Assembly (NCBI GenBank): GCA_027315165.1
Contig: DAHUYN010000019.1
Span: 1 to 32,419, forward strand
Origin: Thermoplasmata archaeon
Lineage (GTDB): Archaea; Thermoplasmatota; Thermoplasmata; Lutacidiplasmatales; UBA184
Direction: 5' to 3'
DNA length: 32,419 bases
The position numbers were made by a program, and so were the translations under genes. Under the pieces are notes generated by a model, which ran no database searches, was not told the DNA's origin, and saw only the letters and a program-made list of their open reading frames with translations. Shown here in pieces: positions 1 to 32,419 of this stretch. The number at the start of each line of letters is the position of its first letter. The first letter of the stretch is position 1.

Positions 1-299
1 CGCCGGCCGCGGCTCCCGCCCCGGTCGAGCGGCCCGCCCCGACTCCGCCGGAGGCCGCCGCCCGCCCGGCCGGGGCTCCGCCGCCGTCGCAGGCGGCCCT
101 GCAGGGACTCCTCGAGAACGCCCGCGTCCTCGCCGCCCGGGTGCGGACGCTCCCGCCCGAGAGCGAGATCGCCTATGAGGCGGCCTCGGAGATCCGTCGC
201 GCGACCGAGCTGCTGCGGGCCCGCAAGCTCGACGCCGCCGAGGCGACGCTGAGCCGGCTCATGCAGACGCTCGACGCCGAGGCGGGGAGGGGAGGCTGA
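1..299 (+). CDS. C-terminal fragment of an Ala/Pro-rich helical protein, function unknown
   Basis: The reading frame (first full codon at 3) is open from the window edge to a TGA at 297-299, so only the last 98 residues are visible. They begin with an Ala/Pro-rich linker (about 28 residues) and continue as a charged, Leu-rich helical segment of the form LLENARVLAARVRTLPPESE, ending in ARKLDAAEATLSRLMQTLDA. The next gene starts 1 nt after the stop, so the two are almost certainly co-transcribed. The fragment resembles helical-repeat or scaffold proteins rather than an enzyme; I do not recognise a family. The rest of the protein lies upstream of the window. Confidence 0.7.
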   Translation, partial: PAAAPAPVERPAPTPPEAAARPAGAPPPSQAALQGLLENARVLAARVRTLPPESEIAYEAASEIRRATELLRARKLDAAEATLSRLMQTLDAEAGRGG

Positions 300-300
300 G

Positions 301-1290
301 ATGCCGGCGCCGCTTGGCCCCGAGGAGGTCCGACGACAGCTCGCGGACCTCGTCCAGCGCGGGCGCGCCCTCGAGGGCGAGGGCCTGCCGTTCCCGTCGG
401 CCTCCCTCGAGACCGGCATCGGCACCGCGCTCTCCTACGGCTCCGTCGAACAGGCCGTCACGCTGTTGCGCCGAGGCGAGGCGCTCTACACCGTCGCGGC
501 CCGCGACTGGGGCTGGGTCCGCGAGACGCTCGCTCGAGCCGACGAACTGCGGCGACTCGCGGTCGAGGTCGGGCTCGACCTCCAGCACCTCGACAGCCGC
601 GTCGGCGATCCTCGCGAGCAGCTCAAGGCCGAGACGCTCAGCGCGGCGTCGCTCGGCCGCGCGGGCGCGAGCGCGTCGCTCGCCGTCGCGGTCCTGAGCG
701 ACGCGCTGCCCAAGCTGTGCGTCCAGGAGGCGCAGAAGCTCGGGGAGACGATCCGCAGCGCGCGCAACCGCGGCGAGGACGTGCGCGACGTCGTCTCGAG
801 GTTCTCCAAGCTCCTGCTCGCCGTCCAGGACCACCAGCTCGTCCAGGGGGCGCGGCTCTTGGTCGAGGTGCGCCGGGCCGTCGCGCGGATCCCGCGCGCG
901 CCCACGGTCGCGCTCCCCTCGGAGGAGGAGGAAGAGATCCTGATCGAGGCGCGCAACCTCGCGCGCCGCATCCAGAAGATCAAGTCGCGGGCCCGCAACG
1001 CCCAGGGGGCGGCCCGCCTGATGACCCAGGTCCGGGCCGCGCTCAGCGAGGAGCGACGGACGGGCAGCCCCGAGGAGGAGATCGAGGCGCTCTGGAGCGA
1101 GGTCGACCGGCTCACGAAGGAGCGGGCCGGCGGCTCGCCCGAGAGCGAGGCCGGCGTCGCGAGCCCGTTCGGGACCGTCGACGATCCGGGGCTGCCCGAC
1201 GACGGGCCCGGGGCCGACGGGACGGACGCGCCCGACGGTTCGTCGGCCGACGTGCTCGCGCCCTCGCGCCGCGACCGGCTCCGCCGATAG
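301..1290 (+). CDS. Helical/coiled-coil protein of unknown function
   Basis: 329 residues with ATG at 301, directly behind the stop of the preceding gene. It is predicted almost all helical: residues about 1-190 contain short helices with an aromatic GWVRET motif and a GLPFPSASLETGIGTALSYG stretch, 190-275 is an Arg/Glu-rich coiled coil (EEEEEILIEARNLARRIQKI), and the last 50 residues are a disordered acidic Gly/Asp/Ser tail ending in basic RRDRLRR. No signal peptide, membrane segment or catalytic motif is seen, so it is probably cytosolic. Together with the upstream fragment it forms a two-gene unit of scaffold-like proteins. I do not recognise the family; the codon use (very high third-position GC) matches the neighbouring genes. 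Confidence 0.75.
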   Translation: MPAPLGPEEVRRQLADLVQRGRALEGEGLPFPSASLETGIGTALSYGSVEQAVTLLRRGEALYTVAARDWGWVRETLARADELRRLAVEVGLDLQHLDSRVGDPREQLKAETLSAASLGRAGASASLAVAVLSDALPKLCVQEAQKLGETIRSARNRGEDVRDVVSRFSKLLLAVQDHQLVQGARLLVEVRRAVARIPRAPTVALPSEEEEEILIEARNLARRIQKIKSRARNAQGAARLMTQVRAALSEERRTGSPEEEIEALWSEVDRLTKERAGGSPESEAGVASPFGTVDDPGLPDDGPGADGTDAPDGSSADVLAPSRRDRLRR

Positions 1291-1296
1291 GTCACC

Positions 1297-1333
1297 CGAA
1301 ACCCTTTAATACCTATCGCAAATCCTTTATACG
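1297..1333 (+). promoter_or_regulatory. Tandem BRE/TATA promoters of gar1-tfb
   Basis: Two near-identical archaeal core promoters stand head to tail: CGAAACCCTTTAATAC (1297-1312) and GCAAATCCTTTATACG (1318-1333), exactly 21 bp apart. Each has an A-rich BRE followed by a TATA box. The first predicts a transcription start near 1331-1336, which coincides with a TTG codon in the gar1 frame (leaderless). The second predicts a start near 1352-1358, inside that TTG-started frame, and would give a transcript whose first usable gar1 start is GTG 1384. Confidence 0.75.
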
Positions 1334-1335
1334 AC

Positions 1336-1608
1336 TTGGCTCGGCCGGGGGACCGCGCGGATCCGCGCGACCGTGAGGTCGGAGTGGTGGTCGCTGTGAC
1401 CCCGCTCGGCGACCTCACCGCCCGTGCCCTCGGCGCGTCGTTCCCTCGGGAGGGGACGCTGGTCGCCGACGTCCGGGGCCTCGTTCACGGCCGCGTGGCC
1501 CGGGTCTTCGGGCCCGTCGCCCAGCCGTACTTCACGGTCCGCCTGCGCCGCGCCCCCCGACCGCACGATGGGGCGCGGCTCGTGGGATCCGCCCTCGTGC
1601 GAGAGTAG
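1336..1608 (+). CDS. gar1: H/ACA RNP protein Gar1
   Basis: Gar1 is a core protein of the H/ACA guide-RNA particle that makes pseudouridine in rRNA; it binds the Cbf5 catalytic subunit. The 90-residue frame carries the Gar1 beta-barrel signature: [17 protein letters not shown], then [19 protein letters not shown] and QPYFTVRL. Gene order gar1-tfb (13 nt apart) is common in archaea and supports the call. The start is uncertain: alignment to family members needs residues just before VGVVVAV, and the only in-frame start upstream is TTG 1336, which would be leaderless from the first TATA box; GTG 1384 would give a 74-residue form from the second promoter. The frame has no other strong homologue in my view. 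Confidence 0.8.
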
Positions 1609-1621
1609 GGGAAGGCACCAG

Positions 1622-2590
1622 ATGGAACCGAACGGGGTCGCGACGAACGGAGGGAAGGTCGAGCCCGCCGCCAGGGATATCGCCGTTCCGACGCGCTGCA
1701 CGAACTGCGGCTCGACGCACCTCACGCGAGACTACGAGAAGGGAGAGCTCGTCTGCGACGAGTGCGGGCTCGTGCTCGAAGAGGCGATGATCGACCAGGG
1801 CCCCGAGTGGCGCGCCTTCGACGCCGAGCAGGGCGAGAAGAGGACCCGCACGGGCGCCCCGACGACGCTGACGATCCACGACAAGGGGCTCTCGACCGAG
1901 ATCGGCTGGAAGAACCGCGACCCGTACGGCAAGTCGATCCCGACCCGGAACCGGGCCCAGCTCTACCGGCTCCGCAAGTGGCAGCGCCGCATCCGTGTCT
2001 CGAACGCGACGGAGCGCAACCTCGCCTTCGCGCTCGCCGAGCTCGACCGCATCGCCTCGTCGATGGCGCTTCCCCGCAACGTCCGCGAGACCGCGGCGAT
2101 GATCTACCGCAAGGCCGTCAACCGCAACCTGATCCGGGGCCGGTCGATCGAGGGGGTCGTCGCGGCGTCGCTCTACGGCTCGTGTCGCCAGTGCAACGTC
2201 CCGCGGACGCTCGACGAGATCGCGAGCAAGTCGCGGATCGGGCGCAAGGAGATCGGCCGCACCTACCGCTTCATGACCCGCGAGCTCAAGCTCAAGCTGA
2301 TGCCGACGCGGCCGCAGGACTACATCCAGCGGTTCTGCTCGGAGCTGAAGCTCAAGGGCGAGATCCAGACGAGGGCCAACGACATCCTCAAGGAGGCGAC
2401 GGAGCGCGAGCTCACGAGCGGGCGCGGGCCCACCGGCGTCGCCGCCGCCGCCATCTACATCGCCTCGGTCCAGTGCGGGGAGCGCCGCACCCAGCGCGAG
2501 GTCGCCGAGGTCGCGGGCGTCACCGAGGTGACGATCCGCAACCGCTACAAGGAGCTCACCGAGAAGCTCAACCTCCGCGTCATGCTGTAG
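1622..2590 (+). CDS. tfb: Transcription initiation factor B (TFB)
   Basis: The archaeal TFIIB orthologue, which bridges TBP-TATA and RNA polymerase and reads the BRE. The 322-residue protein has an N-terminal zinc ribbon (C26xxC29 and C45xxC48), a B-reader/linker region ([26 protein letters not shown]), and two cyclin folds (about 120-212 and 215-315), the second ending in the usual [20 protein letters not shown]. All expected parts are present at the normal length. ATG 1622 was chosen because the zinc ribbon begins 25 residues later and a purine-rich GGGGAAGG lies 6 nt upstream; the open frame extends further back only as an overlap with gar1. Co-transcribed with gar1 from the tandem promoters, so TFB may control its own level. 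Confidence 0.97.
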
Positions 2591-2639
2591 GCGCGAGCGC
2601 CGGGCGAACCCTTTCTACTCCGCGGGACCTCCCGCGAGC

Positions 2640-3290
2640 GTGCCCCGGGTCCTGCCGTTCGCGCTCTTGGCCTCCGGCGAGGGGACGACCCTCGAGGGGC
2701 TCGCCGAGCAGATCGACGGCGGTCGCCTCGCCGCCCGCCTCGTCCTCGTCCTCTCCGACCGCCCGCACGCGCCCGCGATCGAGCGCGCGCGGCGCCGCGG
2801 ACTCCCGACGAGCGTCCTCCCGTTCCGCGGGAGCGTCCCGGGTCGGTGGAGCGCGGAGGCGAGCGCCCTGCTCCGGGCCCGAGGGGCCGAGCTCGTCGTC
2901 CTCGCGGGGTTCCTCGCGATCCTGCCTCGAGAGTTCCTCGCCGACTGGAGCGGTCGCATCGTCAACGTCCACCCGTCGCTCCTTCCCCGGCACGGCGGGC
3001 CCGGCATGTACGGCCGTCGCGTCCACGAGGCGGTCCTCGCCGCGGGCGACCGCGAGACCGGCGTCTCCGTCCACCTCGTCACCGAGGCGGTCGACGCCGG
3101 CCCGGTCCTCTGGCAGCACCGGCTCGACGTGGCGCGCGGCGACACCCCCGAGACGCTGCGAGAACGGCTTCACCCGCTCGAGGTCCGCGGCCTCGCCGAG
3201 GTCCTCACCGCGTTCGCCGACGGCCGCTGGCCGCTGCCCTCCGTCGGGGTCGGCGTCGGCGGCCGCGAGGCCGACGACCGCTCAGCCTGA
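2640..3290 (+). CDS. purN: Phosphoribosylglycinamide formyltransferase
   Basis: PurN transfers a formyl group from 10-formyl-tetrahydrofolate to GAR, the third step of purine synthesis. The 216-residue protein shows the nucleotide loop (ASGEGTTLEGL, family form SGxGSNL), the folate/catalytic motif IVNVHPSLLP with N109 and H111, and D152 in TEAVDAGP, matching the Asn-His-Asp triad of the family. GTG 2640 is the start: a TATA-like CTTTCTAC at 2611-2618 lies about 26 bp upstream, fitting a leaderless mRNA, and tfb ends only 49 nt before. The 3' end overlaps the convergent SerK-like gene by 9 bp. No other pur genes are in the window. Confidence 0.93.
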   Translation: MPRVLPFALLASGEGTTLEGLAEQIDGGRLAARLVLVLSDRPHAPAIERARRRGLPTSVLPFRGSVPGRWSAEASALLRARGAELVVLAGFLAILPREFLADWSGRIVNVHPSLLPRHGGPGMYGRRVHEAVLAAGDRETGVSVHLVTEAVDAGPVLWQHRLDVARGDTPETLRERLHPLEVRGLAEVLTAFADGRWPLPSVGVGVGGREADDRSA

Positions 3291-3713
3291 GGCGGGGCGC
3301 GCGCCGACGCCCTCGACCCCGAGGTCGGCGAGCGGCGTGGGCCGGTAGGGGAGCTCGAGCCTCACCGTGTGGCGCGTCGTCTTGACACCGAACGGCCGGC
3401 CCTCGGCGGCGTGCGAGAGGACCTCCTCCTTCGTGATCGGGGGACCCGGGCCCCAGCGGTCGAGCTCGATGCGCGGGTCGAAGTAGTCGACGACCCACGC
3501 CGGCGCGCTCTTGGCCCCGAGCGCGAGGAGGGCGCTGAAGCGGTGGTGCCCGTTGAGGATCACGAACGAGCCCGATGCGACGAGCAGAGGCTCCTGCACG
3601 ACCCCCGCCGAGCGAAGGAGCCCCATCAGGTGGCTCACGTCGCCCGCGTCGACGAGCTCGTGGACGCGGAGGCGCTCGATCGGAACCAGCTCGAAGCGGG
3701 GGATCTCGCTCAC
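3282..3713 (-). CDS. ParB-fold protein of the serine kinase (SerK) type
   Basis: 143 residues with the ParB/Srx-like fold: ELVPIERLRVHELV at the N-terminus, the signature VILNGHHRFSALLALG (NGHHR at 54-58), and a C-terminal TKEEVLSHAAEGRPFGVKTTRH block. This combination matches archaeal free-serine kinases related to the ADP-dependent SerK of Thermococcus, rather than chromosome-partition ParB, as there is no HTH DNA-binding domain and no parA. The usual Asp of the DGHHR motif is Asn here, so activity or phosphodonor use may differ. It is the last gene of the minus-strand unit with mobA-like and xdhC (24 nt after xdhC). Its substrate cannot be read from the sequence. Confidence 0.75.
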   Translation of the reverse strand: MSEIPRFELVPIERLRVHELVDAGDVSHLMGLLRSAGVVQEPLLVASGSFVILNGHHRFSALLALGAKSAPAWVVDYFDPRIELDRWGPGPPITKEEVLSHAAEGRPFGVKTTRHTVRLELPYRPTPLADLGVEGVGARPASG

Positions 3714-3737
3714 TCGGGCCCTCCGGAGCGCCGCGCG

Positions 3738-4601
3738 TTAAGAGCCCTTCGCCCGGGGCCGCCGCGCGGGGGCGGCGACGGGGCCGATTGCGGGACTCGC
3801 GGCCTGGGCGCGCTCCTCCGGACGCGCCGTCGCGTGGAGGCCCGCGATGACCTCCGCGACGACGCTCACGGCGATCTCCGCGGGGCTCTCGGCGCCGATC
3901 GCGAGACCGATCGGGGCGTGGATCCGGGCGAGGTTCTCCTCGGAGACGCCCGCCCGCCGGAGCCGGTCCCAGAGGTGGAGCCGCTTCGAACGGCTCGCGA
4001 TGAGACCGACGTACCCCGGGAAGCTTGAGACCGCCTCCTCGAGGACCGCCTGGTCCTTCTCCGCGTCGTAGCCGAGGACGTAGAGGTGCGTGAACGTCCC
4101 GGGCTCGAACCTCCGCCAGAGCTCGCGCGGCGCGACGACCTCGCGCCGGTCCGCGTCGGGGAACCGCTCCCTCGCGACCCACTCGGCCCGGTCGTCGGCG
4201 ACCGAGTAGTCGTACTCGAGGGACGGCAGGAGCGTCGCGATCGCGTGGGCGACGTGGCCGCCGCCCCACAGCAAGAGGTTCGGCCGCGCCGGGACGTACT
4301 CGAGCGCGACGTCGACGCTCCCTCCGCAGAGGCTCGGAAGCCCGCCGGTCCGCCAGGCCTGCAGGTCGAAGTGGACGAGGTCGCCGGCGCGCCGGCCGAG
4401 CGCCTCTCGGGCGAGCGCCTTCACGCGCTCCTCGAGGGCGGCGCCGCCGACGGTGCCGACCGCCGAGCCGTCGGCGCGCACGAGCATCGAGGCCCCGCGC
4501 TTGCCGGGCACGGAACCGGCCGTCCGCACGACCGTCGCGCGGACGAACGGCTCGTGCGCGTCGAGGAGGCGCAACGCCTCCCGCGTCAGACGCCGGTCCA
4601 T
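3738..4601 (-). CDS. XdhC/CoxI family molybdoenzyme maturation protein
   Basis: XdhC/CoxI proteins bind molybdenum cofactor and help sulfurate and insert it into xanthine dehydrogenase/CO dehydrogenase-type enzymes. The 287-residue protein has both family domains: N-terminal TAGSVPGKRGASMLV with GTVGGAALEERV and CGGSVDVALEYV, then a C-terminal Rossmann domain beginning LLLWGGGHVAHAIATLL and ending IHAPIGLAIGAESPAEIAVS. A basic Ala/Pro tail follows. ATG 4601 was chosen because homology begins there (MDRRLTREALRLL) and it overlaps the end of the mobA-like gene by 16 bp, implying translational coupling. No molybdenum hydroxylase subunit lies in the window, so the client enzyme must be encoded elsewhere. 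Confidence 0.9.
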   Translation of the reverse strand: MDRRLTREALRLLDAHEPFVRATVVRTAGSVPGKRGASMLVRADGSAVGTVGGAALEERVKALAREALGRRAGDLVHFDLQAWRTGGLPSLCGGSVDVALEYVPARPNLLLWGGGHVAHAIATLLPSLEYDYSVADDRAEWVARERFPDADRREVVAPRELWRRFEPGTFTHLYVLGYDAEKDQAVLEEAVSSFPGYVGLIASRSKRLHLWDRLRRAGVSEENLARIHAPIGLAIGAESPAEIAVSVVAEVIAGLHATARPEERAQAASPAIGPVAAPARRPRAKGS

Positions 4602-5239
4602 CCGACCTCCCCGGCGCCGAACCGCTCGTGGAACGCCTCGAGGCTCGCGTGGGCCTCCTCGAGCGTGTCGGTGCCGAGCCGGACCCCCGGGTCGTCGACC
4701 GGCACGCGGAGCCGCCCGGCCCCGAGTCGCCGAGGCACGAGATGGAGCGGCTCGTCCGTCGCGAGAGCCTGGACCTGGGCGAACGCCGACCGACGGATCC
4801 ACACGGGATGACCCCCCCGCCCCTCCCACGTCGGCTCTACCCATACCGCCATCGGGTCCTCCAGGGCCCGTTTGAGAAGGCTCGCCACCGTCGCCGAGCG
4901 CACGAACGGATGGTCGACCGGCGCGACGACGGCCGCGGGCGCCGACGCGGCCCAGGCGAGGCCGGCCTGCACCGACCCGGTCCGCCCCGTGCGCCACGCC
5001 GCATGCTCGATGAGCTCGGCGCCGGCTCCGGCCACGGCGGTGCGGACCCCCTCGACCTCGGCGCCGACGACGACGCCGAGCCGTGCGACACCCGCGCGCC
5101 GAAGGGTCGTCAGGAGCCTCGTGACCGCGGGGACCCCGTCGAGCGACAAGAGCGCCTTCGACCCGCCGCCGAGCCGCGTCGACGCGCCCGCGGCGACGAC
5201 GACGCCCGCGACGGCGCCGTCCGGCTCACGAGATGCCAT
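4586..5239 (-). CDS. MobA/MocA-like molybdenum cofactor nucleotidyltransferase
   Basis: A 217-residue GT-A-fold NTP transferase. The N-terminal VVVAAGASTRLGGGSKALL (AAG to GSK at residues 16-28) is the nucleotide-binding loop of MobA/MocA proteins, and PVDHPFV is the metal/nucleotide Asp motif. The pairing with XdhC favours a MocA-like role, cytidylylating molybdopterin for hydroxylase-family enzymes, over MobA (GMP); the sequence alone does not decide. ATG 5239 is the start: a TTTAAA box at 5273-5278 lies about 36 bp upstream, and residues before it lack family character. It is the first gene of the unit mobA-like/xdhC/serK-like. Confidence 0.85.
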   Translation of the reverse strand: MASREPDGAVAGVVVAAGASTRLGGGSKALLSLDGVPAVTRLLTTLRRAGVARLGVVVGAEVEGVRTAVAGAGAELIEHAAWRTGRTGSVQAGLAWAASAPAAVVAPVDHPFVRSATVASLLKRALEDPMAVWVEPTWEGRGGHPVWIRRSAFAQVQALATDEPLHLVPRRLGAGRLRVPVDDPGVRLGTDTLEEAHASLEAFHERFGAGEVGWTGV

Positions 5240-5269
5240 GCGGGGCCCCCTCGGCGTCAAGCGCCCCCT

Positions 5270-5283
5270 CACTTTAAATACCA
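5270..5283. promoter_or_regulatory. Shared bidirectional TATA element (TTTAAA)
   Basis: The 67-bp gap between the divergent mobA-like gene (start 5239) and rps19e (start 5307) contains one clear AT-rich element, CACTTTAAATACC, whose core TTTAAA (5273-5278) is a perfect palindrome. It sits about 31 bp from the rps19e ATG and 36 bp from the mobA-like ATG, so both transcripts would be leaderless or nearly so. No second TATA-like box is visible, so one TBP site may serve both directions. Confidence 0.6.
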
Positions 5284-5306
5284 CCCCACGTTGCGACCGC
5301 CCACTC

Positions 5307-5762
5307 ATGACCCACCCCACGGACGTCCCACCGTCCCGCCTGCTCCCGCGCCTGGCGACCGAGCTCCAGAGCCACAAGCTCGTCGAGCCTCCGGTCTGGG
5401 CGTCGTTCGTCAAGACCGGCGTGCACAAGCAGCGCGCGCCGACGCAGAGCGACTGGTGGTACCTCCGGTCGGCCTCGGTGCTGAGGAAGGTCTACCTCCA
5501 CGGCACCACGGGCGTCTCGAGGCTCTCGGCCGACTACGGCGGGAAGCGCGATCGCGGCTCCGCACCGTACCATGCGAGGACCGGATCCCGCGCCGTCCTT
5601 CGAGAGATCGTGCACCAGCTCGAGAAGTCCGGTCTCCTCCAGCGCTACAAGAACCAGGGCCGGCGCCTCTCCCCCGAGGGGATGCGGCTGCTCGACACCG
5701 TCTCCCGGGACGTCCTCAAGCAGCTCGCGGAGAGCCGCCCCGAACTGCAGAAGTACCTCTGA
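5307..5762 (+). CDS. rps19e: 30S ribosomal protein S19e
   Basis: 151 residues with the S19e winged-helix signature: PPVWASFVKTGVHKQRAP, DWWYLRSASVLRKVYLHG, then GVSRLSADYGGKRDRG and a C-terminal REIVHQLEKSGLL with GRRLSPEGMRLLD. S19e acts in the maturation of the small-subunit head. ATG 5307 is preceded at the right distance by the TTTAAA box and begins directly with the family N-terminus. It leads the five-gene translation cluster, as in many archaea (S19e-PDCD5-L39e-L31e-aIF6). Confidence 0.97.
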   Translation: MTHPTDVPPSRLLPRLATELQSHKLVEPPVWASFVKTGVHKQRAPTQSDWWYLRSASVLRKVYLHGTTGVSRLSADYGGKRDRGSAPYHARTGSRAVLREIVHQLEKSGLLQRYKNQGRRLSPEGMRLLDTVSRDVLKQLAESRPELQKYL

Positions 5763-5784
5763 GCCCTACCGTGGAGTGGCGACG

Positions 5785-6144
5785 ATGGCGTACGAGGCGG
5801 ACCCGGAACTCGCGGAGCTCCGACGCCGGCGGGTGCAGCAGCTCCAGGACAGTCAGGCCGTCGCCGCGGGCAACCCCTACGCGAACCTCGCTCAACAGGC
5901 CGAACTCGACCGACGCGAGGCAGAGCGGGCCGAGGTCCTGCGACGTGTGATGACGCCCGAGGCGCGGGAGCGCCTCGGCCGCATCCGGCTGGCCAAGCCC
6001 GATGTCGCCCAGGCCGTCGAGCAGCAGGTGATGGCGCTCGCCGCGACGGGGCGCCTCGCGCGACCTCTCGACGACACGACCCTCCGCGCGCTCTTGGAGC
6101 GCATCATGCCCGAGCGACGCGAGATCCACATCACCCGACGCTGA
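5785..6144 (+). CDS. PDCD5-family DNA-binding protein
   Basis: 119 residues of the archaeal PDCD5/TFAR19-like family: a charged N-terminal helix ([14 protein letters not shown]), then [34 protein letters not shown], and the terminal block [20 protein letters not shown]. Family members are small helical proteins reported to bind DNA; the gene is almost always embedded between S19e and L39e in archaea, as here. ATG 5785 lies 22 nt after the rps19e stop, behind GTGGAGTGG, a weak ribosome-binding site. Its molecular role is not established. Confidence 0.93.
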
Positions 6145-6169
6145 GCCGAACACAAGGAGGAACCTACCG

Positions 6170-6328
6170 ATGGCGAACCGCCGCAAGAGCCTCGCTCGCA
6201 AGACCCGACTGTTCAAGGCTGTCCGTAGCAACCGGCGGGTCCCGGCCTGGGTGATGCAGCGCACGAACCGCGCCGTGACGCGCCAGCCGAAGCGCCGCAC
6301 GTGGAAGCGCGGGCACCTGCACCTGTAG
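6170..6328 (+). CDS. rpl39e: 50S ribosomal protein L39e
   Basis: A 52-residue, very basic protein: [36 protein letters not shown] and [11 protein letters not shown] match L39e, which lines the exit tunnel. Length is the family norm (about 51). The strong ribosome-binding site AAGGAGG at 6154-6160 is 9 nt before ATG 6170, and the stop TAG at 6326-6328 is followed 13 nt later by L31e. Despite its small size there is no doubt about the call. Confidence 0.97.
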
Positions 6329-6341
6329 GAGGAGCCAAACG

Positions 6342-6638
6342 ATGGCGAAGACCCCCGAGAGCCGCCGTGTCGAGGAGCTCGAGCGCGAGTTCGTGATCCC
6401 GCTGCGGGCGAGCCGCCACCAGCCGTCGCGACGCCGTCGCGCCGGTCACGCGCTCGAGACCGTCCGCCGCTACGTCACGCGGCACATGAAGGGGCGGTCC
6501 GAGGACGTCTGGATCGACCCGCGACTCAACGAACACATCTGGGAGCGGGGCATCCAACACATCCCGAGCACCGTCCGGGTCAAGGCGATCCGGTTCGAGG
6601 ACGGCCTCATCGAGGTCGACCTCCTCGAGACGGGCTAG
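6342..6638 (+). CDS. rpl31e: 50S ribosomal protein L31e
   Basis: 98 residues: EREFVIPLRASRHQPSRRRR, then AVRR-type helix (ALETVRRYVTRHMKG), WIDPRLNEHIWERGIQHIPS and VRVKAIRFEDGLIEVDLL. These are the hallmarks of L31e, which sits next to the tunnel exit. ATG 6342 follows a TAGGAGGAG ribosome-binding site that overlaps the rpl39e stop codon, so translation of the two is closely coupled. Confidence 0.97.
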   Translation: MAKTPESRRVEELEREFVIPLRASRHQPSRRRRAGHALETVRRYVTRHMKGRSEDVWIDPRLNEHIWERGIQHIPSTVRVKAIRFEDGLIEVDLLETG

Positions 6639-6660
6639 GCCGCGCCTCGAGGAGCTCCGG

Positions 6661-7326
6661 GTGCCCGTCGGTCGCGCGCTCGTGGCGGGCAGCCCCTACG
6701 TCGGGGTCTATCTGCGCGCGGGAGAGACGCATCTGGTCGCGGCGCCGATCGTCTCGGGCGCGACCGTGCGAGAGGTCGAGAGGCTCCTCGGCGTTCGCGT
6801 CGTGCGGACGACCGTCGGCGACTCCGACATCGCCGGTGCGCTCGTCGTCTTCAACTCCCACGGGGTCGTCGTCGGCGACCGCACGGACGACGACGAGGTC
6901 GCCGAGCTCGGGACGATCGCCCCCGTACGCACGCTCTCGACGCGCCTGAACGCCCTCGGGAACAACGTCCTCGCCAACGACACGGGCGCGATCGTGCACC
7001 CGGAGTACTCCGACGAGGCCATCGAGCAGATCCGCCGCGCCCTCCACGTCCCCGTCCGGCGAGGCACCGTCGCGGGGCTCGGCACCGTTGGCATGGCGGC
7101 CATCGCGACGGCGCGCGGTGTCGTCGTGCACCCGAGGACGACCCCGGGCGAGGCGGAGCGGATCGCCGAAGCGCTCGGCGTGCCGGTCCACCGCTCGACC
7201 GCGAACTTCGGCGTGCCCGTTGTCGGGGCGTGCCTCGTCGCCAACAGCCGGGGGTTCGTCACCGGCCGTCTGACGACCCCGGTCGAGATCGTCCACCTGC
7301 AGGAGGGCCTGCAGGTCTTCGACTGA
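6661..7326 (+). CDS. eif6: Translation initiation factor aIF6
   Basis: 221 residues of the five-fold pentein repeat protein aIF6, which binds the 50S subunit and prevents premature joining with 30S. The pseudo-repeats are visible as SPYVGVYLRAGETHLVAAP, DIAGALVVFNSHGVVVGD, GNNVLANDTGAIVHPEYSD, GTVGMAAIATARGVVVHP and GACLVANSRGFVTG. GTG 6661 is the start, with GAGGAGCTCC just upstream; it lies 22 nt after L31e. In many archaea this cluster continues with L18Ae, prefoldin and ftsY; here it stops and meets the convergent rps17e gene 11 bp later. Confidence 0.95.
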   Translation: MPVGRALVAGSPYVGVYLRAGETHLVAAPIVSGATVREVERLLGVRVVRTTVGDSDIAGALVVFNSHGVVVGDRTDDDEVAELGTIAPVRTLSTRLNALGNNVLANDTGAIVHPEYSDEAIEQIRRALHVPVRRGTVAGLGTVGMAAIATARGVVVHPRTTPGEAERIAEALGVPVHRSTANFGVPVVGACLVANSRGFVTGRLTTPVEIVHLQEGLQVFD

Positions 7327-7337
7327 GGGCTCAGGCG

Positions 7338-7562
7338 TTACACGCCGCGCTTGCGCTTGACGTAGCGCGTCGCGTAGCCCGCGATGCGGTTCGCGAGCTT
7401 CTTGTAGGTCACGCGAGGGACGCCGTCGACGACGGGCGCGAGGTCGGTGAGCTCGAGGACCTTCTTCTTGTTCTCGCGAAAGTCTCCGGTGAACTGCTCG
7501 GGATAGTGGCGGACCAGCTCGATCGCCACGCGCTTGATGTACGTCTGGCGGATGTTGCCCAT
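7338..7562 (-). CDS. rps17e: 30S ribosomal protein S17e
   Basis: 74 residues: [37 protein letters not shown], and [20 protein letters not shown] are diagnostic of archaeal S17e, a small-subunit protein. Length is slightly above the usual 62-70. It is transcribed alone, convergent with eif6. The start ATG 7562 is certain from homology; a palindromic GTTATAAC at 7588-7595 lies 26-33 bp upstream, giving a leaderless or near-leaderless mRNA. Between them is a perfect 14-bp palindrome that would overlap the transcription start. Confidence 0.96.
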
Positions 7563-7565
7563 GCG

Positions 7566-7595
7566 GGGTCCGCGGACCCGGGCCTCAGTTATAAC
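7566..7595 (-). promoter_or_regulatory. rps17e promoter with palindrome at the transcription start
   Basis: On the minus strand the palindromic TATA box GTTATAAC (7588-7595) is followed by GGGTCCGCGGACCC (7566-7579), a perfect 14-bp inverted repeat ending 3 nt before the ATG. A TATA box at this place predicts a transcription start near 7564-7567, so the palindrome covers the region occupied by the initiating polymerase. It could be an operator; a hairpin in the mRNA is less likely because the mRNA would begin inside or after it. Confidence 0.55.
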
Positions 7596-7700
7596 CGTTC
7601 CCGTTAGCGCCCGAGCTCGCGAGCGCACGCGACGGCGCGGCCCGGACGCCTCGGGGAAGCCCGCCCACCGCCGAACTCGCCCGGAAGCGCCGCGGAACCG

Positions 7701-7774
7701 TGATATACCCCACCCCCACCATAGCTTGCCGCTGGGAGTCAGGCGCGCCGGGTCCCCGCGGTCGGAACGCGGGG
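7701..7774 (+). promoter_or_regulatory. Promoter and start-codon hairpin of the vWA-GTPase operon
   Basis: TGATATACCC (7701-7710) is the only TATA-like box before the vWA gene and predicts a start near 7730, hence a 5' leader of 45-85 nt, which is unusual among the leaderless genes of this window. The leader contains a perfect 7-bp GC stem CCCCGCG (7754-7760) / CGCGGGG (7768-7774) with a 7-nt loop, ending 1 nt before ATG 7776. It would hide that start codon and favour ATG 7815, or act as a translational control. Confidence 0.5.
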
Positions 7775-7775
7775 C

Positions 7776-9323
7776 ATGTCGCGTCCGGCCGTACGTGCTG
7801 AGACACGCAGCTCGATGACGGAAGCGGACTACGACACGATCGCCGCGCCGCCGTCGCTCCGCGAGCGGCACGTCCTCATCCTGGACCTCTCCAAGAGCAT
7901 GCTCGCGCCGCTCCCGGACGCCGAGCCGGTGACGCCCGAGAAGCAGAAGATCGAGGTCGCGAGGACCGCCGTCTACCGGATCTTGGAGAACGCCGAGACC
8001 TCGAGCGCGTTCTTCGGTCTCGTCACGTTCACCGAGAGCGTGCGGGTCGCGGTCCCGCTGACGGAGATCCGCCGCGAGAACCTCCCCTACGTCGAGAGCC
8101 TCATCTCGATGCTCACGCCGAGCGGCCGCTCCGCGATCTGGGACGCGCTCGGCGTCGGGGCCGACCTTCTGCGCGCCGGCGCGGGCGGCGCCGTGCGCGG
8201 CAACCTCGTCCTCGTCACCGACGGCTGGGACAACTCCTCGACGCGGTTCGAGGTCCGCGACCCGGAGCACCCGGCCTCGACCGGCGCGAAGATCGACCTC
8301 ATCCCCTACCTGCTCCCGCCAGGCTCGGACCTCACGCTGCGCGTGATCGGCATCGGGAACGGCGCCGAACGCGACAAGGGGGTCGACTCGGGACGGATCG
8401 GGGGGCTCTTGGCCCAGCTCACGCAGCGCGCGCGGGAGCTCGCCCTTCCCGGCGCGTTCACCTACCAGGAGGTCGTGACGGGCTCGCAGCTGTTCGCCCA
8501 GATGGTCAACGCCTTCCTCGACGTCGACTTCGAGGGCGCGCGCCCGCTCGACCAGCTCCATCCCGAGGAGCTCGCGCGGCACGCGGCGAGCGCCGCGCGC
8601 GCGCTCAAGGAGCCGCAGCAGCACGCGACGGTGAGCCGCATCACGACGCACCTCGCCACGCCGGGGGCCGAGGCCGAGAGCTACTCCGAGGTCTCGTCGC
8701 TCGAGGTCGACGTCCTCTCGGCCCCGAACGGCGTCGTGCCGCCGTACCTGCGCGAGCGGTACGGCCCCCTGGGCACGGTCATCGAGGCCTACCTTGCGCG
8801 AGACTACGACACCGCGCTCGATCGCCTCGAGAAGTCCCAGTCGGTCCTCCCCCCGATCACCCGTCAGTACTGGGCCGCCCGGGTCCACTTTGCACGCTCG
8901 GAGATCGTCGAGGCCGCGAGGTCGCTCCTTCAGGCCTGGCAGGAGGCGGACCGTCTGCCCCCCGCGAGTCGCGGCCGGATCGTGCGGCGGCTCGCGCTGC
9001 TCCAGGCGCGGATGCAGAACGACGCCGAGACGGAGACGCTCGTCCAGTTCCTCGACGAGTCGGAGCACCGGCTCGCCCGGTCGAACCCGAAGCTACGCGG
9101 GCGTCTCCTCGAGATGTTCTCACGCCTCCTCGAGCTCCGCGGCACCTACCAGCTGACGCGGCTCGAGGGTGAGGACCCGACGGCGGCGGCCCACCGGCAC
9201 GAGCAGGCCGTCGAGCAGGTCTTCTCGCTGCTACAGGACGCCCGGCTCGAGAACACCGGCGCCGAGCCGGCCGTCGACGGCGCCCTCGACTTCATCGAGA
9301 TCTGCCTCGCCGAGATGCGCTGA
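7776..9323 (+). CDS. von Willebrand factor A domain protein with C-terminal helical repeats
   Basis: 515 residues (502 if ATG 7815 is used). The vWA domain spans about 30-250: a MIDAS metal site is visible as LILDLSKSM (D37, S39, S41), with [17 protein letters not shown] as the second loop and [10 protein letters not shown] as the third. The remainder (about 320-515) is helical and TPR-like ([33 protein letters not shown]), suited to protein binding. No signal peptide or membrane helix is present, so it is cytosolic. It is the first gene of a three-gene unit with a GTPase (21 nt later) and a long coiled-coil protein. vWA proteins paired with NTPases usually act as metal-dependent adaptors that assemble complexes. 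Confidence 0.85.
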
Positions 9324-9344
9324 GACCCCGAGGAGAGAGCAACC

Positions 9345-10541
9345 GTGCCTACCACGAAGACCCGGACCCGGACGAAGAGCCCCCCACCGAAGAGCTCCGC
9401 CCCGAAGCCGGTCGCCCGGCGCCCGGCGAAGCCTCCCGAGCCGGACGTGGCCCGGATCGCGGTCGTCGGGATCCCCGCCTCCGGCAAGACGACCTACTTC
9501 CGGTTCCTCTCGGGCCACTTCGGGCTCAACCTGCCGATCTTCTACATCCCCGCGCCGCAGGGGAGCTTCTCGCTCCCGCTGTACGGCGACCTCACCGAGG
9601 ATGTGATCCTCGAGGAGACGACGTACGAGACGACGGACCCGACCGACCCGGAGGGGTCGCTCGAGACGACGACGCGCTACTACGTCAACCGGCCCATGGA
9701 GGACCGCAAGAAGCTCTGGGTCGAGCTCGCCGCCGGCCGCGAGGAACAAGGGGTCCTCACCAAGTACCCGCTCCCGACGAAGTACAACCAGTTCGTCGAG
9801 ATGAAGATGCACTTCCGCTACGGCGTCGGCGGCGGCGGTCCCGCCTCGTCGCGCTCGATGGAGCTCCACACGATCGACGAGGCCGGCGGGATCATCTCCG
9901 ACTACTTCACCTACGACCGGCTCTGGGTCGACTCGAACGACGCGGAGGTCACCGAGAAGAGCTGCCGCGTGATCCCGCACTTCGACACCTGGCGGACCGA
10001 CCGGCAGGACCTCTGGCGGCGCGGCCTCACGCTCCTCGGTCGGTTCGTCCACGGCGCCGAGGGGATCATCCTCCTGCTGTCGCCCTCGCTGCCGTCGCTG
10101 CGGGACCAGGCCCAGCAGGTCAACCTCGCGCGGGGCGTCTTCCGCTACGTCCAGCAGCGGAACATCCCGCTCGTCATCGCGATCAGCAAGGCCGACAAGC
10201 TCCGCGACTTCTACGGCGAGATCGAGAAGGTCGTGCGGGCCCGGGACTTCCGCTCGACGTTCGACTCGTCGGACTTCCTCCTGCGCCGGGACGGGGCCGG
10301 CATGGGGACGATCCTCGTCGCCCACGACGGCCGCGGCATCTCCGCCAAGGAGGACGTCTTCCTCATCTCCTCCGCGGTGTCGACGGGCGAGGGTCACCCG
10401 CTGCTCCTCAACGACGCGGGCCTCGAGGCCGGGGCCACGGGCGCCGACTCCCTCGGGGTCCCGGTCATGGTCAACACGACCCTGCCGCTCGCGCGCATCT
10501 GCGAGCGCGTCCTCGAACGGCGGGCCACGAAAGGGGAGTAG
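9345..10541 (+). CDS. P-loop GTPase-like protein of the vWA cassette
   Basis: 398 residues. After a basic, Lys/Pro-rich N-terminal tail (1-35) comes a P-loop domain: AVVGIPASGKTTYFRFLSG (Walker A/G1, residues 42-50), HTIDEAGG (G3-like DxxG, D178-G181), IAISKADKLRDF (G4-like SKAD, 281-284) and ISSAVST (G5-like). The spacing between G1 and G3 is long (about 130 residues) because of an insertion with EETTYETTDPTDPEGS and LTKYPLPTKYNQFVEM. This is a GTPase rather than an AAA ATPase. GTG 9345 is preceded by GAGGAGAGAGC. The next gene starts 3 nt after its stop. I would compare it with the double-GTPase families of ternary conflict systems, but the exact family cannot be fixed here. Confidence 0.8.
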   Translation: MPTTKTRTRTKSPPPKSSAPKPVARRPAKPPEPDVARIAVVGIPASGKTTYFRFLSGHFGLNLPIFYIPAPQGSFSLPLYGDLTEDVILEETTYETTDPTDPEGSLETTTRYYVNRPMEDRKKLWVELAAGREEQGVLTKYPLPTKYNQFVEMKMHFRYGVGGGGPASSRSMELHTIDEAGGIISDYFTYDRLWVDSNDAEVTEKSCRVIPHFDTWRTDRQDLWRRGLTLLGRFVHGAEGIILLLSPSLPSLRDQAQQVNLARGVFRYVQQRNIPLVIAISKADKLRDFYGEIEKVVRARDFRSTFDSSDFLLRRDGAGMGTILVAHDGRGISAKEDVFLISSAVSTGEGHPLLLNDAGLEAGATGADSLGVPVMVNTTLPLARICERVLERRATKGE

Positions 10542-10544
10542 GCG

Positions 10545-13500
10545 ATGGGCGCGGGCGGAGCGACGGAGCCGACATCGATCTCGGCCCCGAGGTCGGCGCC
10601 GGCGCGCGCCGCCGCGAGCGCCTCCCCCGTCGCCGTCGTCTGGTGCCGCCAGGTCGACAACGAGGCCGAGAGCCCGGGCTACACGACCGTCCCCGAGGAG
10701 TTCCCCGGGCAGCGCGAGACCCTCGAGGTCGTCCGGAGCGTCGGGCACCTCACCGTTAACGTCGCCGACACGCACGACTACTGGGACCCGGACCCCGCGC
10801 AGCCGCTCTCGTACTATCCCAATCTCTTCCTCTACCCCGCCTACGGCGGCCGCTACACGTGCGTGGGCCGGATGTTCCTGTCGACGGAGGACCGCCCCCG
10901 CCTCGGGATGAAGACGCTCGTCCTCGACACCGGCCAGCTGTTCGCCTCGGGAGAGTTCGGCGCGACGGTGCTGAGGTGGCACGCCTCGATGGGCGGCCCG
11001 CGGCGGGAGGGCAGCCGACCCCCGCCCGCGCCGGACCCCACGCTGATCCCGGTCCTCGGCGAAGGGTTCCTCTTCCACCGGGGCTCGACCGACCCGGTCG
11101 TCGTCGTCGCCGCGGACGAGTGGGAGCGGACGATGCAGACGATCCTCGAGCTCGTCCGGGTCCTCCCGGCCTCGCTGGTCGCGCTCGGCGCGATCCTCGC
11201 CTTCCCCTACTTCCTGCCGCAGCCGAAGACGAACCTGCACGAGTTCACCGAGCAGCTGCCCCTCGCCCTCGCGCTGATGCGCGTGCCCAAGGGAGAAGCC
11301 GCCGGCGACCGCCACGCGAAGCGGATGTCGAGCTGGGCGACCGCCCCGGTGACGCTCCGGGACCTCACCGACGGAGTCCCCGCGGCCCGGGGCCGCGAGA
11401 CCGTTCCGCTCGTCCTTCAGTACGCCCGCGACCGGGTCGACACGAAGCTCCTTCCGATCAGTCAGCGCGTCGACCTCGTCGAGCTCTCCCGGGTCCGCGG
11501 GCATCTCGCGGACCCCGAGCGCCAGGCCGGTCGGGACCGGCGCAAGGAGATGTGGCGCATCGGCACGGCGATGGAGAGCGCGGCGCTCCTCCTCCAGCGG
11601 GCTCGAGGCCGCCACGTCCCCGTCAACGTCGAGACGGCGAAGCGCGCCCAGGAGTACCTGCAGGCCCGGCTTCCCGAGGTCGACCCGAACGCGACGGCCC
11701 CCCTCAGCGAGCCCGCCGTCGTCGAGCCGCCGGTCGGCGCCGGGGCGACGGTCGCCGCGAGCCTCCCGCCGTGGCTGCGCGGGCCCCTCCTGCCCCCGGC
11801 CCCGCCCCCCCCCGCGGCCCCGGAGGTCGTACCCATCTCGATCGCGGAGGATCCCTCGCTGCTGTCGCCGTCGGCGCGGAGCGCGGCCCCCGCCGCGGCC
11901 CGGCCCGCGCCGGCCGCTCCCGCGGCCGCGCCGGCAAGGACCTCGAGCGCGCCGCCGCCGAGCGCGCCCCCGCGGCCGCCACCGGCGGCGACTCCCGCAC
12001 CGGTCGCTCTCCCGGCCGACCCCGTGACCCCGAGGCCGGCGCCGACCTCGGCGCCCGTGTCCCCGCCCCCGGCGGCCCCCGTTCCCGAGCCGGCCCGGCC
12101 CCCCGCGGTCTCGACCGCCGACCTCGTGACGCTCCGCGGCCAGCTCCAGCAGGACCTGTTCCGGCTCCTCGAGGACCGCATCGCTGCGCTGCCGAAGCGG
12201 CTCAACACCGCCCCGGCCACGCGCCTCGACGACGCGCTGCTCCGAGAGCTCGAGGCCCGTACCGAGGCCCGGGTCCGCGCGGCGGTCGACGAGGCGAACG
12301 CGAAGTGGACGACCGCGCTCGGCGCCGTCGAGGGACGGCAGGCGGCCGCGGTCGAGCGACGGCTCGCCGAGATCGAGTCGAAGCAGCCCGAGGCGACGCG
12401 GCTCCGCGTGGCCGACGAGGTCGACCGACGCCTACCGGGCGCGCTCCAGACCCCGCTCACCGAGGCCGAGACGAGGCTCGCCCAGACCGTCGAGGCGGCC
12501 CAGGGCCGGCAGCGCGAGGCGCTGCGAGCGGCGTTCGAGCAGGCGGTCGTCACGCTGCGCACCCAGCTCAACGAGAGCGAGACGACGCTGCGCACGGCGC
12601 TCCAGGCCGATCTCGACCGCTCGCTCACCGAGGGCCCCCTTCGGACGGAGGTCGAGGGTCTCATCGCCGCGGCGTTCGCCGCCCGGCTCACCGAGGCCGA
12701 GACCCGCCGGTCCCACGAGCTGCGCGACCTCGAGCTCAGGCTCGGTGCCCAGCTCGACGCGCGGCTCAAGGAGACGGCCCAGCGCGTCGAGGCGCTCACG
12801 AAGGAGACCGCGCAGGCGCCGACCCAGTTCGAGGGCCGCCTCACGGCGCTCTTCGAGCAGGCCCGGCGCGAGACCACGACCCTCGTCGCGACCGCGGTCA
12901 CGACCCGTCTCGCCGAGATCGACCAGCGGCGGCTCCGCGAGACCCGGGACCTCGAGCAGCGGGTCACCCAGACGCTCGAGGCGAGGCTCAAGGAGTCCCT
13001 CGAGAAGGGCCAGGGCGCCTCCTCCGCCGTCGAGTCGCGTCTCGCGACCACGGTGGACCAGCGGATCGCCCTGAGCGAGGACCGTCAGCGCGCCGCGCTC
13101 GACGGAAAGCTCGAGGAGGTCCACGAGACCCGCGTCCAGGCCCTCGCCGAGCTCCAGGTCCGGCTGCAGTCGTTCTTCGAGCAGCGGATCGGCGAGGCGC
13201 AGGAGCGGGAGCGCCAGAAGTACGTCGAGCTTCTCGCCCGGCTGAAGTCCGAGGTCGACGCGGGGATGTCCCGGATGGTCGACTCGAGCCGGTTCGATGC
13301 CGCGCTTCGGGAGAAGGTCGGGCGCACCCTCGAGGCCGTCAAGGCCGAGCAGCAGCGGGCGCTCGATGCGAGGCTCGCCACGGCCGAGGAGAGGCTCAAG
13401 GTCGACCAGACCGAGGTCACCGAGCACCTCACGCGTCTCGAGGCGGCGCTCGAGGACCGTCGAGCCGAGCTCCAGGCGCTCGACGAGTCGATCCGCGCGG

Positions 13501-14003
13501 AGGTCGACGACCTCGACCGGAGGACCCAGATCCTCTCGGACCGGCTCGTGCCGATCGTGCGCAAGACCTGGCTGCGCGTCGCCGAGCTGCAGCAGGCCTC
13601 GGGACCCTCCGCCGAGGCCGAGGCGCTCGTCCACCAGCTCCGTCGGGACATCACACGCGAGCTCCACCGGCTCGATGCGGAGCTCCTCGAGCGGACGACG
13701 GAGATCCGCGACCGCATGGAGACCGCGATCTCGAGCCAAGGCCGGGTCTGGCTCACGCTCATCCGGCAGCTCTCGCAGCTCACCGGCCGGCCCCGATCGC
13801 TCGCGGCGAGCCCCCTGTTCGCCGACGACGCCGAGGCGCTCCGCCGGCTGTCGGGCGCGCTCGACGCCGAGAGCGACGACCCGTCGGACCCGGTGAACCC
13901 GCTCGACCCGGACCCGGAGCACCCCCTCCCGACGGCGCCGAGCGCAGAGCCCACGGGACGCGGGGACCGGCCCCCTCGACGCCTCCGCCGACCCACCCGG
14001 TAA
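10545..14003 (+). CDS. Giant coiled-coil protein with a possible GAP1-like N-terminal region
   Basis: 1152 residues. Residues about 25-375 form a globular part with SPGYTTVPEEFPGQRETL, YTCVGRMFLSTEDRPRLGMK and TLVLDTGQLF, then WERTMQTILELVRVLPASLV and LLPISQRVDLVELSRV. The order and character of these motifs recall the N-terminal and middle domains of GTPase-associated protein 1 (GAP1) of bacterial ternary systems; this is a pattern match by eye. Residues about 379-522 are a Pro/Ala-rich disordered linker, 522-1075 an almost unbroken Arg/Glu/Ala coiled coil with recurring LEARLKE / TEAETRL blocks, and the last 60 residues an Asp/Pro-rich tail. No membrane segment. ATG 10545 follows an AAGGGGAG ribosome-binding site and is 3 nt from the GTPase stop, so the proteins are likely made together and probably form a complex. 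Confidence 0.8.
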   Translation: MGAGGATEPTSISAPRSAPARAAASASPVAVVWCRQVDNEAESPGYTTVPEEFPGQRETLEVVRSVGHLTVNVADTHDYWDPDPAQPLSYYPNLFLYPAYGGRYTCVGRMFLSTEDRPRLGMKTLVLDTGQLFASGEFGATVLRWHASMGGPRREGSRPPPAPDPTLIPVLGEGFLFHRGSTDPVVVVAADEWERTMQTILELVRVLPASLVALGAILAFPYFLPQPKTNLHEFTEQLPLALALMRVPKGEAAGDRHAKRMSSWATAPVTLRDLTDGVPAARGRETVPLVLQYARDRVDTKLLPISQRVDLVELSRVRGHLADPERQAGRDRRKEMWRIGTAMESAALLLQRARGRHVPVNVETAKRAQEYLQARLPEVDPNATAPLSEPAVVEPPVGAGATVAASLPPWLRGPLLPPAPPPPAAPEVVPISIAEDPSLLSPSARSAAPAAARPAPAAPAAAPARTSSAPPPSAPPRPPPAATPAPVALPADPVTPRPAPTSAPVSPPPAAPVPEPARPPAVSTADLVTLRGQLQQDLFRLLEDRIAALPKRLNTAPATRLDDALLRELEARTEARVRAAVDEANAKWTTALGAVEGRQAAAVERRLAEIESKQPEATRLRVADEVDRRLPGALQTPLTEAETRLAQTVEAAQGRQREALRAAFEQAVVTLRTQLNESETTLRTALQADLDRSLTEGPLRTEVEGLIAAAFAARLTEAETRRSHELRDLELRLGAQLDARLKETAQRVEALTKETAQAPTQFEGRLTALFEQARRETTTLVATAVTTRLAEIDQRRLRETRDLEQRVTQTLEARLKESLEKGQGASSAVESRLATTVDQRIALSEDRQRAALDGKLEEVHETRVQALAELQVRLQSFFEQRIGEAQERERQKYVELLARLKSEVDAGMSRMVDSSRFDAALREKVGRTLEAVKAEQQRALDARLATAEERLKVDQTEVTEHLTRLEAALEDRRAELQALDESIRAEVDDLDRRTQILSDRLVPIVRKTWLRVAELQQASGPSAEAEALVHQLRRDITRELHRLDAELLERTTEIRDRMETAISSQGRVWLTLIRQLSQLTGRPRSLAASPLFADDAEALRRLSGALDAESDDPSDPVNPLDPDPEHPLPTAPSAEPTGRGDRPPRRLRRPTR

Positions 14004-14261
14004 CCCCGACGAGCGTGTGACGGCCGGGCACGGCCTCGCGTAAGTATTAATACGCATACATCCACATTCATCGGCGGAGCCACCTCCGATGTCCCACAGC
14101 CGAGGGTCCCGATGCGATTCGCCCCGGAGCGCCGTCGAGCGATACGCCAAGTGTCCCGGGAGCACCGCGAAGCCTAATCCCTGCGCGGGGCCTGCTTCGA
14201 GCAAGGGTGCTGGCGACGGATCCTCTCCCCAAGGTCTGCCCGCTGGCCGGAGGGTATCGTG
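14004..14261 (+). promoter_or_regulatory. TrmB-gene promoter and unusually long leader
   Basis: The 258-bp gap after the coiled-coil gene holds a strong palindromic TATA region, GTATTAATAC at 14044-14053, followed by AT-rich GCATACATCCACATTCATC. It predicts a transcript starting near 14075, about 187 nt before the regulator's ATG. Inside the leader an ATG at 14089 opens a 57-codon frame that ends TGA at 14260-14262, sharing its last A with ATG 14262. Third-position GC of that frame (about 70 percent) is well below that of real genes here, so it is more likely a leader or control region than a normal gene. Confidence 0.5.
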
Positions 14262-15377
14262 ATGGCGGGCTCTTCCAAGAGCCACCCGGTCCGTTCGACG
14301 GCGCACCACCCGGCGCCGGCGGCCGAGCCGCCGGAGCCGAGCGCCGCTGAGGCGCTCGAGGCCCCGAACGGCATCGAGCCGCTGACGCTCGGCCTCGTCC
14401 ACGTCGGGCTCAGCACGCGCGAGGCCCAGCTCTACCACACGCTGCTCCGCTTCGGGCCGGTGACGGCCCGCCACGCGATCCAGACGTCCCACCTGGACCG
14501 GGCCACGGGCTATCGCGTCCTCTCCCGCCTTCGGGTCCGCGGCCTCGTCGCCGCGACCGGGAACCGGCCTCAACAGTTCGTCGCGCTCGACCTCGCGCGG
14601 CTCTTCGAGCGGGTCGCCGCCTTCCAGCGCGACGACCTCGAGCTCCAGCGCACGCTCCGCGAGATCTACCAGTCCGAGCTCCATCAAAGCCGCGGGACGC
14701 CCGCGCCGACCCGCGCCCCGGGCTCGGCCCCGACCGACTCCCCGCTCGCGCACTCGCGGCCGCGCATCGGGCTCTACCGGGTGCTGCCGAGGGCCTCGGA
14801 CATCGCCCGGTTCCTCGTCGAGCTGCTCACCGGCGCCAAGGAGGAGTTCCAGGCGCTGCTCCGGCCGACGCTGATCCCCGAGCCGCTCCGGACCGAGGTC
14901 CAGCACGCCGTCGTCGCCGCCGTGGGCCGGGGGGTCCACGTCCGGATCGCCGTCGACTACCACCCGACGGAGGTCGAGTTCCTCACCGGGATCCTCAAGA
15001 CCTGGGACGGGACCCCGAGCCACCTCGAGGTCCGCTTCTACGCGCCGCAGTTCGCCCGTCTCTACCTCGCGGACCGCCGGACCGCGCTCCGTTGCCTCGG
15101 GCTCCCCGGGAGCCCGTCGCTCGGCCCCGAGTTCGGGGTCGCCTCCGAGGACGGCGAGTTCTACCGCTACCAGGCCTCACGCTTCCAGACCGTGTGGCGG
15201 GACGCCCTGCCGATCGAGCAGGCGAATCCGACGGTCGGCGGGATCCGGTTCGTCCCGACGGCGAGCGCGCGGGAGCTGCGTCACTGGGTCGAGCACACGC
15301 ACCGCAGCGACTACGCGCGGACCGTGACGACCGCACCGTGGGAGTACTCGCCGCCCCGCCACCCGGTCCTACGCTAG
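14262..15377 (+). CDS. TrmB-family transcriptional regulator
   Basis: 371 residues. A disordered Pro/Ala-rich N-terminus (1-38) precedes a winged helix typical of TrmB (VGLSTREAQLYHTLLRFGPV, RATGYRVLSRLRVRGLVAAT), followed by a short coiled coil (FERVAAFQRDDLELQRTLRE), a Pro-rich hinge and a phospholipase-D-like effector domain (FLVELLTGAKEEFQALLRP, GVHVRIAVDYHPTEVEFLTG, ASRFQTVWRDALP). TrmB proteins sense sugars or other small molecules and bind promoters. The PLD-type effector domain here lacks an obvious HxK catalytic motif and is probably a sensor or dimer domain. ATG 14262 is preferred over GTG 14259. Its position next to the vWA-GTPase cassette makes it a candidate regulator of that cassette. 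Confidence 0.87.
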   Translation: MAGSSKSHPVRSTAHHPAPAAEPPEPSAAEALEAPNGIEPLTLGLVHVGLSTREAQLYHTLLRFGPVTARHAIQTSHLDRATGYRVLSRLRVRGLVAATGNRPQQFVALDLARLFERVAAFQRDDLELQRTLREIYQSELHQSRGTPAPTRAPGSAPTDSPLAHSRPRIGLYRVLPRASDIARFLVELLTGAKEEFQALLRPTLIPEPLRTEVQHAVVAAVGRGVHVRIAVDYHPTEVEFLTGILKTWDGTPSHLEVRFYAPQFARLYLADRRTALRCLGLPGSPSLGPEFGVASEDGEFYRYQASRFQTVWRDALPIEQANPTVGGIRFVPTASARELRHWVEHTHRSDYARTVTTAPWEYSPPRHPVLR

Positions 15378-15453
15378 GGCGCACCGGGCGGGCGCGGCCC
15401 GGGCTCGGCCCCCCCGGGGCAACCGCTATCCTCAAGGGGTCCGTGACCGCGCC

Positions 15454-15648
15454 GTGACCTTCGACGAGCACCGTCACTGCAAGGTCTGCGGCAAGACCTG
15501 CGGGCCCGAGGAGCAGACGTGCAGCGAGGCGTGCCGGCTGCGCCGCACCGCGACGCTCCGGACGCGGCGGCTCTACACCTACCTCCTCTACGGGATCACG
15601 CTGTTCATCGTCCTCGTCGTCGTCCTGCCGTACCTGGGGGTCCGGTAG
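15454..15648 (+). CDS. Zinc-ribbon, single-helix membrane protein (DUF2116-like)
   Basis: 64 residues with cysteines at 9, 12, 16, 23 and 27 in the arrangement HCKVCGKTCGPEEQTCSEAC, followed by a basic stretch RLRRTATLRTRR and one transmembrane helix (about 42-61). This pattern matches a small archaeal family (DUF2116) annotated as Zn-ribbon proteins. GTG 15454 is the start; CTATCC about 26 bp upstream may be its TATA box. It precedes coaD by 5 nt, so the two share a transcript. Its role is unknown; the zinc ribbon would face the cytosol if the positive-inside rule holds. Confidence 0.8.
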   Translation: MTFDEHRHCKVCGKTCGPEEQTCSEACRLRRTATLRTRRLYTYLLYGITLFIVLVVVLPYLGVR

Positions 15649-15653
15649 CGCCG

Positions 15654-16517
15654 ATGCCTCGACGGGGCCGGGCGGCCGCGGTCGGGGGGTCGTTCGACCA
15701 CTTCCACGCGGGGCACAAGGCCCTCCTCGACGCCGCGTTCGCCGAGGCGGCGTCGGTGGGGGTCGGGGTCTCGACGGACCGGTTCCTCAAGGCCCGGCGC
15801 AAGCCCCACGCCGACCGGCTGCAGGGCTACGCGCGCCGTCGGGCGTCGGTCGTGCGCTACCTCAACGGCCGGTATCCGAGCTCCCGCTGGTGGATCACGC
15901 CGCTCGACGACGCCTGGGGCCGCTCGGTCGAGGCCGGCGTGGACGTCCTCGTCGCGTCGGCCGAAACGGCCCGCGGCGCCCGGCTCGTCAACGCCGAGCG
16001 CCGCCGACGCGGGCTCCGCCCGCTCCGGCTCCGCCTCGTCCCGCTCGTCCGCGGGGAAGATGGGCTCGTCGTCAGCGCCCGGCGTATCCGGGCCCGGGCG
16101 ATCGACGCGGAGGGTCACCGACGTCGACCGCTCCTCGTCGCCCTCGTGACCGCGGCCGGACCCGCGCATCGCCCCCTCTCGGCCCTCGTGACGGCCGCGC
16201 TCCCGTCGGTCTCGCTGCGACGGACGCGGGTGCCTCGACCTCGCGGCGCGCGGGCCGGGACGGGTCGACGGGAGAGCCGGCGGGCCGCCCTCGACGCCGC
16301 GGGGCGCGCGGACTACGGGCTCGCCCTCGTGGCGGGCGATCGCGGGACCTGGGTCGCGCTCGCGCGCGAGGCGGAGGTCGTCGGCGACCGGCTCGCCCGG
16401 ACCGACGCCGGCATCGGCGAGGCGGTCCGCGCGCTGTTTGGTCGGGCGCGAGTCGACCGAAAGGTTATCAGGGCCACGACGGCTCGTGCCCCACGATGGA
16501 GACGTACCTCCGCGTGA
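15654..16517 (+). CDS. coaD: Phosphopantetheine adenylyltransferase with C-terminal DUF84-like domain
   Basis: CoaD makes dephospho-CoA from 4'-phosphopantetheine and ATP. Residues 1-155 show the archaeal form: AAVGGSFDHFHAGHKALLDA with the nucleotidyltransferase HxGH at 18-21, STDRFLKARRKPHADRLQGY, and DGLVVSARRIRARAID. The protein is 287 residues, about 130 longer than CoaD alone. The extra part (about 160-275) has RRAALDAAGRADYGLALVAG and GDRLARTDAGIGEAVRALFG, which resembles a diverged DUF84 (inosine/xanthosine triphosphatase-type) domain lacking several family residues, so it may be a structural or regulatory relic. ATG 15654 is 5 nt after the zinc-ribbon gene; the 3' end overlaps the next gene by 22 nt. 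Confidence 0.87.
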   Translation: MPRRGRAAAVGGSFDHFHAGHKALLDAAFAEAASVGVGVSTDRFLKARRKPHADRLQGYARRRASVVRYLNGRYPSSRWWITPLDDAWGRSVEAGVDVLVASAETARGARLVNAERRRRGLRPLRLRLVPLVRGEDGLVVSARRIRARAIDAEGHRRRPLLVALVTAAGPAHRPLSALVTAALPSVSLRRTRVPRPRGARAGTGRRESRRAALDAAGRADYGLALVAGDRGTWVALAREAEVVGDRLARTDAGIGEAVRALFGRARVDRKVIRATTARAPRWRRTSA

Positions 16518-16717
16518 CCTTCTCGAGCGACGGGGCCCGGCCCTCGGAGGTCGCGACCCGGCTCGAACAGTTCGGGTTCGTCCCGACGCAGGGGAACTAC
16601 GACTTCGTCTACGACTGGAACGGCGGAGCCACGAGGACGCAGCTGATCGACCTCTACGACCAGGTCGGCCATCTCCTCCAAGGCTACGGCGTGCTCGTCG
16701 AGCTCGAGACCGTCTGA
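16496..16717 (+). CDS. Small conserved protein of unknown function
   Basis: 73 residues: METYLRVTFSSDGARPSEVA, LEQFGFVPTQGNYDFVYDW, LIDLYDQVGHLLQGYGVLVE. The alternating beta-alpha pattern suggests a small ferredoxin-like or swapped-hairpin fold. I do not recognise a named family. ATG 16496 lies inside the end of coaD (22-nt overlap), but CGAAAGGTTATC about 26-38 bp upstream could also serve as an internal promoter giving a leaderless message. The high third-position GC and lack of a competing frame support that it is real. Confidence 0.75.
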   Translation: METYLRVTFSSDGARPSEVATRLEQFGFVPTQGNYDFVYDWNGGATRTQLIDLYDQVGHLLQGYGVLVELETV

Positions 16718-16746
16718 GCGGCCGGTGGGCGTCGCGCCGGGTCAAC

Positions 16747-16754
16747 CTTAAATC
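16747..16754 (+). promoter_or_regulatory. TATA box of the DUF5611-like gene
   Basis: CTTAAATC, preceded by GTCAAC, lies about 30 bp before GTG 16780 and is the only AT-rich element in the gap. It is placed for a leaderless transcript that would carry the DUF5611-like gene and the overlapping site-2 protease gene. Confidence 0.6.
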
Positions 16755-16779
16755 GCGACTCCCGGTTCTCGCGTCGTCC

Positions 16780-17106
16780 GTGACGAACTATCCCGTGAAG
16801 CTCAGCCACCGGGCCCGTCTGACCCCCGACGGGATCCTCGCGACCGCGTGCGACGCCTTCGGGAGCGGCGCGCGCGACGGCGAGGTCGTCTCCGCCTCCT
16901 TCGGGGCGCTCACGAGGCTCACCGCTCGCGTGGCCGGCAAGGAGCTCGCCGTCGAGACGACCATGGACCCGAAGGTCTCCGTCGACGTCGCCGCCGAGAC
17001 GGTCCGCCGGTACAACCGGTTCCTCGAGGGCGCGACGGGATTCAACTCCAAGGAGCGGGCGAAGCGGCTCAGGAAGTCCGGCGCGAGCTCCGGCCGTGGG
17101 GCCTGA
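16780..17106 (+). CDS. DUF5611-like small protein
   Basis: 108 residues: MTNYPVKLSHRARLTPDGIL, GEVVSASFGALTRLTARVAG, KELAVETTMDP, then ETVRRYNRFLEGATGFNSKE and a basic tail. This matches my memory of a Thermoplasmata family (DUF5611, related to T. acidophilum TA0095) with an alpha/beta TBP-like fold and the closing NxFLExATGxxxKER motif; the assignment is by eye. The start is GTG 16780, placed about 30 bp after a TATA box. The stop overlaps the start region of the site-2 protease gene by 11 nt, so the two are co-expressed. Function is unknown. Confidence 0.8.
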   Translation: MTNYPVKLSHRARLTPDGILATACDAFGSGARDGEVVSASFGALTRLTARVAGKELAVETTMDPKVSVDVAAETVRRYNRFLEGATGFNSKERAKRLRKSGASSGRGA

Positions 17107-18697
17107 GCCTGTGGGCGCACCGGGCGCGCCGCGCTGGACGGCTCCTCCGCCCCCGCCCGGGACCGAGGTCGAACGGCTTCGGACGACGGTGGCCCGGTAC
17201 TTCCCCGTCTACGAGACCCGGATCACCCCCGTCTCGCTCCTCCTCCTGGTCCACCCCGACCCGGCGACGCTCGAGGAGCGGTTCGACCGGCTGCGGCAGG
17301 AGCTGTGGGGCCAGTACTATGTCCCGCAGATCCGGCTCGAGCGCGGCGAGTACGTCCTCGAGATCGTGCGCCGTCCGACGCGCAGCCCCTGGGGCGGCCT
17401 CACGAACCTGGTCCTTCTCGCGGCCACCGTGCTGACGACCGTCGCCGCCGGCGCCTTCCTCTGGCTCGCCTACGTCGGCGGCTCGACACTCTCCTGGAGC
17501 GACTTCGTCTGGGGCGGGCTTTCGTTCGCGCTGCCCCTGATGCTCGTCCTCGGCCTTCACGAGCTCGCCCACTATGTGATGGCCCGGTACCACCACGTCG
17601 AAGCCTCGCTCCCGTTCTTCATCCCCGTCCCGCCCCCGTTCATCCTCTTCGGGACGTTCGGCGCGTTCATCAGCCTCCGCGAGCCGATCCCGAGCAAGAA
17701 GGCGCTCCTCGACATCGGCGCGGCGGGCCCGCTGGCCGGCTTCCTCGTCGCGATCCCCGTGACCCTCTACGGGCTGTTCCTCTCGGCGCATGCGCCCGCC
17801 CTCTCCGTCGCGAACTGCGGCCCGTCGTTCTTCGGCGTCACCTACGGGAACTTCCTCATCGGGGGGTCCGCGTTCTGGTACTTCCTCCAGCTCCTCTTCC
17901 CGTTCTCGATCTCGAACCTCCACCCCGTGGCGCTCGCGGGCTGGGTCGGCCTCCTCGTGACGGCGATCAACCTGCTGCCCGCGGGCCAGCTCGACGGCGG
18001 GCACGTCTTCCGCGCCCTCCTCGGGGACCGGGCCCGCTGGGTGAGCTATGCCGCGGTCGTCCTCCTCTTCGTCCTCGGGGTCTTCCTCTACCAGGGCTGG
18101 CTGATCTTCGCCATCCTGATCCTGTTCCTCGGGGTCCGCCATCCCCCTCCGCTCAACGACATCACGAAGCTCGACGCCAAGCGCATCGCCGTCGGTCTCG
18201 TCGCCGTCGGGATCCTCGTCTCGGGGTTCGTCCTCGTCCCGATCGCGGCGCCGAGCGGCCAGTTCGGGATCGCGGCCTCCTCGTACGGTGGCGCGGCGCT
18301 CCCGCCCGGGGCCGCGATGGCCGACAACCTCTCCCTCACCGTCGCGAACCAGGACCTGGTCGGCCACGGCTACGTCCTCTCGGGAACGATCCAGAACGTC
18401 GTCGCGGACCTCAACGGGCGACCGACGCAGCTCTCGGGGTCGGCCCTGCTCGCGTTCGAGGCCAACGCGACCTGGGTGGTGCTGCTCCCCAACGGGAACA
18501 CGACGACCTACTCGGGCGTCGGGAACTTCTCGCTTCCCGGGGCGCAGTACTTCGGGATCGACGCGGGCGCGTCAGCGACGGCCGTCGTCACGTTCTCCGA
18601 CTCGCAACAGGCGGTCGTGACGATCCTTCTCACCGTGAACGCGCTCTGCGGCGAGGGCGGGCCGGGCCCGCAATCGACACCGTTCACGGTGCAGTGA
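17096..18697 (+). CDS. Site-2 protease (M50) with C-terminal extracytoplasmic domain
   Basis: Intramembrane zinc metalloprotease of the S2P/M50 family. Residues 20-95 form a cytosolic alpha/beta domain (TVARYFPVYETRITPVSLLL). The membrane core follows: a helix at about 103-125, the catalytic HELAH at 155-159 in LVLGLHELAHYVMARYHH, the hydrophobic PFFIPVPPPFILFGTFGAFI segment, and the second metal motif NLLPAGQLDGGH (Asp300). Further helices run to about 340, with one more near 365-385. The last 140 residues are a beta-rich, probably extracytoplasmic domain with NAT and NGNTTT sequons. Length 533. Start GTG 17096 (overlapping the previous gene) or GTG 17111. Such enzymes release membrane-tethered regulators; a candidate substrate type is encoded at 21648-22937. 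Confidence 0.92.
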   Translation: MGPEPVGAPGAPRWTAPPPPPGTEVERLRTTVARYFPVYETRITPVSLLLLVHPDPATLEERFDRLRQELWGQYYVPQIRLERGEYVLEIVRRPTRSPWGGLTNLVLLAATVLTTVAAGAFLWLAYVGGSTLSWSDFVWGGLSFALPLMLVLGLHELAHYVMARYHHVEASLPFFIPVPPPFILFGTFGAFISLREPIPSKKALLDIGAAGPLAGFLVAIPVTLYGLFLSAHAPALSVANCGPSFFGVTYGNFLIGGSAFWYFLQLLFPFSISNLHPVALAGWVGLLVTAINLLPAGQLDGGHVFRALLGDRARWVSYAAVVLLFVLGVFLYQGWLIFAILILFLGVRHPPPLNDITKLDAKRIAVGLVAVGILVSGFVLVPIAAPSGQFGIAASSYGGAALPPGAAMADNLSLTVANQDLVGHGYVLSGTIQNVVADLNGRPTQLSGSALLAFEANATWVVLLPNGNTTTYSGVGNFSLPGAQYFGIDAGASATAVVTFSDSQQAVVTILLTVNALCGEGGPGPQSTPFTVQ

Positions 18698-18709
18698 GCC
18701 GCGTCCCGC

Positions 18710-19720
18710 CTAGCCCGTGCGCTCGTAGACGCGGAACTCCCGCGTCAGGCTCCGGTGGACCCGGTCGGGGATCCGGTCCCGCTCGACCCAGCCCTCGACG
18801 AGCGAGGGAGGTCCCCCCGGAACGATGACGACCGCGAGGCCCCCGCGACGGACGAATCGCGTCCACTCGGGGAGGCAGCGGGCCACGAGCGCCGCGGGAT
18901 CCTCGCCGCCGGCGCCCGACTGGCGTCCGTACGGCGGGTCGGTGAGGATCGCGTCCCACGCGCCTCCCCCCGGCGGCGGGAACGCGGCGGCGGCGTCGCC
19001 GACGGTGACGGACGCGGCGCTCTCGCCCGCGTGACCGAAGTTGCGGAGCGCCCCGCGGACCATCTCCGCGTCCCGGTCGACGCCCGAGCAGCGGGCCCCG
19101 AGGAGCGCGGCCTCGAGGAGAAGCGCCCCGGTCCCGCAGAACGGGTCCACGACGCGGTCGCCCGGCCGGACCCGCGCGAGGTTCGCCGCCGCCCGCGACA
19201 GCCTCGGGGGAAGGCTCACCGGCCGCTGGAACGGGAACCGCGGCATCCGGCGGCTCTCGAACGCGCGTCGGTCGATCGTCGCCACCTCCTCGAAGAGGCG
19301 CAGGTCGGACCGCGCCGGGACGTACCAGAAGCGGCGCGTCGGGCGCTCGAGGTCGATCGTCCCTCCCCCCTCGACGAAGGCTCGCGCCAGCGCGTGGACC
19401 CACGGCTCGACGACGTCGGCACGGGCCCCGTGCAGCGGTCGGAACCGGGCGCGGCCGCCCTGCGCCCCCTCACGGCCGAACCACGCTCGTGCGGCGTCGA
19501 GGTCGCGGAGCGGGAGCTCGGCCAAGCAGCGCCGCGCGAGCGCGAGCCGGCCCGCGAGCGCGACCGCGGTCCCGCGGCTGCCCGGCACGGGGGCCATCCC
19601 GTCGAGAAGGGGCTCCTCGGGCGAGACGACGGTGTCGAGGGCCGCGGCCGCGCCACCGAGCTCCGCGCGCGCGAGGCGCAGGTTCTCTTGCGAGAGCTCG
19701 ACCCAGAGCGATTCCGTCAT
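18710..19720 (-). CDS. tRNA (guanine-N2) methyltransferase, Trm-G10-like
   Basis: 336 residues: an N-terminal THUMP-type RNA-binding region (LWVELSQENLRLARAELGG to about 150), a linker with RRMPRFPFQRPVSLPPRLSR, and a Rossmann methyltransferase domain with SAM loop DPFCGTGALLLEAALLGAR (192 on), GVDRD, and the catalytic DPPYGR at 261-266. This is the arrangement of archaeal Trm-G10, which makes m2G/m2,2G at position 10 of tRNA. ATG 19720 overlaps the stop of the Mut7-C gene as ATGA, so the two are translationally coupled. It is convergent with the site-2 protease gene, 12 bp apart. Confidence 0.9.
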   Translation of the reverse strand: MTESLWVELSQENLRLARAELGGAAAALDTVVSPEEPLLDGMAPVPGSRGTAVALAGRLALARRCLAELPLRDLDAARAWFGREGAQGGRARFRPLHGARADVVEPWVHALARAFVEGGGTIDLERPTRRFWYVPARSDLRLFEEVATIDRRAFESRRMPRFPFQRPVSLPPRLSRAAANLARVRPGDRVVDPFCGTGALLLEAALLGARCSGVDRDAEMVRGALRNFGHAGESAASVTVGDAAAAFPPPGGGAWDAILTDPPYGRQSGAGGEDPAALVARCLPEWTRFVRRGGLAVVIVPGGPPSLVEGWVERDRIPDRVHRSLTREFRVYERTG

Positions 19721-20190
19721 TCCGCGGCCGCGAGCCAGGCGGCGACCTCCCTCCGGACGCGGGCGGTATGCGAGCCCTCCCAGTAGAGGTGGCCGCAGGC
19801 GACGCAGGCGTACACGAGAAGGTCCGGGCCCCCCCCGCGTCGCGGCACCTCGCGCGGCCACGGCCCCGAGGCGGGCGGCGTCCAGGGCGCGAGTAAGGCG
19901 TTGCAGAGCGTGCAGCGCGTGAACGCGACCTCGAACGACGCCGACGGCGCGGCCGCGCGGACGGCCCGCAGCTGGCCCTGGATGTCTCGGGCGGTGAGCA
20001 GGACGGCGCCGGGGACCCGACGGGCGAGGTCCCGGTCCCGGGTGAGGAGCCGACGCCCCTCCGCGACCGCGCGCCGCGCGATCTCGTCGTCGTCGAGACC
20101 TCGCGCGTACTCGGTGTCGTGGCCGAGGAAGCGGAGGTACCGGGCGAGCCGGCCGACCATCTCGTCGGCGATCCAACGCGGCTCGGACAT
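19717..20190 (-). CDS. Mut7-C RNase-domain protein
   Basis: 157 residues: WIADEMVGRLARYLRFLGHD with the conserved Asp at 9, RRLLTRDRDLARR (Asp 52 and 54), VLLTARDIQGQL, then a zinc ribbon C93xxC96 ... C129xxC132 (TRCTLCNALL; YACVACGHLYW). This is the Mut7-C family, a PIN-like fold with acidic residues and a C-terminal zinc ribbon, predicted to be an RNase. The overlapping Trm-G10-like gene suggests a shared link to tRNA or RNA processing. ATG 20190 faces glmM with a 63-bp gap that holds only a weak TATA-like CCATACGGTTT region for both directions. Confidence 0.88.
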   Translation of the reverse strand: MSEPRWIADEMVGRLARYLRFLGHDTEYARGLDDDEIARRAVAEGRRLLTRDRDLARRVPGAVLLTARDIQGQLRAVRAAAPSASFEVAFTRCTLCNALLAPWTPPASGPWPREVPRRGGGPDLLVYACVACGHLYWEGSHTARVRREVAAWLAAAE

Positions 20191-20253
20191 CGCCCGGGCG
20201 GGGAGCGCCGGGCCCCATACGGTTTGCCGCGCCGCGTCCGCGCCGATAATCCT

Positions 20254-21651
20254 ATGAGCCGGGGCGACCACAACTCGCGCGTGCGTCTCTTCGGGACCAA
20301 CGGGATCCGCGAGGTCGTCGGCGAGCGGCTGACGCCTCCGTTCGTCGTCCGCGTGGCCGGGGCGATCGCGCGGACGACGCCCATCGGTCCCCCGATCCTC
20401 GTCGGTCGCGACGGGCGGACCTCGAGCCCGGCGATCTCCGCGATCGTCGCCTCGACCCTCGCGCTCGCGGGCCACCGGGTCGTCCAGGTCGGCACGCTCC
20501 CCACGCCGGCGATCCAGTACAACGTCCTCCGGCTCCAGGCGCAGCTCGGCGTCGTCGTGACGGCCTCGCACAATCCCCCCGAGTTCAACGGCCTCAAGTG
20601 CATCGCCGGGGACGGCCTCGAGGTCCTCCGGCCCGTTGAGGAGGCGATCGAGGAGGCGGTCTCGCGCGAGGAGGGGCTCGCCGTGCGCTACGACGCGGTC
20701 GGCGAGGTCGTCGACGACCACCAGGGAGCCCAGCGCTACGTCGACGGGATCCTCGGCCAGGTCGACGTCGCCGCGATCCAGCGGGCCCACCCGCGGGTGG
20801 TCCTGGACTGCGGGAACGGCGCCTCGGTCGTGACGAGCCCGACGCTCCTCCGGCGCCTCGGCTGCCGGTTGGTGACGCTCAACGGCCAGCTCGACGGGAC
20901 GTTCCCGGGCCATCTCTCCGAGCCGACGCCCGAGAACCTCGCCGACCTCGTACGAACGGTCCCGGCCGTCGGGGCGGACCTCGGGGTCGCGCACGACGGG
21001 GACGCGGACCGGGCCGTGTTCGTCGACGAGAAGGGCACCTACCTCCCCGGCGAGCGGATCCTCACCCTCTTGGCCCAGGAGTTCGTGCGCCGACACCCGG
21101 GCGGCGTCGTCGTCACGCCCGTCTCGGCCTCACAGTCCGTCGAGGACGTCGTGCGGGCCCTCGGGGGCGAGGTCGTCTACACGAGGGTCGGCTCACCCGT
21201 CGTCACGAGGGAGATGCAGCGGCGCCACGCCGTCTTCGGGGGCGAGGAGAACGGTGGGCTCATCTTCCCGGCGTTCCAGCTCGCTCGGGACGGCGCGATG
21301 ACGGCCGCCGCGGTCCTCGAGCTGCTCGCGACGCGCGGGCTCACGCTCTCCGAGGCGGTCAAGGACCTCCCGGCCTACACGCTCGTCAAGGAGAAGGTCC
21401 CCTGCCCCGTCGACAAGCGCGAGGCCGTCCTCGAGGCGCTCGCCGCCTCGGCGACCCGCGAGGGCGGCCGGGTCGTGACGCTGGACGGCCTCAAGATCTT
21501 CGTCGAGGACGGCTGGCTGCTCCTCCGCCCCTCGGGCACGGAGCCGCTCATCCGGGTCTTCGCCGAGTCCAAGCAGCCGGAGCGGGCCCGCGCGCTCGCC
21601 CGCGACGGCCTCGAGCGCGTCGGGGCCGCGCTCGCGGCCCTCGGCGCCTAG
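20254..21651 (+). CDS. glmM: Phosphoglucosamine mutase / phosphomannomutase family
   Basis: 465 residues of the alpha-D-phosphohexomutase family with all four domains: RLFGTNGIREVV at the N-terminus, the phosphoserine loop TASHNPPEFNGLK (catalytic Ser105), the metal loop DGDADR (248-253), the sugar-binding loop GGEENGGLIFP, and the phosphate loop RPSGTEPLIRVFAES. The RLFGTNGIR start and overall form fit archaeal GlmM-type enzymes (glucosamine-6-P to glucosamine-1-P) better than PMM/PGM, but specificity is not certain. Such sugars feed S-layer and protein glycosylation, in keeping with the N-glycosylation sequons of the surface proteins next door. ATG 20254 is chosen by homology. Its TAG stop shares a CTAG with the convergent gene's stop. 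Confidence 0.9.
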   Translation: MSRGDHNSRVRLFGTNGIREVVGERLTPPFVVRVAGAIARTTPIGPPILVGRDGRTSSPAISAIVASTLALAGHRVVQVGTLPTPAIQYNVLRLQAQLGVVVTASHNPPEFNGLKCIAGDGLEVLRPVEEAIEEAVSREEGLAVRYDAVGEVVDDHQGAQRYVDGILGQVDVAAIQRAHPRVVLDCGNGASVVTSPTLLRRLGCRLVTLNGQLDGTFPGHLSEPTPENLADLVRTVPAVGADLGVAHDGDADRAVFVDEKGTYLPGERILTLLAQEFVRRHPGGVVVTPVSASQSVEDVVRALGGEVVYTRVGSPVVTREMQRRHAVFGGEENGGLIFPAFQLARDGAMTAAAVLELLATRGLTLSEAVKDLPAYTLVKEKVPCPVDKREAVLEALAASATREGGRVVTLDGLKIFVEDGWLLLRPSGTEPLIRVFAESKQPERARALARDGLERVGAALAALGA

Positions 21652-22937
21652 CGCGTCGGGGTCGGCGCTCGCCGCGTCGCCCGGAGCTCCCGGGCGAGCG
21701 CCTCGCCTCGCGGGGTCAGCCGGTAGACCTTGAGCCGCCTCGGCTGGCCGCGCACGTGACGGACGTCCTCGAGGAGGATGCCGGCCGCGACGAGCCGTCG
21801 GAGGACGTTCGTCAGCGCGTTCTGCCGCGTCCCGAGCGCCGCCGACATCCCGAGCTGGGTGAACCCGAGCGTGGCGACCTCGTCCGATCCGAGCGTCCCG
21901 AGGCCGGCGAGGTGCAGGACGATCCGCTGGGAGAGCCGAAGCGCCTCCCGACCCGGAGCCGTCGACGACGGATCGGGTGCCGCGGCCGCCGACGCCGCGA
22001 CGACGGCCGGCTCGGCGGAGGTGCCGGCGGGCACGACGTCGGGCGCGGCCGCGGGTGGGCCGGCCGGCGCCGCGGACGTCGTGGGCGAGCCGGCCGCCGG
22101 CCGAGGAGCCGGTGGAGCGGGCTCCGTCCCGGGCCCGACGTCAGGGGCCAAGGCGGCGACCTCGGGCACGGCGGCGGGAGCGGGCGCCGGCTCGCGGGCC
22201 GGGCTCGAGGGGGGCTCGGGCTCCTCGCGCCGCCCGAGCCACCGTCCCACCAGGAGGGCCCCGACCGCCGTTCCGCCGATCGCGGCCGCCGCGACGGCGG
22301 CCAGCGCAAGCGCCTCGGAGGCGCCGCCCGTCGGGCTGCTCGCCGCCGCGCCCGTGACGTTGACGGCGACGACGGCGGTCGCATAGTGCCCGCTGCTGTC
22401 GGTGACATTCAGCCGGACGTCGAACGTCCCGGCTCGCTCGAAGGTGTAGCGGATCACGAGCCCGCTGCCGTTCCCCCCGTCCCCGAACTCCCACAGGACG
22501 GAGGGGTAGGTGCCGCTCCCGCCGTTGATGGTCGCCGAGAACATGTCGAGGAACGGCGCGACGCCCCCCTGCGACTGGCTGAGGATCGAGACGCTGAGCG
22601 CGGACGGGACGAGCGAGAGGGGGAGGAACTGGGAGGCGGAGACGTTCCCCTCGAAGGCGACCACCGAGACGTTGAAGGTCCCCGGTCCCGCGTAGCGGTG
22701 GACGGGGTCGGCGTAGGCCGGCCCGGAGCCGTTCGCGAAGTGACCGTCGCCGAAGTTCCAGGAGAAGGCGGTCGGCGTGCCGGGAACGACGGTCGCGGAG
22801 AAGGTGAGCAGGAGCGGGTCCGTCGGGGAGGGCGTGTAGGAGATCGCGACGCTGAAGCCCCCATTGGCGCCGACGTGGGACGGCCCGGCCGTCGCGACCG
22901 CCGGAACGCCGAGAAGGAGGCCGACCGCGAGGCCCAC
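21648..22937 (-). CDS. Membrane-tethered winged-helix protein with PKD ectodomain
   Basis: 429 residues from GTG 22937. Order: hydrophobic N-terminus (signal or anchor), two PKD-like domains (SWNFGDGHFANGSG near 60-75; LWEFGDGGNGSG near 150), a transmembrane helix (ALALAAVAAAAIGGTAVGAL, about 208-232) followed by RWLGRR, a Pro/Ala linker of about 100 residues, and a C-terminal winged helix (LRLSQRIVLHLAGLG, TQLGMSAALGTRQNALTNVL, RRLKVYRLTPRGEALA). The topology puts PKD outside and the DNA-binding domain in the cytosol, like a one-component membrane regulator. The start is doubtful: codons just upstream in frame encode KRRRRYGG and more of the hydrophobic stretch, as a signal peptide would, but contain no ATG, GTG or TTG. 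Confidence 0.83.
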   Translation of the reverse strand: MGLAVGLLLGVPAVATAGPSHVGANGGFSVAISYTPSPTDPLLLTFSATVVPGTPTAFSWNFGDGHFANGSGPAYADPVHRYAGPGTFNVSVVAFEGNVSASQFLPLSLVPSALSVSILSQSQGGVAPFLDMFSATINGGSGTYPSVLWEFGDGGNGSGLVIRYTFERAGTFDVRLNVTDSSGHYATAVVAVNVTGAAASSPTGGASEALALAAVAAAAIGGTAVGALLVGRWLGRREEPEPPSSPAREPAPAPAAVPEVAALAPDVGPGTEPAPPAPRPAAGSPTTSAAPAGPPAAAPDVVPAGTSAEPAVVAASAAAAPDPSSTAPGREALRLSQRIVLHLAGLGTLGSDEVATLGFTQLGMSAALGTRQNALTNVLRRLVAAGILLEDVRHVRGQPRRLKVYRLTPRGEALARELRATRRAPTPTR

Positions 22938-23034
22938 GAGGAGGCCGAGCGCGGTCGTCGCCGGGCGGGTCCGCCCGGCACGACGACCGCCGTATCTCCG
23001 TCGTCGCTTCGGTCTCGCGGGACCGGCGCTCCCT

Positions 23035-24471
23035 CTACAGGCGCTGCTCCAGCTGGCGGACGAGTTGTTCCCCCTCTCTCTTCAGGCGTTGCAGCCGGGT
23101 GCGGGCCAGGGCCCAGCGGCCGACGCCCACCCCGGCGACGACGGCCGCTAGCGCAAGGATCGCGAGGACGTAGTCCGTCGAAAGCCCCGCGACGGACGTA
23201 GGCAGGAAGCCGGCCGACGGCCCCGAGACGACGACGTGGGGCAGCGCGAGCGTGAGCGTGTGACCGGCGGAGTCGTTGATGACGAGGGTGGGGGCGTAGG
23301 TGCCGGCCGCCGTGTAGGCATGCACGACCGCCGCGCCCGACCGCGAGGCGCCGACGGAGCCATCGCCGAAGCTCCACTGGACGGCGTACGGGGCGAGCCC
23401 ACCGCTCACCGTCGCCGAGAAGGAGACCGAGAGCGTCGCCGAGCCCGAGGTCGGCTCTACCGACACGATGTCCGAGAGCGGGGTCCCCGGCAGGACGACG
23501 ACGACGACGGAAGCGGTCGCGACCGCCCCGCTCGCGTTCGTGAGCGTGCCGTTGACCGAGTAGTTCCCGGCGGTCGTGTAGACGTGGTCGAAACGGGCCG
23601 CGTCGCTTCCGCTCCAGGACGCCGGACCGAACGCACAGGGCGTTCCGTCGCCGAAGCAGACCGTCAGGTTGAACGGCGCGCCGATGGCGTTCGACTCCGC
23701 CTGGACGACCACCGGCGCGGGCGGAGAGCTCGGCGACGGCTCGGCGGAGAGATCGAGGGTCGTCGCGGTCCCGGCGCCGCCGGAGGCGACCTGGACGCTC
23801 GCCGACGCGTTGACGCGGACCGTGCTCGTCCGGTACGTCGCCGTCACCGCGTAGCTCCCGGCCATCGTGTAGAGGTGCCGGATGGGCGACCCCGAGCCGC
23901 TGCCGCCGTCGCCGAAGCTCCAGCTGATCTGGGTCGGGCTCGTCACGTTCCCGCCGGTCACGTTGGCCCAAGCGGTCACGCCGAGCGGCGCGACGCCGGA
24001 GGCGGGCGCGAGCGCGACGGTGAGCGACACGGGTCCGGCGCCGCCCGAGACCGTGATGACGGTGCGGTTCGACCCGCGGTGGCTCAGCTGGTCGATGGCG
24101 GTCGCGAGGACGTCGAACACGCCCGCGCCGCGGAAGACGTGCGTCACGTTCGCGCCCGAGGCCTCGCCGCCGTCGCCGAACTCCCACTCGACCTCGTACG
24201 GGGCGCACCCGCCGGTGACGGCCGCCGAGAACAGCACCGAGAGCGGGGCGGTCCCGTTCGGGGGCGTCGCGAGGATCGTCACGTTCGGGGTGCCGCCGCA
24301 GGCGAGCGGGGACGAGCCGCCGGCGATCGGCGTGGCGCCGCGGCCCGGGTCCCTCGCGGCTCTCGGGGCGGCGCCGGCCGCGAGCGCGGCGGGAAGCAGT
24401 GCGGCCAAGAGCATCGCCGCGAGCGCTAGGGCGAGGACCGGGCGACCGACCCGACGCAGGAGGCGGCGCAT
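23035..24471 (-). CDS. Surface protein with four PKD domains and a C-terminal anchor
   Basis: 478 residues. A signal peptide (MRRLLRRVGRPVLALALAAM to about residue 32) is followed by four PKD/Ig-like domains, each with the W-x-FGDG turn: VEWEFGDGGEASG, ISWSFGDGGSGSG, a diverged NLTVCFGDGTPCAFG with a likely disulfide, and VQWSFGDGSVGAS. Many NxS/T sequons are present. A transmembrane helix (VLAILALAAVVAGVGVG) and a basic, coiled cytosolic tail (RTRLQRLKREGEQLVRQLEQ) end the protein. ATG 24471 is supported by GATTATC on the minus strand at 24496-24502, 25-30 bp upstream. It lies 98 nt before the PKD-winged-helix gene on the same strand, and the two may act together at the membrane. Binding partner unknown. 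Confidence 0.87.
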   Translation of the reverse strand: MRRLLRRVGRPVLALALAAMLLAALLPAALAAGAAPRAARDPGRGATPIAGGSSPLACGGTPNVTILATPPNGTAPLSVLFSAAVTGGCAPYEVEWEFGDGGEASGANVTHVFRGAGVFDVLATAIDQLSHRGSNRTVITVSGGAGPVSLTVALAPASGVAPLGVTAWANVTGGNVTSPTQISWSFGDGGSGSGSPIRHLYTMAGSYAVTATYRTSTVRVNASASVQVASGGAGTATTLDLSAEPSPSSPPAPVVVQAESNAIGAPFNLTVCFGDGTPCAFGPASWSGSDAARFDHVYTTAGNYSVNGTLTNASGAVATASVVVVVLPGTPLSDIVSVEPTSGSATLSVSFSATVSGGLAPYAVQWSFGDGSVGASRSGAAVVHAYTAAGTYAPTLVINDSAGHTLTLALPHVVVSGPSAGFLPTSVAGLSTDYVLAILALAAVVAGVGVGRWALARTRLQRLKREGEQLVRQLEQRL

Positions 24472-24640
24472 CGCGTCCGGGAGGGACCGGAGCCAGATAA
24501 TCACGCTTCGCCCCCACGCCCGGGCGCGAAGGCGCCCGCCGGCACCGCTCCGGGAGGCGCGGGACGTACGGCCGAGGGTCGGAGGCGCGACCGCGCGCTC
24601 TCGGGGCGATGCGAGCCCCTCGGCCGGGCGCGCCATCCCC
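24472..24640 (-). promoter_or_regulatory. Gap with the TATA box of the four-PKD gene
   Basis: The 169-bp gap between the Gly/Ser-rich gene and the four-PKD gene carries on the minus strand the box TGATTATCTGG (24494-24504) at leaderless distance from ATG 24471. The rest is GC-rich and shows no copy of the GATACG-type operator seen upstream of the neighbouring surface genes. Confidence 0.5.
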
Positions 24641-25234
24641 TCACGCCCCCGGAGACCGGGCCGGCGGGCGTCCCCGGCGGGCCCGAAGGTCGCTGTAGAC
24701 GACCACGCTGCCCAACACGCCGAGCGCGCCGAGGACGATCGGCACGCCGAGCTCGTGGACGGAGAGGATCGAAGAGCCGGCCGAGCCCGCGGGAGCGAGA
24801 GGCGCGGCGCCGGGCGCGAGGACGCCGCTCCCGTTGTCCGAGCCCGTCCCCGTCGAGTTCGTTCCTCCCGTGCTGTTCGCGACGCTGCCGGTGCCGTTGC
24901 CGGAGAGACCGCCCGAGCTCCCGCTCCCGTTCCCGCCCCCGGAACCGGACCCCCCGCCGTCGTCGGAGCCGTTCCCCGAGCCGTCGAAGGCGCGGGGAGC
25001 CGCCGGTCCCGTCGACGCCGGGTGCACGGAGAAGGCGCTGACCGACCCCACCGCGAGCGTCGGAAGGGCGAAGGCGACCCCGAGACCGAGGACGACAAGG
25101 CCCACCCAGGCGAGCCGGCGGTAGGGGGTACCGCGCCGGCGCGCCGAGGGCGGTGCGTTCGGGTCGCCGGTCCGACGGGGTCTCCAGGTTCGCTCGACGG
25201 GGGAGGGCTGGGTGGCTCCCGGTGGGGCGGTCAT
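24641..25234 (-). CDS. Gly/Ser/Asn-rich cell-surface protein with two membrane segments
   Basis: 197 residues. A long basic cytosolic N-terminus (RTWRPRRTGDPNAPPSARRR) precedes a hydrophobic segment (LAWVGLVVLGLGVAFALPTL, about 40-60), then about 80 residues of low-complexity Gly/Ser/Asn/Thr with several NxS/T sequons (NGSGSSGGLSGNGTGS), a second transmembrane helix (VPIVLGALGVLGSVVVYSDL) and a short basic tail. This looks like a flexible glycosylated surface loop held by two helices. I do not recognise a family. ATG 25234 lies about 28 bp after the box GGTATTTGAAC, part of a promoter architecture shared with the CuA-PKD operon. Confidence 0.8.
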   Translation of the reverse strand: MTAPPGATQPSPVERTWRPRRTGDPNAPPSARRRGTPYRRLAWVGLVVLGLGVAFALPTLAVGSVSAFSVHPASTGPAAPRAFDGSGNGSDDGGGSGSGGGNGSGSSGGLSGNGTGSVANSTGGTNSTGTGSDNGSGVLAPGAAPLAPAGSAGSSILSVHELGVPIVLGALGVLGSVVVYSDLRARRGRPPARSPGA

Positions 25235-25256
25235 CGACCGTCAGTGGGTCGGCGGG

Positions 25257-25332
25257 GTTCAAATACCGTCAGAGAAGATACGACAGTCCTACGCCGGTGC
25301 CCCGTCTCGGGCTGGCGTATCGCCGGCGTATC
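25257..25332 (-). promoter_or_regulatory. Shared surface-gene promoter/operator, copy 1
   Basis: Plus-strand order (reverse of transcription): TATA region GTTCAAATACC (25257-25267), GAAGATACGACAG (25274-25286), ACGCCG (25291-25296), then two direct copies of GGCGTATC at 25314-25321 and 25325-25332, exactly 11 bp apart. The same elements occur with the same spacings before the CuA-PKD operon at 30168. ACGCC and GGCGT are inverted halves of one motif, so a multimeric regulator upstream of the TATA box is likely. The rest of the gap to 25447 shows no further elements. Confidence 0.7.
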
Positions 25333-25447
25333 CGACGGCCCTCGGCGGACCGCCGTGGGACGACAACGACCCCGAGAAGGCGCCGTTCCGGCCGCTCCGT
25401 CCCGTCTCTCCTCCGCGGGGCAGATCCGACCGGCCGCGCGGGAGACG

Positions 25448-26809
25448 TCAGGACTCTCGAGCCGGCTCGACGCCCGGCCGCCGCACGGATCGCTCGGCCG
25501 GACGCCGGGAGGCCCCGCCGGAGCCGCGGGCGGACGGCAATACCGCGGTGACGACGTTCCCGGCGAACAACGCGAGGAACGGCGCCAACACGCCGAGCGG
25601 GCCGAGGGCCGCGACCTCGGCGAAGAGGAGCGGGAGCACGCCGGCGACGAGCCCCACGAGCCCCGCGAAGATCGCCATCGCGCGGCGCGCCGTCGGCGCC
25701 GTCCGCGGCTCGGAGACCATGAAGAGGCCGAAGAACAGCGACGCCGGGCCGAGCGCGCCCGCCTCAAGGAGCGGCACGAGCTGTCCGCCCGCGCCGAGCC
25801 CGACGGCGATCGCGATCGTCACCGGCAGGTAGGCGGCGAAGTAGAACACCGGCATCCGCCAGGTGTGCGGAGCCCTTACGATCAGCACCGCACCGAGCGC
25901 GACCACGAGCGCGGCGGCCGTCGTCCCGAAGCCGAGGTGCCAGCTCGTCGAGAGCCCGAACAGCACGGTGGCCACGGCGATCCCGGCGGCCGCCGGGTTG
26001 AGCACGGGATGGCTGTTCACCCGCAGCACGTGGCGGAGCCCGACCGAGACGATCGCGACCGAGAGCAGCGCGAGATCGACGGTCGCCGGCCAGACGATCA
26101 GGGAGACGAAGAGGCTCGTCGCGAGGGCCGCATCGGGGAACCTCAGCCGGGGGAACCGCACGCGCTGGAACGCGAGGTCGACGATGGCGCCGACGATCGG
26201 GACGGTGACGAGCGGCCCGGCGATCGCCGCGCTCTCGAACCCTCCGACGGAGGCGAGCAGCACGCCGAGGAACAGCCAGACGAGGCGGACCGGGGGAAGG
26301 TAGCGCTTCCAGAGGTCGATGGGACGGAACGGCCGGCGCCGCGAGGAAGACGAAGGCGGGGAGGCGCGCGGCGGCGGCACTGCGGCGACCGGGGGGACCG
26401 GCGTCGCGGGCGAGGAAGCCGGGCGAGCGATCGGGGCCGGGACGGGAGGGAGGGGCGGGGGAGCGGGCGGAACCGCGGCCGGAGGGCTCGGGGGAGTCGA
26501 CGCAGGGTCCCCGGGGCTCCGGTCCACGCTCCTCGGCCGCGTCGGTCCTCGGTGGAGCGTCCGCGAGTTCCGCCAGTACGGGGCGGCGTTGTGCACGGGG
26601 CGTGTCGCGGGGCGCGGCGGTGTCGTCGACGGCTCTCTCGGGAGGGGAGCCGGGGGTCCGAGGTCGGCCTGGGGCCGGTCTGCGACCGGGGGGACCGGCG
26701 CGATCGGGGCGTGCGGGACCCAGTCGCATCCGATACAACGGGGTCCCGGGAGGAGCACGCGACCGCACCGGGGGCAGAAGCGATACTCGGCCCACCCCGC
26801 TTCGGTCAT
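25448..26809 (-). CDS. Zinc-ribbon protein with RnfD/NqrB-like membrane domain
   Basis: 453 residues. A cytosolic zinc ribbon comes first (C12PRC15 and C25IGC28), then a Pro-rich linker (about 32-160), then eight to ten transmembrane helices. The membrane part carries RnfD/NqrB family marks: HPVLNPAAAGIAVATVLFG and SLFFGLFMVSEPRTAPTARR. RnfD/NqrB subunits carry flavin and quinone or redox intermediates in ion-pumping complexes. The covalent-FMN Ser/Thr motif (SGAT type) is not visible here, so the flavin may be bound differently or be absent. No other rnf/nqr subunit is in the window. ATG 26809 overlaps the stop of the 7TM gene as ATGA. It is the third gene of the CuA-PKD operon. Confidence 0.8.
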   Translation of the reverse strand: MTEAGWAEYRFCPRCGRVLLPGPRCIGCDWVPHAPIAPVPPVADRPQADLGPPAPLPREPSTTPPRPATRPVHNAAPYWRNSRTLHRGPTRPRSVDRSPGDPASTPPSPPAAVPPAPPPLPPVPAPIARPASSPATPVPPVAAVPPPRASPPSSSSRRRPFRPIDLWKRYLPPVRLVWLFLGVLLASVGGFESAAIAGPLVTVPIVGAIVDLAFQRVRFPRLRFPDAALATSLFVSLIVWPATVDLALLSVAIVSVGLRHVLRVNSHPVLNPAAAGIAVATVLFGLSTSWHLGFGTTAAALVVALGAVLIVRAPHTWRMPVFYFAAYLPVTIAIAVGLGAGGQLVPLLEAGALGPASLFFGLFMVSEPRTAPTARRAMAIFAGLVGLVAGVLPLLFAEVAALGPLGVLAPFLALFAGNVVTAVLPSARGSGGASRRPAERSVRRPGVEPARES

Positions 26810-27687
26810 CGCGCGGCTCCCTCGACGGACCCCGTCCCCGTCGCGACGAGGCGCCGCGTGGCGCTACGCACCTGGTAGAGGACCACCGAGAAGCTCACGA
26901 GGTAGAGGAGACCCGCGAAGCCGATCCAGGGCACGAGCGGCAGCGCGGCGTAACCGTTCGCCGCGAGGCCGGGCGCGAGCACGCCCAGCACCGCCAGGTA
27001 GGCGGGCGTGCAGGCCGAGCAGCTCGAGAGAAAGCCGATCGGACCCCAGGCGAACGCGCCGGCGAGACGCGCGCCCCAGGTCCCGCGGGCGGGACGGACC
27101 GCGCAGCTGCCGCGGCGCCGCGCCTCGAGGCCGAGGACCACGGCCGAGGACCAGAGGAACCCGAGGAGGCCCAGCGTGACGAGGTCGACCGGCACGATCG
27201 TCCCCGAGAGCGGGGCGACGGCGAGGGAGAAGGCGAGGGCGGTCCACTGGCCGAACGGCGTGTAGACGGTCGTCGGCCCGAGGTAGTTGCCTCGAGGGCC
27301 CTCCCCCCACTGGAGCGAGTGGGTCGCGACGAGCGCCAAGAGGATCCCGCCGGCCCAGAGCGCGAGGAACACGCCCCATCGGGCGCCGCCCTGCAGCGAG
27401 AGGGTGAGGGGCCCGACGAGCGGCCGGACCGCGAAGAGCAGGAGCGCCGCCACGAACAGGGCGAACAGCGCCACGCCCGCCTCCGACCAGACCCCGGCGT
27501 AGTTGGTGAGGTCGACGAACGCCGGCGCGAGCCAGTACTCCGCGAGCGCGATGAACGTGAACGAGAGGACCTCGCGCCCGAGCGGACCCGGGACCTCGGC
27601 CACCACGAGCGGTCGTCGGAGGCCCCTCGCGAGGAGCTCCCGCACGCCGCGCGGCCAGCCTCGAACGACCCCCCCTACGTTCGCCAT
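26806..27687 (-). CDS. Seven-helix membrane protein with an intramembrane CSAC motif
   Basis: 293 residues with about seven predicted helices (near 42-60, 67-89, 101-121, 146-166, 167-186, 207-236, 241-266). Between helices 3 and 4 is a polar, probably outward loop with Tyr, His and Trp (HSLQWGEGPRGNYLGPTTVY). Helix 6 carries GFLSSCSACTPAYLAVLGVL, a CxxC pair in a membrane setting that could bind metal or form a redox disulfide. I do not recognise the family; it is not a haem-copper oxidase subunit I or a typical transporter. ATG 27687 is 15 nt after the CuA-PKD gene, and its stop overlaps the RnfD-like start, so the three proteins are made together. Confidence 0.8.
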   Translation of the reverse strand: MANVGGVVRGWPRGVRELLARGLRRPLVVAEVPGPLGREVLSFTFIALAEYWLAPAFVDLTNYAGVWSEAGVALFALFVAALLLFAVRPLVGPLTLSLQGGARWGVFLALWAGGILLALVATHSLQWGEGPRGNYLGPTTVYTPFGQWTALAFSLAVAPLSGTIVPVDLVTLGLLGFLWSSAVVLGLEARRRGSCAVRPARGTWGARLAGAFAWGPIGFLSSCSACTPAYLAVLGVLAPGLAANGYAALPLVPWIGFAGLLYLVSFSVVLYQVRSATRRLVATGTGSVEGAAR

Positions 27688-27702
27688 GAGGATCGGGCGG
27701 GC

Positions 27703-30144
27703 TCAGGGCCTCCCTTTCGGGCTCGCGGGGGCGTCCTGTGGGGACGACGGGGCGGGCGCGGTTCGTGCGGCGCCGGCCGTTGTGGCGGGTGCGACGCGAC
27801 CGAGCGCGGCCTTCCGGCGCCGCAGCTGGACGCGGAGCATCAAGAGCAGGCCCGACAGCGCCACCGTGCCCATCAGCTCGAGGGCCGCGGTGTCCGGGTC
27901 GCTGACGCCCGTGAAGCTCCAACCCGAGCCGATCGGTCCGCCGCCCCCCGAGGTCGCGGCCCCGCCGGAGACGTTCACCCAGAGGCTCTGGTTCACGGCC
28001 CGGCCGAAGCTGTCGTTCGTCGCGACGGTGACGAGGTAGTGGCCCGCCTTCGTGTAGGTGTGGTTCTGGGGCGACGGGCCGCGCGTCGTCGTCCCGTCGC
28101 CGAAGCCCCACAGCGGCGAGGTCGCGTAGACGCCCGAGCCGCCCGTGACGTTGAGCGTGAAGGCGACGTCGACGGGCGGTAGCTCCGTCGTGCGGTAGTT
28201 CGAGAGGACGGTCGCGAGCGGTGGCGGGTCGAGGACGAGGCGCGCGGTCGCGTTCGCCTGGGCCCCGAGCGCGTCCGACACCGAGGCCCGCACGACGACC
28301 GGGCCGCTCACGTTCGCCGCGTAGGTGTGGTTCGACAGCGCGCCGGTCGTGACGCTGCCATCCCCCCAGGTCCACGAGACCGGCCCGTACGGTCCGGTCC
28401 CCCCGACGATCGAGGCCGCGCCGGAGACGGGGAGCGGAGCGTCCCCGACGGTCTCGTTGAGGAGGAGGGTGAGCTCGAGGCCGGTGACGCGCACGGTCGC
28501 GAGCGCCGTCGCCGACGCGCCGTTCGCATCCGTGACCTGGACCGTGACGTTGTAGACGCCGAGGGCCGCGTAGGTGTGCGCGACGACCGACCCCGAGCCG
28601 CTCGCGCCGTCCCCGAAGGTCCACGAGGGCGTCGCGTAGGGAGCGGTACCGCCCTCGACGGAGACCTCGGCGGTGATCGGGAGCGGCGGGGCCCCGATCG
28701 AGGGGTCCTCGACGAGATACGCCGCCAGCTGGGCACCGCTGGCGCCGCTGACCGTGACCGAGGTCGTGTTCTCGCCGACGTGGCCGGCCGCGTCGACGAC
28801 GTAGACCGTGACCTCGTAGGCGCCGTTCACCGAGTAGGTGTGCGTCGTCGAGGCGCCGCTGCCGTAGCTTCCGTCGCCGAAGACCCAGGTCGCCCGGTAC
28901 GGCGCGGTGCCGCCCCCAGCGGTCTCCGACAGCGCGACCGAGAGCGGCGCCGCGCCGCTCGCGGGCGTCGCCGTCACCGTCACCGGGAACGTCCCCGTCG
29001 CAGCGGCCACGGAGAGCGTGGCGGAGGCCGTCGCACGAGCCCCGCTCGCGTCGGTGACGGTGACGGCGGGGCCGTAGACGCCCGGCGCCGTGTAGAGGTG
29101 CGAGAGGGAGGCCGTCGCGCCCGTCGACCCATCGCCGAGGTCCCAGGCGTAGCGGTAGGGCGTCGAGCCGCCCGACGGCGTGGCCACGAGGGTCGCCAAC
29201 GTCGGGGCGGACCCGGAGGTCGGTGAGACCTGGACTGAGACGGTGAGGGAGGTCGCGGAGGTGACCGAGATCGCGACCGAGGCGCTCGCGGTGTAGGACT
29301 TGGCGTCGGTGACCGTGACCGTGGCCGAGTAGCTGCCCGACAGCGAGTAGGTGTGGCTCTCGTTGAGGAGCGTCCCCGCCGCGCTCCCGTCCCCGTAGTT
29401 CCAGCTCACCGTGTACGGCGCGGTCCCGCCGGTCACGCGCGCACTGAGCGCGACCGGGAGGGGCGCAGCGCCCGAGGTGGGCGTCGCGCTCGCGGTGACG
29501 CTCGGGATGGAGGTGGCGGGGACGATGTTGAGGACGAAGGCCTCCATGCCGCCGTGCCCAGGGCCGCAGGAGATCGTGCACCAGATGTGCTGGTGCGTGT
29601 AGGCCGTCGAGGGGGCGGTGAACTGCCCGGTGACCCACTTCCCGACGGGCGCGTTCACGGTGACGAGCTGCCGGCCCGTCGCGTTGAGCTCGACGCCGAG
29701 CCCGTGGTAGGCCGTCCCCCCGACGCCCGGATTCGCCTTGAGGCTCGTGGCGTTGATGTGGACGGTCCACCCTTCGTAGACCGTCCAGTCGGAGCTGTCG
29801 TTGGCTCCGGTCGCCGTGTTGACGATCCAAAAGCCGTAGTCGTACATCGAGACGTTGAAGAACTGCTCGTGGCTCGAGTTGGCATCCGGCGCGACGGGTC
29901 CCAGCCAGCCTCCCGGGCAGCCGACGGCGCCCGGGAGCGAGCACCGGACCCCTGCCGGCGCCCCGACACCGTAGGCGGAGAGCGCCAGGAGTCCCGCGAA
30001 GAAGACCGCGAGGCCCCGTCGGCTCGCACGCTGCCACGGTCGGTCGGTCGCCGCCAGACCCCGAGGGGCTGGCGGTCGAGCGCGCTCGAGGGTCCCGAGG
30101 GCCCCCGACGGGAGCGCCCCGGGCGTGATCGGCCGCCGGTGCAT
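27703..30144 (-). CDS. CuA-type cupredoxin fused to six PKD domains, membrane-anchored
   Basis: 813 residues. A basic N-terminus and hydrophobic segment (GLAVFFAGLLALSAYGVGAP, about 44-62) target the cell surface. Residues about 85-208 form a cupredoxin: SMYDYGFWIVNTATG, a first His in AYHGLGVE (H147), and HQHIWCTISCGPGHGGM, giving C189-x3-C193-x3-H197-x2-M200. This is the full CuA ligand set of cytochrome c oxidase subunit II and nitrous oxide reductase (CxxxCGxxHxxM). Six PKD domains follow (SWNYGDG, AWDLGDG, TWVFGDG, SWTFGDG, SWTWGDG, LWGFGDG), then a transmembrane helix (LELMGTVALSGLLLMLRVQL) and a basic, Pro/Ala-rich tail. ATG 30144 is leaderless from the box at 30168. No oxidase subunit I is nearby, so the electron partner is open. 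Confidence 0.88.
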   Translation of the reverse strand: MHRRPITPGALPSGALGTLERARPPAPRGLAATDRPWQRASRRGLAVFFAGLLALSAYGVGAPAGVRCSLPGAVGCPGGWLGPVAPDANSSHEQFFNVSMYDYGFWIVNTATGANDSSDWTVYEGWTVHINATSLKANPGVGGTAYHGLGVELNATGRQLVTVNAPVGKWVTGQFTAPSTAYTHQHIWCTISCGPGHGGMEAFVLNIVPATSIPSVTASATPTSGAAPLPVALSARVTGGTAPYTVSWNYGDGSAAGTLLNESHTYSLSGSYSATVTVTDAKSYTASASVAISVTSATSLTVSVQVSPTSGSAPTLATLVATPSGGSTPYRYAWDLGDGSTGATASLSHLYTAPGVYGPAVTVTDASGARATASATLSVAAATGTFPVTVTATPASGAAPLSVALSETAGGGTAPYRATWVFGDGSYGSGASTTHTYSVNGAYEVTVYVVDAAGHVGENTTSVTVSGASGAQLAAYLVEDPSIGAPPLPITAEVSVEGGTAPYATPSWTFGDGASGSGSVVAHTYAALGVYNVTVQVTDANGASATALATVRVTGLELTLLLNETVGDAPLPVSGAASIVGGTGPYGPVSWTWGDGSVTTGALSNHTYAANVSGPVVVRASVSDALGAQANATARLVLDPPPLATVLSNYRTTELPPVDVAFTLNVTGGSGVYATSPLWGFGDGTTTRGPSPQNHTYTKAGHYLVTVATNDSFGRAVNQSLWVNVSGGAATSGGGGPIGSGWSFTGVSDPDTAALELMGTVALSGLLLMLRVQLRRRKAALGRVAPATTAGAARTAPAPSSPQDAPASPKGRP

Positions 30145-30167
30145 CGCGCGTTCTTTCGGTGGACCGG

Positions 30168-30232
30168 GTTCATAAAGCCCCCCGGAAGATACGACAGCGC
30201 CACGCCGCGACCCGGCGTATCCGCGGCGTGCC
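30168..30232 (-). promoter_or_regulatory. Shared surface-gene promoter/operator, copy 2
   Basis: Plus-strand order: TATA region GTTCATAAAGC (30168-30178), GAAGATACGACAG (30185-30197), ACGCCG (30202-30207), GGCGTATC (30214-30221) and a diverged copy GGCGTGCC (30225-30232), 11 bp further on. The distances GTTC to GAAG (17 bp) and GAAG to ACGCCG (17 bp) are identical to the copy at 25257. It controls the CuA-PKD / 7TM / RnfD-like operon. Confidence 0.7.
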
Positions 30233-30370
30233 GGGGGTCTCGCTCGCCCGCGGGGGCGCCGGGAGCGACGCGCGCGAACGGCGCGAGCGGATCCCCCCGG
30301 CGCAGGTCAAGCCCCGGCGAGTGGGGCTCCCGAACGACGCCGCCCTCGGGTCCGACGAGCCCGGGAGAGC

Positions 30371-30396
30371 GGTGCGGGGGCGCCGCCCCCCGCACC
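30371..30396 (-). terminator. GC hairpin after the repeat-protein gene
   Basis: A perfect 10-bp inverted repeat, GGTGCGGGGG (30371-30380) and CCCCCGCACC (30387-30396), with a 6-nt loop, starts 13 nt after the stop codon of the minus-strand repeat protein. There is no T-tract, so it is not a classical terminator; it may protect the mRNA 3' end or mark termination. Between it and the operator at 30232 nothing else stands out. Confidence 0.4.
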
Positions 30397-30409
30397 GGCC
30401 TCGAGGCCG

Positions 30410-32419
30410 CTACGTGAACTTCACACGGAACAGGTGGCCCGTCCCCGCGATCGTGAACGTGCCGGTCGAGGGCGTCGCGGTGAACCCGGTGGAGCTCACC
30501 GTGAACGTGTAGGTTCCGTTCGGCAGGTGGAAGGCGATGCTCGTGGCGGTCGAGCTGATCGTCGTCGAGCCGATCGTGACCTTCCACGACGTCCCGGTCG
30601 GGAGGCCCGTCTCGGAGAACGTCACGAGGTAGCGGACCTGTGTGAAGCGGACGGAGACCTTGACGAACGTGCCGCTCACGGTGACCGTCCCGTGGTAGGC
30701 GCTGCCGAGGATGTGCCAGCCCGCGACGTTCGCGATCGAGTAGGCGTACGTTCCGTTCGGGACCAGGAAGGAGAGCCTCGCCGACGTCGTCGTGATCGTC
30801 GTCGCCCCGAGGGTCACGCTCCAGGACGTGCCCGCCGGCAGGCCCGTCTCGGAGAAGATGACAAGGTAACGGACCTGCGAGAACGTCATCGAGACCGTCG
30901 TGCCGGCGCCGTTGAGGGTCAGCGTCCCCGAGTAGTGCCCCGACGAGAGGTGCCAGCCCGAGACGTCCGCGACCGTGTAGCCGACGGTCCCGTTCGGCGC
31001 CTCGAAGACGATCGTGCTCGTCGTCGAGGAGAGCGTCGTCGCACCGAGCGTCACGCTCCAGCTCGTCCCCGAGGGGAGGCCGCTCTCCGAGAAGGTCACG
31101 GCGTAGGTGACCTCCGTGTAGGCGAGCGTCGACGCGAGGGCGCCGCCCGAGACCGCGAGGGATCCGGCGTAGGCCATCGAGCCCTGGTGCCAGCCCGAGA
31201 GGTCCGCGATCGCGTAGCTGTACGTCCCGTTCGGCTCCGAGGCGAACGTCAGCGTGTCCACGCCGCCGTCCGTCGTCCGGTTGAGGGTGGTGCCGTCGAA
31301 CGTCACGCTCCAGTTCTGGCCGGCGGGAAGGCCGGACTCGGAGAACGTCACCGCGTAGGTCACCTGGTTGTACGTGACCCCCTCCGAGAGGGCCCCGCCG
31401 CTCACCGCGAGCGCGCCCGCGTACGGGAGGGTCGCCTCGTGCCAGCCCGAGACGTCGGTGATCGCGTAGGCGTAGGTCCCGTTCGGCTCCGACGCGAACG
31501 AGAGCGTGTCGACGCCGCCGTCCGTCAGCAGGCTCAGAGCCGTCCCGTTGAACGTCACCGTCCAGGTGAGCCCGGACGGCAGGCCCGACTCGCTGAACGA
31601 GACCCCGTAGGTCACCTGGGCGAACGTGAGCGAGACCGTCGCGCCCGCCGCCGAGATCCCCTGCGTGCCCGAGTAGCTGCCGCCCGACAGGTGCCAGCCC
31701 GACACATCCGCGATCGAGTAGGCGTAGCTCCCGTTCGGCTCCTGGAACGTGATCGTGCTCGTCGTCGACGACAGTGTCGACACGCCGACCGTGGCGCTCC
31801 ACGAGGTCCCGCTCGGGAGTCCGCTCTCCGAGAACACGAGCGCGTACGTCACCTGGCCGAAGGTCAGGTCCGTCGCGACGTCACCGCCGGCGACGGTGAG
31901 GGATCCCGAGTACGACCCCGTGGTCAGGTGCCAGCCGGGCACGTCCGCGACCGAGTAGCTGTACGTCCCGTTCGGACCGGTGAAGGCGATCGTGCCGGTT
32001 GTCGACGAGAGCGTCGTCGCGCCGAGCGTGACGCTCCAGCTGGTCGCGCTCGGGAGTCCCGTCTCGACGAACGAGAGCGAGTAGTTCACCTGCTGGAAGA
32101 CGAGGGGGAGGTTCACCGCGGCCCCGTTCACGTTCACGGTGCCGGCATAGCTGCCCGAGCTGAGGTGCCAGCCCGGCACATCCGCGACCGAGTAGCTGAG
32201 CGTTCCGTTGGGCTCGTTGAACCCGATGGCGCTGCTCGTCGAGGTCGAGGTCGTCGCACCGAGCGTGACGGACCAGGAGGTCCCGCCGGGAAGGCCGGTC
32301 TCGGAGAACGTCACCGCGTAGAGCACCTGCGTGTAGCTCAACGCGACCGAGAGCCCGGCGCCGGCGACCGCGAGGCTGCCCGAGTACGGCAGCGTCGCCT
32401 CGTGCCAGCCCGAGAGGTC
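30410..32419 (-). CDS. C-terminal part of a large secreted repeat protein
   Basis: The frame is open from the window end (32419) to TAG at 30410-30412, so 669 residues of a longer protein are visible and its start lies outside. The visible part is one incomplete and eight consecutive beta-rich repeats, each beginning YxVxFSESGLPSGTSWSV and passing through PNGTYxYxVADVSGWH. No cysteine and no membrane anchor occur; the protein ends in HLFRVKFT. Repeats of this type are familiar from secreted Thermoplasmata and Sulfolobales proteins, including thermopsin-like proteases, so it is probably a surface or secreted adhesin, S-layer-associated protein or protease extension. NxT/S sequons recur. The TTG at 32341 is inside a repeat and is not the start. 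Confidence 0.88.
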   Translation of the reverse strand, partial: DLSGWHEATLPYSGSLAVAGAGLSVALSYTQVLYAVTFSETGLPGGTSWSVTLGATTSTSTSSAIGFNEPNGTLSYSVADVPGWHLSSGSYAGTVNVNGAAVNLPLVFQQVNYSLSFVETGLPSATSWSVTLGATTLSSTTGTIAFTGPNGTYSYSVADVPGWHLTTGSYSGSLTVAGGDVATDLTFGQVTYALVFSESGLPSGTSWSATVGVSTLSSTTSTITFQEPNGSYAYSIADVSGWHLSGGSYSGTQGISAAGATVSLTFAQVTYGVSFSESGLPSGLTWTVTFNGTALSLLTDGGVDTLSFASEPNGTYAYAITDVSGWHEATLPYAGALAVSGGALSEGVTYNQVTYAVTFSESGLPAGQNWSVTFDGTTLNRTTDGGVDTLTFASEPNGTYSYAIADLSGWHQGSMAYAGSLAVSGGALASTLAYTEVTYAVTFSESGLPSGTSWSVTLGATTLSSTTSTIVFEAPNGTVGYTVADVSGWHLSSGHYSGTLTLNGAGTTVSMTFSQVRYLVIFSETGLPAGTSWSVTLGATTITTTSARLSFLVPNGTYAYSIANVAGWHILGSAYHGTVTVSGTFVKVSVRFTQVRYLVTFSETGLPTGTSWKVTIGSTTISSTATSIAFHLPNGTYTFTVSSTGFTATPSTGTFTIAGTGHLFRVKFT
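30413..32320 (-). repeat. Eight tandem protein repeats in two length classes
   Basis: Unit boundaries (minus-strand order): 32320-32084, 32083-31847, 31846-31610 (79 residues each), 31609-31358 and 31357-31106 (84 residues, with an inserted TDGGVDTL and FASEPNGTY), 31105-30869 and 30868-30632 (79), and a terminal 73-residue unit 30631-30413 that lacks the SGWH motif. The incomplete unit at the window edge ends in the style of the 84-residue class. DNA identity is lower than protein similarity, so the array is not freshly duplicated. Confidence 0.85.

Follow-up and report, generated by a model that had tools for sequence, protein, structure and literature searches.

To our knowledge, natural CuA centers occur in respiratory oxidases, nitrous oxide reductases, and some NO reductases. 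A further one was described in PmoD (PMC6189053), where it lies at a homodimer interface with a noncanonical ligand set, in a cupredoxin outside any oxidase; the same paper gives the CuA pattern as Hx34Cx3Cx3Hx2M, its upstream His lying in the beta3-beta4 loop. A second point of comparison is the two-subunit Nqr/Rnf-like complexes, which, as described (PMC10979944), combine a membrane-anchored extracytosolic carrier of the flavinylated, RnfG-like type with an RnfD-like subunit that has an NAD-binding cytosolic domain and in which the flavinylation site is not conserved.

Here, we describe an archaeal locus that resembles both. Its first protein, P1, carries a CuA-type domain that, like the center of PmoD, stands outside any oxidase; its Cys/His order is canonical, unlike the ligand set of PmoD. 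The P1 gene neighbors that of P3, an RnfD/NqrB-like protein that has a cytosolic domain but lacks a conserved flavinylation site, an arrangement that parallels the two-subunit complexes (PMC10979944). The putative carrier is CuA-type here but flavinylated and RnfG-like there, and the cytosolic domain resembles a zinc ribbon here but is NAD-binding there. In our literature searches, no paper mentioned CuA domains and PKD repeats together in archaea, nor cupredoxins and polycystic kidney disease repeats in connection with archaeal electron transfer, and we judge novelty in print on those searches. A link to copper monooxygenases was also considered, from a paper on Angelarchaeales (PMC9038741).

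Results

A three-gene operon with a CuA-type domain

The window, i.e., the whole stretch of 32,419 nucleotides that was analyzed, contains at positions 25448 to 30144 of its minus strand a tight operon in the order P1, P2, P3 (Table 1). The three reading frames, their strand, the short gap, and the ATGA overlap all match what a sequence-only reading of this DNA had described, and Pfam returned the six PKD stretches that it had counted in P1. Two further PKD proteins adjoin the operon, and such proteins are common here.

Table 1. Features of the operon, in window coordinates
Feature	Position	Strand	Description
P1	27703..30144	-	813 aa; a membrane segment at each end, the C-terminal one with a basic tail, and between them a CuA-type cupredoxin domain followed by six PKD domains
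CuA-type domain of P1	29506..29934	-	residues 71-213; ligands H147, C189, C193, H197, M200
P1/P2 gap	27688..27702	-	15 nt
P2	26806..27687	-	polytopic membrane protein, 293 aa; C223-x2-C226 conserved, C195 nearly invariant
P2/P3 stop/start overlap	26806..26809	-	4-nt ATGA
P3	25448..26809	-	453 aa; zinc-ribbon pattern (CPRCG..CIGC) at the N-terminus, then a Pro-rich linker and an RnfD/NqrB-like membrane domain (NPAAAG, EPRTAP motifs)

By sequence comparison, the P1 domain is homologous to the CuA subunits of oxidases. Against six COX2 (oxidase subunit II) proteins of the same genus, hhalign gave 97.1% (E = 5e-11) and lined up the Cx3CG..H stretches, while a two-sequence control with halocyanin-like cupredoxins gave 0.1%. 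P1 shares with the subunit II domain (PF00116) the Cx3CGx2H core, the membrane anchorage, and the best fold matches: A low-confidence model (pLDDT 53.4) fitted oxidase subunit II folds best, as 10 of the first 11 Foldseek matches were terminal-oxidase chains of this kind (2yev_B; 1cyx). The majority of the Foldseek matches were CyoA chains, among them 1cyx, a CyoA with an engineered CuA site; CyoA chains otherwise lack a CuA site. P1 differs from subunit II in giving no PF00116 match in Pfam, in its PKD repeats, and in having no COX1 nearby. A phmmer search of the domain against the PDB found no relative, and a profile search returned one match at chance level (E = 0.28). The CuZ propeller domain of nitrous oxide reductase was likewise absent from P1, whose Pfam and NCBIfam matches were PKD and Ig-like or repeat only.

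All five ligands are present in P1 at the positions that had been claimed, and four of them are conserved across its homologues. The His, Cys, Cys, and His ligands (H147, C189, C193, H197) were kept in 27, 26, 27, and 27 of the 27 P1 copies, respectively, with C189 replaced by Arg only in a decayed gene (L107). The fifth, axial position varied: It was Gln in 20 copies, Met in 6 (the window protein and five others), and Leu in 1. The upstream His follows a spacing of Hx37-41C, compared to x37 in the COX2 of the genus; the first-His spacing of P1 differs from that of subunit II and its alignment is uncertain, as hhalign paired H147 with a different column from the COX2 ligand His. With these residues, P1 would hold copper as a binuclear center.

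Recurrence of the gene order and pairing of P1 with P3

We found the order P1-P2-P3 at six further loci. Since, in addition, 26 or more of the 27 homologues retain each of four ligands, the operon observation stands above chance. The three genes do not make up an obligate unit: P1 and P3 form the core and P2 is optional. P3 follows P1 in 20 of the 27 P1 loci, making this the most constant pair, which P2 joins in some loci and P4 in others; among the remaining seven, three were cut by a contig end, one was undecided, and three had no P3. The P1-linked P3 proteins formed one clade apart from lone paralogues (20 versus 13, none misplaced, support 1.0), and P1 and P3 distances correlated with r = 0.87 (n = 19; 0 of 2000 permutations as high), a value uncorrected for species history. 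P1 and P3 may bind each other. A fusion of the P1 domain with P3 at L107 was considered as a Rosetta-stone link and rejected, since C189, the PKD part, and P2 are gone, as is the beginning of the membrane domain of P3; given these losses, we treat this locus as a relic, although the totals of 27 loci and 20 pairs include it.

The distribution of the module is patchy. P1 was found in 19 of 400 genomes of the class, with matches confined to one archaeal family that includes Lutacidiplasmatales genomes; of the 98 genomes of this family that were searched, 79 lacked P1.

P3 is not an ordinary Rnf/Nqr subunit

The zinc-ribbon pattern noted ahead of the P3 membrane domain is present, and this cytosolic domain resembles a zinc ribbon rather than a flavin or Fe-S domain. 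The membrane-domain motifs are there, and a paralogue in the same genome, 42% identical over the domain, passes PF03116 (RnfD/NqrB) at 40.9 bits, but P3 itself, at 25.3 bits, falls just under the cut-off of 27.7 and is a weak match on its own. The flavinylation motif [ST]GA[ST] was absent from the membrane part of the 20 P3 frames (one, L102, cut by a contig end), the two matches among these frames both lying in linkers, and a search for ApbE in 11 of the 19 P1-bearing genomes found it in none. P3 is therefore no ordinary Rnf/Nqr subunit, and the module is no Rnf complex of the usual kind. Pfam recognized no flavinylated RnfG-like carrier or NAD-binding domain in P1 or P3, and inspection by eye recognized no other Rnf/Nqr subunits among the genes around P1. 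The window itself shows neither an oxidase nor another Rnf subunit, in line with what had been noted for the surroundings of the operon.

P2, P4, and a NapH-like polyferredoxin

Hydropathy gave the seven segments that had been assigned to P2, while its AlphaFold model has six long helices and an extracytosolic beta part. The CxxC described as intramembrane exists (C223, C226), but in the model it sits in a low-confidence stretch at a helix start. P2 had no Pfam or NCBIfam match, its model matched no PDB fold (best E = 2.3), and we found no functionally known homologue that would point to an unrelated role. P2 proteins carry a conserved CxxC or CC; P4, which is added in relatives' P1 loci, carries a conserved GACC, followed by further cysteines in five of seven aligned members. 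P2 and P4 aligned with an hhalign value of 70.7% over 83 columns, but outside the Cys motifs, and we therefore do not claim homology.

At two loci of relatives, a NapH-like polyferredoxin is encoded upstream of the module; in the genome studied, a P4 gene and the NapH-like gene adjoin each other on another contig and thus outside the window. Compared with NapH/MauN-type polyferredoxins (TIGR02163), the NapH-like protein matches over its C-terminal part but far under the cut-off (26.8 versus 213 bits), and it has a long extra membrane part.

Oxidases in P1-bearing and P1-less genomes

On another contig (C33), the genome encodes an oxidase cluster that includes a normal CuA subunit (COX2), and at all 27 P1 loci the flanking sequence that was read held no COX1. 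Of 103 family genomes, 94 gave a COX1 match; among the 79 genomes without P1, 72 did, so oxidase assembly does not, in general, require P1. Two genomes, G068 (98% complete) and G340 (86%), carry P1, and COX1 was not found in them. A second COX1 type was seen in 0 of 18 intact-P1 genomes versus 25 of the other 80 (Fisher p = 0.005); if the relic genome is taken as P1-positive, the figures become 1 of 19 versus 24 of 79 (p = 0.037). This type was sorted by eye from E-values with fragments included and with relatedness uncorrected, and the association is not used as evidence.

Discussion

The sequence-only reading had proposed a surface redox module or a copper-dependent respiratory branch. What stands is a CuA-type domain outside an oxidase, its recurring neighborhood, and, as probable, a redox or copper function on the outer side of the membrane; electron transfer itself is a further step. 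None of the three results that the earlier reading had named as contrary to it was obtained. We consider the chances about even that P1 and P3 form a membrane complex carrying electrons between the respiratory membrane and the cell outside. The CuA domain, placed like that of oxidase subunit II on the outer side of the membrane, would serve as an extracytosolic one-electron carrier, with the PKD chain as its outward scaffold and P3, RnfD/NqrB-like without covalent flavin, as its membrane partner. P2, and P4 in relatives, may link this pair to a NapH-like polyferredoxin branch common to these archaea. Both the electron flow through P1 and P3 and its direction are conjectural, with the favored route running from a quinol or Fe-S donor through CuA to an external acceptor. 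We identified no acceptor, donor, or multiheme partner and could assign no redox cofactor to P3, which counts against electron transfer, as do the axial Gln in most copies, the low model confidence and the prevalence of CyoA among its matches, the alignment of H147 away from the COX2 ligand His, the patchy distribution, the lack of correction for species history in the P1-P3 correlation, and the three P1 copies without P3.

The main rival, which we regard as rather unlikely, is copper handling: P1 would capture or hand over extracellular copper, the NapH-like polyferredoxin would reduce Cu(II) like CcoG, and the membrane cysteines of P2 or P4 would pass Cu(I) to oxidases or other cuproproteins. 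There is precedent in CcoG, a membrane Fe-S cupric reductase that is needed for normal cbb3 oxidase levels (PMC7558416), and the conserved cysteines of P2 and P4 would suit such a relay. In one locus (L101), P1-P3 adjoins a CtaB-like gene, assigned by reading the sequence, and copper storage should be less sensitive to an axial Gln than finely tuned electron transfer would be. Against this rival, both the ligands and the fold are typical of an electron-transfer center, most family genomes lack P1 and yet have a COX1 match, and G068 and G340 show the reverse.

It is improbable that the main role of P1 is structural or adhesive at the cell surface, with the copper domain as a stabilizing or sensing module; the frequency of PKD proteins here, two of them beside the operon, would fit, but the four conserved ligands and the P3 partner at most loci would be left unexplained. 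Very improbable is an alternative subunit II docking to the chromosomal heme-copper oxidase, for which the COX2 homology and the wide occurrence of COX1 in the family speak, against the normal COX2 already in the oxidase cluster, the missing COX1 around every P1, and the two P1-bearing genomes in which COX1 was not found.

Returning to the electron-transferring P1-P3 complex, a more specific version is proposed tentatively, at below even confidence: a new transmembrane redox complex in which a CuA protein replaces the flavinylated extracytosolic subunit beside an RnfD/NqrB-like subunit, providing a copper-based electron outlet or inlet on the outside of aerobic archaea lacking cytochrome c; in most copies, the CuA site would be a Gln-ligated variant. 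Sheridan et al. (PMC9287336) found that the Thermoplasmatota genomes in their study contained no genes for cytochrome c. Overall, a CuA-PKD protein beside an RnfD-like protein in acid-soil and related archaea suggests a new route for electrons across the membrane. If true, the conserved pair would extend both protein families and offer naturally occurring Met-to-Gln variants of CuA for investigation. It would also hint that uncultured archaea in acid soils and mine drainage use an unrecognized route for respiration or for copper.

A CuA-type domain on a PKD surface protein

The window (contig C10) belongs to a 2.04 Mb archaeal genome, and a second genome of the genus (G018) carries the same operon. 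As the sequence-only reading had it, the genes for P1 (the cupredoxin-PKD surface protein), P2 (a membrane protein) and P3 (an RnfD/NqrB-like membrane protein) run head to tail on the minus strand, separated by a short gap and a short overlap.

Coordinates of the operon genes and of other genes mentioned in the text
Feature	Sequence	Positions	Strand	Remark
P1	window	27703-30144	-	head to tail with P2 and P3
P2	window	26806-27687	-	15-nt gap after P1
P3	window	25448-26809	-	4-nt overlap with P2
PKD protein with membrane segment	window	21648-22937	-	
Repeat surface protein, start	window	30410-32419	-	cut by window edge
Similar repeats	L025	10353-13376		
Lone RnfD-like paralogue	L024	9147-10343		
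Second COX1-type protein	L157	14993-17701		
Relic P1-P3 fusion	L107	8573-9883		

In P1, a hydrophobic segment at the N-terminus precedes the cupredoxin domain, six PKD domains follow, and the C-terminus carries a membrane segment and a basic tail; for four longer relatives (L068, L105, L106 and L109), the last 150 residues showed no hydrophobic segment. In relatives a conserved YG...P...RC stretch follows the N-terminal segment, with no obvious cleavage site. The N-terminal segment may be retained as an anchor, which would hold CuA close to the membrane, the position it has in oxidase subunit II.

Pfam did not recognize the cupredoxin domain, for which three lines, namely cross-matches to oxidase subunit II (COX2), hhalign and Foldseek, point to a CuA-type fold. 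Searched against relatives, the domain picked up a genuine COX2 from the genus (E 3e-4), and a 13-row profile of it matched COX2 proteins in five further genomes without P1 (2.9e-6 to 2.2e-4); G192 and G249 gave weak matches as well. In reciprocal tblastn, the genome's COX2 matched P1 itself in 2 of the 27 P1 loci (about 2e-4 and 3e-4). Aligned by hhalign with six COX2 proteins of the genus, the domain scored 97.1% (E 5e-11), as against 0.1% with a small control of two halocyanin-like cupredoxins. The predicted structure, low in confidence (pLDDT 53.4), also agrees with the earlier CuA assignment, as terminal-oxidase chains took 10 of the first 11 Foldseek places; only four matches reached E 0.001, and the majority were CyoA chains, which lack CuA.

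All five residues named as CuA ligands are present in the window's P1. Across the 27 P1 copies H147, C193 and H197 are invariant and C189 is lost in the relic alone; at position 200, 20 copies have Gln, 6 (the window's own included) have Met and 1 has Leu. Met-to-Gln mutants of Thermus CuA preserve the centre. Compared with the canonical Hx34Cx3Cx3Hx2M given in PMC6189053, the first spacing is x37-41 in P1 copies and x37 in COX2 of the genus.

Distribution and gene neighborhood

Of 400 class genomes, 24 gave a match to the P1 profile. In five of these the match was to COX2 only, which leaves P1 proper in 19 (one with the relic), all in a single family and spread over five genera. Among 389 phylum genomes, partly overlapping with the class set, no match fell outside that family. 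A search across 84,980 named species used two short motifs as seeds and thus reached close relatives only; it gave nine loci, eight of them titled Thermoplasmata and the ninth just "bacterium". For P2, 13 of the 400 class genomes gave a match, one of these being weak (E 5e-4, internal stop) and outside the family.

The 27 P1 loci are every strong match of the class-wide profile search. In 20 of them, counting the relic fusion, P1 is followed by a same-strand P3, a figure that, like the other neighborhood counts, applies to P1-bearing genomes only, since loci were selected as P1 matches. P3 is absent in three (L104, L111 and L112); contig ends cut L051, L103 and L116, and the P3 status of L063 is undecided. 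In seven loci (the window, L005, L006, L050, L054, L055 and L059) P2 sits between P1 and P3; it comes after P1 in L063 and is upstream of P1 in L068. The gene for a fourth protein, P4, follows P3 in four loci (L005, L006, L054 and L055) and lies nearby on the opposite strand in two (L100 and L109). None of the 27 stretches around P1 yielded a COX1. The proposal of one jointly made three-gene unit thus survives in part: six loci besides the window share the P1-P2-P3 order, but P3 accompanies P1 in 20 of 27 and P2 in fewer.

Distances of P1 and P3 correlated across 19 loci, relic excluded (r 0.87, reached in 0 of 2000 permutations, species history uncorrected), and the 20 P1-paired P3s form a clade apart from 13 lone paralogues. 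In the relic, CuA and RnfD-like domains are continuous in one frame, with Arg at the C189 position and no PKD part left.

The lone RnfD-like paralogues are a family of the genus with varying neighbors and a conserved C-terminal tail (YDPVN.VTVTETDLYED.G.AEFNGDD); the copy in the window's genome lies, by eye, near FixC- and EtfAB-like genes. Within the window, the PKD protein with a membrane segment has a C-terminal part that resembles a winged helix-turn-helix by eye, Pfam confirming only its two PKD domains; it may combine a surface sensor with a transcription factor. The large surface protein at the window edge has repeats with FSETGLPSGTSWSVTLG, similar to those in L025. A subset of family genomes encodes a second COX1-type protein of about 900 aa, found in 0 of 18 intact-P1 genomes (sorted by eye, relatedness uncorrected). 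COX1 was not found in two P1-bearing genomes, G068 (98% complete) and G340 (86%).

P3 and the other membrane proteins

The view of P3 as an RnfD/NqrB-type protein probably stands as to kinship: its membrane domain groups with PF03116 (P3 itself just under the cut-off, a paralogue over it) and retains RnfD-like marks. The zinc-ribbon pattern occurs in 18 of 20 P3 reading frames, missing from the relic and L113. P3 is nevertheless not a normal RnfD/NqrB, because its membrane part has no flavinylation motif and ApbE was not found in the genomes searched. The motif, [ST]GA[ST] according to PMC10979944, is missing from the membrane part in all 20 frames (L102 being truncated by a contig end), its two matches both lying in linkers; ApbE was found in none of the 11 P1-bearing genomes searched, out of the 19 that carry P1, and in 7 of 14 controls. 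Two-subunit Nqr/Rnf-like complexes, as described in PMC10979944, also have an RnfD-like subunit lacking a flavinylation site, its partner being a membrane-anchored extracytosolic flavoprotein; P1-P3 shares this layout, but with a CuA-type protein as carrier.

P2 matched no family and no PDB fold. All 13 of its members line up at the two motif cysteines (CxxC in eight, adjacent CC in five), and P4 has a conserved GACC in 7 of 7 aligned members. Upstream of the module, L006 and L055 encode a 714-730 aa membrane protein with a NapH-like C-terminus (TIGR02163, E 3e-6, far under the cut-off, for the L006 protein). At E 0.001, 205 of 400 class genomes gave a match to this family, but many of the matches, near 1e-4, are probably no more than ferredoxin-like. 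The NapH-like gene of the window's genome directly follows a P4 gene on contig C22, and the gene adjoins P2 and P4 relatives in L064, L066 and L067, three loci from other genera (the P2 relative in L067 being known from a P2 profile match). These neighborhoods link P2 and P4 with a membrane Fe-S branch, for quinol oxidation or Cu(II) reduction. The latter is the role of CcoG, a membrane Fe-S protein, in PMC7558416.

Electron transfer or copper handling

Copper handling is a serious rival that we hold to be rather unlikely. COX1 matches in 72 of 79 P1-free family genomes argue that P1 is not needed for oxidase assembly in general, while a special assembly role is still compatible with them. Against electron transfer stand the P3 without an assigned cofactor, the axial Gln in most P1 copies and the lack of an identified acceptor. 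Electron transfer is the function we favor for the P1-P3 module, at an even chance of being right, because of the known function of CuA, the strong constraint on the P1 ligands and the published analogue of the two-gene layout. To our knowledge, CuA with a known function, in oxidases and reductases, is an electron-transfer center. Literature searches returned no report of the CuA/RnfD-like pairing, the PKD architecture or the Gln-type site; the CuA-type and RnfD/NqrB-like domains themselves are each already known.
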